A DNA stretch of 64,000 nucleotides, taken from assembly GCA_013388985.1 (NCBI GenBank), contig JACAEF010000005.1:62001-126000 (forward strand). Direction: 5' to 3'. This document shows positions 1-64,000 of the stretch, piece after piece (positions within the stretch are counted from its first letter, which is position 1; every line of letters starts with the position of its first letter). Source of the DNA: Rhodocyclaceae bacterium. Its GTDB lineage: Bacteria > Pseudomonadota > Gammaproteobacteria > Burkholderiales > Rhodocyclaceae. The notes beneath the pieces are model-generated. The model saw nothing but the letters and a program-made list of their open reading frames with translations, did no database searches and had not been told where the DNA came from. Both the position numbers and the translations under genes were made by a program.

Positions 1-834
1 TGGAGCGCCGCGCTGCCGCTCGTCGAAGCGATGACCCTCGACCGGCTCGCCGGCGCAGCCGAACGTTACGGCCGCATCCGCTCCTGGGGTTCGATCGGTT
101 TCATCTGCAGCGTGCTAGGCCTTGGAGCGTTGCTCGATCATCTGCCGATCGGCACAATCCTCTGGGCCTGCCTGGCGATCCTCGCCAGCGTGCTGCTCAG
201 CGCCTTGTCGCTCGAAGAGACGAAAGTCGGCGCTGGCAGGACGGCACCTCCGATCGCAGGGCAGCTGCGCCGTCCCGCGGTGATGGCGCTCCTGGCGGCA
301 TGTTTTTTCATGTCGGTGGCGCATGGTCCGCTCTACGTGTTCTATTCGATCCATCTCGTCGCCCATGGCTATGACAAGCTGGCGGTAGGGATGCTCTGGT
401 CGCTCGGCGTGGTCGCCGAGATCATCGTCTTCATGACCATGCCGCGCCTGATGCACCACGTTTCGCTGCGCGCCATCCTGCTGGCGAGCTTTGCGCTCGC
501 GGTGCTGCGCTTCCTGTTGATCGGCTGGGCGGCGGATTTCCCAATCGCGCTCCTGTTCGCCCAGCTGCTCCACGGCGCCACCTTCGGCGCCTATCATGCC
601 GCGGCGATGGCGGTGCTGATCCGCTGGTTCGAACCGGCCCAGCAGGCGCGCGTCCAAGGCGTTTATGGCAGTATTTCGTTCGGCGCCGGCGGCATGGTGG
701 GCGGGTTGATCAGTGGCCAGGCGTGGGACGTTCTCGGCGCGGGTCTGACCTACACGCTCGCGGCGCTGTTCGCCGCCTGCGGCTGGCTGCTGATCTGGCG
801 CGGCCTGTCAGCGCAATCACTCGCAACGCGTTGA
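1..834 (+). CDS. MFS transporter, 5' truncated by window edge
   Basis: Integral inner-membrane permease of the major facilitator superfamily, resembling the MFS_1_like/HcaT group. The frame is open from base 1 and the true start lies outside the window; 277 residues are visible. The motif ERYGRIRSWGSIGFI just after the first visible helix is typical of that group, and several further hydrophobic segments follow. A 26-bp dispersed repeat (223-248) encodes KVGAGRTAP in the hydrophilic stretch after the first helices, probably the central cytoplasmic loop. The substrate cannot be told from sequence. It ends 7 bp before the M48 protease gene. Confidence 0.85.
   Translation, partial: WSAALPLVEAMTLDRLAGAAERYGRIRSWGSIGFICSVLGLGALLDHLPIGTILWACLAILASVLLSALSLEETKVGAGRTAPPIAGQLRRPAVMALLAACFFMSVAHGPLYVFYSIHLVAHGYDKLAVGMLWSLGVVAEIIVFMTMPRLMHHVSLRAILLASFALAVLRFLLIGWAADFPIALLFAQLLHGATFGAYHAAAMAVLIRWFEPAQQARVQGVYGSISFGAGGMVGGLISGQAWDVLGAGLTYTLAALFAACGWLLIWRGLSAQSLATR
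223..248 (+). repeat. Dispersed 26-bp repeat, copy 1 (forward)
   Basis: Matches the consensus AAAGTCGGCGCTGGCG, NN, ACGGCACC with one change in the core. It lies inside the MFS permease gene in the KVGAGxTAP frame. Confidence 0.85.
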
Positions 835-841
835 GGGAAGC

Positions 842-1621
842 ATGAGGACGAAAAAACATCTCCTGATGGCAGGCTTTGCGGCGCTGCTGCTGACCGCTTG
901 CAGCACCGTGCCGGTCACCGGGCGCTCGCAGTTGCTGATGGTTTCGGAGCAGCAGGAGCTCCGCATGGGGCTGACGAGTTTCAAGGAGATACTGGAAAAG
1001 GAAAAGCTCAGCACCGACCCGGTCATCAACGAACGGGTACAGCGCATCGGCCGGCGCATCGCCGCCGCGACCGGGCGCAGCGACTACCAGTGGGAATTCA
1101 GGGTGATCGACAACGACAAGACCGTCAATGCCTTCTGCCTGCCCGGCGGCAAGGTGGCCGTCTATACCGGCCTGCTGCCGTTGACGCCCGACGATGCCAG
1201 TCTCGCGGCCGTGATTGCGCACGAAGTCGCGCATGCGATCGCGCGTCACGGCGGCGAACGGCTCAGCCAGGAAATGGTGGTCGCCGGCCTGACGGCCGCT
1301 ACCGTGATGGCCACCAGCGACTCATCGCGCCGCGATCTCTATGCCGGCCTGCTCGGCGCGGGCGCGGCGGTCGGCTTCCTGCTGCCCTATTCGCGCCTGC
1401 ACGAGGCGGAAGCCGATCGGATGGGGCTCATCTATATGGCCAAGGCGGGCTACGATCCGCGCGCGGCGCTCGCGTTGTGGCAGCGCATGGCGGCACAGTC
1501 GAAGGGCAAGGCGAAACCGCCGGAGTTCCTCTCGACCCACCCGGCCGATGAAACGCGCATCAAGGAAATCGAACGCTGGCTGCCGGAGGCGTTGAGTCAC
1601 TATCACCCTGGCGCGCATTGA
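842..1621 (+). CDS. M48 family metalloprotease lipoprotein
   Basis: A zinc endopeptidase of the M48 (Oma1/HtpX/BepA-LoiP) family, 259 aa. A lipoprotein signal peptide ends in the lipobox LLTAC with Cys20, so the mature protein should be lipid-anchored, facing the periplasm. The zinc site HEVAH lies at residues 127-131, and the second glutamate ligand is probably in HEAEADRMG near residue 190. By family knowledge such proteins act in quality control of outer-membrane or misfolded envelope proteins. There is no TPR tail as in BepA, so it is closer to LoiP/YcaL. It starts 8 bp after the MFS stop. Confidence 0.92.
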   Translation: MRTKKHLLMAGFAALLLTACSTVPVTGRSQLLMVSEQQELRMGLTSFKEILEKEKLSTDPVINERVQRIGRRIAAATGRSDYQWEFRVIDNDKTVNAFCLPGGKVAVYTGLLPLTPDDASLAAVIAHEVAHAIARHGGERLSQEMVVAGLTAATVMATSDSSRRDLYAGLLGAGAAVGFLLPYSRLHEAEADRMGLIYMAKAGYDPRAALALWQRMAAQSKGKAKPPEFLSTHPADETRIKEIERWLPEALSHYHPGAH

Positions 1622-1712
1622 GGCTACAGGGCAACATAGTGTCATGGGAAGAGGCAAAAGCGCCGCGGTTTTCGGCGGTGCTATGCAATAATTTCTTTTT
1701 TTGGAGTGAATC

Positions 1713-1832
1713 ATGAAAAAACTGCTTGGTTTGTGCGCCCTCATCGTGTTTCTCGCCGGATGCAATACCGTCCAGGGCATCGGCAAGGACATCGAAAAGG
1801 GCGGCGAGGCGATCCAGCGGGCTGTCAAATAA
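1713..1832 (+). CDS. Entericidin A/B family lipoprotein
   Basis: A 39-residue peptide beginning MKKLLGLCALIVFLAGC. The lipobox LAGC puts the lipidated cysteine at residue 17. The mature part NTVQGIGKDIEKGGEAI is the classic entericidin pattern, a short amphipathic helix of small outer-membrane lipoproteins. The ribosome site TTGGAG sits about 7 bp before the ATG. It stands alone between the protease gene and leuB, with no second entericidin (antidote) gene beside it. An imperfect hairpin (1659-1682, one G-U pair) precedes it but lacks an adjoining T-run. Confidence 0.85.
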   Translation: MKKLLGLCALIVFLAGCNTVQGIGKDIEKGGEAIQRAVK

Positions 1833-1856
1833 TCTGCGCATCCAATGGGATCCCTG

Positions 1857-2909
1857 ATGAAAATCCTCGTTTTGCCCGGTGATGGCATCGGACCGGAAAT
1901 CACAGCCGAAGCCGTGCGCGTACTCAAGGCGCTCGATCTGTCGTTCGAGATGGAGGAGGCGCTGCTGGGTGGCTGTGCCGTCGATGCCACCGGCGATCCT
2001 TATCCCGAAGCGACACGGAAACTCGCACGCGAAGCCGATGCCGTGCTGCTCGGCGCCGTCGGCGGTCCCCAATGGGACAGTCACCCGCGTGAGCAGCGTC
2101 CCGAACGCGGCTTGCTCGGCATCCGCAAGGATCTCGGTCTGTTCGCCAACCTGCGGCCGGCCGTGCTCTATCCCGAACTCGCCAATGCTTCGACCCTCAA
2201 GCCGGAAGTGGTGGCAGGGCTCGACATCCTGATCGTACGCGAGCTGACCGGCGACATCTATTTCGGCCAGCCGCGCGGCATCGAAGTGCGCAACGGCGAG
2301 CGGGTCGGTTTCAACACGATGATCTATGCCGAGAGCGAAATCCGCCGCATCGCCCGGGTCGCCTTCGAGGCCGCACGCAAGCGCAACAGAAAAGTTTGCT
2401 CGGTCGACAAGATGAACGTCCTCGAATGCACTCAGCTGTGGCGCGACGTGGTGACCGAGACGGCGCGCGACTATCCGGACGTCGAGCTTTCGCACATGCT
2501 CGTCGACAATGCCGCGATGCAGCTCGTGCGCAATCCGAAGCAGTTCGATGTGGTTGTCACCGGCAACATGTTCGGCGACATCCTTTCGGACGAAGCCTCG
2601 ATGCTGACCGGTTCGATCGGCATGCTGCCCTCGGCTTCGCTCGACGAAAAGAACAAGGGTCTCTATGAGCCGTGCCACGGCTCCGCACCGGACATCGCCG
2701 GCAAGGGCGTGGCCAACCCGCTGGCGACGATTCTCTCGGCGGCGATGATGCTGCGCTATACCTTCAACGATGAAGCCGCGGCGACGCGCATCGAGAATGC
2801 GGTCAAGAAGGTGCTGGCACAAGGCTTCCGCACCGGGGACATCTTCGAGCCGGGCATGAAGAAGGTCGGTACCCGGGAAATGGGCGACGCGGTGCTGGCG
2901 GCGCTGTAA
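1857..2909 (+). CDS. leuB: 3-isopropylmalate dehydrogenase
   Basis: Oxidises and decarboxylates 3-isopropylmalate to 2-oxoisocaproate in leucine synthesis, NAD-dependent, cytosolic. The start at 1857 gives [15 protein letters not shown], the family N-terminus; an in-frame ATG at 1845 has no better ribosome site. 350 aa, full length. Recognisable motifs are the substrate arginine region [19 protein letters not shown], the DNAAMQL segment and the C-terminal [11 protein letters not shown] of the coenzyme site. asd follows after 21 bp, a common betaproteobacterial pairing, but leuC and leuD, usually just upstream, are not in this window. Confidence 0.96.
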
Positions 2910-2930
2910 TTCACGATAGGAATGACGAAC

Positions 2931-4052
2931 ATGAAAAAAGTGGGTCTCGTCGGTTGGCGCGGCATGGTCGGCTCGGTGCTGATGCAGCGCATGCGCGAGG
3001 AGGGCGATTTCGCCCTGATCGAGCCGGTGTTCTTCACGACCTCCAACGTCGGCGGCCAAGGGCCGGCCGAGGCGGGCGGCGTGCCGCTCAAGGACGCGAA
3101 GGACATCGCGGCATTGAAGCAGATGGACGTGATCATCAGCTGCCAGGGCGGCGATTACACCAAGGAGGTGTTCGGCCCGCTGCGCACGGCGGGCTGGAAT
3201 GGCTACTGGATCGATGCCGCCTCCACGCTGCGCATGGCCGATGATGCCATCATCATTCTGGACCCGGTCAACCTCGACGTCATCAAAGCGGGGCTGGCCA
3301 AGGGCGTCAAGAACTACATTGGCGGCAACTGCACGGTGTCGCTGATGCTGATGGGCCTGGGCGGCCTGTTTCACCATGATCTGGTCGAGTGGGTTTCGGC
3401 GATGACTTATCAGGCCGCCTCGGGGGCAGGCGCGCAGAACATGCGAGAACTGCTCGCGCAGATGGGCATGCTGCATGACGCGGTGAAGGCGGAGCTCGCC
3501 GATCCGGCCTCCGCGATCCTCGACATCGACCGCAAGGTCGCCGAAACGATGCGCTCGTCCGCGTTCCCGACCAAGAACTTCCGCGGCGTGCCGCTCGCCG
3601 GCAGCGTGATTCCCTGGATCGACGTGCCGGTCGAGCATGGCCAGTCGAAGGAAGAGTGGAAGGGTGGCGCCGAGTGCAACAAGATCCTCGGCAAGCCGGC
3701 GTTCCGCTCGCCCGGCAGTATCCCGATCGACGGCATCTGCGTGCGCGTCGGCGCGATGCGTTGCCATTCCCAAGGGCTGACCATCAAGCTGAAGAAAGAC
3801 GTGCCGCTCGACGAGCTTTCCGGCATCATCGCCCAAGGCAATGACTGGGTGAAGGTGGTACCCAACGAGCGCGAAACTACCGAGCGCGAGTTGACACCCG
3901 CCGCGGTGACGGGAACGCTGACCGTGCCGGTCGGGCGTCTTCACAAGCTGGCGATGGGGCCCGAATATCTGGGCGCCTTCACCTGTGGCGATCAACTGCT
4001 CTGGGGGGCTGCCGAACCTTTGCGCAGGATGTTGCGGGTTTTGCTCGAATAA
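2931..4052 (+). CDS. asd: Aspartate-semialdehyde dehydrogenase
   Basis: Reduces aspartyl phosphate to aspartate semialdehyde, the branch point to Lys, Met, Thr and diaminopimelate. 373 aa. The NADP-binding N-terminus is [16 protein letters not shown]; the active-site cysteine is in [12 protein letters not shown]; the C-terminus ends RMLRVLLE as in proteobacterial type-I enzymes. Start chosen at 2931 because the AGGA at about 2918 is correctly spaced for it and too close to the in-frame ATG at 2922. Confidence 0.96.
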
Positions 4053-4083
4053 TCGTATTCGGCATATAAAGCAAAAGTCGAGC

Positions 4084-4112
4084 TTGCGCCTTTAAGTGCA
4101 TGATGTTATTTT
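4084..4112 (+). promoter_or_regulatory. Candidate sigma-70 promoter for fimV
   Basis: TTGCGC at 4084-4089 and TATTTT at 4107-4112 are separated by 17 bp. They lie in the 95-bp gap before fimV, about 35 bp from its start. The match is moderate only. Confidence 0.35.
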
Positions 4113-4147
4113 GAATACCATGCTATCCATCCCGCGCGGGGTCAATC

Positions 4148-6829
4148 GTGAATAAATCACCCAAGTCGTCGATCTTCAAAGCGTCCCTGATGGCCATGCT
4201 CCTTGCCGGCGCATGCGGCGCGCAGGGAGCCGGATTGGGCACGCTCAGCGTCTTTTCCGGCATCGGCCAGCAGCTGAATGCCGAGGTCGCGTTGAATGCG
4301 ACACCAGCCGAACTGGGAACGATTTCGGCCAAGCTCGCCTCACCCGAGGCCTTCAAGGAAGCGGGCATCGAATACATGCCTGTTTTGTCCGATCTGCGCA
4401 TCAGGATCGAAAAGTCGGCGACGGGGCAACCGGTCCTCAAACTGACGACGGTGCGGCCGGTGACGGAGCCTTTCCTGCATTTTCTCGTCGAATTGAGTTG
4501 GGGCTCCGGCCGCGTGATCAGGGAATACACCTTCCTGCTCGACCCGCCGGAAATGCTGCAAGTAGCCAAGCCAGCATCGGTCGTGGCGCCTGCGGCACCG
4601 GCAATCAAACCTCTGTCGGCTCCGGCCGCAGCGAAAGCGGCGGCACCCGTGCCGTCCGTGACGAAGCCGGCGCCCCCGGTCGGGAGCGAATACCAGGTCA
4701 AGCCGGGGGATACGCTCGGCAAGATCGCGCGCGAAACGCGTCCGGACTCCGTCACGCTTGACCAGATGTTGGTAGCGTTGTTCGACAACAATCCGGACGC
4801 CTTTGCCGGCGGCAACATGAATCGCCTGCGGGCAGGCAAGATTCTGCGCATTCCGGCCGCCGAGGAAGCTGCCAAGGTCGATCCCGCTGCGGCGCGCAAA
4901 CTGGTGATCCATCAGACCAGTGAATTCGCTGCTTACCGTCGCCGCCTCGCCGGCACCGTCGCGGCTGCGCCGGCCGTGACAGCCGTGCCGCAGCAGCAGG
5001 TATCGGGCGCGATCAAGCCGCGGATCGAGGACAAGACGCCGCCTCCGGAGGCGAAGGACAAGCTGGAGGTATCCCGCACGGAACCGGCGAAGGCCAAGCC
5101 AGCAACCACCGGGACCAGCAGTCTCGAAGAGGATCTGATCGCGCGCGACAAGGCGCTGCGCGAAGCCTCGGAACGCATCGCCCAGCTCGAAAAAAACATC
5201 GAGAATCTCAAGAAACTGGTCGAGATCAAGAGCCAGGCCGGTGCGGCGCTCCAGCAGCAGAGCGAAGCCACCCAGCCCGCGGCGGCTCCAGCCAAATCCG
5301 TGGAGCCCGCGAAGAGCGAAGCCCCCGCTGTCAAGGTCGAAGAACCCAAACCGGCCGCGCCTGCCGAACCGACTCCGGTGAAACCGCCTGAGCCGGCACC
5401 CGCCGCGCCGGCAGAAGCGCCCAGCCAGCCAGCCAAGCCCGCCGCGCCTGCGCCTGCAGCTGAGAAGAAGCCGGCAGTGCTGCCTCCACCGGAGCCCGAG
5501 GAGCCCAGCTTCATCGATGAAAACCCTGCCCTCGTCTATGGCGGGGGCGGTTTGATCGCCCTGCTGCTCGGCTACCTAGGGTATGCCTCCTGGCGGCGCA
5601 AGAAGGCAGCGGCCGAAAAAGCAACGCCAGCGCATGTTCCTGCTACACCAGCCGCTACGGCCCAGACGCCGCCGCCTGCTGGCGCGGCACCTGCTGGCCT
5701 GGAGAGCGGCGAAGTCTCGATCCAGGGCGAATTCAGCGAAGGCGGTTTGCTGACGAGCGAAGAAATCGTCGATCCGGTCGCGGAAGCCGAGGTGCTGATG
5801 GCCTATGGCCGTGACCGGCAGGCTGAAGAGGTGCTCCAGGCGGGGCTTGCCAAGGATCCCACCCGCTCGGCGATCCATCTGAAGCTGCTCGAGCTGTATG
5901 CCAAGCAGGAGAATCTCGCCCAGTTCGAAGCGATCGCCACGAAGCTCCATGAACTCGAGAAGGGGCGCGGTCCGGAGTGGGAGAAAGTCGTGGCCATGGC
6001 CCATTCACTGGGCCTGTTCGGCGGCATCTTCGCCGTGAGTGCGGCTGCCGAGGCCCTGAAGCCAGTCGCGGTGGCGGAGAAGAAGATCGAGCCGGCTCAG
6101 AGCGCCGGCCCTGTCCCGCCCGTTTCCCGAGCGGAAGCTGCCGTTTTGCCACAGCCAGCTGAGCCGGCAGTAGAGAAGGAGACCCCCTCCCTCGATTTCG
6201 ATCTCGATTTGGGGTCTCCCGCCGTGCCAGCGCAGGCCGCGACCGAAACGGCTCAGGCTGGAGAGGCCGTAGCGACTGACCTGGCGCTCGATTTCGACTT
6301 CGAGCTCGGCTCTCCCGAAGCCGAAAAGGCTGTCGAAGCCGTGGTGGAGAAAGCCGAAACTACGGGAGAGAATCCGGCCGCGCTCGATTTCGACCTGGAT
6401 TTGGGGTCGCCGGTCGAGGAAGTCACGGAAAAAATCGGCGAGGCCGCCGAAGAAAAACCACTCGACATCGATTTCGATTTCGATCTGAATCCGGCGACCG
6501 ATACCGAATCGGGGGTGACGGCACAACCCGTCGGCGATTTGAAGCTCGATTTCGATCTCGATCTCGACGAGGCCCCGACCGACAAGCTCACGCTCGCTCC
6601 TGCGGCTGAGCCCCAGCAGGTGACGGCAACGCCTGAGCCTATCGCTTCGCAGGCGCTGGCCGGCCCCGACAATGCCGAGGCCGCGACGAAGCTCGAATTG
6701 GCGCAGGCCTATGAGGAAATGGGCGACATCGAGGGCGCTCGCGAGCTGCTCAATGAAGTTCTCAGCGAGGGGTCTGCTGCCCAGCAGGCGCAAGCGAAGG
6801 CCAAGCTGGAACAGCTGAGCGTATCCTGA
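4148..6829 (+). CDS. fimV: FimV/HubP-like pole-organising protein
   Basis: Large inner-membrane protein, 893 aa, of the FimV/HubP family that organises cell poles and type IV pilus or motility functions. Order of parts: signal peptide (1-27), conserved FimV N-terminal domain (GLGTLSVFSGIGQQLNAEV), a LysM peptidoglycan-binding domain near 178-235 (EYQVKPGDTLGKIA), a coiled coil near 330-365, a Pro/Ala/Glu-rich linker, one membrane helix near 460-478 (GGGGLIALLLGYLGYASW), TPR-like segments, five acidic LDFDLDLGSP-type repeats, and the FimV C-terminal domain (KLELAQAYEEMGDIEGARELL). GTG start with GCGGGG upstream. Often sits before truA/trp in betaproteobacteria. Confidence 0.93.
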   Translation: MNKSPKSSIFKASLMAMLLAGACGAQGAGLGTLSVFSGIGQQLNAEVALNATPAELGTISAKLASPEAFKEAGIEYMPVLSDLRIRIEKSATGQPVLKLTTVRPVTEPFLHFLVELSWGSGRVIREYTFLLDPPEMLQVAKPASVVAPAAPAIKPLSAPAAAKAAAPVPSVTKPAPPVGSEYQVKPGDTLGKIARETRPDSVTLDQMLVALFDNNPDAFAGGNMNRLRAGKILRIPAAEEAAKVDPAAARKLVIHQTSEFAAYRRRLAGTVAAAPAVTAVPQQQVSGAIKPRIEDKTPPPEAKDKLEVSRTEPAKAKPATTGTSSLEEDLIARDKALREASERIAQLEKNIENLKKLVEIKSQAGAALQQQSEATQPAAAPAKSVEPAKSEAPAVKVEEPKPAAPAEPTPVKPPEPAPAAPAEAPSQPAKPAAPAPAAEKKPAVLPPPEPEEPSFIDENPALVYGGGGLIALLLGYLGYASWRRKKAAAEKATPAHVPATPAATAQTPPPAGAAPAGLESGEVSIQGEFSEGGLLTSEEIVDPVAEAEVLMAYGRDRQAEEVLQAGLAKDPTRSAIHLKLLELYAKQENLAQFEAIATKLHELEKGRGPEWEKVVAMAHSLGLFGGIFAVSAAAEALKPVAVAEKKIEPAQSAGPVPPVSRAEAAVLPQPAEPAVEKETPSLDFDLDLGSPAVPAQAATETAQAGEAVATDLALDFDFELGSPEAEKAVEAVVEKAETTGENPAALDFDLDLGSPVEEVTEKIGEAAEEKPLDIDFDFDLNPATDTESGVTAQPVGDLKLDFDLDLDEAPTDKLTLAPAAEPQQVTATPEPIASQALAGPDNAEAATKLELAQAYEEMGDIEGARELLNEVLSEGSAAQQAQAKAKLEQLSVS

Positions 6830-6880
6830 TCGGGCAGGGGCCGCGGCGTCGTCATCCTTTCTCTGCGGCGGCGGTTCGCC

Positions 6881-7477
6881 ATGTTCCATCCCGCCTCGCT
6901 GTTGCTCGCCTGGCTGACTTTCGCGCTCGGCTTGCAGTGGCTGAGTGTTCTCTGGCTCCTTCCCGTCGCGGGGTTCTGTGTCGCGCTGGCTTTCGCGTTG
7001 GCGCCCGGACGCACACGGGGGTTGCTGCGCCGTTCGCGCTGGTTGCTGCTGTCGCTGGCGATCCTCTATTTATTTGCCACGCCCGGCGAATATCTGCCGG
7101 GTCTCGCCGGCACGCTCGGCCTCACCCAGGAGGGCCTTAGACAGGGCGCGGAGCAGATCGGCCGCCTGCTGGCGATGCTGGCGAGCCTCGCCCTGCTGCA
7201 CCGGCAACTGGGCACGCCGGGCCTGCTCGCCGGGCTGCACTGGTGGTTGGGACCATTCGCCTGGCGTGACAAGACCGTGGTCAGGCTGATGCTCGTGCTG
7301 GAGACGGTAGAGCAGCAACGGAACATCCGCTGGCGGGAGTGGCTGGCACCTGCCACGTTTGAGGAAACCATGCTTCCCACCCGCCTGACATTGACGATGC
7401 CGCGCTTTTGCGCCGCCGACCTGGGATTGGCGCTGGTCCTGGCTGGCATTCTGCTCGCGCTGCTGTCCGCCGCATGA
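6881..7477 (+). CDS. CbiQ/EcfT-like membrane protein
   Basis: A 198-residue protein with about five to six hydrophobic helices, resembling the transmembrane T component (CbiQ family) of energy-coupling factor transporters. The evidence is helix spacing and the cytoplasmic stretch VRLMLVLETVEQQRNIRWREWL. No ECF ATPase or S component lies nearby, so it is either an orphan or works with proteins encoded elsewhere. Its stop overlaps the truA start as ATGA, so the two are probably translationally coupled. Family assignment is moderate. Confidence 0.65.
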   Translation: MFHPASLLLAWLTFALGLQWLSVLWLLPVAGFCVALAFALAPGRTRGLLRRSRWLLLSLAILYLFATPGEYLPGLAGTLGLTQEGLRQGAEQIGRLLAMLASLALLHRQLGTPGLLAGLHWWLGPFAWRDKTVVRLMLVLETVEQQRNIRWREWLAPATFEETMLPTRLTLTMPRFCAADLGLALVLAGILLALLSAA

Positions 7478-8268
7478 GGATCGCGCTTGGCCTCGAATAT
7501 GACGGCGCCGGTTTTTCCGGCTGGCAGTCGCAGGCAGGCGGGAATACGGTCCAGGATGCGCTCGAAGCCGCGCTCACGGCCGTCGCCGGGCAGCCGGTAC
7601 GGGTCGTCTGCGCAGGGCGCACCGATGCCGGTGTGCATGCAAGCGCGCAAGTGGTGCATTTCGACGTCGCGGTCTCGCGGCCCGTGACGGCCTGGGTGCG
7701 CGGCGCGAATGCGCATCTGCCGCGAACCGTCGCCGTGCGCTGGGCCGTGCCGGTGGCGGACGACTTTCATGCCCGCTTCTGCGCGCGTGCGCGCAGCTAC
7801 CGATATCTGCTCCTCAATCGCCCCGAACGCCCCGGCCTGCTGGCGGGCCGGGTCGGCTGGTGCCACCGGCCTCTCGATCTGGCGGCGATGCAGGAAGCCG
7901 CCGCCTGTCTGCCGGGAGAGCATGATTTCTCGTCGTTTCGCGCCGCCGGCTGCCAGGCGAAAACGCCTATCAAGACCCTGTATCGCTTCGACATCGAGCG
8001 GCAGGGCGATCTGGTCGTGTTCGACTGCTGCGCGAATGCCTTCCTGCACCACATGGTGCGCAATCTGGTAGGCGCGCTGGTCTATGTCGGCATCGGCAGG
8101 ATGCGGCCCGCTGAATTCGTGCGCCTGCTCGATGCGCGCGACCGGCGTCTGGGCGCGCCGACTTACGCTCCCGACGGCCTGTATCTGACCGGGGTCGAAT
8201 ATGGCGAGCAGTGGGCATTGCCGCAGCAGGGACGTATCATGGCGCTTCCCTGTCTGCCGATCGTTTGA
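7474..8268 (+). CDS. truA: tRNA pseudouridine(38-40) synthase
   Basis: Converts uridines 38-40 of the tRNA anticodon arm to pseudouridine. 264 aa, normal length. MRIALGLEYDGAGFSGWQSQ opens the catalytic fold and the catalytic aspartate is in AGRTDAGVHA. Other family signatures are FHARFCARARSYRYLL and NAFLHHMVRNLVGAL. The start at 7474 overlaps the upstream stop by 4 bp. It leads into trpFBA, a conserved order in this class. Confidence 0.96.
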   Translation: MRIALGLEYDGAGFSGWQSQAGGNTVQDALEAALTAVAGQPVRVVCAGRTDAGVHASAQVVHFDVAVSRPVTAWVRGANAHLPRTVAVRWAVPVADDFHARFCARARSYRYLLLNRPERPGLLAGRVGWCHRPLDLAAMQEAAACLPGEHDFSSFRAAGCQAKTPIKTLYRFDIERQGDLVVFDCCANAFLHHMVRNLVGALVYVGIGRMRPAEFVRLLDARDRRLGAPTYAPDGLYLTGVEYGEQWALPQQGRIMALPCLPIV

Positions 8269-8272
8269 TCCC

Positions 8273-8908
8273 ATGCAGCGAACGCGCGTCAAGATTTGCG
8301 GCATCACCCGCAGCGAGGATCTCGCCGCGGCGGTGACGGCGGGCGCCGATGCCATCGGCTTCGTGTTCTATCCGCCCAGCCCGCGCTTTTTGCCGGCCGA
8401 ACAGGCAATCGGGCTGGCACGCCAGGTGCCGCCCTTCGTGACACGCGTCGGGCTGTTCGTGAATGCCGAACCCGCCTTCGTCCGCGAAACGCTCGCCCAG
8501 GTGCCGCTCGATCTCTTGCAGTTTCACGGCGATGAGGATGCGCGGTATTGCGAGCAGTTCGGCCGCGCCTATCTCAAGGCGGCCCGGGTGAAGCCGGGGG
8601 TCGATCTGCTAGAATTCGCCCGCGCTTTCCCGACTGCCCAGGGGCTGCTGCTCGATGCCTGGAGCACGGCCTATGGTGGGGCGGGACAAACCTTCGACTG
8701 GTCGCTGATCCCTGAGAGCCTGCCATTGCCGATGATCCTGTCGGGCGGGCTGCACGCGGGCAACGTCGTCGAGGCGGTGACGAGGATTCGCCCTTGGGCG
8801 GTGGATGTCAGCAGTGGGGTCGAACAGGCCAAGGGCATCAAGGATGCCACGAAGATCGCCGCCTTCATGGCGGCAGTGAGAATGGCAGATGACGCAAAAC
8901 GACTATAG
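8273..8908 (+). CDS. trpF: Phosphoribosylanthranilate isomerase
   Basis: Amadori rearrangement of N-(5'-phosphoribosyl)anthranilate in tryptophan synthesis; TIM barrel, 211 aa. The N-terminal [12 protein letters not shown] holds the catalytic cysteine, and the catalytic aspartate is in LLLDAWS. The phosphate site is in [10 protein letters not shown] and [15 protein letters not shown]. It starts 4 bp after truA and overlaps trpB by 20 bp. No leader peptide or attenuator is visible before it. Confidence 0.95.
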
Positions 8909-10094
8909 CTTGCCCGACGAGCGGGGCCATTTCGGCAGATACGGCGGCATTTTCGTCGCGGAGACGCTGCTGCCGGCGCTCGCCGGGCTGGCGGCGGCCT
9001 ACGAGGAAGCGCGCAACGACCCGGCGTTCCGGGCCGAGTTCGAACAGGAGCTTGCGCATTACGTCGGCCGCCCCAGCCCGATCTATCACGCGAGACGCTG
9101 GTCGCAGGTGCTCGGCGGCGCGCAGATCTATCTGAAGCGCGAGGACCTCAATCATACCGGCGCGCACAAGATCAACAACGGCATTGGCCAGGCGCTCTTG
9201 GCGCGCCGCATGGGCAAGCGCCGCGTGATCGCGGAAACTGGGGCGGGCATGCATGGCGTCGCGACGGCTACCGTCGCCGCCCGCTATGGCATGGAATGCG
9301 TGGTGTACATGGGCAGCGAGGACGTCAAGCGCCAGTCGGCCAACGTCTACCGGATGAAGGTGCTCGGCGCCACGGTCGTGCCGGTCGAGTCCGGCTCGAA
9401 GACGCTCAAGGACGCATTGAACGAGGCGATGCGCGACTGGGTGACGAATGTGGAGAACACCTTCTACATCATCGGCACCGTCGCGGGCCCCCATCCGTAT
9501 CCGATGATGGTGCGTGATTTCCAGTCGGTGATCGGCAAGGAATGCATCGCGCAAATGTCGGCGTTGGCGGGACGGCAGCCGGACCAGGTGATCGCCTGCG
9601 TCGGCGGCGGTTCCAATGCGATGGGCATCTTCTACGACTACATTCCCCATGAAAACGTCCGGCTGGTCGGTGTCGAGGCGGCCGGACTGGGCATCGAAAC
9701 CGGCAAACACGCCGCTTCGCTGACCGCAGGTCGCCCCGGCGTGCTGCACGGCAACCGCACCTACCTGCTGCAGGACGAAAATGGCCAGATCATCGAGACG
9801 CATTCGATTTCCGCCGGTCTCGACTATCCGGGCGTCGGCCCCGAGCATGCGTGGCTCAAGGACAGCGGCCGCGCCGAGTATGTGACCGTCACCGACGAGG
9901 AGGCGCTGGCGGCCTTCCACGATCTGTGCCGCTTTGAGGGCATCATCCCGGCGCTGGAATCCAGCCATGCACTCGCCTACGCGGCGCGAACCGCGCGCGG
10001 CCTGCCGAAGGACCGCATCCTGCTCGTCAATCTGTCCGGCCGCGGCGACAAGGATCTGCACACCGTCGCCGAACGTGCCGGGATAAGGTTCTGA
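8889..10094 (+). CDS. trpB: Tryptophan synthase beta chain
   Basis: PLP enzyme joining indole and serine to tryptophan; partner of TrpA in the alpha2-beta2 complex. 401 aa. The PLP lysine is in [10 protein letters not shown], the glycine-rich phosphate loop is [10 protein letters not shown], and the conserved ETGAGMHG lies between. It begins inside the end of trpF and ends 2 bp before trpA, which indicates coordinated translation. Confidence 0.97.
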
Positions 10095-10096
10095 CC

Positions 10097-10915
10097 ATGT
10101 CGAGAATCGCCGCGAAGTTCGCCGCACTGCAGGGCCAGCGCCGCAAGGCGCTGATTCCCTTCATCACCGCGGGCGACCCCGAACCCGGCCTGACGCTGCC
10201 CTTGATGCACGCCCTGGTCGCCGGCGGCGCCGACATCATCGAACTCGGCGTGCCGTTTTCCGATCCGATGGCCGATGGGCCGACGATCCAGCGCGCCTCC
10301 GAACGCGCCCTATCCTTTGGTGTCAGCCTGCATCTCGTGCTCGGCATGGTGCATGAATTCCGCAAGCGCGATGCGACCACGCCGGTCGTGTTGATGGGCT
10401 ATGCCAATCCGATCGAAGCCTATGGCCACGAGGCCTTCGTCCGCGATGCCCAGGCGGCGGGCGTCGATGGTGTGCTGACGGTCGATTATCCGCCCGAGGA
10501 ATGCGCGGGCTTCGCCGATTCTTTGCAACAGCACGGCATCGATCCGATCTTCCTGCTGGCGCCGACCTCCGGCGAAAAACGCTTCACCGATGTCGCCGAG
10601 CTGGGTAGCGGCTACCTCTATTACGTGTCGCTCAAGGGCGTGACGGGATCGGCGGCGATCGATCTCGACGAGGTGGCCCGGCGCATTCCGCTGATCCGCG
10701 AGAAGGTGGGCATGCCGGTTGGCGTCGGCTTCGGCATCCGCGATGCGGCCTCCGCGGCGCGCATCGCGCGCGTCGCCGATGCGGTGGTGATCGGCAGCCG
10801 GATCATCGAGATCATCGAGCAGGGCCCGCCGCAAGAAGCGCCGGCGCGGGTGGCGGCCTTTCTGCGCGAAGTGCGCGCCGCGATGGATGCCACGAACGGG
10901 GAGACGCAAGGATGA
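10097..10915 (+). CDS. trpA: Tryptophan synthase alpha chain
   Basis: Cleaves indole-3-glycerol phosphate to indole and glyceraldehyde 3-phosphate. 272 aa TIM barrel. The catalytic glutamate is in [17 protein letters not shown] and the catalytic aspartate in [13 protein letters not shown]. The phosphate loop is GVGFGIRD. Its stop overlaps the accD start by 4 bp (ATGA). Confidence 0.97.
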
Positions 10916-11772
10916 GCTGGTTGCAAAAGCTGCTGCCGCCGAAGATCAAGCGCGCCGAGGGTGCGCGCCGCTCGATTCCCGAAGGCTTGTGGCGCAAGTG
11001 CGCCGCCTGCGAGGCGGTGCTGTATGCCACCGACCTCGAGCAGAATCTCAACGTCTGCCCGAAATGCGGCCATCATCATCGCCTCAGGGCGCGCGCGCGC
11101 CTCGATCTGCTGCTCGATCGCGAAGGGCGTTTCGAGATCGGCAGCGAGGTCGTGCCGCTCGACGTCTTGAAGTTCAAGGACAGCAAGCGTTACCCGGACC
11201 GGCTCGCCGCAGCGCACGAGGAGAGCGGCGAATCGGACGCGCTGGTGGTGATGCAGGGCGCGATCAAAACCCTGCCGCTGGTCGTCGCCTGCTTCGAGTT
11301 CGATTTCATGGGCGGCTCGATGGGCTCCGTGGTCGGCGAACGCTTCGTGCGTGGCGTGAATGCCGCGATCGAGCAGCAGCTGCCGTTCGTCTGCATCACC
11401 GCTTCGGGCGGCGCGCGCATGCAGGAGGGTCTGTTCTCGCTGATGCAGATGAGCAAGACCACCGCGGCGGTGACGCGTCTGGCGCGCCGGCAGCTGCCGT
11501 TCGTCACCATCCTCACCGATCCGACCATGGGCGGCGTGTCGGCGTCCTTCGCCTTCGTCGGCGACGTGGTGATGGCCGAGCCCGGCGCGCTGATCGGCTT
11601 CGCCGGCCCGCGCGTGATCGAGCAGACCGTGCGCGAGAAGCTGCCGGAAGGCTTCCAGCGCGCCGAGTTCCTGCTGGAAAAGGGGGCGATCGACATGATC
11701 GTCGATCGGCGGGAAATGCGCGACCGGCTGGCCTCGGTGCTCACCCTGCTGCAGAGGGTTCCCGCCGTCTGA
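10912..11772 (+). CDS. accD: Acetyl-CoA carboxylase carboxyltransferase beta
   Basis: Beta half of the carboxyltransferase that makes malonyl-CoA; partner AccA is encoded at 61334. 286 aa. A four-cysteine zinc ribbon occupies Cys30, Cys33, Cys49 and Cys52, followed by the crotonase-like carboxyltransferase domain with [14 protein letters not shown] and [12 protein letters not shown]. Gene order trpA-accD-folC is conserved in proteobacteria. Its stop overlaps the folC start (TGATG). Confidence 0.97.
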
Positions 11773-13064
11773 TGCGCGCCGGGCCCAAGGCCGGCCTGGC
11801 GGACTGGCTGGCGCATCTCGATCGGCTCCATCCGCGTGGCGAAGCGGGCATCGAGCTGGGGCTCGAGCGCGTCCGCCAAGTCTCTCGGGCGCTTGGCCAG
11901 CATCCGTTCTGTCCGGTGATCACCGTCGGCGGCACCAACGGCAAGGGTTCGACCTGCGCGCTGATCGAACGCATCCTGCGCTGTGCCGGCTATCGGGTCG
12001 GCGTGTATTCCTCGCCGCATCTGCTGGCCTACAACGAGCGGGTGCGCCTCGACGGCGTGCCGGCGGACGATGCTGCGTTCTGCGACGCGTTCGCACGCGT
12101 CGAGGCGGCGCGGCGCGACGTGCCGCTGACTTACTTCGAATTCGGCACCCTGGCGGCCTGGGAGATGTTCGTGGCCAGTCAGCCCGATGCGATCATCCTC
12201 GAAGTGGGTCTGGGCGGACGGCTCGACGCCACGAACATCTACGATGCCGACTGCGCGATCGTCACCTCCATCGCGCTCGATCACACCGACTATCTGGGCC
12301 CGACGCGCGAGCACATCGGCCGCGAGAAAGCCGGCATCTGCCGTCCGGGCCGGCCGCTGATCTGCGGCGATGCCGATCCGCCATTGGGTTTGATCGAAGC
12401 GTGCCGTGCCGCCAGCGCCGACTTTCGCTGTCTCGGCCGCGATTTCGGCTATGCGCGGCTGGAAAACCAATGGCAGTTTTGGAACCTCGCCGGGCGCCGG
12501 CTCGGCGGCCTGGCGCATCCCGCTCTGCGCGGCGAATGCCAGTTGGGGAACGCCGCCTGCGCGATCGCCGCGCTCGATGCGTTGCAGGAACGCCTGCCGG
12601 TCACCGCCCAGGACATCCGCCGCGGCCTGGCGGAAGTCGAGCTGGCGGGGCGCTGCCAGGTGCTGCCGGGACGGCCGCAGATCGTCCTCGATGTCGCGCA
12701 CAATCCGCAGGCGGCAATGGAGCTGGCGCGCAACCTCGGCAACATGGGTTTCGCGCGCACCACCTGGGCCGTGTTCGGCATGATGGCCGACAAGGACATC
12801 CCTGGGGTGGTCGAGGCGATGCGCGAGCGGGTCGATCGCTGGCTGCCCTGCGACCTGCCCGGACCGCGCGCGGCGTCCGCCCTGCAGCTTGCCGGCATCA
12901 TCGAAAAAATCGGCGCTGGCGGAACGGCACCGGCATTCACTTCTCCCGCGGCTGCTTTCCGCCACGCGCAGGAGAACGCAGGCGCCGATGATAGAATTTT
13001 GGCCTTCGGATCATTCCTGACGGTGGCGGGGGTGATGCGTTCACTGAATCGTGGCGATGGATGA
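11772..13064 (+). CDS. folC: Folylpolyglutamate/dihydrofolate synthase
   Basis: Adds glutamate to dihydropteroate and tetrahydrofolate. 430 aa, normal length. The ATP P-loop is TVGGTNGKGSTCALIE; the Mur-ligase-like C-terminal domain has LDVAHNPQAA. The ATG overlaps the accD stop. Unusually, it carries two inverted copies of the dispersed repeat: 12401-12425, encoding CRAASADF, and 12906-12931, encoding KIGAGGTAP. Both fall outside the recognised motifs, probably in loops, and neither breaks the frame. Confidence 0.95.
   Translation: MRAGPKAGLADWLAHLDRLHPRGEAGIELGLERVRQVSRALGQHPFCPVITVGGTNGKGSTCALIERILRCAGYRVGVYSSPHLLAYNERVRLDGVPADDAAFCDAFARVEAARRDVPLTYFEFGTLAAWEMFVASQPDAIILEVGLGGRLDATNIYDADCAIVTSIALDHTDYLGPTREHIGREKAGICRPGRPLICGDADPPLGLIEACRAASADFRCLGRDFGYARLENQWQFWNLAGRRLGGLAHPALRGECQLGNAACAIAALDALQERLPVTAQDIRRGLAEVELAGRCQVLPGRPQIVLDVAHNPQAAMELARNLGNMGFARTTWAVFGMMADKDIPGVVEAMRERVDRWLPCDLPGPRAASALQLAGIIEKIGAGGTAPAFTSPAAAFRHAQENAGADDRILAFGSFLTVAGVMRSLNRGDG
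12401..12425 (-). repeat. Dispersed repeat, copy 2 (reverse)
   Basis: GTGCCGTGCCGCCAGCG followed by CCGACTTT. Inside folC, read in the CRxASADF frame; inverted relative to the copy 0.5 kb downstream in the same gene. Confidence 0.8.
12906..12931 (+). repeat. Dispersed repeat, copy 3 (forward)
   Basis: AAAATCGGCGCTGGCG, GA, ACGGCACC. Inside folC near its 3' end, encoding KIGAGGTAP. Confidence 0.85.
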
Positions 13065-13065
13065 G

Positions 13066-13749
13066 ATGGCGCAAGAGGACAATCGGACAGGCCCAGACGC
13101 GCAGTCGGACGAGATCACGCAGTTGAAGAAGCGCGCGCGGCGGCGTCTGATCGGCGCCGTGGCGGTGGCGCTGTTCGCGGCCATCGTGTTGCCGATGGTG
13201 ATGGATCATCAGCCGGCGCCCCCGCTTCGGGACATCCAGGTGCGCATCCCGAGCCCGGACGAGGGGGCCGATCACAAGGTGGCGGCAGTGGAAAAGCCCA
13301 TCGCCAGGACGGATGCCAAGCCGATCGTCAAGACGGAGCCGAAGCCGGAGCCCAAAGCCGCAGCGGCGCCGGAAGGCAAGGCGGACGCAAAGTCGCAATC
13401 CGGCAGCGACGGCAAGCCGCCGGAAGCGAAAACCGATGCCCCGCCCGCGCCGGTCAACGAGCCAAAGCCGGCCGCCAAGGCCGAGCCGAAGGCTGAGCAA
13501 ACCCCGTCAGCAGCCAATGAGGCCTGGGAGGTTCAATTGGGCGCCTATGCTGAACCCGGCCGCGTCAAGAATCTGCTGGGCAAGCTCAAGGAGCTGGGAC
13601 TGCCCGCCTACACCGAAAAGGTCGAGACCCCGAATGGCGCGCGCACGCGCGTCCGCGTAGGGCCGTTTCCCAGTCGCGAGGCTGCCGAGAAGGCGCGCAC
13701 GCGCATCAAGACGATCGGCGTCGATGGCCCGGTGGCCAAAAAGCCGTGA
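13066..13749 (+). CDS. dedD: SPOR-domain cell-division protein DedD-like
   Basis: Bitopic inner-membrane protein of about 227 aa. It has a short cytoplasmic N-terminus ending KKRARRRL, one membrane helix (IGAVAVALFAAIVLPMVM), a long Lys/Pro/Ala/Glu-rich periplasmic linker, and a C-terminal SPOR domain (WEVQLGAYAEPGRVKNLLGKL, RVRVGPFPSREAAEKA) that by family binds septal denuded peptidoglycan. The folC-dedD-cvpA-purF order matches Escherichia coli. The start is uncertain: GTG 13051, ATG 13057 and ATG 13066 are all in frame. Confidence 0.88.
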   Translation: MAQEDNRTGPDAQSDEITQLKKRARRRLIGAVAVALFAAIVLPMVMDHQPAPPLRDIQVRIPSPDEGADHKVAAVEKPIARTDAKPIVKTEPKPEPKAAAAPEGKADAKSQSGSDGKPPEAKTDAPPAPVNEPKPAAKAEPKAEQTPSAANEAWEVQLGAYAEPGRVKNLLGKLKELGLPAYTEKVETPNGARTRVRVGPFPSREAAEKARTRIKTIGVDGPVAKKP

Positions 13750-13764
13750 GCGCGCATTCCGTCG

Positions 13765-14256
13765 ATGACGCTGTTCGATTATTGCGTGCTGGCCTTGATT
13801 GCCCTTTCCCTGCTGGTGGGCATCAGCCGCGGCGTGGTGAGCGAGCTGCTCGCCCTGACCGCTTGGGTGGTGGCCTTCTTCGCGGCGCGTCTGTGGGCGC
13901 AGCCGGTGGGCGACCATCTGCTGGCGGAACTGTCCGACCCGGTGTGGCGGCCTGTGGCGGGCTTCGTTGCCGTCTTCGTCGCCGTGCTGGTATCGTTTGC
14001 GTTGTTACGCTGGCTGATCGGTCTGCTGCTCAAGGCGGTCGGGCTGCGTCCGCTGGATCGCTTCCTGGGTGCGCTGTTCGGCATCGTGCGCGGGATGGCG
14101 ATCCTGCTGCTGCTGGTGCTGCTCGCGGGCCTGACGCCCTTGCCGTGGCAGCCCTGGTGGCGGCAGGCGGTGTTCGCGCCGCCGCTGGAAACGGGGGTGC
14201 TGGCGGTCAAGCCCTGGCTGCCGCCGGAGCTGGCGAAACGAATCCACTATCGATAG
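13765..14256 (+). CDS. cvpA: CvpA family membrane protein
   Basis: A 163-aa protein with four predicted membrane helices, matching the CvpA family (colicin V production, envelope homeostasis). Family hallmarks are FDYCVLALIALSLLVGISRGVVSELLAL and LDRFLGALFGIVRG. It lies 15 bp after dedD and 9 bp before purF, the conserved position for this gene. Confidence 0.92.
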   Translation: MTLFDYCVLALIALSLLVGISRGVVSELLALTAWVVAFFAARLWAQPVGDHLLAELSDPVWRPVAGFVAVFVAVLVSFALLRWLIGLLLKAVGLRPLDRFLGALFGIVRGMAILLLLVLLAGLTPLPWQPWWRQAVFAPPLETGVLAVKPWLPPELAKRIHYR

Positions 14257-14265
14257 GATGAAACG

Positions 14266-15789
14266 ATGTGCGGCATTCTCGGCGTAGTCGCCACCACGCC
14301 CGTCAATCAACTGCTCTATGACGGCCTGCAGGTGCTGCAGCACCGCGGCCAGGATGCGGCCGGCATCGCCACCGCGGAAGGCGGGCGCTTCCATATGCAC
14401 AAGGGGCCGGGTCTGGTGCGTGACGTGTTCCGCACCCGCAACATGCGCGATCTGACCGGCAACTGGGGCATCGCCCATTGCCGCTATCCGACCGCGGGCT
14501 CGGCCTACAACGCCGCCGAGTCGCAGCCGTTCTACGTCAACTCGCCGTTCGGCCTGATGCTCGCCCACAACGGCAACCTCACCAACGCCGAGCAGCTCAA
14601 GCGTGACATGTTCCTGCAGGACCTGCGCCACATCAACACCAACTCGGATTCCGAGGTGCTGCTGAATGTCTTGGCGCACGAATTGCAGGAAGCCTCGACG
14701 AAATACCAGGTCGATGCCGAGACGATCTTCAAGGCGGTGGCCGGTACGCACCGGCGCGTGCGCGGCGCCTATGCGGTGGTGGCGATGATCGCCGGCTACG
14801 GCCTCCTGGCCTTCCGCGATCCCTACGGCATTCGCCCGCTGGTAATCGGCCGGCACGAAACGCCGCAGGGCATGGAGTATCTGGTGGCCTCCGAGAGCGT
14901 GGCGATCGACACGCTCGGCTTCCAGTTCGTGCGCGATGTCGAGCCCGGCGAGGCGGTGCTGATCGACACGCGCGGCCAGTTCCTCAGCCGCCAGTGCGCG
15001 CAGAAGACCCTCCATGCGCCCTGCATGTTCGAATACGTCTATCTGGCGCGACCGGACTCGCTGATCGACGGCGTGTCGGTCTATGCAGCGCGGGTCAACA
15101 TGGGGGTCTCGCTGGCCGACAAGATCCGTCACACGATGCCGCATCTGGCGATCGACGCGGTGATCCCAATCCCGGATTCGAGCCGCCCGGCGGCGCTCGA
15201 ACTGGCCACGCGTCTGGGCGTGCCCTACCGCGAGGGCTTCGTCAAGAACCGTTACATCGGCCGCACCTTCATCATGCCGGGCCAGGCGACGCGCAAAAAG
15301 TCCGTGCGGCAGAAACTCAACGCCATCGCCTCGGAATTCCGCGGCAAGAACGTGCTGTTGGTCGATGATTCCATCGTGCGCGGCACCACCAGCCGCGAGA
15401 TCATCCAGATGGCACGCGAGGCGGGGGCGAAGAAGGTCTATTTCGCCTCGGCCAGCCCGCCCGTGCGCTTCGCCAACGTCTATGGCATCGACATGCCCTC
15501 GCGCGCCGAGCTGATCGCTGCTTACCGCAACGACGAGGAAATCCGCCAGGAAATCGGTGCGGATGCCTTGATCTACCAGGATCTCGAGGCGCTGCGCGAG
15601 GCGGTCCGCTCATTGAATCCGGCGCTGACGCAGTTCGACACTTCCTGTTTCGACGGCCATTACATCACCGGCGACGTCAGTGCCGATTACCTCGACAGCA
15701 TCGAGGCCGCGCGTGCCAGGCCCGTACGCGAGGAGGGTGGCGGCAGCCAGCTCGATCTGAATCTCGTCTCGCCGCCAGCGAATGATTGA
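14266..15789 (+). CDS. purF: Amidophosphoribosyltransferase
   Basis: First committed step of purine synthesis: PRPP plus glutamine to phosphoribosylamine. 507 aa. Cys2 (MCGILGVV) is the N-terminal glutamine-amidotransferase nucleophile. The PRPP-binding motif is [17 protein letters not shown], and [13 protein letters not shown] flanks the active site. It overlaps metZ by 8 bp. Confidence 0.97.
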
Positions 15790-16963
15790 TTCCGACGCTT
15801 ACCGTTTCGAAACCCTGGCGATCCGCACCGGCCAGGAGCGCAGCCAGTTCGGCGAGCATTCCGAAGCGCTGTATCTCACCTCCAGCTTCGTGTTTTCCAG
15901 CGCGGCCGAGGCGGCGGCGCTGTTTGCCGGCGAGCGGGAAGGCTTCATCTATTCGCGCTTCACCAACCCGACCGTCTCGCTGTTCCAGGAGCGTCTCGCC
16001 GCGCTGGAGGGCGCCGAAGCCTGCATCGCGACGGCCAGCGGCATGGCGGCGATCCTCGCCACGACCCTGGCGCTGCTCAAGAGCGGCGATCACATCGTCG
16101 CTGCGCGCGGCATCTTCGGCGCCAGCCAGACACTGTTCGCTACCATCCTGACGAAATTCGGCGTGACGACGACCTTCGTGTCCGGCTGTGAGCCTGCGGA
16201 CTTCCGCGAAGCGCTCCAGTCGAACACCCGGCTCGTGTTCATCGAGACCCCGTCCAATCCGCTCACCGAGGTGCATGACATCGCGGCGCTGGCGGACATC
16301 ACGCATGCCGCCGGTGCCTTGCTGGTCGTCGACAATTGTTTCTGCACGCCGGCTCTGCAGCGGCCGATCGAATTCGGCGCCGATCTGGTGATCCACTCCG
16401 CGACCAAGCACCTCGACGGCCAGGGCCGGGTGCTCGGCGGTGCGGTGTGCGGCGGCAAAGCGGTGATCGAAGAGATCTTCAAGTTCATGCGCACCGCCGG
16501 GCCGACGCTGTCGCCGTTCAATGCCTGGGTAATCCTCAAGGGACTGGAAACGCTCAAGCTGCGCATGCAGGCCCATGCCGCGAATGCGCTCGAACTGGCG
16601 CGGCGGCTGGAGGCCCACCCCGCGATCGAGCGCGTGTTCTACCCCGGCCTGCCTTCCCATCCGCAGCACGCGCTGGCGATGCGCCAGCAGTCGGCCGGCG
16701 GTGCGATCGTTTCCTTCGAGGTCAAGGGGGGACGGGAAGCCGCCTGGCGCGTGGTGGATCACTGCCGGCTGCTTTCGATCACCGCCAACCTTGGCGACGT
16801 CAAGACGACGATCACCCATCCGGCGAGCACGACGCACGGCCGCATCACGCCCGAGGCGCGCGCGGCCGCAGGCATCAGCGAAGGGCTGCTGCGCGTCGCG
16901 GTCGGGCTCGAAGCCATCGACGACATCGAACGCGATCTGCTGCGCGGTCTGAATGCGCGCTGA
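15782..16963 (+). CDS. metZ: O-succinylhomoserine sulfhydrylase
   Basis: PLP enzyme of the Cys/Met metabolism family making homocysteine from O-succinylhomoserine and sulfide. 393 aa. The PLP lysine is in [25 protein letters not shown] and ASGMAAI are further family motifs. The LDGQGR variant after the PLP lysine is typical of MetZ rather than MetB or MetC. The purF-metZ order is common in beta- and gammaproteobacteria. Confidence 0.93.
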
Positions 16964-16981
16964 ACACGGCGGATAGGGAAG

Positions 16982-17007
16982 GGTGCCGTCCCACCAGCGC
17001 CGACTTT
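16982..17007 (-). repeat. Dispersed repeat, copy 4 (reverse, intergenic)
   Basis: GGTGCCGTCCCACCAGCG followed by CCGACTTT. In the 127-bp gap between metZ and the DUF2863 gene, 18 bp after the metZ stop. A TAAAAT hexamer at 17041 lies 34 bp further on, with no convincing -35. Confidence 0.85.
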
Positions 17008-17090
17008 CGCGCTGCCGCGGGACGAGGTGGTCCGAGCTGATAAAATCCCATCCCCCATTGCAGTCGCTGCTGCTGACCACCCCGATCGCC

Positions 17091-18272
17091 ATGAAACGCT
17101 CCCGCTTTGCCCGCCGCACCAAGCAAACCCCCGACACCGAAGCGCTGATCCACTGCGCCACGCAACTGAGCCTGTCCGGCAGCCGGCTGGAGGACGCCTT
17201 CTGGGAGCGTCGTCTCTCGGGCATCATCGATCGCCTGTTGCGCGGTCAGGATGAGGCGGCGCTGAACGCCGCGCTCGATCATCTGTATGGCAGCGGCGGA
17301 CGCGCCTATGATGAGCTCGCCGACCTGGTGGAAGGCTGCGCCGAGTCGCATCATCATCCGCAGGCCGGCAGCGGCGCCGGCCAGGACGTGCTGCTCTTCG
17401 CCGCGCCGGTGCTGGCCTGGTCACGCTATGCGATTCCCTCCGGAGCGATCAATGCCGAGACCTTGGCGATGTTGCGGGTGCAGCTGCAGGCCCATGTGTT
17501 CGCCGCCGAGGTGCGCTTCGGTCTGGCCGACTTCCTGTTCAGCCCCGATCAATTGCCGCAAAGTTATTGCGAAACCGCCGCCCTGCGGGAGAAGCTCGCC
17601 AAGGCGGCGCTGCATGGCCGCGATACCCGGCTCGATCCGGCGCAGATGCCCGAAACGATGAATTTCCTCTCCGACACCCGTTATCTGATCGGCGTCGTCT
17701 GCGTCGCCGCGGGGGCACCGCTGTTCCGCTGGCAGGAAGAGGATGGCAGCCGCAACGAGGCGCACAAGCAGTGGCGCCTGCAGGGAGGCGAAGTGCTGCG
17801 CGGCCTGCTGCCGGCCTGTGCCTTCGAGCCGCTGCTGCCGCAATCCTTCCATGCCGCGATCCGCGAAGCCGATCGCGCCTCGCGTCCCTATTCGCTGCGC
17901 TCGGCCGTCGCCTTCCTGCAGACGACGCTGAACGTGCCGGCGGCCAACCTGCGGGCGGTGGTGGCGCCGTACTACGACCGCCAGCTCGAAGAATACCGTG
18001 TGGGTTTCACTCTCGGCGAATCGACCGAGGTGATTCACGGCGTCGTCTGGCCGCTGCTGGAACATGAGGATGAAGCGGCCGATCTTCCCGGGCAGATCGA
18101 GTCGGTGCTGCGCGAGGCGGGAGTCCGCGAGGTGCAGGTGCTCGATCACCGCTTCCCGCTCGAATACTGCGACGACTGTGGGGCGCCCCTTTATCCGAAC
18201 CCGGAAGGCGAGCCGGTGCATGCCGAACTGCCGGAGCAGGAAGAGGAAGCCATGCCGCGCCATCTGCATTGA
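17091..18272 (+). CDS. DUF2863 family protein
   Basis: A 393-residue soluble protein of the betaproteobacterial DUF2863 family, function unknown. The start at 17091 gives [19 protein letters not shown], the usual family N-terminus. It is largely helical, without signal peptide or membrane segment. The C-terminus has a CxxC pair in [17 protein letters not shown], which could bind a metal. recR begins 8 bp after its stop, so the two are probably co-transcribed. Confidence 0.82.
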
Positions 18273-18280
18273 TTGCAGGC

Positions 18281-18877
18281 ATGACGCTGCCGTCGTCCCT
18301 CGATGAGCTGGTCGCGGCGCTGCGCTGCCTTCCGGGCGTGGGGCCGAAATCCGCCCAGCGCATGGCCTATCACCTGCTGCAGCACGACCGGCGGGGCGCC
18401 GAGCGTCTCGCCGCGGCGCTCGCCCGCGCCTTGCAGACCCTTCACCCCTGCGCCCGCTGCAACAATTTCACCGAGGCGGAAATCTGCGAGCGCTGCCTTT
18501 CGCCGCAACGCGACGCGACACAGCTGTGCGTCGTCGAGATGCCGGCCGACGTCAATGTCGTGGAACAGACGCAGGCCTACAGGGGGCTGTATTATGTGCT
18601 GATGGGACGGCTCAGCCCGCTCGACGGCATTGGACCGCGGGAACTGGCCTTCGATCGCCTGCTGGCGCGGGCGAGCGACGGCGTGGTGAAAGAAGTGATC
18701 CTTGCCACGAACCTCACCCAGGAAGGCGAAGTGACCGCGCATTACCTGGCCGAGATGCTGCACGCGCGCGGCATCAAGGTCAGCCGCCTCGCCCGTGGCC
18801 TGCCGCTGGGCAGCGAGATCGAATACGCCGACGCCGCCAGCGTGGCGCAGGCCCTGCTCGATCGCCGCGATTATTGA
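18281..18877 (+). CDS. recR: Recombination mediator RecR
   Basis: Works with RecF and RecO to load RecA on gapped DNA. 198 aa. Helix-hairpin-helix [17 protein letters not shown] at the N-terminus, four-cysteine zinc finger ([16 protein letters not shown]), Toprim domain with [12 protein letters not shown], and the C-terminal Walker-B-like segment. Start set at ATG 18281; an in-frame TTG at 18269 is less likely. dnaX and the YbaB gene, frequent neighbours, are absent. Confidence 0.95.
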
Positions 18878-18902
18878 CCGGCGCGGGAAACGCCGAAGGG
18901 CT

Positions 18903-18930
18903 TTGAATTGCCTGCGGGCTTGAGTACAAT
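18903..18930 (+). promoter_or_regulatory. Sigma-70 promoter for petABC
   Basis: TTGAAT at 18903-18908 and TACAAT at 18925-18930 are spaced 16 bp apart. They lie in the only gap before the cytochrome bc1 operon, 44 bp upstream of the petA ATG. Confidence 0.6.
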
Positions 18931-18973
18931 TGTTGGGTTTTTTGCGTTTGCCAGAGAATGATAGGAAGCCACC

Positions 18974-19570
18974 ATGAGTTGTGACGATAAAGTGGATTGT
19001 GGCAGGCGGCGCCTGCTGGTCGCCACGTCGGTTGCCGGCGGTGTGGCGGGTGTGGCTGCGGTCGTGCCGTTCGTCAGTTCGCTGGCGCCGTCCGAGCGTG
19101 CCAAGTCGGCCGGGGCACCGGTCGAGGTCGATATCAGCAAGCTGCAGCCAGGCGAAATGATGACCGTCGAGTGGCGTGGCAAGCCTGTCTGGATCATCCA
19201 TCGCACCAAGGAAATGCTCGACAATCTCTCAAAGCACGACGACAAGCTGGCTGATCCGAAATCCGAACGGCATCAGCAACCGGATTACGCCAAGAACGAA
19301 TACCGTTCGATCAAGCCCGAATATCTGGTCGCGATCGGCATCTGCACCCATCTCGGATGCTCGCCGACCGAGAAATTCAAGACGGGCGCCGAGTCGGGCA
19401 TCGATGCCGACTGGCCGGGTGGGTTTCTCTGTCCCTGCCATGGCTCGACCTTCGATCTGGCGGGCCGCGTGTTCAAGAACAAGCCCGCTCCGGACAATCT
19501 CGAGATTCCGCCGCACTATTACCTGTCCGACGCCAAGATCCTGATTGGCGAAGACAAGAAGGGAGCCTAA
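18974..19570 (+). CDS. petA: Ubiquinol-cytochrome c reductase iron-sulfur subunit
   Basis: Rieske subunit of the bc1 complex, 198 aa. Near the N-terminus GRRRLLVATSVAGG is a twin-arginine-like membrane signal-anchor. The 2Fe-2S cluster is bound by the CTHLGC and CPCHGS boxes. The head domain sits in the periplasm and moves electrons from ubiquinol to cytochrome c1. It is first in the petABC operon, 3 bp before petB. Confidence 0.97.
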   Translation: MSCDDKVDCGRRRLLVATSVAGGVAGVAAVVPFVSSLAPSERAKSAGAPVEVDISKLQPGEMMTVEWRGKPVWIIHRTKEMLDNLSKHDDKLADPKSERHQQPDYAKNEYRSIKPEYLVAIGICTHLGCSPTEKFKTGAESGIDADWPGGFLCPCHGSTFDLAGRVFKNKPAPDNLEIPPHYYLSDAKILIGEDKKGA

Positions 19571-19573
19571 GCC

Positions 19574-20872
19574 ATGGCTGGCGCCAACGTCGAAAAGTAC
19601 AAATCCGATGGCACGACCGCCGGCAACCTGCTGGAATGGCTCGATGCCCGTTTCCCGCTGATGGCATTGTGGAACGACCATCTCGCCAAATATTACGCGC
19701 CCAAGAATTTCAACTTCTGGTATTTCTTCGGTTCGCTCGCCTTGCTGGTGCTGGTGATGCAGATCGTCACCGGCGTCTTTCTGGTCATGCACTACAAGCC
19801 GGATGCCTCCCTCAATGCATCCGGCGTGCCCGTGGCCTTCGCCAGCGTCGAATACATCATGCGCGACGTGCCCTGGGGCTGGCTGATCCGCTACATGCAT
19901 TCCACCGGCGCCTCGGCGTTCTTCATCGTCGTCTATCTGCACATGTTCCGCGGCATGCTCTACGGCTCCTATCGTCAGCCGCGCGAGCTGGTCTGGATCA
20001 TCGGCGTGCTGATCTTCCTCGTCCTGATGGCCACAGCCTTCATGGGCTATCTGCTGCCATGGGGGCAGATGTCCTACTGGGGCGCCCAGGTGATCCTGAA
20101 CCTGTTTACCGCGATTCCGCTGATCGGCAATGATCTCGGCGTGTGGATCCGTGGCGACTACGTGGTCGGCGACGCGACGCTGAACCGTCTGTTTTCGCTG
20201 CATTACCTGCTGCCGGTGCTGATCCTGCCCGCCCTGGTGGCCGTGCATCTGATCGCCCTGCACGAGGTCGGCTCCAACAACCCGGACGGGATCGAGATCA
20301 AAAAGAAGAAAGATCAAAACGGCGTGCCGCTGGACGGCATTCCGTTCCATCCCTATTACACGGTCAAGGACATCGTCGGCGTCGTGGTCTTCCTGATCGT
20401 GTTCTCGGCGGTGGTGTTCTTCATGCCGGAAGGCGGCGGCTATTTCCTCGAAGCCAACAACTTCTACCCTGCCGATCCTCTGGTGACCCCGCCGCACATC
20501 GCGCCCGTCTGGTATTTCGGCCCGTTCTATTCGATCCTGCGCGCCAACACGGTCAATTTCTTCTGGATCGACGCCAAGCTGTGGGGCGTGATCTTCATGG
20601 GGCTGGGCGTGATGGTATTTTTCTTCCTGCCCTGGCTGGATCGTAGCCCGGTCAAGTCGATCCGTTATCGCGGCCCGCTTTACAAGGGCGCCCTGACGAT
20701 TTTCGTGATCAGCTTCGTCATCCTCGGTTATCTGGGCATGCTGGCGCCGACGCCGGGCCGCACGCTGGTGGCGCAAATCTGCACGATTCTCTACTTCGCG
20801 TTCTTTCTGCTGATGCCCATCTACACAGCGCTCGACAAATGCAAGCCCGAACCGGAAAGGGTGACCGGATGA
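19574..20872 (+). CDS. petB: Cytochrome b of bc1 complex
   Basis: Membrane subunit carrying hemes bL and bH and both quinone sites, 432 aa with about eight to nine helices. Heme-ligand region HSTGASAFFIVVYLHMFRGMLYG, and a second histidine pair in FSLHYLLPVLILPALVAVHLIALHE. The Qo motif is PEGGGYFLEANNF..PADPLVTPPHI, a bacterial variant of the PEWY region. A long C-terminal part continues past the helix VMVFFFLPWLDRSPVKSIRYRG. Its stop overlaps petC as ATGA. Confidence 0.97.
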   Translation: MAGANVEKYKSDGTTAGNLLEWLDARFPLMALWNDHLAKYYAPKNFNFWYFFGSLALLVLVMQIVTGVFLVMHYKPDASLNASGVPVAFASVEYIMRDVPWGWLIRYMHSTGASAFFIVVYLHMFRGMLYGSYRQPRELVWIIGVLIFLVLMATAFMGYLLPWGQMSYWGAQVILNLFTAIPLIGNDLGVWIRGDYVVGDATLNRLFSLHYLLPVLILPALVAVHLIALHEVGSNNPDGIEIKKKKDQNGVPLDGIPFHPYYTVKDIVGVVVFLIVFSAVVFFMPEGGGYFLEANNFYPADPLVTPPHIAPVWYFGPFYSILRANTVNFFWIDAKLWGVIFMGLGVMVFFFLPWLDRSPVKSIRYRGPLYKGALTIFVISFVILGYLGMLAPTPGRTLVAQICTILYFAFFLLMPIYTALDKCKPEPERVTG

Positions 20873-21582
20873 TGAAAAAGCTGTTGATTGCTTTCCTGTG
20901 CGTGCCGTGGCTCGCCTTCGCCAGTGGTGAGGCGCTTCATCTCGACAAGGCGCCGGACCGCAGCCACGATCTGCCAGCGCTGCAAAACGGCGCCAAGATC
21001 TTCATCAACTATTGCCTGAACTGCCATTCGGCTTCCTACATGCGCTACAACCGTTTGCGCGACATCGGTCTCACCGAGCAGCAGATCAGGGACAATCTCC
21101 TGTTTACTCAGGAGAAGGTGGGTGAGTTGATGACGATCGCGATGCGCCGCGCCGACGCCAAGCAATGGTTTGGCGCCGCGCCTCCCGATCTGACGGTGAT
21201 CGCGCGGGCGCGGGCTTCCGAGTATGGCTCCGGTTCCGACTGGCTTTACACCTATTTGCGCAGCTTCTACCGCGACGACAGCCGGCCGAGCGGGTGGAAC
21301 AACGTCGTCTTCTCCAACGTCGCGATGCCGCATGTGTTCTGGGAGCTGCAGGGAGAGCAGGTTCTCGGTCCGGATCACAAGCTGACGCTCGCCAAGCCGG
21401 GTCTGATGAAGCCAGAGGAATACGACGCCATGGTCGCCGATCTGGTCGGCTTTCTGAACTACATGGGCGAGCCGGTGCAAAATTACCGCAAGGAGCTGGG
21501 CGTCGTCGTGCTGATCGCCCTGGCCATCCTGTTCGTGCTTGCCTATGCGCTCAAGCGTGAATACTGGAAAGACGTTCATTAA
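20869..21582 (+). CDS. petC: Cytochrome c1
   Basis: Heme c subunit of the bc1 complex, 237 aa. A signal peptide (MMKKLLIAFLCVPWLAFA) is followed by the CLNCH heme-binding box and a C-terminal membrane anchor (LGVVVLIALAILFVLAYAL). A methionine in VAMPHVFWELQGEQ probably supplies the sixth heme ligand. The start overlaps the petB stop; a second ATG is the next codon. Confidence 0.96.
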   Translation: MMKKLLIAFLCVPWLAFASGEALHLDKAPDRSHDLPALQNGAKIFINYCLNCHSASYMRYNRLRDIGLTEQQIRDNLLFTQEKVGELMTIAMRRADAKQWFGAAPPDLTVIARARASEYGSGSDWLYTYLRSFYRDDSRPSGWNNVVFSNVAMPHVFWELQGEQVLGPDHKLTLAKPGLMKPEEYDAMVADLVGFLNYMGEPVQNYRKELGVVVLIALAILFVLAYALKREYWKDVH

Positions 21583-21675
21583 CCGAGCAACAAACCTGCC
21601 ATGGGACACCGAGACATGAATCCACCCGTGCGCCGAGTGGTACGTGATTCCGATTATTCGTGGGGAACGAGCGCC

Positions 21676-22275
21676 ATGATGAATCTGTACTCAGGGACCA
21701 CCTGTCCGTATAGCCATCGTTGCCGCATCGTCCTCTACGAGAAGCAGATGGATTTCCAGGTCATCGACGTCGATCTGTTCAACAAGCCCGAGGACATCGC
21801 CGTCATCAATCCTTACAATCGCGTCCCGGTGCTGGTGGATCGCGACCTGGTCCTCTACGAAGCGAACATCATCAACGAGTACATCGACGAACGCTTCCCG
21901 CACCCGCAGCTGATGCCGCCGGATCCACAGACGCGTGCCAAGGCACGCCAGCTGCTCCATACGATGGAACAGGAACTGTTCGGCCATCACATCGATGCGC
22001 TGGAACGCAATCTGAAGACGGCCGAGAAGGCGCGTGCCCACATCCGCGACCGGCTCGTCGAGCTGGTGCCGCTGTTCGCCAAGCAGAAATACCTGCTGGG
22101 CGACGACTTTTCGATGCTCGACGTGGCGATCGCGCCGCTGTTGTGGCGTCTCGAACACTACGGCATCGAATTGCCGAAGTCGGCTGCGCCGGTGCTCAAA
22201 TATGCCGAGCGGATCTTCGCCCGTCAGGGCTTCATCGATGCGCTGACGCCGTCGGAAAAGGTGATGCGGCGCTGA
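21676..22275 (+). CDS. sspA: Stringent starvation protein A
   Basis: RNA-polymerase-associated protein with a glutathione-S-transferase fold, 199 aa. MMNLYSGTTCPYSHRCRIVLYEKQM is the thioredoxin-like N-terminal domain; the C-terminal helical domain ends FIDALTPSEKVMRR. Start at ATG 21676, agreeing with family N-termini; in-frame ATGs further upstream only extend into the petC-sspA gap. petABC-sspA-sspB is a conserved cluster in beta- and gammaproteobacteria. Confidence 0.94.
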   Translation: MMNLYSGTTCPYSHRCRIVLYEKQMDFQVIDVDLFNKPEDIAVINPYNRVPVLVDRDLVLYEANIINEYIDERFPHPQLMPPDPQTRAKARQLLHTMEQELFGHHIDALERNLKTAEKARAHIRDRLVELVPLFAKQKYLLGDDFSMLDVAIAPLLWRLEHYGIELPKSAAPVLKYAERIFARQGFIDALTPSEKVMRR

Positions 22276-22310
22276 AGCGCTCGTTTTGGCGTGCGCCGTT
22301 GCTGCAATCG

Positions 22311-22745
22311 ATGCCTTCGACCAAGCCTTATCTGATCCGCGCCATCCACGAGTGGTGCGTGGATAGTGGTTTCACGCCGTATCTGGTGGTGCAGGTGGAT
22401 TCCCATACCCGTGTGCCACGCGAATATGTGCGCGATGGGCAGATCGTCCTCAACATCAGCCCGGAAGCCACCCATCAACTGGTGATGGGCAACGACGAGA
22501 TCGCCTTCCAGACGCGTTTCGGCGGCGCGCCCTTCCAGGTCTATGTGCCCGTGGCGGCCGTTGCCGCGATCTATGCGCGCGAAAACGGCCAAGGCATGGC
22601 CTTCGAGGTGAGTGCGGACGAGGGAGCCGCTGAGGCGGAAAAAGTCGGCGCTGGCGAGACGGCACCCGCGGAAGGCGAACAAACCGCCGAGGCCATCGAG
22701 GAGCGGCCGGCGAAACGCGCTGCTCATCTGACCCGGATCAAATAG
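22311..22745 (+). CDS. sspB: ClpXP protease specificity-enhancing factor
   Basis: Adaptor that delivers ssrA-tagged proteins to ClpXP. 144 aa. The substrate-binding domain spans about residues 1-95 (KPYLIRAIHEWCVDSGFTPYLVV, LNISPEATHQLVMGNDEIAFQTRFGG). A flexible acidic linker follows, and the ClpX-binding tail is near the end (KRAAHLTRIK). The dispersed repeat at 22641-22666 forms part of the linker as KVGAGETAP. It is 35 bp after sspA and read in the same direction. Confidence 0.95.
   Translation: MPSTKPYLIRAIHEWCVDSGFTPYLVVQVDSHTRVPREYVRDGQIVLNISPEATHQLVMGNDEIAFQTRFGGAPFQVYVPVAAVAAIYARENGQGMAFEVSADEGAAEAEKVGAGETAPAEGEQTAEAIEERPAKRAAHLTRIK
22641..22666 (+). repeat. Dispersed repeat, copy 5 (forward)
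   Basis: AAAGTCGGCGCTGGCG, AG, ACGGCACC: a perfect consensus copy, inside the flexible linker of sspB. Confidence 0.9.
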
Positions 22746-22774
22746 CCACAGACAGCCCCGCAGAGGGGAACATC

Positions 22775-22850
22775 TGGCGCCCAAGGCAGGAATCGAACCT
22801 GCGACCTACCGCTTAGGAGGCGGTCGCTCTATCCACTGAGCTACGAGGGC
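22775..22850 (-). tRNA. tRNA-Arg (anticodon CCT)
   Basis: Cloverleaf on the minus strand including an encoded CCA. D arm TAGCTCAGTGGATAGAGC, anticodon arm ACCGC-CTCCTAA-GCGGT giving anticodon CCT (reads AGG), T arm GCAGG-TTCGATT-CCTGC. The acceptor stem GCCCTCG / CTTGGGC pairs at positions 1-4 and 7 but is mispaired at 5-68 (U-U) and 6-67 (C-U). It lies 13 bp downstream of the HDOD gene on the same strand and faces the end of sspB. Confidence 0.93.
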
Positions 22851-22863
22851 GAGGCGGCGCATT

Positions 22864-23742
22864 TTATCCGTTCGTCGCCGGCTTGTCCCCATCGGATGTA
22901 GCTGGAGGTAGATCGAGGCCGAGTTTGTGCATCAGGGTCTCGTGGCTGATGTGCAGCAGCTCTTCGATGGCCTTGTAGTCGTCGGGCAGGGCCGCATCGT
23001 CCCAGCCGTTCGCGGAATGGCGCGCCAGATCGACCGCGAGCTTGACGTTCCGGACGCGCGGATGCTCGGCGTTCTGCGGATCCATCAGGGTGATCAGGAG
23101 CTGCGGCAGATGCCAGCGTTGCGCCAGCGCCTGCTTGATCTGCCAGAGCGGGACGCCATACACCTCGGTCTGCACCGCGACCGAGCGCAAGGTGCGATCG
23201 GCCTTCTGGCGGTCGGCCACCTGCAAGGCCAGTCCCGGGGCGAAGCACCACATGAGGATTTCCGCGAAATCGTAGAGCAATGTCGCGACGGTGATCTCGT
23301 CGACGTCCAGATCATGACGATGGATCGCCCAGTCGCGTGCCCAGTGCGCGGCCTTGCGTGCGCGTCCGACGACCTTGAGCAGGCCGAGCAGGGCGCGTGG
23401 ATGCCCCTTGAGATGGTCTTCCACCGTCGGCAGGTTCTCGAAATCGTTGAAGAACGGCTCCATGCCGATCATCATCAGTGAGCGCTCGATGGTGGTGATG
23501 TCAGTGAGCCGGGTCTTGCTGCGCTTGCTCTCGATGTAGGCGAGCACGCGAAGGGTCATCATCGGGTCCTGGAGGATGACCGAGGAGATCGTGCGGGCAT
23601 TTGCATTCTGGGCACGCTCGCGCAGTTCCGCGAGCTGCTGCTCGGTATGGCGCAAGACGGGAATCGGCGCGGCGCTGAAGTAAGCGACCCAGCCTTCGAG
23701 ATCGAGTCCGGCGGAAGTGGATTGGCCATTCATCTTAGGCAT
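22864..23742 (-). CDS. HDOD domain protein
   Basis: A 292-residue soluble protein of the HDOD family (HD-related output domain), usually linked to signalling. Visible family features are VILQDPMMTLRVLAYIE, a helical core with IERSLMMIGMEPFF, and WARDWAIHRHDLDVDEITVATLLYDFAEIL. The metal-binding HD pair of true HD-GYP hydrolases is absent, as expected. The N-terminus matches no other domain I recognise. An in-frame ATG at 23735 is an alternative start. It may share a transcript with the tRNA-Arg behind it. Confidence 0.8.
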   Translation of the reverse strand: MPKMNGQSTSAGLDLEGWVAYFSAAPIPVLRHTEQQLAELRERAQNANARTISSVILQDPMMTLRVLAYIESKRSKTRLTDITTIERSLMMIGMEPFFNDFENLPTVEDHLKGHPRALLGLLKVVGRARKAAHWARDWAIHRHDLDVDEITVATLLYDFAEILMWCFAPGLALQVADRQKADRTLRSVAVQTEVYGVPLWQIKQALAQRWHLPQLLITLMDPQNAEHPRVRNVKLAVDLARHSANGWDDAALPDDYKAIEELLHISHETLMHKLGLDLPPATSDGDKPATNG

Positions 23743-23805
23743 TATCGGCGAGATCGCCGCAGGCGTTAAAATCCGATAACGGCCGTTGTGTCCGGGAAAA
23801 TCGCC

Positions 23806-23834
23806 TTGTATTTTCCGCTGGCGCCGGATAGAAT
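23806..23834 (+). promoter_or_regulatory. Sigma-70 promoter for rpsF operon
   Basis: TTGTAT at 23806-23811 and TAGAAT at 23829-23834, exactly 17 bp apart, 71 bp before the rpsF ATG. This is the clearest promoter in the window. Confidence 0.7.
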
Positions 23835-23905
23835 TCGCAGCTTTTCAATCCTTGCTCCACTCGAAACGCATGCGAGGGGGCTCAACCGAACCAAAAGGAG
23901 AATTC

Positions 23906-24295
23906 ATGCGCCATTACGAAATCGTTTTCATCGTGCATCCGGATCAGTCCGACCAGGTTCCGGCCATGATCGAGCGCTACAAGACGCTCGTCACCGGTAG
24001 TGGCGGCGCGATCCATCGTCTCGAAGACTGGGGACGGCGCCAGCTGGCCTATCCGATCCAGAAGGTGCACAAGGCCCATTACGTGCTCATGAACATCGAG
24101 TGCGGCAGCGACACGCTGGCGGAGCTCGAAAACGCCTTCAAGTTCAATGATGCCGTGTTGCGTCACTTGACGGTCAGGATGGATCACGCCGAGACCGCAC
24201 CCTCGCCGATGATGAAGGAGGAAAAAGCGCGCTCGCTGACCACCCCGGGCCAAGGCGAAGAAAAAACCGCCGAGGAGGCCGCGGCTGCAGACTGA
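23906..24295 (+). CDS. rpsF: 30S ribosomal protein S6
   Basis: 129 aa, beginning [15 protein letters not shown] after a strong AAGGAG site, which decides the start over upstream ATGs. S6 pairs with S18 on the platform of the 30S subunit. [16 protein letters not shown] is the core signature. The tail is long and acidic ([10 protein letters not shown]), as in many betaproteobacteria. Its final codons overlap the priB start. Confidence 0.97.
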
Positions 24296-24668
24296 ACCGG
24301 CAAGCGGCGCGACCGGACGGGAGAATCGCACCGAACTGGCGGGTATCCTGCAGGAGCGAGGCCCGCTGCGGCATACGCCGGCAGGGATTCCGGTCATCGA
24401 ATTCCGGATCGCCCACGAATCGGAGCAGATCGAAGCCGGCGGCGTCCGCCGCGTCGAATGCGAGATCGACTGTATGGCGGTGGGGGTGATCGCCTTGCCG
24501 ATCAAGGAAGCGGCGCCCGGCAGCGGGGTTCGGTTGAGCGGGTTCCTCGCCGCCCGCAGTCTGAAGCGGAAAACCCCGGTCCTCCATGTGACCCATATCG
24601 AATTCGTTGAAAATTTTGGAAGGGACATCGAAAATGGCTTTCAAACCCAGCAGCAAAAAGAAGGATGA
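24285..24668 (+). CDS. priB: Primosomal replication protein N, CTG start
   Basis: Single-stranded-DNA-binding OB-fold protein of the PriA-dependent restart primosome; about 127 aa. [33 protein letters not shown] and a C-terminal THIEFVEN identify it, as does its place between rpsF and rpsR. The frame opens after a TGA at 24237 and has no ATG, GTG or TTG before the conserved domain. CTG at 24285 is 6 bp after a perfect AGGAGG (24273-24278), so it is the best start. It overlaps rpsF by 11 bp and rpsR by 35 bp. Confidence 0.85.
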
Positions 24669-24906
24669 TCGCAGCAAGAGCCGCAACCTGTTCAAGCGGC
24701 GCAAGTTCTGCCGTTTCTCCGCCGAGAAGATTCCTTACGTCGACTACAAGGACGTCGATCTGCTGAAGGACTTCATCACCGAAACCGGCAAGGTGATGCC
24801 GGCGCGCATCACCGGCACCAAGAGCCGCTATCAGCGCCAGCTGTCGACCGCCATCAAGCGCGCGCGCTTCCTGGCGCTCTTGCCCTATACCGACCTGCAC
24901 CGCTAA
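24634..24906 (+). CDS. rpsR: 30S ribosomal protein S18
   Basis: 90 aa, [18 protein letters not shown] at the N-terminus. The core [24 protein letters not shown] and [26 protein letters not shown] are characteristic of S18. The start is inside the 3' end of priB, after GGAAGGGA. Confidence 0.97.
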
Positions 24907-24921
24907 GCGAGGAGGCAAACC

Positions 24922-25371
24922 ATGCAAGTGATTCTGATGGACAAGGTGGCGAACCTCGGCAATCTCGGCGATGTCGTCAAGGTCAAGGAAGGCTATGCGC
25001 GCAACTACCTGATCCCCAAGGGCTTCGCCAAGCGCGCGACTCCCGAGAACATCCAGGTGTTCGAAGCGCGTCGTGCCGAGCTCGAAAAGCTGGCCGCGGA
25101 AAAGCTCGCTGCGGCGCAGGCCATTGCCGCAAGACTCGAGGGCTTGCGGGTCGAGGTGGCGCGCAAGGCGGGTGTCGATGGCCGTCTGTTCGGTTCGGTG
25201 ACGACGGTCGATGTCGTCGATGCGCTGGCCGCGCAGGGCATCAGCATCGAAAAGAGCGCGGTGCGCATGCCTCAGGGGCCGATCAAGACGATCGGTGAAG
25301 TCGTGCTGGAAATCGCCCCGCATGCCGATGTCGTGGCCAGCGTGACCGTCGCGGTCGTCGCCGAGCAGTAA
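24922..25371 (+). CDS. rplI: 50S ribosomal protein L9
   Basis: 149 aa, two-domain L9. [34 protein letters not shown] is the N-terminal rRNA-binding domain; a long charged helix ([22 protein letters not shown]) links to the C-terminal domain. It has a GAGGAG ribosome site. It ends the ribosomal part of the operon and is followed by a terminator. Confidence 0.97.
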
Positions 25372-25387
25372 GACTTCGTTACCCGCC

Positions 25388-25416
25388 AAAAGAGCCGCCC
25401 GTCGGGCGGCTCTTTT
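25388..25416 (+). terminator. Intrinsic terminator after rplI
   Basis: Perfect 13-bp inverted repeat AAAAGAGCCGCCC / GGGCGGCTCTTTT with loop GTC and a terminal T-run, 17 bp after the rplI stop. Confidence 0.93.
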
Positions 25417-25441
25417 GCGTATACGCACAGCTCACAGCCCT

Positions 25442-25467
25442 TGCACAAGCTATGCACAGCTTGTGCA
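25442..25467. promoter_or_regulatory. Inverted repeat upstream of dnaB
   Basis: TGCACAAGCT (25442-25451), spacer ATGCAC, AGCTTGTGCA (25458-25467): a perfect 10-bp palindrome with a 6-bp spacer. It is 83 bp before the dnaB start and downstream of the rplI terminator. No T-run follows, so it is more likely a protein-binding site than a terminator. TGCACA recurs in the spacer region. Confidence 0.5.
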
Positions 25468-25550
25468 CCGAAGTAGTGGCCCATTTCCACAACTTGTTCT
25501 CTCCCCGGCGATGAATGTCGCGGGTAGACTTGCGCATTCGGAGGAAAGAC

Positions 25551-26957
25551 ATGGCCCAGACCCAAATGGGACAACCCTACCTGCAAGCGGCGGCAAGCGA
25601 TCCGCAAGTCGCCGCGCTGAAACTGCCACCGCATTCGATCGAAGCCGAGCAATCCCTGCTCGGCGGGCTGCTGCTCGACAACAGCGCCTGGGACCGGATC
25701 GCCGATGTCGTCTCGGAAGCCGATTTCTACCGCGACGATCACCGCCGCATCTTCGCGCACATCCGCAAGCTGATCGAGACCGGCCGTCCGGCGGACGTGG
25801 TGACCGTCTATGAGTCGATCGAGCATGCGAACCAGGTCGAGCAGACCGGCGGACTCGCCTATCTGGGCGAGATCGCCAATGCCACGCCCTCGGCCGCCAA
25901 CATCCGCCGCTATGCCGAGATCGTGCGCGAGCGCGCGATCCTGCGTAAGCTGGTGACGGTGGGCGACGAAATCGCCGCCTCGGCACTGAATCCGGCCGGG
26001 CGGGACGTCAAGACCCTGCTCGATCAGGCGGAGCAGAAGGTCTTCGAAATCGCCGAAGCGGGCCACCGCGTCGGCCAGGGGTTCCAGGCCATCACGCCGC
26101 TGCTGGGCGAGGTAGTGGATCGCATCGAAAAGCTCTACAACCGCGAGAATCCCTCCGATATCACCGGCCTGGCGACCGGCTTCCACGACCTCGACCGCAT
26201 CACCTCGGGATTCCAACCCGGCGACATGATCGTCGTCGCCGGACGTCCCTCGATGGGCAAGACCGCGTTCGCGCTCAACATCGCCGAGCACGTCGGCATG
26301 GAGCTGCGCCTGCCGGTGGCGATCTTCAGCCTGGAAATGTCCGGCCCACAGCTGGCGATGCGCTTCCTCTCCTCGGCCGGGCGTCTGGATCAGACGAAGA
26401 TCCGCACCGGCAAGCTCTCCGACGAGGACTGGGAAAAGATGTCGGTGGCGCTGGGCAAGCTGCACGAGGCGCCGATCCACATCGACGAGACCGGCGCGAT
26501 CAACGCCTCCGACCTGCGCGCGCGGGCGCGCCGCCTGCACCGGCAGTTCGGGCAACTCGGCCTGATCGTGATCGACTACATCCAGCTGATGACCTCGCTG
26601 AAGGACACCGAGAACCGCGCCACCGAAATCTCCGAGATCTCACGCTCGATCAAGGCGCTGGCGAAGGAACTGCAGGTGCCGGTGATCGCACTCTCGCAGC
26701 TGTCCCGCAAGGTCGAGGAACGCAACGACAAGCGGCCCTTGATGTCGGACCTGCGCGAATCGGGCGCCATCGAGCAGGATGCCGACATCATCCTGATGAT
26801 GTACCGCGAGGAATACTACAAGCCGGACACGACCGAAAAGGGCGTCGCCGAGGTGATCATCGGCAAGCACCGCAACGGCCCGACCGGCACGGTGAAGCTC
26901 ACCTTCCTCGGCGAGTACACCCGGTTTGAGAACTTCGCTGCGCCCGGCTCATATTGA
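25551..26957 (+). CDS. dnaB: Replicative DNA helicase
   Basis: Hexameric 5'-3' helicase of the replication fork. 468 aa, start at 25551 after GGAGGAA. The N-terminal primase-interacting domain begins LKLPPHSIEAEQSLLGGLLLD. The RecA-like ATPase domain has Walker A GRPSMGKTA and Walker B LIVIDYIQLM; SRKVEERNDKRPLMSDLRESGAIEQDAD is also conserved. No intein is visible. It converges on the PhoH gene, separated by a single repeat copy. Confidence 0.97.
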   Translation: MAQTQMGQPYLQAAASDPQVAALKLPPHSIEAEQSLLGGLLLDNSAWDRIADVVSEADFYRDDHRRIFAHIRKLIETGRPADVVTVYESIEHANQVEQTGGLAYLGEIANATPSAANIRRYAEIVRERAILRKLVTVGDEIAASALNPAGRDVKTLLDQAEQKVFEIAEAGHRVGQGFQAITPLLGEVVDRIEKLYNRENPSDITGLATGFHDLDRITSGFQPGDMIVVAGRPSMGKTAFALNIAEHVGMELRLPVAIFSLEMSGPQLAMRFLSSAGRLDQTKIRTGKLSDEDWEKMSVALGKLHEAPIHIDETGAINASDLRARARRLHRQFGQLGLIVIDYIQLMTSLKDTENRATEISEISRSIKALAKELQVPVIALSQLSRKVEERNDKRPLMSDLRESGAIEQDADIILMMYREEYYKPDTTEKGVAEVIIGKHRNGPTGTVKLTFLGEYTRFENFAAPGSY

Positions 26958-26960
26958 GCG

Positions 26961-26986
26961 AAACTCGGCGCTGGCGGAACGGCACT
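26961..26986 (+). repeat. Dispersed repeat, copy 6 (forward, intergenic)
   Basis: AAACTCGGCGCTGGCG, GA, ACGGCACT. It occupies essentially the whole 27-bp gap between the convergent dnaB and PhoH genes, overlapping the latter's stop by 2 bp. Confidence 0.85.
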
Positions 26987-28424
26987 ACAGCACTTCGGCG
27001 GCGTGGTCGGCGAGCCGCGAACGCTCGCCGCGCTGCAGGGTGATGTGGCCGGCGTGCGGCCAGCCCTTGAAGCGGTCGACGACGTAGGTGAGACCCGACG
27101 AGCCTTCGGTGAGATAGGGCGTATCGATCTGCGCGATGTTGCCGAGGCAGACCACCTTGGTGCCGGGACCGGCGCGCGTGATCAGCGTCTTCATCTGCTT
27201 CGGCGTCAGGTTCTGCGCCTCGTCGATGATCAGGAACTTGTTCAGGAAGGTGCGGCCGCGCATGAAGTTCAAGGACTTGATCTTGATGCGGCTCCTGATC
27301 AGGTCCATCGTCGCGGCGCGTCCCCAATCGCCGGCATAGCCGCCCTTGTCGCCTTCATCGACCGGCTTGTTGAGCACGTCGAGATTGTCTTCGAGCGCGC
27401 CCATCCACGGCGTCATCTTCTCTTCCTCGGTGCCGGGCAGAAAGCCGATGTCCTCGCCGACCGGCACGGTGACGCGCGTGATGATGATCTCGGAAAAGCG
27501 CTTCTGTTCCAGCGTCTGCGTCAGCGCCGCGGCCAGCGTCAAGAGCGTCTTGCCGGTGCCGGCCTGCCCCAAGAGCGTGACGAAGTCGATGTCCGGATGC
27601 ATCAAGAGGTTGAGCGCGAAGTTCTGCTCGCGGTTTCTGGCCACGATGCCCCACACCGCGTTCTTGCCGTGCGAGTAGTCGATCAGGGTTTCCAGTTCCA
27701 CGGTCTTGCCCGAGCGGGCGCGCACCCAGGCCTGCAGCGGCTGTGGACCTTCCTGCCAGACGAATTCGTTGATCAGCAGGTCGGCGCTGAGCGGCCCGCT
27801 GATGCGGTAATAGGTGCGGCCGTCCTTTTTCCACGATTCCAGGCCCTGCGCGTGGGTTTCCCAGAAGTCGGCGGGCAGTTCGAGGCTGCCGGTGTAGAGC
27901 AGGTCGGTGTCTTCCAGCACCTTGTCGTTGAAATAGTCCTGCGCTTCGAGGCCCAGCGCGCGGGCCTTGATGCGCATGTTGATGTCCTTGGTGACCAGGA
28001 TCACCGGGCGTTTCGGATGTTTCTGGCGCAGGTGCAGCGCGACGGCGATGATCTGGTTGTCGGCGCGCGAGGTCGGCAATGAAGCGGGCAAGAGGCCGTT
28101 GATCGCCTCGGTCTGCAGGAACAGCCGGCCGCTCGCCAGGCCGCGCGACGGTCCGGCGAGCTCGATGCCCTCCTGGATGTCCTCCTCGCTGCCGGTGACG
28201 ATCTCGTCCAGCATGCGGCTTGCCTGGCGCGCATTGCGCGCCACTTCCGACATGCCTTTTTTGTTGGCGTCGAGCTCTTCCAGCGTCATCATCGGCACGA
28301 ACAAGTCGTGTTCCTCGAAACGGAACAGACAGGTCGGATCGTGCATCAGCACGTTGGTATCGAGCACGAACAACTTGGTCGGCTTGGCGGAGCGGGTATG
28401 CTTGGCAGCGTGTTTGGCGTTCAT
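26985..28424 (-). CDS. PIN-PhoH family ATPase
   Basis: 479-aa fusion of an N-terminal PIN ribonuclease-like domain (about 15-150; LFVLDTNVLMHDP, TLEELDANKKG) with a C-terminal PhoH ATPase (Walker A GQAGTGKTLLTLAA, Walker B FLIIDEAQNLTPKQMK). This PhoH2-type architecture is thought to combine RNA unwinding and cleavage. It is cytosolic, with no signal peptide. The bcp gene lies 25 bp upstream on the same strand. Confidence 0.93.
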   Translation of the reverse strand: MNAKHAAKHTRSAKPTKLFVLDTNVLMHDPTCLFRFEEHDLFVPMMTLEELDANKKGMSEVARNARQASRMLDEIVTGSEEDIQEGIELAGPSRGLASGRLFLQTEAINGLLPASLPTSRADNQIIAVALHLRQKHPKRPVILVTKDINMRIKARALGLEAQDYFNDKVLEDTDLLYTGSLELPADFWETHAQGLESWKKDGRTYYRISGPLSADLLINEFVWQEGPQPLQAWVRARSGKTVELETLIDYSHGKNAVWGIVARNREQNFALNLLMHPDIDFVTLLGQAGTGKTLLTLAAALTQTLEQKRFSEIIITRVTVPVGEDIGFLPGTEEEKMTPWMGALEDNLDVLNKPVDEGDKGGYAGDWGRAATMDLIRSRIKIKSLNFMRGRTFLNKFLIIDEAQNLTPKQMKTLITRAGPGTKVVCLGNIAQIDTPYLTEGSSGLTYVVDRFKGWPHAGHITLQRGERSRLADHAAEVL

Positions 28425-28449
28425 CGGCTTCGGAGGGTGGGAGAGGGGA

Positions 28450-28932
28450 TCAGAGCGATTTCACGGCGTCGAGCACGGCTGCCGCATGACCATCCGCCTT
28501 CACGCCGCGCCATTCCCGGACCAGGCGGCCGGCGGAATCGATCAGGAAGGTGCTGCGCTCGATGCCGCGCACCTGTTTGCCGTAGAGATTTTTCATTTTG
28601 ATGACACCGAACAACTGGCAGGCCGTCTCTTCGGCGTCGGAGAGCAGCTCGAAGGGTAGCCCCAGCTTGGCCTTGAAGTTCTCGTGCGACTTCAGGCCGT
28701 CGCGGGAGATGCCCCAGACCGTGGCGCCGTTGGCGACGAATTCGCCGTGGAGATCGCGGAACTGGCCGGCCTCGGTGGTGCAGCCCGGCGTGCTGTCCTT
28801 CGGGTAGAAATAGAGCACGACGGACTGGCCGCGCAGATCGGCGAGGCGAAAGATCTGGCCGCCGGTGGCCGGCAGAGTGAAATCGGGCACTTGCTGGCCA
28901 ACGCGCAGCGCAGAGGCGGGAGCTTCGTTCAT
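28450..28932 (-). CDS. bcp: Thioredoxin-dependent peroxiredoxin (Bcp/PrxQ)
   Basis: Reduces hydroperoxides. 160 aa. The peroxidatic cysteine is in PKDSTPGCTTEAGQF. The resolving cysteine that PrxQ-type enzymes have five residues later is a glycine here, so it may work as a 1-Cys enzyme or use a different partner cysteine; one other cysteine is in ETACQLFG. The start overlaps the stop of the deacetylase-like gene as ATGA. Confidence 0.93.
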   Translation of the reverse strand: MNEAPASALRVGQQVPDFTLPATGGQIFRLADLRGQSVVLYFYPKDSTPGCTTEAGQFRDLHGEFVANGATVWGISRDGLKSHENFKAKLGLPFELLSDAEETACQLFGVIKMKNLYGKQVRGIERSTFLIDSAGRLVREWRGVKADGHAAAVLDAVKSL

Positions 28933-29747
28933 GCCGGGGTTCTCCAGTGAGAGAGGAATTCATCCCCTTGAAGCAGCAGGGGACGGGGATGGCCAGGGAC
29001 CGTGCCGATGACGATTTCATGGCGCGGTAGCCGCTCGATGCCGACTTCCGCCGCCAGCGCCTCGAGCGAAACGATCCGGTAGCCTTGCTCGCGCCAGCCG
29101 GCGAGCAGGCGCTCGAACTGCCCAGGCGCCTTGCCGAGCGCGCGGCTGGCCGTGAGGTTGAAGACATGGCCGGTGCGGGGAGGCGTGGCGGTCAGCGCCA
29201 GCAGGTCCTCGACCGCCGCCGCCTCGTCCTTGCCGGCCGCGGCAGTCAACTCGTCGAAGGTCGGCAGGGTGACGGGAAGCTGCGGGCAGCGCACGATCTC
29301 GCCGTTCCAGACGGGAATGAAGGGGTGACGGCCGCGGCTGTCGCTGGCGCAGGCGAAGCCGAGGCGCTGCGTCAGGCGCAGCGCATGCGGATTGCCCTGC
29401 CAGCCGGGAGCCGCCGTGAGTCGCGGCGCGCTGCCGAAGACCTTTTCGAACGCCGCGCATGAAAGCTCGTATTGCCGGGCGATCCAGCCGGCGGGCGCCG
29501 CGCTGGCGCGTTTGCTCCACTGCGCCGGCTGCCAGCCGAAAATACCGCTCTCGAAGCCGGCGGCGCGCACCTGTTCGAGCAGGCTGCGGGCATGGCGTGC
29601 CGGCGAGCGGCCGAGCCAGTCGTTACCCAGCCCGAACAGGAAGCTCGCGCCTGCTCCCTGGTTTCGCAGCAGATCGGTGAGCACCGGCAGCGCGGCGCAG
29701 GCGCGGTAAGCGGGAACCTCGATACGCAGCGCGATCGCGGGCCTCAT
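28929..29747 (-). CDS. ArnD-like polysaccharide deacetylase homologue, metal site lost
   Basis: 272 aa, similar along its length to ArnD-type deacetylases (SRGRHPFIPVWNGEIVRCPQLPVTLPTFDEL, APGWQGNPHAL). In that NodB-fold family the metal is held by an Asp pair at the N-terminus and a His-x-x-x-His motif. Here the corresponding segments read RIEVPAYR (8-15) and GIFGWQPAQW (68-77), with no Asp pair and no histidines. I infer a catalytically dead or re-purposed protein. ATGA overlaps at both ends place it between the Mth938-like gene and bcp in one operon. Confidence 0.8.
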   Translation of the reverse strand: MRPAIALRIEVPAYRACAALPVLTDLLRNQGAGASFLFGLGNDWLGRSPARHARSLLEQVRAAGFESGIFGWQPAQWSKRASAAPAGWIARQYELSCAAFEKVFGSAPRLTAAPGWQGNPHALRLTQRLGFACASDSRGRHPFIPVWNGEIVRCPQLPVTLPTFDELTAAAGKDEAAAVEDLLALTATPPRTGHVFNLTASRALGKAPGQFERLLAGWREQGYRIVSLEALAAEVGIERLPRHEIVIGTVPGHPRPLLLQGDEFLSHWRTPA

Positions 29748-30127
29748 GCGGCGTCTTTTTCGAGGATCAGCGCGGCCAGCGGCAGGCGCCCCTCGCCGAC
29801 GAGGAGGTTGTAGGTGCGGCAGGCGGCCGCCGTATCCATGATCTCGAAGCCGCGTCCGGCCTCGACCAGCGGACGCATCAGCTCGGCGGCTGGAAAGCGC
29901 TGCCGGCGTCCGGTGCCGAGCAGTACCACGTCGCAGGAAAAGGCGGCGAGCTGCTGCAGATGGAGAAGGCTCAGATCGGCAAAAGCGTCCGGTCCCCATT
30001 GTGCATCGAGGCGATCGGGCAGCAACAGCAGGCTGCGCGTGTGCACACGGCCACCCACCGCGATCGAATCGTGGGTGTAGGCGGTGACGATGTTGTCGCT
30101 ACTGCGCGGGTCGGGATGAAGCTTCAA
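29744..30127 (-). CDS. Mth938-like domain protein
   Basis: 127 aa, matching the Mth938/NDUFAF3-like (DUF498) family. Typical features are VTAYTHDSIAVGGRVHTRSLLLLPD, VVLLGTGRRQRFP and the C-terminal RTYNLLVGEGRLPLAALIL. Function in bacteria is unknown; eukaryotic relatives assist complex I assembly. It is the first gene of the four-gene minus-strand operon ending in the PIN-PhoH gene. Confidence 0.88.
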   Translation of the reverse strand: MKLHPDPRSSDNIVTAYTHDSIAVGGRVHTRSLLLLPDRLDAQWGPDAFADLSLLHLQQLAAFSCDVVLLGTGRRQRFPAAELMRPLVEAGRGFEIMDTAAACRTYNLLVGEGRLPLAALILEKDAA

Positions 30128-30237
30128 GACGGGTCTGCCGGGGATGCTGCAAGGGGCTCTTGGCCTGCTTTGGATTTGCCGCGAAGCGGGTCATTCGGTA
30201 GGATTATAACCTTCCGCTTTCATGCTTTCCGACCGTC

Positions 30238-31464
30238 ATGCAGCCCATCCTCAAATCCACCAAGCTCGCCAATGTTTGCTATGACATTCGTGGTCCGGTC
30301 CTGGCACGGGCCCGGCAGATGGAAGAGGAGGGGCATCGCGTCATCAAGCTCAACATCGGCAACCCGGCCGCCTTCGGCTTCGAGGCGCCGGAGGAGATCG
30401 TCGTCGATGTGATCCGCAACATCCGCGATGCCTCGGGCTATTCCGACTCGAAAGGCCTGTTCTCCGCCCGCAAGGCGGTGATGCACTACTGCCAGCAGAA
30501 GAAGATTCCGGGCGTGACGATCGACGACATCACGCTCGGCAATGGCGTCTCGGAGTTGATCGTGATGGCGATGCAGGGGTTGCTCAACAACGGCGACGAG
30601 GTGCTGGTGCCGGCGCCGGACTATCCGCTGTGGACCGCAGCGGTGAGCCTCTCCGGCGGCACGCCGCGCCATTACCTGTGCGACGAGGGCGCCGGCTGGC
30701 TGCCCGACCTCGCCGACATCCGCGCCAAGATCACGAAGGCGACGCGCGCGATCGTCGTCATCAATCCGAACAATCCGACCGGCGCGCTCTATCCCGACGA
30801 CCTGCTCCAGGGCATCGTCGAGATCGCCCGCCAGCACGAGCTGATCGTCTTCGCCGACGAGATTTACGACAAGGTCCTCTATGACGGCCGCAAGCACACG
30901 TCGATCGCCAGCCTGGCCGACGACGTGCTGTTCATCACCTTCAACGGCCTGTCGAAGAACTATCGCGCCTGCGGTTTCCGCGCCGGCTGGATGATCGTCT
31001 CCGGCGAGAAGCGCCATGCCACCGACTACATCGAAGGCCTGAACATCCTCGCCTCGATGCGCCTATGCTCGAACGTGCCGGGCCAGCACGCGATCCAGAC
31101 CGCGCTGGGCGGCTATCAGAGCATCGAGGACCTGGTCGCGCCGCAGGGGCGGCTGTGCAAGCAGCGCGATCTCGCCTGGGAGATGCTCTCGGCGATCCCC
31201 GGCGTGTCCTGCGTGCGTCCCCAGGCGGCGCTCTACTGCTTCCCGCGGCTCGATCCGAAGATGTATCCGATCAGCAACGACCAGCAATTCATCCTCGAAC
31301 TGCTCGAGGAGGAAAAGGTCCTGCTGGTGCAGGGCAGCGGCTTCAACTGGCCCAATCCCGATCATTTCCGCGTCGTCTTCCTGCCCAACGTCGATGATCT
31401 CGCCGAGGCGATCGGCCGCATCGCGCGGTTCCTGGAAAGCTATCGCAAGCATCACGGCAGCTGA
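30238..31464 (+). CDS. alaA: Alanine aminotransferase AlaA-like
   Basis: PLP-dependent class I aminotransferase, 408 aa, closely resembling glutamate-pyruvate aminotransferase AlaA (KSTKLANVCYDIRGPVL at the N-terminus). The PLP lysine is in FNGLSKNYRACGFRAGW; NPNNPTGALY and ADEIYDKVLYDG are the cofactor segments. It heads a cluster with hom and thrC. An ATTATAAC -10-like element sits at 30203-30210 without a clear -35. Confidence 0.92.
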   Translation: MQPILKSTKLANVCYDIRGPVLARARQMEEEGHRVIKLNIGNPAAFGFEAPEEIVVDVIRNIRDASGYSDSKGLFSARKAVMHYCQQKKIPGVTIDDITLGNGVSELIVMAMQGLLNNGDEVLVPAPDYPLWTAAVSLSGGTPRHYLCDEGAGWLPDLADIRAKITKATRAIVVINPNNPTGALYPDDLLQGIVEIARQHELIVFADEIYDKVLYDGRKHTSIASLADDVLFITFNGLSKNYRACGFRAGWMIVSGEKRHATDYIEGLNILASMRLCSNVPGQHAIQTALGGYQSIEDLVAPQGRLCKQRDLAWEMLSAIPGVSCVRPQAALYCFPRLDPKMYPISNDQQFILELLEEEKVLLVQGSGFNWPNPDHFRVVFLPNVDDLAEAIGRIARFLESYRKHHGS

Positions 31465-31494
31465 TTTTTCTTCACCCTTCCTGATTGCGTATCC

Positions 31495-32817
31495 ATGAAG
31501 CCCATCCAAGTCGGACTGCTCGGCATCGGCACCGTCGGTGGCGGCACCTTTACCGTCCTGTCCCGCAACGAGGCGGAAATCACCCGGCGTGCCGGACGGC
31601 CGATCCGCATCGTCCAGGTCGCCGACAAGAATCTGGAACTGGCCCGGCGCGTCACCGGCGGCACGGTCGCGCTGACCGACGATGCCTTCGCCGTCGTCAA
31701 TGATCCCGAGATCGACATCGTCGTCGAGCTGATCGGTGGCTACGGCATTGCCAGGGAGCTGGTGCTCAAGGCGATCGAAAACGGCAAGCATGTCGTCACC
31801 GCCAACAAGGCGCTCTTGGCCGTGCATGGCAACGAGATATTCGCCGCCGCGCAGAAAAAAGGCGTGATGATCGGCTTCGAGGCGGCGGTCGCCGGCGGCA
31901 TCCCGATCATCAAGGCGCTGCGCGAGGGACTGACCGCCAACCGCATCGAGTGGATCGCCGGCATCATCAACGGCACCACCAACTTCATCCTCTCCGAGAT
32001 GCGCGACAAGGGCCTGCCGTTCGACACGGTGCTCAAGGAGGCGCAGCGGCTCGGATACGCCGAGGCCGACCCGACCTTCGACATCGAGGGCATCGATGCG
32101 GCGCACAAACTGACGATCATGGCGGCGATCGCCTTCGGCATTCCGATGCAATTCGACAAGGCCTACATCGAGGGCATCAGCAAGCTGCAGGCCGAGGACA
32201 TCAAGTATGCCGAGCAGCTCGGCTATCGCATCAAGCTCTTGGGTATCACCAAGCGCAGGCAGCTCGACGGCAAGACCGCGATCGAGCTGCGCGTGCACCC
32301 GACGCTGATCCCCGCCAGGCGCCTGCTCGCCAACGTCGAGGGGGCGATGAACGCGGTGCTGGTGCAGGGCGACGCGGTCGGCGCGACGCTCTACTACGGC
32401 AAGGGCGCCGGCGCCGAGCCGACGGCTTCCGCGGTGATCGCCGATCTCGTCGATGTCACGCGCATGGCCACCGCCGATCCGGAAAACCGTGTGCCGCATC
32501 TCGCTTTCCAGCCCGACGCGGTGGCCGATCTGCCGATCCTGCCGATGGCCGAGGTGGAAAGCGGCTATTACCTGCGCATGCGCGTCGACGACAAGCCGGG
32601 CGTGCTCGCCGACATCACGCGCATCCTCGCCGACCAGGGGATTTCGATCGACGCGCTGGTGCAGCGCGAGCCGGCCGAAGGCGAGCAGCAGACCGACATC
32701 ATCCTGCTGACGCACGTGGTGCGCGAAAAGCAGATCGACGCCGCAATCGCGCAGATCGAGGCGCTGCCGGTGGTAAGCGGCAAGATCGTGCGCCTGCGGC
32801 TCGAAGCGCTGAGCTGA
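31495..32817 (+). CDS. hom: Homoserine dehydrogenase
   Basis: Reduces aspartate semialdehyde to homoserine. 440 aa. NAD(P)-binding LLGIGTVGGGTFTVL, catalytic region AAVAGGIPIIKALREGL and NGTTNFILSEM, and a C-terminal ACT domain (YYLRMRVDDKPGVLADITRIL) for feedback by threonine. It lies 30 bp after alaA. Confidence 0.97.
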   Translation: MKPIQVGLLGIGTVGGGTFTVLSRNEAEITRRAGRPIRIVQVADKNLELARRVTGGTVALTDDAFAVVNDPEIDIVVELIGGYGIARELVLKAIENGKHVVTANKALLAVHGNEIFAAAQKKGVMIGFEAAVAGGIPIIKALREGLTANRIEWIAGIINGTTNFILSEMRDKGLPFDTVLKEAQRLGYAEADPTFDIEGIDAAHKLTIMAAIAFGIPMQFDKAYIEGISKLQAEDIKYAEQLGYRIKLLGITKRRQLDGKTAIELRVHPTLIPARRLLANVEGAMNAVLVQGDAVGATLYYGKGAGAEPTASAVIADLVDVTRMATADPENRVPHLAFQPDAVADLPILPMAEVESGYYLRMRVDDKPGVLADITRILADQGISIDALVQREPAEGEQQTDIILLTHVVREKQIDAAIAQIEALPVVSGKIVRLRLEALS

Positions 32818-32829
32818 ACGACCGCGCGA

Positions 32830-33972
32830 ATGCTGGTCTGGCTGGGCCTGTGCGCCGTCGCCGCCTTCCTGGCGGCGTTGGCCGCGGCCTTCGGTGCCGT
32901 TCCCATGGGGGAGCAAGCCGGCTTTGCCGTCCTGCTGGCGCCGACTTTGCACCTCATTTTCGCGCTCGGTGCCTTGCCGCTGATCTTCGGCGCCATCGGC
33001 CATTTCGTGCCGGTGCTGACGAAGAGCCGCGCCGCTGGCCCGGTAATCCATCATCTGCCGCTCGTCGTTCAGGCCGCCGGTCTGATCGTCCCCTTGGCTT
33101 TGCTGGGGTATCTGCCACAGTGGAGCCTGCATCTCGCGGCGACGGTCGATGCCGCCGCGGCGCTGCTGATGTTTTTCTGGGTTTCCCGCCGGCTGCGCGG
33201 CACGCTGGGCGCACCGCATCCGGGCGCGCACTGGTATGGCGCGGCGCTGCTCTGTCTCTTTTTCGCAGTGAGCCTCGTGCCGGTGTGGCTGGCGATGCCC
33301 GAATCGCGGCCGGCCTTGCGGCTCTTTCATCTGCATCTGAATACGCTCGGCTTCATCGGCCTGGCGGCGCTCGGCACGCTGCCGGTGCTGCTGCCGACCG
33401 CGCTGCGAGAGCCCGAGCCGACGGCGGCCATGCGCCTGCGCACCGATCTGGTGCCGGCGTTGGCGGGCACCCTGCTGGTCGCGGCTGGCGCGGCAACGGG
33501 ATTCTGGCTGGCCGTTCCGGGCGCCTTGCTGCTCGCCTGGGTGATCGGGCGCGATCTCTTCGCCTGGGGGCGCGCGTATGGCCGCAAAGTCGGCGCTGGC
33601 GAGACGGCACCGCTCTCGATCGCGACCGTGGGGCTTTTGCTGCTCCTCTTGGCCGGCCTCGCGCATGGCGCGGGCTGGATGCCGGCACGAGCGGCGCTGA
33701 CTGCCTACGTCGCACTCTTTCTGCTGCCGCTGGTCACCGGCGCGCTCGCGCAGCTGCTGCCGGTCTGGCGTTTCCCCGGCGCGGGCACACCGGCGCGGCA
33801 GACGATGCAGCGCCGCCTGGCGGGCGGCGGGCGCCTCCGTGCGGCGCTGTTCTTCAGCGCCGGTCTGGCCTTCCTGTTCGACGCCCCCTTCGCCGTGTTG
33901 CCGGCGGCGCTGGCGCTCGCCGACTTCGCGCTGCGCATCGGCCGTGCCTTCTATAATCCCCGGCAATCCTGA
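32830..33972 (+). CDS. Unidentified multi-pass membrane protein
   Basis: 380 aa with about twelve hydrophobic segments, inserted between hom and thrC. Conserved-looking histidines sit inside helices (GAIGHFVPVL, LFHLHLNTLGFIGLAALGTLP), reminiscent of NnrS or heme-copper-type membrane proteins, but I cannot assign a family firmly. The dispersed repeat at 33586-33611 encodes KVGAGETAP in a loop between helices. A TATAAT at 33952-33957 in its last codons may be the -10 for thrC. Confidence 0.7.
   Translation: MLVWLGLCAVAAFLAALAAAFGAVPMGEQAGFAVLLAPTLHLIFALGALPLIFGAIGHFVPVLTKSRAAGPVIHHLPLVVQAAGLIVPLALLGYLPQWSLHLAATVDAAAALLMFFWVSRRLRGTLGAPHPGAHWYGAALLCLFFAVSLVPVWLAMPESRPALRLFHLHLNTLGFIGLAALGTLPVLLPTALREPEPTAAMRLRTDLVPALAGTLLVAAGAATGFWLAVPGALLLAWVIGRDLFAWGRAYGRKVGAGETAPLSIATVGLLLLLLAGLAHGAGWMPARAALTAYVALFLLPLVTGALAQLLPVWRFPGAGTPARQTMQRRLAGGGRLRAALFFSAGLAFLFDAPFAVLPAALALADFALRIGRAFYNPRQS
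33586..33611 (+). repeat. Dispersed repeat, copy 7 (forward)
   Basis: AAAGTCGGCGCTGGCG, AG, ACGGCACC: perfect consensus, identical to the sspB copy. Lies in a predicted loop of the membrane protein. A poorer match at 32923-32948 in the same gene (about five changes) may be an eroded copy. Confidence 0.9.
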
Positions 33973-33992
33973 TTTTTTCATCCATCCGCGCC

Positions 33993-35432
33993 ATGAAATA
34001 CCTCTCCACCCGCGGCAACGCCGCTCCGCAAGCCTTCTGCGACATCCTGCTCGGCGGCCTGGCGCCCGACGGCGGCCTGTATCTGCCCGAACATTATCCG
34101 CAGGTATCCAAGGCGGAACTCGCCGAATGGCGCGAGCTGCCCTACCCGGCATTGGCGCTGAGAATCTTTCAGAAATTCGTCGATGACATTCCGGCCTGCG
34201 AGCTGAAGTCGATCGTCGATCGCACCTACACCGCGCGCATCTACAAGTATTGCCGTCCGGGCCAGGAGGCGTCCGAGATCACGCCGCTCACCACGCTGGC
34301 GCCGGGTTTCCACCTCTTGGAGCTATCAAACGGACCGACGCTCGCCTTCAAGGACATGGCGATGCAGTTGCTCGGCAACCTGTTCGAATATGTGCTGGAC
34401 AAGCGTGGCGAGACGATCAACATCCTCGGCGCGACCTCGGGTGATACCGGCTCGGCGGCCGAGTACGCGATGCGCGGCAAGAAGAACGTGCGCGTCTTCA
34501 TGCTCTCGCCGCACGGCAAGATGTCGGCCTTCCAGCGCGCGCAGATGTATTCGCTGCCGGATCCGAACATCATCAACATCGCGATCCGCGGCATGTTCGA
34601 CGACTGCCAGGACATCGTCAAGCAGGTCGCCAACGATGCCGGGTTCAAGGCGAAATACCGGATCGGCGCGGTGAATTCGATCAACTGGGCGCGCGTGATG
34701 GCGCAGATCGTCTATTACTTCAAGGGCTATTTCGCCGCGACGCAAAGCAACGACGAGGCAGTCGCCTTCGCGGTGCCCTCGGGGAACTTCGGCAACATCT
34801 GCGCCGGCCACATCGCGCGCATGATGGGACTGCCGGTGGCCCGGCTGGTGCTCGCCACCAACGAGAACGACGTGCTCGACGAATTCTTCCGCACCGGCCG
34901 CTACCGGCCGCGCGGCACCGCGGATACCTTCGTCACTTCCAGCCCGTCGATGGACATCTCGAAGGCCTCGAATTTCGAGCGCTTCGTCTTCGACCTGGTC
35001 GGCCGCGATCCGGCCGTGGTGCGCGAACTGTGGCGTAAGGTCGAAGCCGGGGAGGGTTTCGATCTCTCCGCCACGCCCTACATGACGAAACTGCCGGAGT
35101 TCCGCTTCGTCTCAGGCAAGAGCACGCACGCCGATCGTCTGGCGACGATCCGTGACGTCTGGGAAAAGCACCAGGTAATGATCGATCCGCATACCGCCGA
35201 TGCGGTCAAGGTGGCCCGCGAGCACCTGCTGCCGGAAGTGCCGATGATCGCGCTGGAAACCGCCCAGCCGGTGAAGTTCGCCGATACGATCCGCGAGGCG
35301 CTGGGCATCGAGCCGGGGCGGCCGAAGGAGCTGGAGGGGCTCGAGGATCTGCCGCAGCGCGTCATCGTGATGGATGCGGATGCAGCAGCGGTGAAAAAGC
35401 TGATCGAAGAAGTCTGCGCTACAGGTAGATGA
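33993..35432 (+). CDS. thrC: Threonine synthase
   Basis: Converts O-phosphohomoserine to threonine, PLP-dependent. 479 aa, the long fungal/proteobacterial type. N-terminal MKYLSTRGNAAPQAFCDILL, PLP lysine in GPTLAFKDMAMQ, phosphate loop in GATSGDTGSAAEYA. With hom upstream it completes the threonine branch. Its last 14 bp overlap the convergent small membrane peptide gene. Confidence 0.97.
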   Translation: MKYLSTRGNAAPQAFCDILLGGLAPDGGLYLPEHYPQVSKAELAEWRELPYPALALRIFQKFVDDIPACELKSIVDRTYTARIYKYCRPGQEASEITPLTTLAPGFHLLELSNGPTLAFKDMAMQLLGNLFEYVLDKRGETINILGATSGDTGSAAEYAMRGKKNVRVFMLSPHGKMSAFQRAQMYSLPDPNIINIAIRGMFDDCQDIVKQVANDAGFKAKYRIGAVNSINWARVMAQIVYYFKGYFAATQSNDEAVAFAVPSGNFGNICAGHIARMMGLPVARLVLATNENDVLDEFFRTGRYRPRGTADTFVTSSPSMDISKASNFERFVFDLVGRDPAVVRELWRKVEAGEGFDLSATPYMTKLPEFRFVSGKSTHADRLATIRDVWEKHQVMIDPHTADAVKVAREHLLPEVPMIALETAQPVKFADTIREALGIEPGRPKELEGLEDLPQRVIVMDADAAAVKKLIEEVCATGR

Positions 35433-35556
35433 CGGCCGGGAAGACGGTCACCGCCAGCACCAGCACCAGCCATTCGAGGTTGTGACGCGCCAGGAAACCG
35501 GTGAAGTGCAGTACCAGAATCGTGATGGCGACGATGTAGTAAAGAATGAAAAGCAT
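35419..35556 (-). CDS. Small hydrophobic membrane peptide
   Basis: 45 aa, MLFILYYIVAITILVLHFTGFLARHNLEWLVLVLAVTVFPAVIYL: almost entirely two membrane helices joined by a short polar turn (ARHNLEW). A good AGGAGGGG site 8 bp before this ATG favours it over an upstream in-frame ATG (35631) that would add 25 residues. It converges on thrC with a 14-bp overlap. No family recognised. Confidence 0.65.
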   Translation of the reverse strand: MLFILYYIVAITILVLHFTGFLARHNLEWLVLVLAVTVFPAVIYL

Positions 35557-35692
35557 CAAGCTAACCCCTCCTGTACTGCGCAGCACAATGAATATCTCAA
35601 GTTCATTATAGACATCTAATCCAGCCGGCATCGGCTTGCTGCGCGATTTGCCACAATCGTCGGCTGGAGGCAGGCAAATCCCCGTAATCCCC

Positions 35693-35723
35693 TTGACGTC
35701 GGGGCCGAATATCCAGTTAGAAT
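35693..35723 (+). promoter_or_regulatory. Sigma-70 promoter for HU gene
   Basis: TTGACG at 35693-35698 and TAGAAT at 35718-35723. The spacer is 19 bp (18 if TTAGAA is used), 43 bp before the ATG. Both hexamers are good, the spacing slightly long. Confidence 0.6.
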
Positions 35724-35765
35724 CATCACGGCAATATGGCCATCCAACTTGAGGAGCAATTCAAC

Positions 35766-36062
35766 ATGAACAAAGGGGATCTCGTCGAAGTCGTCGCCAA
35801 GGGCGCCGACATCAGCAAGGCTGCCGCCGCCAAGGCCCTGGACGCGATGATCGACGCCGTCGTCAAGTCCGTCGCCAAGGGCAATGCGGTGACGCTGGTC
35901 GGCTTCGGTACCTTCAAGGCCGCCAAGCGCGCCGCGCGCACCGGCGTCAACCCGAAGACCGGTGAAAAGCTGAAGATCGCCGCCACCACGGTGCCGCGTT
36001 TTACCGCGGGCGCTGGCTTCAAGGCTGCCGTCGCAGGCAAGAAGAAGGCCGCCAAGAAGTAA
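35766..36062 (+). CDS. hupB: DNA-binding protein HU
   Basis: Nucleoid protein that bends DNA, 98 aa. MNKGDLVEVVAKGADISKAAAAKALDAMIDAV is the HU dimer core. The DNA-gripping arm contains GVNPKTGEKLKIAATTVPRFTAGAGFK, and the tail is lysine-rich (GKKKAAKK). Start placed at 35766, about 12 bp after GAGGAG, rather than at the in-frame ATG 35736. A strong terminator follows. Confidence 0.95.
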   Translation: MNKGDLVEVVAKGADISKAAAAKALDAMIDAVVKSVAKGNAVTLVGFGTFKAAKRAARTGVNPKTGEKLKIAATTVPRFTAGAGFKAAVAGKKKAAKK

Positions 36063-36086
36063 GTCGCACGCCGAATCAGAGCGTTC

Positions 36087-36115
36087 GAGGGCACGGCAAC
36101 GCCGTGCCCTCTTTC
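36087..36115. terminator. Bidirectional terminator HU / MFS
   Basis: Perfect 11-bp stem GAGGGCACGGC / GCCGTGCCCTC with loop AAC, followed by TTTCTTT. It lies between the convergent HU and MFS genes and can serve both. Confidence 0.9.
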
Positions 36116-36117
36116 TT

Positions 36118-37332
36118 TCAACTTTGTTTCATGCGCCGCCGATAGGCCAGGCCGGCGCCGAAGGCCAGCAAGCCGCAGACGAACAGGGTCGGCCGGACGT
36201 CGAGGCGGGCGCTGACCATCCCTACCGTCAGACTGCCCAGCGGCGCGATGCCGAGGAAGGCCGTCGAGAAGATCGCCATCACTCGGCCGCGGAAATGCTC
36301 CTCGACTTCGAGCTGGATCAGCGTGTTGCTGCCGGCGGCCGTGATCACGACGGCGAAACCGAGCATCATCAGTAACGGATAGGCGAGCGCGATCGTCGGC
36401 ACAAAGGCGAAAGCGGACAGCGCGATGCCGCCCGCCAGCGCCGTGCGGCCGACCAGCCGGTCGAGACCGTCGCCGGCCCGCTGGCCGCCTCGCCAGGCCA
36501 GCCAAAGCGCCGCACAAAGTGAACCGGCGCCCGCACTGCTGATCAAGAGGCCATAGGTGCGGGCATCGCCATGGAACAGGTCGCGGGCATAGACCGGCAT
36601 CATCACCACGTAGGGGGTGACGAAAAAGCTGAAGCTGGCGATGAGCAGCAGCGTGAGGCGGATGCGCGGATGGCTCCTGGCGTAAGCAAGGCCGGCGCGC
36701 AGCGCCTCGCCGGGCGTTTGGCGCGCAGCCGGTTTTCCCGGCGCCGTGCGGATCGCCGCCAGCGCCGCGAGCACCGCCAGATAGGACAGGGCGTTCAACA
36801 GGAAGCAGGCGGCCTCGCCGGCATGGGCGACCACCAGGCCGGCGAGGGCCGGGCCGACGAAGCGCGAGCCGTTCATCAAGAAGGAGTTGAGGCCGATCGC
36901 GTTCGGCAGCGCGCGCTTGTCCGGCACCATCTGCGCGACGAAAGCCTGACGCGCGGGCAGATCCACCGCATTGATGCAGCCGAGCGTGAAGGCCAGCACG
37001 AGGAGCAGCAGCGGGGTGATCGTCTGCGTCGCGGTGAGTCCGGCGAGCAGCAGCGCCTGCAGCAGGGCGAGGAACTGGGTGAAGAGCAGCAGGCGGCGCC
37101 GGTCGAGGCGGTCGTTCCAGACGCCGGCGGGAATGGAGAACAGCAGGATCGGAATCTGGCTCGCAAAGCCGACCAGACCGAGCATCGCGGTCGAATCGGT
37201 GAGGCGGTAGGCGAGCCAGGTCATCGCGATCTGCTGCATCCAGGTGCCGATCAGCGAGACCAGCTGGCCGGTGAAGAACAAGCGGAAGTTGCGCGAGCGG
37301 AAGGCGGGGAAACGTGCGGACAGGGCTTGCAT
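36118..37332 (-). CDS. MFS transporter (EntS-like)
   Basis: 404 aa with about twelve helices. The start [40 protein letters not shown] is typical of the MFS_3/EntS-like efflux group. Conserved [15 protein letters not shown] is the loop 2-3 motif. Substrate unknown. It is monocistronic, divergent from gltX by 69 bp. Confidence 0.88.
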
Positions 37333-37401
37333 GGAACGATGTTACGGAATGCCGGCAGCGCCGCTCACGTTAAAATCCGCATTTTTTCCTGTCTATCCAC
37401 C

Positions 37402-38796
37402 ATGACCGTCCGCACCCGCTTCGCTCCCAGTCCGACCGGTTATTTGCACATCGGCGGCGCGCGCACCGCGCTGTTCGCCTGGGCCTATGCGCGCCATCAT
37501 GGCGGGCAGTTCATCCTGCGCATCGAGGATACCGACATCGAGCGCTCGACGCCGGAAGCCGTGCAGGCAATCCTCGACGGCATGCGCTGGTTGCGCCTCA
37601 CGCCTGACGAGGGACCGTTCTTCCAGACGCAGCGCATGATGCGCTACAAGGAAGTGATCCAGCAGATGCTCGCGGCGGGCACCGCCTATCGCTGCTACAT
37701 GAGCAAGGAAGAGCTCGACGCCCTGCGTGCCGAGCAGGAAGCGCGCCACGAGAAGCCGCGCTACGACGGCCGCTGGCGACCCGAGCCGGGCAAGACGCTG
37801 CCCACGCCGCCGGCCGGGGTGCAGCCGGTGGTGCGTTTCAGGAACCCGACCGACGGGGTGGTCGCCTGGGACGATCTCGTCAAGGGGCGCATCGAGATCA
37901 GCAATGCCGAACTCGACGACTTCATCATCGCGCGCGCCGACGGCACGCCGACCTACAATTTCTGCGTCGTCGTCGATGACTGGGACATGCGGATCAGCCA
38001 TGTGATCCGCGGCGACGATCACGTCAACAACACGCCGCGGCAGATCAATTTGTTGCGCGCGCTCGGCGCGCCGCTGCCGCGTTACGGCCATCTGTCGATG
38101 ATCCTCGGCCCCGATGGCACCAAGCTCTCGAAACGTCACGGCGCGGTGTCGGTGATGCAATACGACGAGGACGGCTACCTGCCGGAAGCGGTGCTCAATT
38201 ACCTGGCGCGGCTGGGCTGGTCGCACGGCGACGACGAGATCTTCAGCATGGAGCAGTTCGTGCAGTGGTTCGACCTCGACCACATCACGAGTTCCGCCGC
38301 GCAGTTCAACACCGAAAAGCTCAACTGGCTGAACGCCCACTACATCAAGCATTGCGACGATGCGCGCCTCGGCCAGGAGATTCGCCGCCGGCTGGCGCGC
38401 GAAGGCGTGACCGGGACGGCCTTCCCCGACCCCGCAGCGATCGCGGCGCTCTACAAGGACCGGGTGCAGAATCTGAACGAGCTCGCGGACGCCGCCCATC
38501 CGTTCTATGTCGCGCCGCACCCGCCGGCCGAACTGGCGACGCAGCATCTGACCGAGGCGGCGCGGGCCGCCTTGCGCGATCTGCGCTGCCGTCTCGCCAG
38601 CGCCGACTTTTCACCCGAAACCCTGGCGAAGGCATTGAAGGAGACGCTCGCGGCGACGGGACTCAAGATGCCGCAGGTGGCGATTCCGCTGCGCGTCGTG
38701 CTGCTCGGGCAGACGCAAAGCCCGTCCATCGACCGCGTGCTCGCGGTGATGGGACGGGAGGAAGTGCTGAAACGGCTTGATCGGGTGATGGGTTAA
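37402..38796 (+). CDS. gltX: Glutamate--tRNA ligase
   Basis: Charges tRNA-Glu, class I synthetase, 464 aa. Start at 37402 gives [25 protein letters not shown] with the HIGH-type HIGG; the KMSKS-type motif is TKLSKRHG. The C-terminal anticodon domain holds the dispersed repeat (38585-38610) as RCRLASADF, between helices near residue 400. TAAAAT at 37371 is a possible -10. Overlaps the convergent glycine-zipper gene by 4 bp. Confidence 0.97.
38585..38610 (-). repeat. Dispersed repeat, copy 8 (reverse)
   Basis: GCTGCCGTCTCGCCAGCG followed by CCGACTTT, one change from consensus. In gltX, CRLASADF frame. Confidence 0.85.
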
Positions 38797-39479
38797 TCGC
38801 GCACCAGCGTGCCATTCTCGATGCGCACCCGCTCGCCGATCTGCCAGCCGGGGATCATGTCCATCATCACCGAGCGCGTCGTGCCATCGTTCATACGCAC
38901 GATGACTTCGTAGCGCGTCGTCTTGCGCTGCGATTTCTCGATCTGGTGGCCGGCATAGGCGCCGCCGGCCGCGCCGGCCACGGTGGCGAGCTTCTTGCCG
39001 GTGCCCCCGCCGATCTGGTGGCCGAGGATCGCGCCGACCACGCCGCCGGCCACCGCGCCCAGACCGGTGGCTTCGCCCGGCTGGGTGATCTCGCGGATGT
39101 TTTCGACCACGCCGCAGTTGCCGCACACCGGCGGGGCGGGTGGCGCGGCGACGGGCGCGAGAGGCGCCTGGGCGATTTCGGTCGGCGCCGGCTTCGCCGC
39201 GGGCCTGGACGCTGCCTTGACGACCGGTTTCGGCGTGCTTTGCTCGACTGAAGCCGTCTTGGCCGCTTCGCTCGGTTCTGTCACGGCAGGAGCCTTCTGC
39301 TCGCTGGCGGCGGCGTTGGCAACTGTGGCTGTCTCGGCGGAAGTGGCCTTGCCGCTGGGCAGCCAGCCATTGATCGCGGCGATACCGAACAGCGAGAAGA
39401 CGGTGACGGAGATCGCCGCGATGGCGACGAGCGGATGCAGGCGGGGTTTGGCTTGCGGGTTCGGGACGGTAGTGGTCAT
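38793..39479 (-). CDS. Glycine-zipper 2TM domain protein
   Basis: 228 aa. An N-terminal membrane anchor ([23 protein letters not shown]) is followed by a Pro/Ala-rich linker and then the glycine-zipper segment [42 protein letters not shown], related to the SlyB/17-kDa antigen family, and a small beta domain ([15 protein letters not shown]). A CGNC cysteine pair precedes the zipper. Start fixed by AGGAGG before 39479. Probably an envelope protein; exact role unknown. Confidence 0.85.
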
Positions 39480-39559
39480 TGGATTGCCTCCTGACGGTCG
39501 TTGGATATGGCAAGCATAACGCCAGATGGCCAAGACCGTGGGACAGCCGAAACAGACGG

Positions 39560-41491
39560 TTACATTTCCGCGTCTCGGCTTGCCTGAACGCCTTTCCACG
39601 CAAAGCGCGCCGGATCGACCGCGGCGGCGAGTTCATGACCGAGCGGCAAGGGCTCGCCGCAGATCTGGCTGGCGAGCAGCTCGGCCATCAGCGGCGCCCA
39701 GACGAAGCCGCGCGCGCCATAGCCGCTGGCGACGAACAGCCCCGGGAGCCGCGGCCATTCGACATGCGCGAGCGGGCGCGGCTCGCACGCCGGCAGCGGC
39801 AGGGCGCCAAGGAGCGGCAGCTTGTCCGGCGAGACCGGCCGCAGCCCGACGCGGCCGGTGAGGCTTGCTGCCGTGAAGCGGCTGCCCCAGCCGGGAAGCA
39901 TCGCTGCGAGGCGAGCGAGATTCGCGGCATGTTCCTCGTTGCTCGGCGCAAGCTCGCGGCTGCGCTTGAAGCTCGCCCCCAGGCTGGCGATGCCGGCGAA
40001 GGGCGGGGCGAGATAGCCTTCGCGGCAGACGACGGCGCGCAGCGGCGCGGGAAGTTCCTCGGCCGGCAGATGCGTGGTCTGGCCGCGAAAGCAGAGGATC
40101 GGCATATGCGCCGCCTGCGCCAGCCGGGTGATGCCATGCGCATGGGCGAGGATGAGCGTCGGCCCTTCCCAGAGCGGCTGGCCTGCCTCGTCGAGGAGTT
40201 GCCAGCCGTTGTCCGTTTCAGCCAGGGCGGCCACGGCGGTGTCGGGGCAGAGGGTGAGGCGCGGGCCGGCCTTTGCCTGCAGCGCGGCGGCGAGGGAGGC
40301 CGGCGCGACCCAGCCGGCGCGGGGAAACCACCAGCCCGGGCCGGCGACGGCGGCGCCGACGAGACCCTCCGCCGTTGCCGCATCGAGGAACTGCACGAAG
40401 TCGTCCGGCAGGCCCTGCTCGGCGACGATGGTCGCCTGTTTCTTCGCATGCGCCGCGTCGCGGGCGATCTGGAATACGCCGCACAGCCCGCTGTCGACGG
40501 GATGGCCGCTGGCGGCGAGCTCGTCGAGACGCCGTAATGCATAGAGGAAGGCGACCTGGTTGAGCCGTGAGAGCCGCGTCGCATCGACGGCCAGCGCCGG
40601 CAGCAGGATCGCCTGATGATTGCCGGAGGTCTCTGCGGCGATGCGGTTGCGCCGCTCGAACAGCGTCACCTCGCAGCCGCGCGCCGCGAGCCGCTCGGCA
40701 CAGGCCAGCCCCGCGATCCCCGCGCCGATCACTGCAATGGACTGATGGCTGAAAGTCGGCGCTGCCGGGACGGCACCCCCGGTGAATCGGCCGACGAGCC
40801 TCTCGCGCTTGGTGCCGAAGCCGGGTCGGCGCTCGACGGTGAAGCCCGCCGCGGCGAGGTTGCGCCGCACTTCGCCGGCGACGGTCCAGGTGGCGAGCGT
40901 CGCGCCGGGGGCGGCCAGCCAGGCGAGATCCTCGCAGACCTGGAGCGACCACATCTCGGGGTTCTTTGCCGGCGCGAAACCGTCGAGGTAGAAGGCATCG
41001 AAGCGGCCGGCGATGTCGGCAAGCACCGTCTGCGCCGCGCCGAAGATCAGCGTCAGCGTGACGGCGCCGTCTTCGAAGTGCAGCCGGTGAAAGCCCGGAA
41101 TCAGGCTCGGCCAGGCATTGTGCAATCGCGCCGCGAGCGGCGCGAGCTCAGGGAAATTTTCGTGCAGTCGGGCGAGGTCGGCCCGCCGGAACGGGTGCCG
41201 CTCGACGGCGAAGTAATGCAGCCGGGCCGGACGCCGCGGCTCGTCGCGCCACGCCTGCCAGGTGGCGAGGAAATTGAGGCCAAGGCCGAAGCCGGTCTCG
41301 AGGATCGCGAAGCTCGTTCGGCCCCGCCAGCGGCTCTCTTCGCCGAGCAGATCGTTGCCGGCGAGGAACACATGACGCGCCTGGGCGAGCCCGCCGCTGG
41401 CGGAGTGGTAAATGTCGCCGAAGGCCGGGGAGAAGGGGTTGCCGTTCCCGTCGAAAGCGAGCTCGGCGGGAACGATCGGCGGGTGTCTCAC
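39560..41491 (-). CDS. mnmC: Bifunctional tRNA mnm5s2U biosynthesis protein
   Basis: Two-domain enzyme, 643 aa, finishing 5-methylaminomethyl-2-thiouridine at the tRNA wobble base. N-terminal SAM methyltransferase (about 1-235; [28 protein letters not shown]) and C-terminal FAD oxidoreductase (from about 250; [22 protein letters not shown]). The dispersed repeat at 40752-40777 encodes the inter-domain linker GAVPAAPTF. The start overlaps the lysS stop as ATGA. Confidence 0.95.
40752..40777 (+). repeat. Dispersed repeat, copy 9 (forward)
   Basis: AAAGTCGGCGCTGCCG, GG, ACGGCACC, one change. It lies at the junction of the two MnmC domains; mnmC is on the other strand, so it reads AVPAAPTF. Confidence 0.85.
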
Positions 41492-42990
41492 TCAGGGCGC
41501 ATTTGCGGAAACAGAATCACGTCGCGGATCGACGGCGAGTTGGTGAGCAGCATCACCAGCCGGTCGATGCCGACGCCGCAGCCGCCGGTGGGCGGCAGGC
41601 CGTATTCGAGCGCGCGGATGTAGTCGGCGTCGTAATACATCGCTTCCTCGTCGCCGGCCTCCTTGGCCTTCGCCTGTTCGAGGAAGCGCGCTGCCTGGTC
41701 TTCGGGATCGTTCAGTTCCGAGAAGCCGTTGGCGATCTCGCGGCCGACGATGAACAGCTCGAAGCGCTCGGTGACTTCCGGGTTCGTGTCGGAGCGGCGC
41801 GCCAGGGGCGAAACCTCGGTCGGGTAGTCGATGATGTAGGTGGGGTCCCAGAGCTCGGCCTCGGTGGTTTCCTCGAACAGTTGCATCTGCAAGGTGCCCA
41901 GGCCCGCATTGGGCTTCACCTCGACCTGCAGGTCGGCGAGCTTGTGTCTGAGCCAACCGGCATCATTGAGCATCGTCAAGCTGTAGCCCGGATGGTAGGC
42001 GTGGATCGCCTCGACGATGGTCATGCGGCGGAAGGGCTTGGAGAGATCGAGCGTGCGGCCCTGGTAGTCGAACACCTCGGTGCCGAGCGCTTCGCGCGCC
42101 GCGTGGCGGATCAAGCCCTCGGTGAAGTCCATCAGCGTCTTGTAGTCCGCGTAGGCTTCGTAGAACTCCATCATCGTGAATTCGGGGTTGTGGCGCGGTG
42201 AGAGGCCCTCGTTGCGGAAATTGCGATTGACCTCGAACACCTTCTCGAAGCCGCCGACGACCAGGCGCTTGAGATACAGCTCCGGCGCGATGCGCAGGAA
42301 CAGATCCATGTCGAGCGCATTGTGGTGGGTGACGAAGGGTTTCGCCGCCGCGCCGCCGGGGATCGGATGCATCATCGGCGTCTCGACTTCGAGGAAGCCG
42401 TGATGCACCATGTAGTTGCGGATCGACTGGATCATCCGGCTTCTGGCGACGAAGGTGAAGCGCGATGCCTCGTTGGTGATCAGATCCAGATAGCGCTGGC
42501 GGTATTTCTGCTCGATGTCGGTCAGCCCGTGGAATTTTTCCGGCAGCGGGCGCAGGGCCTTGGCGAGCAGGCGGATTTCCGTGCATTGCACGGTGAGTTC
42601 CCCGGTCTTGGTCTTCATCAGCGTGCCGGCAGCCCCGACGATGTCGCCTAAGTCCCACTTCTTGAAATCCTCATAGGCCGCCTCGCCGACGTTGTCCTTC
42701 GTCACATAGAACTGGATGCGGCCGGAAAGGTCCTGCACGGTGATGAAGCTCGCCTTGCCCATCACGCGCTTGAGCATGATGCGGCCGGCGACCGTGACAC
42801 TGACCGGCGTGGCTTCGAGCTCTTCCTTGGATTTCTCGCCGTAGAGCTCGTCGAGGCGCGCGGCGAGGTTCTCGCGGCGGAAGTCGTTCGGATAGGCGCG
42901 GCCGGTGGCGCGCCAGGCTTTGAGCTTCTCGCGGCGCTCGGCGATGATGTGGTTTTCGTCGGCGACGGGAACTTGGGTCGGTTCGGTCAT
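41488..42990 (-). CDS. lysS: Lysine--tRNA ligase (class II)
   Basis: 500 aa. N-terminal OB-fold anticodon domain ([23 protein letters not shown]), class II motif 2 ([32 protein letters not shown]) and motif 3 ([18 protein letters not shown]). In many proteobacteria lysS follows prfB directly; here a toxin-antitoxin pair separates them. Confidence 0.97.
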
Positions 42991-42999
42991 GATGGGCTT

Positions 43000-43431
43000 T
43001 CAGTAGAAACGATGGACGGCGAAGCCAAGCGCCTCGGCGGCGTCGGCCTGAACCCGGTCGGAGGTGGCAAAGGCGGTGGCGTTACATGCGCGCGCGGCGG
43101 CAAGGTGCAAGGCATCGAGTGCCCGCAAGGCAACTGCGGGCACGATGGCGATCAGATCGCGTGCCGAGGCATAGTCCCCCACTGAGAGCGGCTGGATCTT
43201 CCAGGCGGCATCGCGCACATGGCCATCGAAGGCCGCGAGCGCGCGCTGCTCCAATACCGCATCGATCTGCCCGGCGCGTTTGCGCCGCGCCAGCAGGCAG
43301 CGGAATTCGACCAGCGTCAGGATCGCCGTCGTCGGCACGCCTTGCCGTTCCACCCAGTCGAGCACCTCGAGCGACCTGGGTTCGCGCACATAGCATTTCG
43401 CCAGGGCGCTGGTATCGATATACGCGGTCAC
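43000..43431 (-). CDS. PIN-domain toxin, VapC-type
   Basis: 143 aa, single PIN domain. Acidic residues expected for the metal site are in MTAYIDTSALAKCY, LTLVEFRCLLA, ALRALDALHLAAA and FATSDRVQADAAEALG, so it looks active. VapC-type toxins are ribonucleases. It overlaps its antitoxin gene by 4 bp (ATGA) and ends 10 bp before lysS. Confidence 0.9.
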   Translation of the reverse strand: MTAYIDTSALAKCYVREPRSLEVLDWVERQGVPTTAILTLVEFRCLLARRKRAGQIDAVLEQRALAAFDGHVRDAAWKIQPLSVGDYASARDLIAIVPAVALRALDALHLAAARACNATAFATSDRVQADAAEALGFAVHRFY

Positions 43432-43661
43432 CAGCGTTCTTCCCGGTCTTCGGCGAGCACGACTTCGCTGGGAATGGTCTGCATCGGCTGGCTGGCCAGA
43501 AAATCGCGCAAGGTGGACAAGCTGGGCTTCGCCGGCGCGATCGGCAGGATGCGCGCGATCGGCTCGCCACGACGCGTGACGATCACCTCGTCGCCATCGG
43601 CGAAGAGCTGCTCGGGATGCGAAAGGCCCTCGCGGGCCTGACGGATGGTGATGGTGCGCAT
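43428..43661 (-). CDS. Phd/YefM-type antitoxin
   Basis: 77 aa. The N-terminal fold TITIRQAREGLSHPEQLFADGDEVIVTRRGEPIARILPI is a Phd/YefM-like DNA-binding antitoxin; the C-terminal part (RDFLASQPMQTIPSEVVLAEDREERW) should wrap the PIN toxin. It precedes and overlaps the toxin gene. A candidate operator lies 12-40 bp upstream. Confidence 0.88.
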   Translation of the reverse strand: MRTITIRQAREGLSHPEQLFADGDEVIVTRRGEPIARILPIAPAKPSLSTLRDFLASQPMQTIPSEVVLAEDREERW

Positions 43662-43672
43662 GAGGGGATTCC

Positions 43673-43701
43673 TTGTGTCACGATGCGTTGCATTGTGTCA
43701 C
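43673..43701. promoter_or_regulatory. Candidate operator of the toxin-antitoxin pair
   Basis: Two direct copies of TTGTGTCAC (43673-43681 and 43693-43701), 20 bp apart start to start, flank the palindrome ATGC-GTT-GCAT (43683-43693). Two helical turns of spacing just upstream of an antitoxin gene fits autoregulation, as is usual for such systems. Confidence 0.5.
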
Positions 43702-43705
43702 ATTG

Positions 43706-43731
43706 GGTGCCGTTCCGCCAGCGCCGACTTT
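43706..43731 (-). repeat. Dispersed repeat, copy 10 (reverse, intergenic)
   Basis: GGTGCCGTTCCGCCAGCG followed by CCGACTTT. It abuts the prfB stop codon (43731-43733) on one side and the candidate operator of the toxin-antitoxin pair on the other. Confidence 0.88.
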
Positions 43732-44835
43732 TATACGCCTTGCTTCAGGCTGGCTTCGATGAAGGGGTCGAGATCGCCGTCGAGTACCTTCTGGGTGTTG
43801 GAGATTTCGACGCCGGTGCGCAGATCCTTGATGCGCGACTGGTCCAGCACATAGGAGCGGATCTGGTGGCCCCAGCCGACGTCGGTCTTCTGCGCTTCGA
43901 GCTTGTCGGCTTCCTCGCGGCGCTTGCGCATTTCCAGCTCGTAGAGGCGGGATTTGAGCATCGCCATCGCCTCGGCGCGGTTCTTGTGCTGCGAGCGGTC
44001 GTTCTGGCACTGCACGACGATGCCGGTCGGGATGTGGGTGATGCGCACCGCCGAATCGGTCTTGTTGATGTGCTGGCCGCCGGCGCCGGAAGCGCGAAAG
44101 GTATCGACGCGCAGGTCGGCCGGATTGATCTCGACCTGGATCGAATCGTCGATCTCGGGATAGACGTAGATGCTGGCGAAGCTGGTGTGACGGCCGCCGG
44201 AGGAGTCGAAAGGCGATTTGCGCACCAGGCGATGCACGCCGGTCTCGGTGCGCAGGAAGCCGTAGGCGTAATCGCCCTCGACCTTGATCGTCGCGCTGCG
44301 GATGCCGGCGACTTCGCCGTCGGTCTGTTCGAGGATCTCGGCCTTGAAGCCCTTCTTCTCGCAGTATTTCAGATACTGGCGCAGCAGCATCGATGCCCAG
44401 TCGCAGGCTTCGGTGCCGCCGGCGCCGGCCTGGATGTCGATGAAGCAATTGTTCGGGTCGGCCGGGTTGTTGAACATGCGGCGGAATTCGAGGTCGGCCA
44501 CCTTGGCCTCGACACCTGCGAGATCGGCCTCGACGGCGGCGAGCGTTTCCTCGTCGTCCTCGGCCTTGGCCATCTCGAGCAGCTCATGCGCATCGGCGAG
44601 CGCATGCTTGACGTTTTCCAGCGTGAGCACGACGGCTTCGAGGGATTTCTTTTCGCGGCCCAGGGCCTGGGCGCGCTCGGCATCGTTCCAGATGCCGGGG
44701 TCTTCCATCAGTTGATTGATTTCGGCGAGTTTCTCGGACTTCGCGTCGAAGTCAAAGATACCTCCGGAGCTGGTCGCCGCGGGCTTCGAGATCGGCGATG
44801 CGGTGGGCTAGGCTGTTTAAGCGTTCGGCTTCCAT
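43731..44835 (-). CDS. prfB: Peptide chain release factor 2, programmed +1 frameshift
   Basis: Recognises UGA and UAA; 367 aa after frameshifting. The short first frame runs from ATG at 44835 ([20 protein letters not shown]) to CTT TGA C at 44757-44751. The in-frame UGA is preceded by a GGAGG internal Shine-Dalgarno three bases before CTT, the classical autoregulatory site. The second frame continues as [14 protein letters not shown] and contains the SPF anticodon-like tripeptide ([12 protein letters not shown]) and the GGQ motif ([13 protein letters not shown]). A TATAAT lies on this strand at 44869-44864, 29 bp before the ATG. Confidence 0.97.
44751..44765 (-). promoter_or_regulatory. RF2 recoding site
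   Basis: GGAGG-TAT-CTT-TGA-C on the minus strand. When RF2 is scarce, the ribosome slips +1 on CTT, helped by the upstream GGAGG; when RF2 is plentiful, the UGA terminates translation. Confidence 0.95.
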
Positions 44836-44887
44836 GGCGTGTTTCCAAAATCGGCAAAGGCGAATTATACCGGCGAGCTTTCGCTTC

Positions 44888-46474
44888 TCAGTGGATTTCC
44901 CGGGTTTCGAGGAAGCGGATGTCCGGGTGGCGCTCCACGGCCATCTGCAGGTTCACCCGGTTCGGAGCGAGATAGACGTAGTCGCCCGCGCCATCGACCG
45001 CGATATTGGCCGGCGCCTTGTCGATCAGCGCTTTCAGCGCGAGCTCGGTGCCGCGCAGCCAGCGCGCCGTGGCGACATTCACCGGCTCGAAGAAGCAATC
45101 GACGCCGTATTCGTGTTCGAGCCGATGCGCCACCACGTCGAATTGCAGGAGCCCCACCGCACCGAGGATCAGGTCGTTGCCGGAAAGCGGCTTGAACAAT
45201 TGCGTCGCGCCTTCCTCGGCGAGCTGCTGCAGCCCTTTTTGCAGCTGCTTGATCTTCATCGGGTTCCTGATCTGCGCGCGGCGGAAGTGCTCCGGTGCGA
45301 AGCAGGGGATGCCGGTGAATTTGAGCTCCTCGCCTTCGGTGAAGGCATCGCCCAAGACGACGGTGCCATGATTCGGGATGCCGATGATGTCGCCCGGCCA
45401 GGCTTCGTCCGTGGTGTTGCGGTCCTGGGCCATGAAGGTGATCGCGTTATTGACGGCCAGCGTCTTGCCGGTGGAGAGCTGCTTCAACTTGATGCCGCGC
45501 GTGTAGTGGCCGGAACAGACGCGCACGAAGGCGATGCGGTCGCGGTGCTTCGGGTCCATGTTGGCCTGGATCTTGAAGACGAAGCCGGTGAATTTCGGCT
45601 CCATCGGCTCGACCATGCGCTCCACCCCATTGCTGAGCGCGGGGCGGTGCTGCGGCGGCGGCGAGAGATCGACGATCGCATCGAGCAGCGCTTGCACGCC
45701 GAAGTTGTTGATCGCCGAGCCGAAGAACACCGGCGTCTGCCGGCCGGCCAGATACGCCTCCTTGTCGAAGGGGTGCGAGGCCCCTTTCACCAGCTCGACC
45801 TCGGCGCGCAGTTCCTCGGCCTGGAGCCCGAGCAATTCGTCCAGCTTGGGATTGTCGAGCCGCTCGATGATGCGCGAAGTCCCTTTTTCCGCCTGCGGGT
45901 CGAAGAAGTAGACGCAATCGTCGTAAAGATCATAGACGCCGCGGAAGCTCTTGCCCATGCCGATCGGCCAGGTCATCGGCGCGCACTGGATCTTCAGCAC
46001 GTCCTCGATCTCGTCGAGCAGGTCGATGGGGGCGCGGCCTTCGCGGTCGAGCTTGTTGATGAAGGTGAGGATCGGCGTGCTCCTCATGCGGCAGACGTTG
46101 AGGAGCTTGATCGTCTGCGCCTCGACGCCGTTGACCGAGTCGATCACCATCGTCGCCGAGTCGACGGCGGTGAGCGTGCGGTAGGTGTCTTCGGAAAAAT
46201 CCTCGTGGCCCGGCGTGTCGAGCAGGTTGATCATGTGCTCGCGGTAGGGGAACTGCATCACCGAACTGGTGACCGAGATGCCGCGCTGCTTTTCGAGCTC
46301 CATCCAGTCCGAGGTCGCGTAGCGGGCGGCCTTCCGGGCGCGCACTTCGCCGGCGACCTGGATCGCGCCGCCGAACCACAGGAGCTTCTCGGTCAGCGTC
46401 GTCTTGCCCGCGTCCGGGTGGGAGATGATGGCGAAGGTGCGGCGGCGGGCGATCTCGTGGGCAAGTTTGGACAC
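44888..46474 (-). CDS. prfC: Peptide chain release factor 3
   Basis: GTPase that recycles RF1/RF2, 528 aa. G1 [16 protein letters not shown]3 [17 protein letters not shown]4 INKLDREG. The GTPase region is followed by EF-G-like domains 2 and 3. It is 52 bp upstream of prfB on the same strand. A TATAAT (minus strand, + coordinates 46507-46512) precedes it and touches a repeat copy. Confidence 0.97.
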
Positions 46475-46512
46475 GGTGGCGGGTGAGGGTGCGGAAAAAG
46501 CCGCGCATTATA

Positions 46513-46538
46513 AAACTCGGCGCTGGTGAGACGGCACG
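46513..46538 (+). repeat. Dispersed repeat, copy 11 (forward, intergenic)
   Basis: AAACTCGGCGCTGGTG, AG, ACGGCACG. In the 72-bp gap between gdhA and prfC, next to the prfC -10-like TATAAT. With copy 12 it flanks gdhA as direct repeats. Confidence 0.85.
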
Positions 46539-46546
46539 GCACCGGC

Positions 46547-47812
46547 TCACGGATACAGCCCGCGCCGGTCGCGCGCTTCGAGCACCCGCGTGCAGGCGAT
46601 GATGAAGGCCGCGGTGCGCAGCGACACCTTGCGCTCGGCGGCGAGCTCGGCCACCGTGCGCACGGCATTGGCCATGATGGTTTCGAGACGGGCGTTGATC
46701 TCGTCCTCGTTCCAGAAGAAGCTGGAGAAATCCTGCACCCACTCGAAATAGCTGACCGTCACGCCGCCGGCATTGGCGATCACGTCGGGCACGACGGTGA
46801 TGCCGCGCTCGGCCAGGATGTCGTCGGCAGCGGGCGGAGTAGGGCCGTTGGCGCCTTCGACGACGATCTTCGTCTGCACGCGGTGGGCGCGTTCGCAGGT
46901 CAGCTGGCCTTCGAGCGCGGCCGGCACGAGGAACTCGCAGGGCATCTCCCAGAAAGCTTCGCCGTCGATGCGCTCGGCGCCTGGAAACTCGACGAGCCGA
47001 CCTCCTGCGGCAACGTGCGCCAGCGCGGCGGCGACCTCGATGCCGGCGGGGTTGGCGATGCTGCCGCTCGCGTCCTGCAAGGCGACGACGCGGGCGCCGG
47101 CCTTGGCGAAACATTGCGCCGTCACCGAGCCGACGTTGCCGAAGCCCTGGATCGCGACGCGTGCGCCATTGATCTCGATGCCCTGGCGCCGGCCGGCTTC
47201 GCGCGCGGCGATGAACACGCCGCGGCCGGTCGCCTCGCGCCGTCCGAGGCTGCCGCCCAGGCAGATCGGCTTGCCGGTGACGACGCCGCTGACGGTCTCG
47301 CCCTGGTTGATCGAGAAGGTGTCCATCATCCAGGCCATGATCTGTTCGTCGGTGCCGACGTCCGGAGCGGGGATGTCGCGCGTCGGTCCCAGCAGGAGGC
47401 CGATCTCCGAGGTGTAGCGGCGCGTCACGCGCTCCAGCTCGGCGCGCGAGAGCGTGGCCGGATCGACGCGCACACCGCCCTTGGCGCCGCCATAGGGCAG
47501 GTTGAGCGCGGCGTTCTTGATCGTCATCCAGCCGGAGAGCGCCATCACCTCGTTGAGCGTCACACCGGGGTGGAAGCGCACGCCGCCCTTGCCCGGGCCG
47601 CGCGAGACGTTGTGCTGCACGCGATAGCCTTCGAAATGCGCCAGCGAGCCATCGTCGCGGTGGATCGGCACATCGACGACGAGGATGCGCTTGGGGCGCT
47701 TGAGCGTCTCGCTCCAATAACCGAGCCGGCCCAGATGAGGCACGACGCGGTCGATCTGTTCGAGGAAGCTGGCCCAGGGTTCGGGGCGGGCAGGGTCGAG
47801 GAAGGAGAGCAT
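46547..47812 (-). CDS. gdhA: Glutamate dehydrogenase family protein
   Basis: 421-aa Glu/Leu/Phe/Val dehydrogenase interconverting glutamate and 2-oxoglutarate. The substrate-binding lysines are in [28 protein letters not shown] and [13 protein letters not shown]; the dinucleotide fold is [27 protein letters not shown]. The length is that of the hexameric NAD(H)-type enzymes; cofactor preference is not certain. Both flanking gaps hold a repeat copy in the same orientation. Confidence 0.94.
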
Positions 47813-47855
47813 GTTCGGGACCTGTCTTGACTGCGGGTGCTCAACTATATGCCTG

Positions 47856-47881
47856 AAAATCGGCGCAGGCAGAACGGCACG
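47856..47881 (+). repeat. Dispersed repeat, copy 12 (forward, intergenic)
   Basis: AAAATCGGCGCAGGCA, GA, ACGGCACG, several changes. In the 78-bp gap between ackA and gdhA. Confidence 0.78.
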
Positions 47882-47890
47882 CAGCGTGTT

Positions 47891-49006
47891 TCAAGCGATC
47901 AGCTTGGCCGCATGGCGCGCCAGCATCCATTCCTCGTTGGTCGGCAGGACGAGCACGGCCACCTTGCTGGCGGGCGTGCTGATGTGTTCCGCATGGGCGG
48001 CATTGGCCGCGGCATCGAGCTCCAGGCCCAGCCAGCCCAGTTGCCGGCAGACCTTTTCTCGCACCGGCGATGCATGCTCGCCGATGCCGCCGGTGAATAC
48101 CAGCGCGTCGAGGCCGCCGAGCGCCGCGGCGAGCGAGCCGGCCTCGCGCACGATGCGGTAGCAGAACAGCTCGACGGCTTCCTTCGCTTCGGGGCGATCG
48201 GAAGCGAGCAGCACGCGCATGTCGGAAGAGATGCCGGAGACGCCCAGCAGGCCGGATTCCTTGTAGAGGAGGCGAGTGAGCGCTGCCGTGTCCATGCCGG
48301 CGTGATCCATGAGATACAGCAGCACGCCGGGATCGAGGCTGCCGGTGCGCGTGCCCATCATCAGGCCTTCGAGCGCGGTGAAGCCCATCGTCGTCACCTG
48401 GCTCTTGCGCCCGATCATGCCGCACATCGAGGCGCCGTTGCCCAGATGCGCGACGATGACGCGGCCATTGGCGCGCCCAGCGTCGAGATGCCGCGGCAGC
48501 ACCTCGGCGATGTATTCGTAGGACAGGCCGTGGAAGCCGTAGCGGCGCACGCCCTGCGCGGTGAGGCGGCGTGGCAGCGCGAACATCTGCGCGATGGTCG
48601 GCTGGCTGCGGTGGAAGGCGGTATCGAAGCAGGCGATCTGCGGCACGCCGGGCAGGGCGGCTTGCATCGCCTCGATGCCGGCGAGGTTGTGCGGCTGGTG
48701 CAGCGGCGCGAGCGGGATGAATTGCCTGAGCCGCGCCAGATGCGCGTCATCGATCCTGATCGGGCGCGAGTAGGTTTCGCCGCCATGCACGACGCGATGG
48801 CCGACGGCGACGAGGGTCCGGTCGGCCGCCTGTTCGCGCACCCATTGCAACAGCCGCTCGATCGCGGCGCGATGCGCGCCGTCCGTGCCACCGACCTCGA
48901 TCTGGCCGGCGAGCTCGGGTTGCGCCGGCAGCGGATCGGCGTGCCGGAACAGCGCGTATTTGATCGACGACGAACCGGCGTTGAGGGTCAGCAGCGCGGC
49001 GACCAT
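47891..49006 (-). CDS. ackA: Acetate kinase
   Basis: Interconverts acetate plus ATP with acetyl phosphate. 371 aa, somewhat shorter than the usual ~400. The N-terminal phosphate motif is LTLNAGSSSIKYALF; the catalytic arginine region is VGHRVVHGGE, the second signature FDTAFH. VIVAHLGNGASMCG and VFTGGIGEHA complete the ASKHA fold. It lies 7 bp after the MaoC-Pta fusion gene, its metabolic partner. Confidence 0.95.
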   Translation of the reverse strand: MVAALLTLNAGSSSIKYALFRHADPLPAQPELAGQIEVGGTDGAHRAAIERLLQWVREQAADRTLVAVGHRVVHGGETYSRPIRIDDAHLARLRQFIPLAPLHQPHNLAGIEAMQAALPGVPQIACFDTAFHRSQPTIAQMFALPRRLTAQGVRRYGFHGLSYEYIAEVLPRHLDAGRANGRVIVAHLGNGASMCGMIGRKSQVTTMGFTALEGLMMGTRTGSLDPGVLLYLMDHAGMDTAALTRLLYKESGLLGVSGISSDMRVLLASDRPEAKEAVELFCYRIVREAGSLAAALGGLDALVFTGGIGEHASPVREKVCRQLGWLGLELDAAANAAHAEHISTPASKVAVLVLPTNEEWMLARHAAKLIA

Positions 49007-49013
49007 GCCGCTC

Positions 49014-50426
49014 TCACTTGCAGGTGCCGCGCTTGCAGTGCGCCATCACGACGGCGATCGCGGTCGAGGCGGTGCGCGTCTGTGCCGAATCGGCGCGGCT
49101 GGTGAGCACGATCGGCACGCGCGCGCCGAGCACGATGCCGGCGGCGAGCGCATCGGCGAGATATTCGAGCTGCTTGGCGAGCATGTTGCCGGATTCGATG
49201 TCCGGCACCAGCAGGATGTCGGCCTGGCCCGCCACCGCCGACTTGATGCCCTTGGTGCGCGCGGCGACCACCGAAATCGCGTTGTCGAAGGCGAGCGGGC
49301 CATCGAGGATGCCGCCCTGGATCTGGCCGCGGTCGGCCATCTTGCACAGCGCCGCCGCATCCAGGGTGGCCGGCATCTTGGCATTGACCGTCTCCACCGC
49401 CGCGAGCAGCGCGACCTTCGGTTCGGCGATCTTCAGCATGCGCGCCAGATCGATCGCGTTTTGCACGATGTCGACCTTGGTCGGCAGATCGGGCGCGACA
49501 TTGACGGCGGCATCGGTGATCAACAGCGGACGCGGGTAGGTCGGCACGTCCATCATGAAGACGTGGCTGATGCGCCGGTCGGTGCGCAGGCCCGTGGCCT
49601 TGTCGACGACCTCGCTCATCAGCTCGTCGGTGTGGAGCGAGCCTTTCATCAGCGCTTCGACGAGCCCCTCGCGCGCCAGCGCGACGCCCGATTCCGCGGC
49701 GGCATGGCTGTGGGGCACGTCGAGGAACTTGCAGCCGTAGAGACTGAGGCCGAGCTCCTCGGCCAGCGCGCGGATCCTTTTCTCCGGGCCGACCAGCGTC
49801 GGGTCGATCAGGCCGCGGTCGCGGGCGAGCAGCGCGCCTTTCAGCGATTCGGCGTCACAGGGGTGAACGACCGCCATCGCGATCGGGGCGAGGCCTGCGG
49901 TGATTTCGAGCAGATGTTCGTAACGCGCGGTCTTCGTCGCCGAGAGCTTGATTTCCGGCAGCGCGACCTTCATGCGCTTGATCTTTTCGGTGGGCGCGAT
50001 CACCTCGGCCGTGCCGCTGATCACCAGCTCGCCATCCTGGTTCGTGCAGCGGCAGTCGAACAGGATGTGGTCGTTGTGGTCGAACTTGCGCGTGCAGGTG
50101 ACGGTGGCGGTCAGCGTGTCGCCGATGCGCACGACGCGGTCGAAATGCAGGTTCTGGCCGACATAGACCGTGCCGGGACCGGGAAACTGCGTGCCGAGGA
50201 TGTTCGAGAACAGCATCGCGCCCCACATGCCGTGGCCGACGACCTCGCGGAACTGCGACGAGCGCGCGTATTCCGGATCGACGTGGGTCGGATTCATGTC
50301 GCCGGAGATGATCGCGAACATCTGGATGTCCTCGGGACGCAGCGTGCGCGTCAGCGAGGCGCTGTCACCGACCTGGATCTCGTCGTAGGTGCGGTTCTCG
50401 ATGGTGTCGAGGAATTCTTGGCTCAT
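49014..50426 (-). CDS. MaoC-like hydratase / phosphate acetyltransferase fusion
   Basis: 470 aa. The N-terminal MaoC hot-dog domain (about 1-155; ISGDMNPTHVDPEYA, VVGHGMWGAML) resembles (R)-enoyl-CoA hydratases with the Asp-His pair intact. The C-terminal Pta/Ptb domain (from about 165) moves acyl groups between CoA and phosphate (VPDIESGNMLAKQLEYLADA). Paired with ackA it forms an acyl-CoA to acyl-phosphate to acid route yielding ATP, possibly for acetyl or short-chain acyl groups. Confidence 0.93.
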   Translation of the reverse strand: MSQEFLDTIENRTYDEIQVGDSASLTRTLRPEDIQMFAIISGDMNPTHVDPEYARSSQFREVVGHGMWGAMLFSNILGTQFPGPGTVYVGQNLHFDRVVRIGDTLTATVTCTRKFDHNDHILFDCRCTNQDGELVISGTAEVIAPTEKIKRMKVALPEIKLSATKTARYEHLLEITAGLAPIAMAVVHPCDAESLKGALLARDRGLIDPTLVGPEKRIRALAEELGLSLYGCKFLDVPHSHAAAESGVALAREGLVEALMKGSLHTDELMSEVVDKATGLRTDRRISHVFMMDVPTYPRPLLITDAAVNVAPDLPTKVDIVQNAIDLARMLKIAEPKVALLAAVETVNAKMPATLDAAALCKMADRGQIQGGILDGPLAFDNAISVVAARTKGIKSAVAGQADILLVPDIESGNMLAKQLEYLADALAAGIVLGARVPIVLTSRADSAQTRTASTAIAVVMAHCKRGTCK

Positions 50427-50464
50427 GATGGAATCGGACTGATAGTAGTGTGCGTATTCTGACT

Positions 50465-51250
50465 TCAGGTCTGTTGCATTGCAACAAGCCGATGGCCATC
50501 GTCCAGCGGATCCTGACGGTAGAAGAGGCGTAACTGCGCATACACGGCCGGATACTGCGCCATCAGCAGCTCGGGCGCTTCGAAGAACACTTCGCTCACG
50601 ACGGCGAAGAATTCGCTCGGATGCTCGGCGGCATACGGATCGATCTGCGTCTCCTCGCCGGCATCGACGCGCCGGCAGAAATCCTCATAGGCGGGCTGGA
50701 AAGCGGCGCGCCAGTCTGCCGCGGACATGCCCGCATGCAGCCGTGGCATGCCATCGACCGCGCCGTTGGTCATGTCGAGCTTGTGGGCGAATTCGTGGAT
50801 CACGATGCTGACGTCGCCGGGCTCGGCCGGGTCGTCGAACCAGGAGAGCAGCACCGGCCCGCCCTCCCAGGCTTCGCCGAGCACCGCGTCGTCGTATTCA
50901 TGCACGACGCCGTCCTCATCGACGATCTGGCGCGGGATGACGAAATCGCCGGGATAGACGACGATGCCGACCCAGCCGTGATACCAGTCGAGACCCAGAT
51001 CGAGGATCGGCAGACAGGCCTGCAAGGCGATCGAAATCTGTATGGCCGGCGTCAGGGTCAGGCCCGCCGCGGCGCTCCATTGCTTTTCGGCGATGAAGGC
51101 GCGGGCCAGCTCGCGCAGGCGCTGACGCTGCTCGCCGCTCAGCCGGTCGAGGAAGGGCAGGGCGTATTCCGCCTCACGCCATTGATCCTCGGTGATTTCG
51201 ATACGCCGGGCGGCGCGCTCCCGCCGCCAGTTGCGCCAAGCCGACAGCAT
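50465..51250 (-). CDS. mtfA: MtfA-type zinc peptidase
   Basis: 261 aa, cytosolic. Family of MtfA/YeeI proteins that bind the repressor Mlc and have aminopeptidase activity. Zinc site HEFAH within VIHEFAHKLDMTNGAVDG; the third ligand region is YAAEHPSEFFAVVSEVFFE. No Mlc or ptsG is nearby. The ATG at 51250 touches a repeat copy, leaving no normal upstream ribosome site apart from that sequence. Confidence 0.92.
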   Translation of the reverse strand: MLSAWRNWRRERAARRIEITEDQWREAEYALPFLDRLSGEQRQRLRELARAFIAEKQWSAAAGLTLTPAIQISIALQACLPILDLGLDWYHGWVGIVVYPGDFVIPRQIVDEDGVVHEYDDAVLGEAWEGGPVLLSWFDDPAEPGDVSIVIHEFAHKLDMTNGAVDGMPRLHAGMSAADWRAAFQPAYEDFCRRVDAGEETQIDPYAAEHPSEFFAVVSEVFFEAPELLMAQYPAVYAQLRLFYRQDPLDDGHRLVAMQQT

Positions 51251-51276
51251 GGTGCCGTCTCGCCAGCGCCGACATT
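51251..51276 (-). repeat. Dispersed repeat, copy 13 (reverse, intergenic)
   Basis: GGTGCCGTCTCGCCAGCG followed by CCGACATT. Directly adjoins the mtfA start codon, so on the mtfA transcript it is the sequence immediately before the ATG. Confidence 0.88.
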
Positions 51277-51309
51277 AATGCCGTGGAAGTGCTGAAGAAA
51301 TCGTCGCGA

Positions 51310-51405
51310 GCGGGCGGAGGGCAAGGCGCACGGAGCGCAGGATGCGAGACATATCCGATAGATAGGCGAGCATCCGAGCACCGCGCAACAAAGCCATCCG
51401 CCCGC
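51310..51405. repeat. Nested palindromic element
   Basis: Outer arms GCGGGCGGA (51310-51318) and TCCGCCCGC (51397-51405), inner arms GGATGC (51340-51345) and GCATCC (51370-51375), in the gap between mtfA and the ppiC-like gene. The 179-bp gap (51251-51429) holds this, copy 13 and no gene. It lies 25 bp past the end of the ppiC-like gene, so it could act as a transcript-end structure or be a REP/MITE-like remnant. Confidence 0.55.
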
Positions 51406-51429
51406 GCAGCAGATTTATTCAGCGCTTCC

Positions 51430-52203
51430 TTACTCGACCTTGGCCTTGGCGCGCAGATCGAGGATGTGCTTCTCGACCGCCTGCTGGCGCAGGCGCTGGA
51501 CGATCTGCGGCTTGACCTCGTCGAGGGAGGGGGCCTTCAGCTCGCGCACGTCGTCGAGCTGGATCACATGCCAGCCGAAGTTGCTCTGCACCGGGGTTTC
51601 GGTGAATTTACCCTTGGCGAGCTTGACCATCGCGTCGGCGAACGGCGGCACGTAGCTGGCCTTGTTCGCCCAGCCGAGTTCACCGCCCTTGTCCTTCGAA
51701 CCCGGGTCCTTCGAGAGCTTGGCCAGCTCCTCGAACTTCTGGCCGGCCTTGAGCTTGGCGATGATGTCCTTCGCCTCGTTCTCCGTATCGACGAGGATGT
51801 GGCGCGCCTTGTATTCCTTGTCGCCGAGCGCGTTCTTGATCGCGTCGTATTCCTTCTTGATGTCCTCGTCGCTGATCTTGACGGCCTTGGCGAAGTCGTT
51901 GAGATAGGCGCCGATCAGCACGCCCTGGCGGGCGAGATCGATCTGCGCCTGCACGTCGGGCTTCTTGTCGAGGCCCTTGGCCGTGGCGGCCTGCGCCAGC
52001 ACTTCGCGGCGCACCAGTTCTTCCTTGACGGCCTTTTCGAGTTCGGGCGTCTTGGCCTGGCCCTGTGCCAGCTGGTGGGCGATCAGGACCTCGGCGCGAC
52101 TGGCCGGGATGGCCTTGCCATTGACCTTGGCGATCGGTTCGGCGGCAAGGGCGGTGACGGAGGTGAAAGCGAATAGGGCGAGCGGCAGCAGGGAACGTTT
52201 CAT
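51430..52203 (-). CDS. Parvulin-type peptidylprolyl isomerase
   Basis: 257 aa. Signal peptide [20 protein letters not shown], then a SurA-N-like helical chaperone part and a PpiC rotamase domain (about 130-225; YKARHILVDTENEAKDIIAKL, GGELGWANKASYVPPFADAM). Periplasmic folding of exported or outer-membrane proteins is the family role. It is last of the operon yciB-yciI-bolA-ppi, overlapping the BolA-like gene by 4 bp. Confidence 0.93.
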   Translation of the reverse strand: MKRSLLPLALFAFTSVTALAAEPIAKVNGKAIPASRAEVLIAHQLAQGQAKTPELEKAVKEELVRREVLAQAATAKGLDKKPDVQAQIDLARQGVLIGAYLNDFAKAVKISDEDIKKEYDAIKNALGDKEYKARHILVDTENEAKDIIAKLKAGQKFEELAKLSKDPGSKDKGGELGWANKASYVPPFADAMVKLAKGKFTETPVQSNFGWHVIQLDDVRELKAPSLDEVKPQIVQRLRQQAVEKHILDLRAKAKVE

Positions 52204-52490
52204 GGGGTGGGTCCAGGCAGTGATGAGGAATGGGTCTCTTCGGGCGTCTTGGCGGTGATGCTCAACGCATGGATGCGATGCTGTGGCAGATCACCGATGG
52301 CATCATACACCAGCCGATGCCGCTCTAAGGTCGACAGGCCGGCGAAGCAGGGCGCGACGATGCGGATGGCGTAATGACCTCCTTCTTTGGCACCGGCGTG
52401 GCCGGCATGCTTCGCGCTGTCATCGCGAATGTCGAGTTCACTGGGCGCGAGCCCGGCGAGGCGGGCGCGGATCAGCTCGACGACGCTCAT
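52200..52490 (-). CDS. BolA family protein
   Basis: 96 aa. [25 protein letters not shown] and the conserved [29 protein letters not shown] identify a BolA; members pair with monothiol glutaredoxins in iron-sulfur handling. The [16 protein letters not shown] segment carries the candidate histidine ligands. The start overlaps the yciI stop. Confidence 0.93.
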
Positions 52491-52786
52491 GGCAACACTT
52501 TCTTGAAGGGCTTCACCGTCACGTTGGCATAGACGCCGGCGGCGACGTAGGGGTCGGCCTGCGCCCAGGCCTGCGCATCGGCGAGCGAGGGGAACTCGGC
52601 GACGATCAGGCTGCCGGAAAAGCCCGCCGGGCCGGGGTCGGGGCTGTCGATGGCCGGGCATGGCCCGGCGAGGATCAGGCGGCCGGCGGCGAGCAGCGCC
52701 TGCAGGCGTTCGAGGTGGGCGGGGCGGGCGGCGAGGCGCTTGGCGAGCGAATCGGGCGCATCCTCGCCGAGGATCATGTAGAGCAT
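52487..52786 (-). CDS. yciI: YciI family protein
   Basis: 99 aa ferredoxin-like fold protein. [44 protein letters not shown] is the YciI core with the conserved histidine in RPAHLERL. Biochemical role unknown. It begins at the last base of the yciB stop codon (TGATG). Confidence 0.93.
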
Positions 52787-53331
52787 CAGTGGGGTTCCTT
52801 CCCGGTTGGTTCGAGGTATTTGGCGAGCACGACGCCCTGCGCGACGACGAAGACGAGCATCAGGCCCATGCCGCCGAAGAGCTTGAAATCGACCCAGGCG
52901 TCTTCGCTATAGTGGTAGGCGACATAGAGGTTCAGCCCGCCCATCACAGCGAAGAAGCCGGCCCAGGCGAGATTGAGACGGTTCCAGATGTTGTCCGGCA
53001 AGCTCATCTGCTGGCCGAGCATGCCGCGGATCGGATTCTTGCCGAAGAGCCAGGCCGAGCCGAGCAGCGTCAGCGCGAAGAGCCAGTAGAGGATCGTCGG
53101 CTTCCATTTGATGAAGGTCGGGTCGTGAAGCAGCAGCGTCATGCCGCCGAAGACGACGATCAGCACCAGGCTCACCCAGAGCATCTTGTCGACCTTGCCA
53201 TGGCGGAAATGCACCCAGACGATCTGCGCGAAGGTCGCGACGATCGCGGCGACGGTCGCGACATAGATGCCGGCGAACTTGTAGGCCGCGAAAAACAGGA
53301 TGACCGGAAACAGGTCGAAGAGGAATTTCAT
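52786..53331 (-). CDS. yciB: Septation protein A / inner membrane protein YciB
   Basis: 181 aa, about five membrane helices. [30 protein letters not shown] is the family N-terminus, and [30 protein letters not shown] is also conserved. Linked by family to envelope integrity and septation. It is first in the operon with yciI, bolA and the parvulin. Confidence 0.95.
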
Positions 53332-53352
53332 GCCTGACTCATCAAACTGGCG

Positions 53353-53553
53353 TCAGGCAGCCCGAACGGCGAACTCCATCGTCGCGGGGTTGCTCACACG
53401 CCGGCTCGCATCGAGGATTTCCAGACCGATTACATTCCCCGCGGCATCGTAATCGAGAATGACCCCGGGCCTGATTTCGTCGGACTCATCGACGGGCGCG
53501 TCGTTAAAAACGACCGTCAGGATGTCGGCTTGGCTGTCGTAATCGGCCTTCAT
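53353..53553 (-). CDS. DUF2283 family protein
   Basis: 66 aa. MKADYDSQADILTVVFNDAPVDESDEIRPGVILDYDAAGNVIGLEILDAS matches the DUF2283 pattern. Its ATG overlaps the stop of the neighbouring DUF4258-like frame (ATGA). DUF2283 and DUF4258 genes commonly occur as pairs and may be toxin-antitoxin-like, which is not proven. Confidence 0.85.
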   Translation of the reverse strand: MKADYDSQADILTVVFNDAPVDESDEIRPGVILDYDAAGNVIGLEILDASRRVSNPATMEFAVRAA

Positions 53554-53808
53554 GTCTTGCTCCAGTATTTTTCGATCTTGCTGGTTCGATAAACGGTGAC
53601 GACGAGCGGCGGCTGGCGCCAGTCTTCCACCACCAGGCGGACGAGATAAGCCCTGACCGCCGCGACGATCCGCGATTGGAATACTTTTCTCCCGTTTGCT
53701 CCGGGCACGATCTGTTCCGGGTTCGCCCATGATCGCCTCGATCCATTCTGGCCGAATATAACGCCGTTTGGCCTCGATTGCGGCGTGCCCGGTCATCAGG
53801 AAGTTCAT
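53550..53808 (-). pseudogene. DUF4258-like gene with 1-bp frameshift
   Basis: Reading from the ATG at 53808 gives MNFLMTGHAAIEAKRRYIRPEWIEAIMGEP; the family sequence then continues only in the next frame as EQIVPGANGRKVFQ...VVTVYRTSKIEKYWSKT with a stop at 53550. The break is at the GGG run 53719-53721 (CCC on the coding strand), one base too long. Without it the product is 85 aa. As given, the first frame runs on and would fuse to DUF2283. Either a true decay or a sequencing error. Confidence 0.75.
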
Positions 53809-53850
53809 GGCGATGCCTATAATCGTCGCGGAAGGGATGGATGATAACGA

Positions 53851-55110
53851 ATGCGCATTGTAGTGCTGGGCGCCGGTTTGATCGGCGTCGCTTCCGCCTG
53901 GTTCCTCGCCGAGGCAGGCCATGAGGTAGTCGTCGTCGATCGCCAGCCGGAGCCGGCGCGCGAGACGAGCTTCGCCAACGGCGGCCAGATCTCGACCAGC
54001 CACGCCGAACCGTGGGCGAATCCCGCGACACCGCTGAAAATCCTTCGCTGGCTGGGGCGTGAGGATGCGCCGCTCCTGTGGCGGCTGCGCGCCGATACGG
54101 CGCAATGGGGCTGGGGGCTGGCTTTCCTGCGCGAATGCACGCCGGAGCGCACGCGTACCAACATCCGCGCGATCCTCGCGCTGGCGCTCGACAGCCGCGC
54201 GCGCCTCAAGGCGCTGCGGCGCGAACTGGGGCTCGAATACGACTGCCTGGAGCGCGGCATCCTTCACTATTACACCGATGCGGCGGAATTCGCACGCGCG
54301 GTTCCGCAGGCCGAATTCATGCAGCGTTTCGGCTGCGAGCGCATCGTCGAGTCGGCGGCCGAGTGCCTGGCGATCGAGCCGGCCCTGAAGGATTCGACCC
54401 TGCCGATCGTCGGCGGCACCTATACCCGCGAGGATGAATCGGGTGACGCGCACCGCTTCACCGTCGCATTGGCCGAGCATTGTATGCGCCGTGGCGTGGC
54501 CTTCCGCCACGGCAGCGTCGATGGCCTCGAAACCAGGGGTGGGCGCTTCGCCGCGGCCCGCCTGGCGAGTGGCGGAAGCATTGCCGCCGACGCCTGCGTC
54601 GTCGCCTTGGGCAGTTACTCGCCCTTGCTACTTCGGCCATTGGGGCTGCGCATCCCGGTCTATCCTGCCAAGGGATATTCGATCACGATCCCCCTCGCAC
54701 CGGATGCGCCGGCGCCGAGCGTGAGCCTCACCGACGACGGCGCGAAGATCGTCATCTCGCGCCTCGGTCAGCGCCTGCGCGTGGCCGGCACCGCCGAGTT
54801 CACCGGCTACGACACGAGCATCAATCCGGCGCGTATCGCGCCGCTCGTTCGCCGCGTGCGGCAGATCTTTCCGCGTCTTGCGTTCCGCGACGAGGCCGTC
54901 GAACCCTGGGCGGGGCTGCGGCCGGCCACGCCGGGCAACGTGCCCCTGATCGGTCCGACACCGATCGGCGGCCTGTTCGTCAATACCGGCCATGGCACGC
55001 TGGGCTGGACGATGGCGGTCGGTTCCGGCCGCTTGCTGGCCGATCTCGTTTCGGGGAATCCGCCTGCCATCGATCCGGCGCCCTACCGGGTGGGCCGGAT
55101 TCTGCGATAA
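53851..55110 (+). CDS. dadA: D-amino acid dehydrogenase
   Basis: FAD flavoprotein oxidising D-amino acids to keto acids, feeding the respiratory chain. 419 aa. N-terminal dinucleotide fold MRIVVLGAGLIGVASAWFLAEAGHEVVVVDRQ and FANGGQISTSHAEPWANP, C-terminal WAGLRPATPGNVPLIGPT and NTGHGTLGWTMA, all standard for DadA. TATAAT at 53818-53823 is a good -10 without a clear -35. No alanine racemase gene is adjacent. Confidence 0.94.
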   Translation: MRIVVLGAGLIGVASAWFLAEAGHEVVVVDRQPEPARETSFANGGQISTSHAEPWANPATPLKILRWLGREDAPLLWRLRADTAQWGWGLAFLRECTPERTRTNIRAILALALDSRARLKALRRELGLEYDCLERGILHYYTDAAEFARAVPQAEFMQRFGCERIVESAAECLAIEPALKDSTLPIVGGTYTREDESGDAHRFTVALAEHCMRRGVAFRHGSVDGLETRGGRFAAARLASGGSIAADACVVALGSYSPLLLRPLGLRIPVYPAKGYSITIPLAPDAPAPSVSLTDDGAKIVISRLGQRLRVAGTAEFTGYDTSINPARIAPLVRRVRQIFPRLAFRDEAVEPWAGLRPATPGNVPLIGPTPIGGLFVNTGHGTLGWTMAVGSGRLLADLVSGNPPAIDPAPYRVGRILR

Positions 55111-55168
55111 TGCGGAGCCGAGGCCCTGTGCGGCCCTTTCTTTTTTCCTGCCGAGGCGCAGGCTTCCC

Positions 55169-56893
55169 ATGACCCATTCCATCGATTCCTTCGCGGCGCT
55201 CGCGTTGCCGCCCTTTCTGCTTTCCACGCTCGCCGAGGTCGGCTACGAAACGCCGTCGCCGATCCAGGCGGCCTGCATTCCCCATCTGCTCGCCGGCCGT
55301 GATCTGCTCGGCGAAGCCCAGACCGGCACCGGCAAGACCGCCGCCTTCGCGCTGCCGCTGCTGGCGCGTCTCGACCTCGCCAAGAAGATGCCACAGGCGC
55401 TGGTGCTCACCCCGACGCGTGAGCTGGCGATCCAGGTCGCCGAGGCGTTCCAGAAGTACGCGCACCACATGCCGGGTTTTCACGTGCTGCCGATCTACGG
55501 CGGCCAGAGCATGGTGATCCAGTTGCGGGCCCTGTCGCGCGGCGCTCATGTGATCGTCGGCACGCCGGGCCGCATCATGGATCATCTCGAGCGCAAGAGC
55601 CTCGACCTCACGCAGCTGAAAACGCTGGTGCTCGACGAGGCCGACGAGATGCTGCGCATGGGTTTCATCGACGACGTCGAATGGATCCTCGAACACACGC
55701 CGGATGAGCGCCAGACGGCGCTCTTCTCGGCGACGATGCCCGAGCCGATCCGCCGCATCGCAAGCCGCTACCTGAGGGAGCCCGAGCAGGTGAAGATCCG
55801 CGCCACGACGGCGACGGTCTCGACGATCAAGCAGAAATACTGGAAAGTCGCCGGCGCCGACAAGCTCGAAGCGCTCACGCGCATGCTCGAAGTCGAGGAG
55901 GATTTCGATGCGGCGATCGTCTTCGTGCGCACCAAGACCGCGACCGTCGAACTCGCCGAGCGGCTCGAAGCGCGCGGCTACGAGGCCGCGGCCTTGAACG
56001 GCGACATGACCCAGGGCCTGCGCGAGCAGGTGATCGAGCGCCTCAAGTCGGGCTCGCTCGACATCGTCGTCGCCACCGACGTCGCGGCGCGTGGGCTGGA
56101 CGTGCCGCGCATTTCGCACGTCATCAACTACGACATCCCCTACGACACCGAAGCCTACGTGCATCGCATCGGCCGCACCGGCCGCGCCGGGAGGACGGGC
56201 GTGGCGATCCTGTTCGTCAGCCCGCGCGAAATGCGCATGCTCAAGGCGATCGAGCGTGCCACGCGCCAACCGATCGAACCGGTTGGCTTGCCGACGCGCG
56301 GCGAGGTGGCCGAGCGCCGCGTGCAGCAGTTCCGCCAGCAGATCCTCGACACGCTGGCCGAGGAGAACCTCGATTTCTTCTACGAGGTGGTGCGGCGCAT
56401 CGAAAGCGAGGATGGCCTGGCGACGCGCCAGATCGCCGCGGCGCTGGCTTACCTCGTCCAGCGCGAGCGGCCGCTGCGGCCCGAGGGCTTCGAGGCACCG
56501 GTGGATGCCGTGTCGTCAGCGCCGAGTTTCGAAAAACACGAGCGCAAGCCGCGCGCGGCGCCGTCAGCGCAGCGCGACTTCGCCCGGGCGCCGATCGTCC
56601 GCTACCGCATCGAGGTGGGTAGGAGCCAGGGCGCGCTGCCGAAGGAGATCGTCGGCGCGATCGCCAACGAAGGTGGCATCGACGGCCGGCTGATCGGCCA
56701 GATCCACCTCTTCGACGACTACAGCACGGTCGAGCTACCCGAGCTGCCCCCCGAGATTCTCGAAACGCTCAAGCGCACGCGGGTGCGCCAGCAGCCGCTG
56801 AGGATCCGTCCCGCGAAGCCGGGTGAAGGCGAGAAACCGCGCGCCGCGCGTCGGCCGGCCGTGGCGAAAGACGAGAAGCCGCGCCGGCGCTGA
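55169..56893 (+). CDS. deaD: DEAD-box ATP-dependent RNA helicase
   Basis: 574 aa, CsdA/DeaD type. Motifs in order: Q motif (YETPSPIQ), I AQTGTGKT, Ia PTRELAIQ, TPGR, II DEAD, III SAT, V ARGLD, VI HRIGRTGR. The C-terminal DbpA-like RNA-binding domain (RYRIEVGRSQGALPKEIVGAIANEGGIDGRLIG) targets structured RNA, by family in ribosome assembly and cold growth. A decayed repeat copy lies in the linker at 56504-56529. Start at 55169; longer frames run back into dadA. Confidence 0.95.
   Translation: MTHSIDSFAALALPPFLLSTLAEVGYETPSPIQAACIPHLLAGRDLLGEAQTGTGKTAAFALPLLARLDLAKKMPQALVLTPTRELAIQVAEAFQKYAHHMPGFHVLPIYGGQSMVIQLRALSRGAHVIVGTPGRIMDHLERKSLDLTQLKTLVLDEADEMLRMGFIDDVEWILEHTPDERQTALFSATMPEPIRRIASRYLREPEQVKIRATTATVSTIKQKYWKVAGADKLEALTRMLEVEEDFDAAIVFVRTKTATVELAERLEARGYEAAALNGDMTQGLREQVIERLKSGSLDIVVATDVAARGLDVPRISHVINYDIPYDTEAYVHRIGRTGRAGRTGVAILFVSPREMRMLKAIERATRQPIEPVGLPTRGEVAERRVQQFRQQILDTLAEENLDFFYEVVRRIESEDGLATRQIAAALAYLVQRERPLRPEGFEAPVDAVSSAPSFEKHERKPRAAPSAQRDFARAPIVRYRIEVGRSQGALPKEIVGAIANEGGIDGRLIGQIHLFDDYSTVELPELPPEILETLKRTRVRQQPLRIRPAKPGEGEKPRAARRPAVAKDEKPRRR
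56504..56529 (-). repeat. Probable decayed dispersed repeat (reverse)
   Basis: GATGCCGTGTCGTCAGCG followed by CCGAGTTT, about four changes in 26. In the linker before the RNA-binding domain of deaD, reading AVSSAPSF. Confidence 0.55.
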
Positions 56894-58042
56894 TCACTGG
56901 ATCAGCGTCCAGCGCCCGTTCTTCACCGTCATCATCACGCGGGCACGCGCGTCCATGCCGTTGTGGTTCTGCGGCGTCATGTTGAACACGCCCTGCGCGC
57001 CGACCAGTTCGTGCGTCTGTTCCAGCGCGTCGCGCAAGGCGGCGCGGAATTCGACGCTGCCGGGCTGGGCCTTCTTCAGCGCGACGGGAATCGCCTTCTG
57101 CAGCAGCAGCCCGGCATCCCAGGTGTTGGCGCCGAAGGTCGAGGCCGTGCCGGCGCCGTATTTCGCTTCGTAGGCCTTGATGTAGCCCTGCGCGACGGCC
57201 TTGATCGGGTTGCTCGCCGGCAGGTCGTCGGCGACCAGCATCGGGCCGCCCGCCATCAGCGTGCCTTCGACCTTGGCGCCGCCGATGCGGATGAAATCGT
57301 TGGTGGCGACGCCGTGGGTCTGGTAGAGCTTGCCCTTGTAGCCCTTTTCGAGCAGCGCCGCCTGCGGCAGCACCGCCGGGCCGCCGGTGGCGGCGATGAA
57401 CACGGCGTCGGGCTTCGCGGCGATGATCTTCAGCGCCTGGCCGGTCACCGATTGATCGGTGCGCATGAAACGTTCGTTGGCGATGATCTTGAGGCCGGCT
57501 TTCTCGGCCATCGGCGCGAAGACCTTGTACCAGTTCTCGCCATAAGGGTCATTGAAGCCGATGAAGCCGAGCGTCTTGACGCCGTTGGCGACCATGTGCT
57601 CGATCACCGCTTCGGCGATCAGGTCGTCGTTCTGCGTGGTCTTGAACACCCATTTCTTCTTCTCGTCCATCGGCAGCACGATGGAGGACGAGCCGACCGT
57701 CGTCACCAGCGGCACCTTCGCCTCGGCGACGAAATCGAGCATCGCCAGCGCCGCGGGCGTCGTCGTCGGACCGATCAGCGCATCGACCTTGTGCTCGGTC
57801 AAGAGCTTCTTGACGTTGGTGACGGCATGGGTCGGGTCGGAGGCATCGTCGAGCACGATGTACTCGATCTTCTGGCCGCCGATCTCGGTCGGCAGCAGCG
57901 CGACGGTATTCTTCTGCGGGATGCCGACCACGGCGGTGACCCCGGTCGAGGAGGCGATCACGCCGATCTTGACGTCGGCGAGGGCATTGAGGGAGAGGCA
58001 GCAGATCGCTGCGGCGAGAGCTTTGGTCAGGAAGCGGGACAT
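56894..58042 (-). CDS. ABC transporter substrate-binding protein (LivJ-like)
   Basis: 382 aa periplasmic binding protein of the branched-chain amino acid type. A signal peptide (MSRFLTKALAAAICCLSLNALA) is followed by the type-I fold: DVKIGVIASSTGVTAVVGIPQKN, VDALIGPTTTPAALAM and FGANTWDAGLLLQKA. No permease or ATPase genes are adjacent, so it is an orphan here and its ligand is unknown. It is convergent with deaD, and the stops are directly adjacent. Confidence 0.92.
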   Translation of the reverse strand: MSRFLTKALAAAICCLSLNALADVKIGVIASSTGVTAVVGIPQKNTVALLPTEIGGQKIEYIVLDDASDPTHAVTNVKKLLTEHKVDALIGPTTTPAALAMLDFVAEAKVPLVTTVGSSSIVLPMDEKKKWVFKTTQNDDLIAEAVIEHMVANGVKTLGFIGFNDPYGENWYKVFAPMAEKAGLKIIANERFMRTDQSVTGQALKIIAAKPDAVFIAATGGPAVLPQAALLEKGYKGKLYQTHGVATNDFIRIGGAKVEGTLMAGGPMLVADDLPASNPIKAVAQGYIKAYEAKYGAGTASTFGANTWDAGLLLQKAIPVALKKAQPGSVEFRAALRDALEQTHELVGAQGVFNMTPQNHNGMDARARVMMTVKNGRWTLIQ

Positions 58043-58059
58043 GAGTGATTCTCTCCAGG

Positions 58060-58773
58060 TCAAGTGATGGTAAGCCAGCGCCAGCGGGCGGCGTCGCACA
58101 GCAGGGCATTGCCGCGGCCGGGATGCCAATCGCCGAGCACCCAGCGGGTGCGTCCGGCGTGATCGTATCGTCCTTGCCGGTGGGTATGCCCGTGAATCAT
58201 GGCTTTGGCGTCGTGCTCGGCGAGCGCGGCGGCGACGGCAGCGGCATTCACGTCCATGATCGCTGCCGGTTTGTTTTGTTTTTCCTGCTCGCTTTGCGAG
58301 CGCAGCGCTTCGATTTCGCGCTTGCGGGAGGCCAGGGGCCGGGCGAGGAAGGCACTGCGCCAGGCCGGATCGCGCACCTGCGCGCGAAAGCGCTGGTAGT
58401 CGACATCGTCGGTACACAGCGCGTCGCCATGGGTGAGCAGCGTCCTGATGCCGCCGATCTCGCGCACGAGCGGGTCGGGCAGCAGGGTCAGCCCCGCGGC
58501 GGCGGCGAAGGTCTCGCCGATCAGGAAGTCGCGGTTGCCGGCCATGAATTCGAGCATCACCCCGCTGTCGGAGAGCGCGCGCAATGCATCGACGATGCGG
58601 GCGTTGAACGGGTCGGCGAGATCGTCGTCGCCGGCCCAGTAGTCGAACAGGTCGCCGAGGATCGTCAGGCGCGAGGCATCACGCGCCGGACCGGCGAGGA
58701 AGTCGAGGAAGGTCTGCACCGTCCCCGGCTCCAGCGGGGAGAGATGCAGGTCGGAGATGAACAGCTCGCTCAG
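58060..58773 (-). CDS. lpxH: UDP-2,3-diacylglucosamine diphosphatase, CTG start
   Basis: Cleaves UDP-2,3-diacylglucosamine to lipid X in lipid A synthesis; 237 aa calcineurin-like enzyme. Metal motifs [40 protein letters not shown] and [10 protein letters not shown] are all present. The reading frame has no ATG, GTG or TTG near the conserved start. CTG at 58773-58771, overlapping the upstream TGA as CTGA with GGCGGAAG before it, gives (M)[11 protein letters not shown], the expected N-terminus. Confidence 0.92.
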
Positions 58774-59261
58774 ACGACTTCCGCCTTCTCGATGATGACG
58801 TCCTCGACGGGCACGTCCTGGTGGAAGCCCTTGCTGCCGGTCTTCACGCCCTTGATCTTGTCGACGACGTCCATGCCTTCGACGACCCTGCCGAACACGC
58901 AATAGCCCCAGCCATTGCCCGATGGGGCGCGGAAGTCGAGGAAATCGTTGTCGGCGACATTGATGAAGAACTGCGCGGTCGCGGAGTGCGGGTCTGAGGT
59001 GCGCGCCATCGCGATCGTGCCGCGCACGTTTTTGAGCCCGTTCGCCGCTTCATTCTCGATCGGCGCCTTGGTCGGCTTCTGCTTCATGCCGGGTGTGAAG
59101 CCGCCGCCCTGGATCATGAAGCCGTTGATCACGCGGTGGAAGATCGTGCCATCGTAATGGCCGGCCTGGACGTAGTCGAGGAAGTTGGCGACGGTCTTCG
59201 GCGCCTTCTCGGCATCGAGTTCGAGGGTGATGGCGCCGAGGTTGGTGGTGAGCTTGATCAT
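58770..59261 (-). CDS. ppiB: Cytosolic cyclophilin peptidylprolyl isomerase
   Basis: 163 aa without signal peptide. Catalytic [15 protein letters not shown] and [14 protein letters not shown] are cyclophilin signatures. It accelerates proline isomerisation in the cytosol. It is 10 bp downstream of a closely similar periplasmic paralogue and overlaps lpxH. Confidence 0.95.
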
Positions 59262-59271
59262 GTCGGGGGCC

Positions 59272-59832
59272 TTATTTTTTGTCGAGGATGCGTGCGGTTT
59301 CGATGACGACCGGGGTGAGCGGGACGTTCTGGTGGAAGCCGGCGTTGCCGGTCGGCACCTTGGCGATCTTCTGCACGACGTCCATGCCCTGCACGACCTG
59401 GCCGAACACCGCGTAGCCCCAGCCGTCCTGGCCCGGGTAGTCGAGGAAGGTGTTGTCCTTGACGTTGATGAAGAACTGCGCCGCGGCCGAGTGCGGATCG
59501 CGCGTCCGGGCCATTGCGATGCTGCCGGTGACGTTCTTGAGGCCGTTTTTCGCCTCGTTGGCGATCGGTGCGCGCGTCGGCTTTTCCTTCATGTCCGGCG
59601 TCATGCCGCCGCCCTGGATCATGAAGCCGTCGATCACGCGATGGAAGACCGTGCCGTTGTAGAAGCCATCCTTGACGTATTGCAGGAAGTTCTCGACGGT
59701 CTTCGGCGCCTTGTCGGCGGCCAGCTCGACGACGATCGTGCCGAGATTGGTCTTCAGCTCGACCTGGGGATTGGCCGCCAGCGCGGCCAGCGAGAAAAAT
59801 AGGGCGGACGACAACGCCAACAGGTGCTTCAT
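59272..59832 (-). CDS. ppiA: Periplasmic cyclophilin peptidylprolyl isomerase
   Basis: 186 aa. Signal peptide [19 protein letters not shown], then the same cyclophilin fold as its neighbour ([31 protein letters not shown]). Start at 59832 rather than the upstream ATG at 59853, because that gives a normal signal peptide. The pair looks like a tandem duplication, one copy exported and one cytosolic. It is divergent from cysS. Confidence 0.94.
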
Positions 59833-59897
59833 GGTGACTCCGTGATTGAACAAACGACGTATGATTCTAGCCTTTTGTTCGATGCAACCGGCTTCCC

Positions 59898-61289
59898 ATG
59901 CTGAAAATCTTCAATTCGCTGACCCGCTCCGTGCAGGAGTTCGTGCCCATCGAGCCCGGCCGCGTGCGCCTCTACGTCTGCGGCATGACCGTCTATGACT
60001 ATTGCCATCTCGGCCATGCGCGGGTGATGGTGGTCTTCGACATGGTGGTGCGCTGGCTCAAGGCCAGCGGCTATCAGGTCACCTATGTGCGCAACATCAC
60101 CGATATCGACGACAAGATCATCAGGCGCGCGGCCGAGAACGGCGAGTCGATCCGCAGTCTCACCGACCGCTTCATCGCGGCGATGCACGAGGATGCCGAC
60201 GCGCTCGGCGTCGCGCGCCCGGATTTCGAGCCGCGCGCCCCCGAATACGTGCCGGCGATGCTGGAGCTGATCGAACGACTGGAAAGGAACGGTTATGCCT
60301 ATGTCGCCGCGAACGGCGACGTCTGCTACGCGGTGCGCAAGTTTCCGGGCTATGGCAGGCTCTCCGGCAAGTCGCTCGAAGACCTGCGCGCCGGCGAGCG
60401 GGTCGATGTGATGGAAGGCAAGCAGGATCCGCTCGACTTCGTGCTCTGGAAGCATGCCAAACCGGAGGACACCACCGAGGTCAGATGGGATTCGCCCTGG
60501 GGGCCGGGCCGTCCGGGCTGGCACATCGAATGCTCGGCGATGAGCTCGAAACTGCTCGGCGAACATTTCGACATCCACGGCGGCGGCCAGGACCTGCAGT
60601 TTCCGCATCACGAGAACGAGATCGCGCAGTCCGAAGGCGCGATGAACGCGAACGAGAGGCACCCCTTCGTTAATTACTGGATGCACAACGGCTTCGTGCG
60701 CGTCGATGACGAAAAGATGTCGAAATCGCTCGGCAACTTCTTCACCATCCGCGACGTGCTGAAGAAATATCACCCGGAAGTCGTGCGCTTCTTTATCCTG
60801 CGCGCGCACTACCGCAGCCCGCTGAACTATTCCGATGCCCATCTCGAGGATGCGAAGGCCGCGCTCACCCGGCTCTACACCGCGCTGAAAGGTTTCGACG
60901 TGCCGCCGCAGGTCGATTGGAACGAAGCCCATGCGCAGCGCTTCAAGGCGGCGATGGACGACGACTTTTCTACCCCGGAGGCGATCGCGGCGCTGTTCGA
61001 CCTCGCCAACGAGGTGAATCGCAGCAAGGATGCCCGGCTGGCGGAACAGTTGAAAGGACTGGGCGGGGTACTGGGGCTCTTGCAACGCGATCCGCTCGAA
61101 TTCCTGCAAGCCGGCCCGGCGGCCGGCGCAGGGTTGAGTGCAGAGGAGGTCGATGCCAAGGTCGCCGCGCGCACCGCGGCGAAGAAGGCGAGGAACTTTG
61201 CCGAGGCCGACCGTATCCGCGACGAACTGAAAGCCGCCGGCATCATCCTCGAAGACGGGCCGCAGGGCACCACCTGGCGCAGGGTGTGA
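59898..61289 (+). CDS. cysS: Cysteine--tRNA ligase
   Basis: 463 aa class I synthetase. Zinc-cysteine and HIGH-like region [20 protein letters not shown], second zinc segment [34 protein letters not shown] motif [12 protein letters not shown]. The C-terminal helical part ends [25 protein letters not shown]. Its stop codon shares a base with a repeat copy. Confidence 0.97.
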
Positions 61290-61314
61290 AAGTCGGCGCT
61301 GGCGGAGCGGCACC
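61289..61314 (+). repeat. Dispersed repeat, copy 14 (forward, intergenic)
   Basis: AAAGTCGGCGCTGGCG, GA, GCGGCACC, one change. It fills most of the 44-bp gap between cysS and accA and is followed 6 bp later by TAGAAT (61321-61326), a possible accA -10. Confidence 0.88.
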
Positions 61315-61333
61315 TTCCAGTAGAATCCCCACC

Positions 61334-62302
61334 ATGAAGACGACCTTTCTGGATTTCGAGCAGCCGATCGCCGAGCTCGAAGGGAAAATCGAGCAACTGC
61401 GCTACGTCCAGGACGATTCGGCAGTGGATATCTCCGACGAGATCGGCCGGCTGGAGAGCAAGAGCGCGGCGCTCGTCAAGGAAATCTACGCCAAGCTGAC
61501 GCCGTGGCAGATCGCACAGGTGGCGCGCCATCCGCAGCGGCCCTATACGCTCGACTATATCGGCATGATCTTCAACGATTTCCTCGAGCTGCACGGCGAT
61601 CGTGCCTTTGCCGACGACCCGGCGATCGTCGGCGGCCTGGCGCGCTTCAATGGCCAGTCCTGCGTGGTGATCGGTCATCAGAAGGGGCGCGACACCAAGG
61701 AGAAGATTCACCGCAATTTCGGCATGCCCCGTCCCGAAGGCTATCGCAAGGCGCTGCGGCTGATGCGTCTGGCGGAAAAGTTCGGCATGCCGGTATTCAC
61801 CTTCGTCGACACGCCCGGGGCCTATCCCGGCATTGGCGCCGAGGAACGCGGCCAGTCCGAGGCGATCGGCCGCAATCTGTATGTGATGGCCGAACTGAAG
61901 GTGCCGGTGGTGTGCACGATCATCGGCGAGGGCGGCTCGGGCGGCGCGCTGGCCATCGCCGCCGGCGACGTGGTGATGATGCTGCAATACGCGACCTATT
62001 CGGTGATCTCGCCCGAAGGCTGCGCGTCGATTCTCTGGAAGAGCGCGGAGCGTGCCCCGGAGGCGGCCGAGACGCTGGGCATCACGGCGGCGCGCCTGAA
62101 GACGCTCGGCCTGATCGATCGCGTCATCAACGAACCGCTTGGCGGGGCGCACCGGGATCCGCGGGCCGCCGCCGCCGGGCTGAAGAAGGCCCTGCAGGAT
62201 GCGCTGCGCGGCCTGCAGGGGCTTTCTGCCGACGAGCTCGTCGAGCGCCGCTACCAGCGCTTGATGAGTCATGGCAAATTCAAGGAACTCGCCCTCCACT
62301 GA
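61334..62302 (+). CDS. accA: Acetyl-CoA carboxylase carboxyltransferase alpha
   Basis: Alpha half of the carboxyltransferase; partner of AccD (10912). 322 aa. N-terminal [19 protein letters not shown], carboxybiotin/acyl-CoA core [61 protein letters not shown]. Start at 61334. Overlaps tilS by 32 bp. Confidence 0.97.
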
Positions 62303-63245
62303 GCGGTTGCCGGCGGTTCTGGCGGCCTGCCTGGCACGCCATGCGCCGCCCGGCTCGCGGCTGGTCGTCGGGTTGTCGGGCGGCATCGATTCCGTCGTCC
62401 TGTTGCATGTCCTGGCGGGGCTGCGCCCGGAGGGACTCGCCGCGCTGCACGTCCATCACGGCCTGAGTCCGCGTGCCGACGCCTGGGCGGATTTCTGCGC
62501 TGCTTTTGCCCGCTCCCTCGCGGTGCCGTTCGAATGCGTGCGTGTCGCGGTCGAACGTGACTCCCGGGACGGGCTCGAAGCGGCGGCGCGGCGCGCGCGT
62601 CATGCGGTGTTCGCGCGCACGGCGGCGGATTGGATCGTGCTCGCCCATCATCGCGACGATCAGGCCGAAACGCTGCTGTTCAACCTGCTGCGCGGCGCGG
62701 GGCTCGCGGGCGCGGCGGCGATGCAGGAGGCGAGCTGCCGGCTGCTGCGGCCGCTCTTGTCCATCGGCCGCGCGGAGATCGAGGCCTATGCCCAGGCGCA
62801 TCGGTTGGCGTGGATCGAGGACGAGAGCAATGCGGACGTCCGTCACTCGCGCAATTTTCTGCGCCATCGCATCCTCGCGCCGCTGGCGCAGCGTTTCCCG
62901 GCGGCGGCACGCAATCTCGCCGCCGCGGCTGCGCGGTTCGGCGAGGCGCAGGCGCTACTCGACGATCTGGCGCGTCTCGACCTGGCCGGCAATGACGGCT
63001 TTCCGCTCGACCTCGCGCGGCTCGAAGCGCTTCCCGAGCCGCGCGCGCGCAATGCGCTGCGCTACCTGCTGGCGCAGGCACGGGTCGCGATCCCGAGCGA
63101 GGCGCGCCTGCGCGAGGCGCTCAGGCAGATGCTCGATGCCGCCGGCGACCGCCATCCGGCCGTAGAGCTCGGCACGCATCGCCTGCTGCGCCGTCGCGGT
63201 CGGCTCTATCTGGAGCCGGGCGGGCCGAGCAGCGAGAGCCGCTGA
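62271..63245 (+). CDS. tilS: tRNA(Ile)-lysidine synthase, short form
   Basis: Converts C34 of tRNA-Ile(CAU) to lysidine, essential for AUA decoding. 324 aa. PP-loop [17 protein letters not shown], then [11 protein letters not shown] and [19 protein letters not shown], followed by the middle TilS domain. The C-terminal domain present in Escherichia coli TilS (432 aa) is missing. It ends inside the convergent response-regulator gene (40-bp overlap). Confidence 0.93.
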
Positions 63246-63826
63246 GCGAGTTCGACGGCCGAGCGCACGCCCATCTTCTCGAAGATATGGGCGCGGTGCA
63301 CTTCGACGGTGCGCATCGCGATCGACAGCTCGTCGGCGATCACCTTGTTGAGCTTGCCGGCGAGGATGCGCTCCATCACTTCGCGTTCGCGCTCGGTGAG
63401 GGTGGCGAGCCGTTCCATCACGGCGGCTTTCATGCCGTCCTGCCAGCGCCGATTTTTTTCGTGCTGCAGCGCCTCGTGCACGCGGTCGACGAGCTCGTTG
63501 TCGTTGAACGGTTTTTCGATGAAGTCGAAGGCGCCGCGCTTCAGGGCTTTCACCGCCAGCGGCACGTCGCCGTGGCCGGTGAGGAAGATCACCGGCATCG
63601 CGCAGCCGCGCTCGAGCAAGCGCTCGTGGAGCTCGCTGCCGGTCATGCCGCTCATGCGCAGATCGAGGATCAGGCAACCGCTCATCTCGTCGTTGTAGTC
63701 GGCGAGGAAGGCCTCGGCCGATTCCCAGGCACGGCAAGGGATGCCGCGCGAGCGCAGCAGCCAGGGAATGGCGTCGCGCAGCGCGGCGTCGTCATCGACG
63801 AGATAGGCCATGCCGGGGGTCGTCAT
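63206..63826 (-). CDS. FixJ/NarL-type response regulator
   Basis: 206 aa. REC domain (5-120) with acidic pocket Asp11-Asp13 and phospho-acceptor Asp55 in LILDLRMSG; FLTGHGDVPLAVKALKRGAFDFIEKPF is typical of FixJ. The LuxR helix-turn-helix covers about 140-200 (LTEREREVMERILAGKLNKVIADELSIAMRTVEVHRAHIFEKMGV). A repeat copy encodes RWQDGM in the linker. The start overlaps the stop of the sensor kinase gene (ATGA). Confidence 0.95.
   Translation of the reverse strand: MTTPGMAYLVDDDAALRDAIPWLLRSRGIPCRAWESAEAFLADYNDEMSGCLILDLRMSGMTGSELHERLLERGCAMPVIFLTGHGDVPLAVKALKRGAFDFIEKPFNDNELVDRVHEALQHEKNRRWQDGMKAAVMERLATLTEREREVMERILAGKLNKVIADELSIAMRTVEVHRAHIFEKMGVRSAVELAQRLSLLGPPGSR
63431..63456 (-). repeat. 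Dispersed repeat, copy 15 (reverse)
   Basis: CATGCCGTCCTGCCAGCG followed by CCGATTTT. In the inter-domain linker of the response regulator, which is itself on the minus strand, giving NRRWQDGM. Confidence 0.75.
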
Positions 63827-64000
63827 GTCGCCGGCAATGGTAGCGCGATATGGAAGATCGTGCCGCCGGCGGGATTCGCTTCGAACCAGAGGCGGCCGTG
63901 GTGGGCCTCGACGACCGAGCGGCAGATCTTGAGGCCGACGCCGAGCCCTTCCTGCTTGGTGGTGTAGAACGGCTCGAACAGCTGGGCGGCGGTCTCCGGC
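63823..64000 (-). CDS. Sensor histidine kinase, C-terminus only
   Basis: The last 58 residues of a HATPase_c domain: ETAAQLFEPFYTTKQEGLGVGLKICRSVVEAHHGRLWFEANPAGGTIFHIALP. The F box (FEPFYTTK) and G2-like box (GLGVGLKICRS) mark a FixL/NtrB-type sensor. The gene continues beyond the window. Its stop overlaps the response-regulator start, so the two form one operon. Confidence 0.93.
   Translation of the reverse strand, partial: PETAAQLFEPFYTTKQEGLGVGLKICRSVVEAHHGRLWFEANPAGGTIFHIALPLPAT

Follow-up and report, generated by a model that had tools for sequence, protein, structure and literature searches.

Loss of catalytic residues on the NodB barrel has been described before. The CE4-type protein BA3943 (PDB 7bkf) is titled a pseudoenzyme, and the Encephalitozoon CDA (2vyo) is called probably inactive (PMC10967932). 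The allantoinase PuuE (3cl6), which has the same barrel and lacks the usual metal residues, is described there as active and non-metal-dependent, with both MT1 aspartates and the second MT2 histidine absent and the MT4 aspartate and MT5 histidine kept; the same source also gives some of the residue roles in the NodB/CE4 family and describes ArnD as membrane-associated (PMC10967932). In Burkholderia cenocepacia, BCAL1935 (a predicted ArnD) and BCAL1936 (a homologue of a characterised peroxiredoxin) are stated to lie in one transcriptional unit, so the link between arnD and a peroxiredoxin also occurs elsewhere than at the locus described here (PMC5994716).

Here we describe ps-ArnD (P0001), a homologue of ArnD (the Und-P-4-deoxy-4-formamido-L-arabinose deformylase) encoded in a stretch of 64,000 nucleotides from a Rhodocyclaceae genome (the window). 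Like 7bkf and 2vyo, it has a NodB barrel with the catalytic residues lost; it differs from these CE4-type proteins, to which it is 12–15% identical, in belonging to the ArnD branch and in its link to a deleted biosynthetic operon. Inactive proteins of the CE4 type have thus been seen before, and what is new is the ArnD-branch variant linked to operon deletion. A literature search on ArnD next to a Burkholderia bcp-type peroxiredoxin gene gave no paper, and among the matches listed for ArnD in Rhodocyclaceae none looked related, judged on title and the start of the abstract.

An ArnD homologue with all five catalytic positions replaced

The ps-ArnD ORF occupies 28929..29747 on the minus strand (272 amino acids). 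A preliminary description of this DNA had placed it exactly there, leaving the strand unstated, and the two motifs it quoted, IEVPAY and FGWQPAQW, are present in the translated ORF. The tight operon that it proposed, with a Mth938-like gene and a peroxiredoxin, is borne out by 4-base ATGA overlaps on both sides, where the ps-ArnD start overlaps the stop of the DUF498/Mth938-like gene directly upstream (29744..30127, minus strand; Pfam PF04430, E 1e-27) and the ps-ArnD stop overlaps the start of the bcp peroxiredoxin gene directly downstream (28450..28932, minus strand; PF00578, E 3.7e-37). The same state is found in G017 (on one contig) and G002 (on three contigs), so it is no artefact of a single assembly. 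As checks, the description had put forward a structure prediction against ArnD, a search for an intact paralogue and a comparison of the altered pocket among relatives, all of which were carried out here.

Homology to ArnD is evident from matches to NCBIfam NF011923 (E 4.9e-27, although its 94.9 bits fall well short of the curated cut-off, 382) and to the sequence of Salmonella ArnD (StArnD, PDB 8t0j; HMMER E 9.3e-15). The general deacetylase profile PF01522 gave only E 0.019, under the Pfam cut-off. An AlphaFold2 model built from a 56-sequence alignment (pLDDT 94.6, pTM 0.92) has 8t0j as its best solved match in Foldseek (E 8.5e-19), and 8t0j also tops the VIA-align comparison of this predicted model (Z 31.9, rmsd 2.1, 251 residues, 25% identity), followed among other neighbours by PuuE 3cl6 (Z 21.0) and by 7bkf and 2vyo (Z 19.0 and 19.6).

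In the HMMER alignment to 8t0j, StArnD D9, D11, H106 and H110 align with E10, P12, F70 and P74 of ps-ArnD, and the family alignment places T199 opposite H233. Following the NodB/CE4 family, we take D9 and D11 to be the MT1 base and metal aspartate, H106 and H110 the MT2 metal histidine pair, and H233 the MT5 histidine. None of the five positions of the Asp/His/His metal site and the catalytic Asp and His is kept. The earlier statement that all metal-binding residues are missing was correct, and the loss is wider still, with the MT1 base aspartate changed to glutamate and the MT5 histidine to threonine; the first four losses were visible to the earlier reader, and the fifth (H233 to T199) is added here. 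ps-ArnD thus resembles StArnD in being homologous over nearly its full length, in its predicted fold and in occupying the same place in the locus as arnD in the operons of relatives, but differs in its five replaced catalytic positions, in the absence of a segment of about 37 residues and in a genome in which no substrate pathway was found. Judged on sequence, it belongs to the ArnD family through its ancestry, but its defining residues and its pathway are not those of an ArnD enzyme.

The absent segment is carried by operon ArnDs after a GPDHTGR motif and would follow residue ~48 of ps-ArnD. In a model of an intact relative (L041), this region is the least confident part, with block means of 60 (51–60) and 56 (61–70). 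It is probably the membrane-facing part of ArnD, and ps-ArnD is probably soluble. Across the genus, copies differ in what has been lost. All five positions are replaced in G000, G017, G002, G013, G016 and G018. The copies of G004, G012, G007, G014 and G009 keep the segment and have the metal aspartate replaced by proline or alanine and the MT5 histidine by arginine, whereas those of G015, G008 and G010 lack the segment and keep the first aspartate and first histidine, as does that of G003, with different gap borders. Segment loss with similar borders (DWLGR) occurs in L066–L068 and in L060–L065, groups that the tree splits within the genus, so the segment was deleted twice or the shortened form passed from one species to another. 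A separate altered group of nine (L089, L136, L139, L140, L142, L145, L148, L149 and L150) keeps both MT1 aspartates, except in L142, together with the first MT2 histidine, and has arginine at the second and MT5 histidine positions; from these residues, its members might still bind metal.

To describe what is conserved, we compared 88 columns that are ≥97% conserved in 89 intact ArnDs with 15 altered copies from the genus and 24 others, leaving out L186 and, among the altered rows, L054, L090, L095, L144 and L092. The catalytic columns vary, while 23 of the 88 columns stay near-invariant in the 89 intact and 39 altered sequences alike, including (in query numbers) D43, W77, W116, D136, R138, Q156, P158, T160, L161, P162, E166, W218, L240 and P241; these sites may be purely structural. 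Forty columns are lost in one or both altered sets, among them the metal aspartate, the second histidine and the MT5 histidine, and 25 are intermediate. Replacement often runs to arginine, which stands at the second histidine in 17 of the 24 non-genus copies and at the MT5 histidine in 17 of 24 and in 8 of the 15 genus copies. By parsimony on the careful tree described below, first departures from the MT5 histidine lead to arginine about 6.3 times and to glutamine 0.3 times, and about 3.8 of 6.5 departures from the second metal histidine lead to arginine and 2.6 to serine, threonine, alanine or glycine. Because His-to-Arg is a single transition in GC-rich DNA, mutation bias may account for part of this trend.

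Loss of the arn operon around ps-ArnD

In relatives with an intact ArnD (for example, L077, L083 and L086), the locus reads DUF498-arnT-arnE-arnB-arnC-arnA formyltransferase-arnA decarboxylase-arnD-bcp-phoH, with the same flanks as in the window. Synteny puts the place of the arnT-to-arnA (decarboxylase) block at the junction 29744..29747. The right flank of the ancestral locus is a gene for a PhoH-like protein with a PIN domain (26985..28424, minus strand), and the left flank is an aminotransferase-like ORF (30238..31464, plus strand), presumably AlaC. Neither the window's genome nor its congeners have the biosynthetic block at the locus. We infer that ps-ArnD is all that is left of an arn operon otherwise deleted, the main point that the earlier reader missed.

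The remaining locus varies among congeners. It reads DUF498-ArnE-psArnD-Bcp in G013, G016, G007 and G009, and DUF498-psArnD-Bcp in the window's genome and other congeners; ps-ArnD is absent from G011 and G001 (DUF498-ArnE-Bcp) and from G005 (DUF498-Bcp). As its neighbours are present without it in these three, ps-ArnD is dispensable. In G011 (L208 4492-5757) and G001 (L209 3947-5212), the small ArnE-like transporter between DUF498 and Bcp is about 70% identical to operon ArnE, and there is neither an ArnD copy nor an ArnA match. We also considered ArnE as an obligate partner of ps-ArnD, ArnE lying beside 11 of 37 altered copies, and rejected it because each occurs without the other: ArnE alone in G011 and G001, ps-ArnD alone in the window's genome.

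Searches of the window's genome extend the picture beyond the locus. Used as a query, ps-ArnD matched only itself at E ≤ 10, and an ArnD profile found no second copy at E ≤ 1e-10. Of the L-Ara4N substrate pathway, no match was found to the ArnA decarboxylase (E ≤ 1e-30; also E ≤ 1e-60), ArnC (E ≤ 1e-60) or the C-terminal part of ArnT (E ≤ 1e-5), nor was ArnE matched (E ≤ 1e-15). PF01522 gave other deacetylase-type matches on contigs C46 and C90, which ps-ArnD did not match at E ≤ 10; in a stretch of 20,000 bases from each contig (L098, L099), tblastn gave only two weak, 22%-identity matches to the decarboxylase query on C46 and none on C90.

We then placed these observations in a survey of 199 genomes of the family (ArnD-like matches at E ≤ 1e-10; ArnA decarboxylase and ArnC at E ≤ 1e-60). 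ArnD-like matches were found in 91 genomes, the ArnA decarboxylase in 69 and ArnC in 72, two of the ArnC matches (G080, G173) being merely 39% identical. ArnD and ArnA occur together in 67 genomes, and in every one of them an ArnD match is found on ArnA's contig within about 3.5 kb. All 65 complete ArnA-linked ArnDs retain five of five catalytic residues; the remaining pair (G209, G225), truncated where their contigs stop, are intact in the visible part. By contrast, 23 of the 24 genomes with ArnD and no ArnA carry an altered copy, the exception being G216. All five residues are intact with no ArnA decarboxylase match in G216 (L130 6379-7293) and, outside the family, in G048 (L082), perhaps owing to recent operon loss or another substrate. 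No ArnD-like match was found in 106 of the 130 ArnA-less genomes, so loss of ArnD is the usual fate and retention that of a minority; some of the 106 are incomplete assemblies, as may be a few that hold single arn genes (for example, G034, G171 and G201).

The position of the altered copies is constant. For all 37 family copies examined, DUF498 is the next gene upstream, apart from an intervening ArnE in the 11 cases noted above, and Bcp follows in 24. ArnT, ArnB, ArnC and ArnA were not matched beside any of the 37 at E ≤ 1e-6 in the stretch examined, which for some is a short contig. Five altered copies outside the family (L054, L087, L090, L092 and L095) have no DUF498 match. Five arn-positive genomes have a second ArnD copy at the DUF498 locus, altered in G174, G145, G232 and G209 and intact in G118. 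G014 is the single one of the 19 genus members in which the ArnA decarboxylase was matched: it carries an altered ArnD at the DUF498 locus (L097, C20) and a complete arn operon with intact ArnD on C191 (L073). As this assembly has ~560 contigs and 6% contamination, that operon may be foreign DNA.

Origins of the altered copies and selection on them

Origins were counted on a careful 91-row tree, built after removing the catalytic columns and variable segment, with the altered group defined by residue state. On this tree the altered label changes 8 times (bootstrap 5–95% range 7–8), and starred branches force at least 4 changes. A single origin occurred in 0% of 200 bootstrap trees, and a one-clade constraint cost 136.9 log-likelihood units (p_AU 0.000196). 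When long-branch rows were included, a quick tree placed 37 of the 44 altered rows together (SH-aLRT 94, unstarred), so long-branch effects may play a part. From the quick tree we had dropped duplicates (L036/L037 of L063/L066; L045 of L130) and cut-short rows (L050, L084, L151, L152 and L187) and thinned intact rows from 94 to 54; the careful tree additionally omits the divergent or long-branch rows L186, L095, L144, L057, L090, L054 and L092. The ArnD catalytic site seems to have been lost repeatedly in related bacteria, in about 7–8 changes. Comparing operon loss with site loss across starred branches, with operon labels set by hand, gave 5 pairs: a mean of 2.8 agreed with the association, 0 opposed it and 2.2 were ties (sign test, median p 0.25); the association rests on about three informative independent pairs.

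The altered genes remain open and constrained. A ps-ArnD copy is present in 15 of the 19 genus genomes, and none of the 15 reading frames has an in-frame stop; stops flagged in G015, G008 and G010 were the normal stop codons of frames open to the end. Among the closest pairs around the window's genome, dN/dS (YN00) is 0.22 (G000/G017), 0.19 (G000/G002) and 0.16 (G017/G002), and four further close genus pairs fall at 0.16–0.22; NG86 gives 0.17–0.31 over the same seven pairs and 0.12–0.38 for four more distant ones. Eleven pairs from other altered lineages show 0.12–0.42 (NG86) and, in the 7 pairs computable with YN00, 0.04–0.19. Ten intact ArnD pairs lie at 0.06–0.22 (NG86). Constraint on ps-ArnD is therefore genuine, though less strict than that on intact ArnD. 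In the same genus pairs, DUF498 and Bcp mostly have lower dN/dS, and PhoH and the aminotransferase much lower (close pairs). ps-ArnD thus combines lost catalytic residues with a protein kept under selection, as in a NodB/ArnD pseudoenzyme. The earlier suggestion of a pseudo-deacetylase that is probably expressed is supported by the five catalytic losses, the intact ORFs, the purifying selection and the overlapping operon.

What may keep ps-ArnD in the genome

We consider it probable that ps-ArnD is the relic arnD of a deleted L-Ara4N operon, kept by purifying selection for a non-catalytic job, likely the binding of a ligand or partner. The other genes of this lipid A modification operon, whose enzymes decorate the outer membrane with a protective amino sugar, would have been deleted in the ancestry of the genus, with arnD surviving; with no Und-P-Ara4FN left to deformylate, the metal site, the catalytic base, the catalytic histidine and the segment of about 37 residues would have been lost, and the folded NodB-type barrel would have been retained under purifying selection within the DUF498-psArnD-bcp operon. 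A ligand or partner could then be bound without catalysis, in the cleft of the barrel or at a conserved surface (D136/R138, Q156-P158-T160-L161-P162-E166, W77, W116 and W218). Against this reading we count the dispensability of the gene, its absence from most ArnA-less genomes, the intact sites of G216 and G048, and a selection that is less strict than that acting on the Bcp and PhoH genes of these genomes or in most pairs of intact ArnDs. The preliminary description had proposed binding of lipid-linked sugars. That idea is weakened, because the segment is lost and so is the pathway that supplies the lipid-linked substrate known for ArnD; binding of Und-P-Ara4FN is unlikely in the window's genome, where none of its searched makers was found, and binding of another ligand is compatible with the data.

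Other readings explain parts of this evidence. ArnD might have had a second, non-catalytic job that outlived the L-Ara4N pathway, the site being dismantled in ~7–8 lineages and the protein kept, a reading we hold to be possible but doubtful. From the residues, arginine at the second and MT5 histidine positions would let the former metal site bind an anion, of which phosphate and carboxylate ligands are examples; even this arginine was replaced later in the window's lineage. It is unlikely that the gene is a slowly decaying relic, its frame kept through translational coupling to bcp and its folding, not its function, selected. The ATGA overlaps on either side, the absence of an ArnD-like gene from most ArnA-less lineages and sequence change exceeding that of the neighbours are as such a relic would have them, but absence of the gene is tolerated between the same neighbours in G011, G001 and G005, the amino acids are constrained in several separate lineages (dN/dS of about 0.2), and no Bcp match follows 13 of the 37 altered copies, of which one lies where its contig ends. 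A passive translated spacer before bcp is possible and fits poorly with the amino-acid constraint and the gene-less congeners. Nor is a single ancient duplication, with a pseudo-ArnD family inherited alongside ArnD and no repeated loss, a likely history, given the 8 changes on the careful tree, the lack of one origin in any bootstrap tree and an AU p of 0.0002; L132/L143, L085 and the nine sequences around L089/L150 moreover sit in starred clades with intact ArnDs. The one syntenic place common to all 37 altered family copies and the unstarred grouping in the quick tree speak in its favour.

We regard as improbable a metal-independent enzyme whose pocket was rebuilt for another substrate, as in PuuE on the same fold. 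PuuE is among the fold neighbours of ps-ArnD, and D136 of the SDxRG motif, taken as MT4, is invariant in altered copies. However, PuuE is said to keep the MT5 histidine together with the MT4 aspartate (PMC10967932), and ps-ArnD has T199 at MT5; that histidine is gone in 15 of 15 genus copies (arginine in 8, threonine in 3, single others), the first MT2 histidine is gone in 6 of 15, and the old catalytic positions vary among close species, unlike a new active site. A role as ligand-binding regulator or partner of an active paralogue, the earlier reader's idea, is very improbable. An altered copy does coexist with an ArnA-linked copy elsewhere in G174, G145 and G232 (intact) and in G209 (split, intact as far as seen), but the protein and ArnD-profile searches give no second ArnD in the window's genome, which also lacks matches to the ArnA decarboxylase, ArnC, ArnE and ArnT, and no second ArnD, ArnA decarboxylase or ArnC match was found in G017 or G002; for the window's genome, the idea is refuted except for an active partner that shares no sequence relationship.

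A relic arnD retained for binding, the reading we prefer, bears on how dead enzymes persist. Pseudoenzymes are mostly found singly, whereas ArnD, at one fixed place, appears to lose its site repeatedly after pathway loss. Because intact, partly altered and fully dead versions coexist, the question of what keeps a dead enzyme alive becomes testable by comparison. For environmental Betaproteobacteria, an 'ArnD' annotation does not equate to aminoarabinose modification of lipid A.
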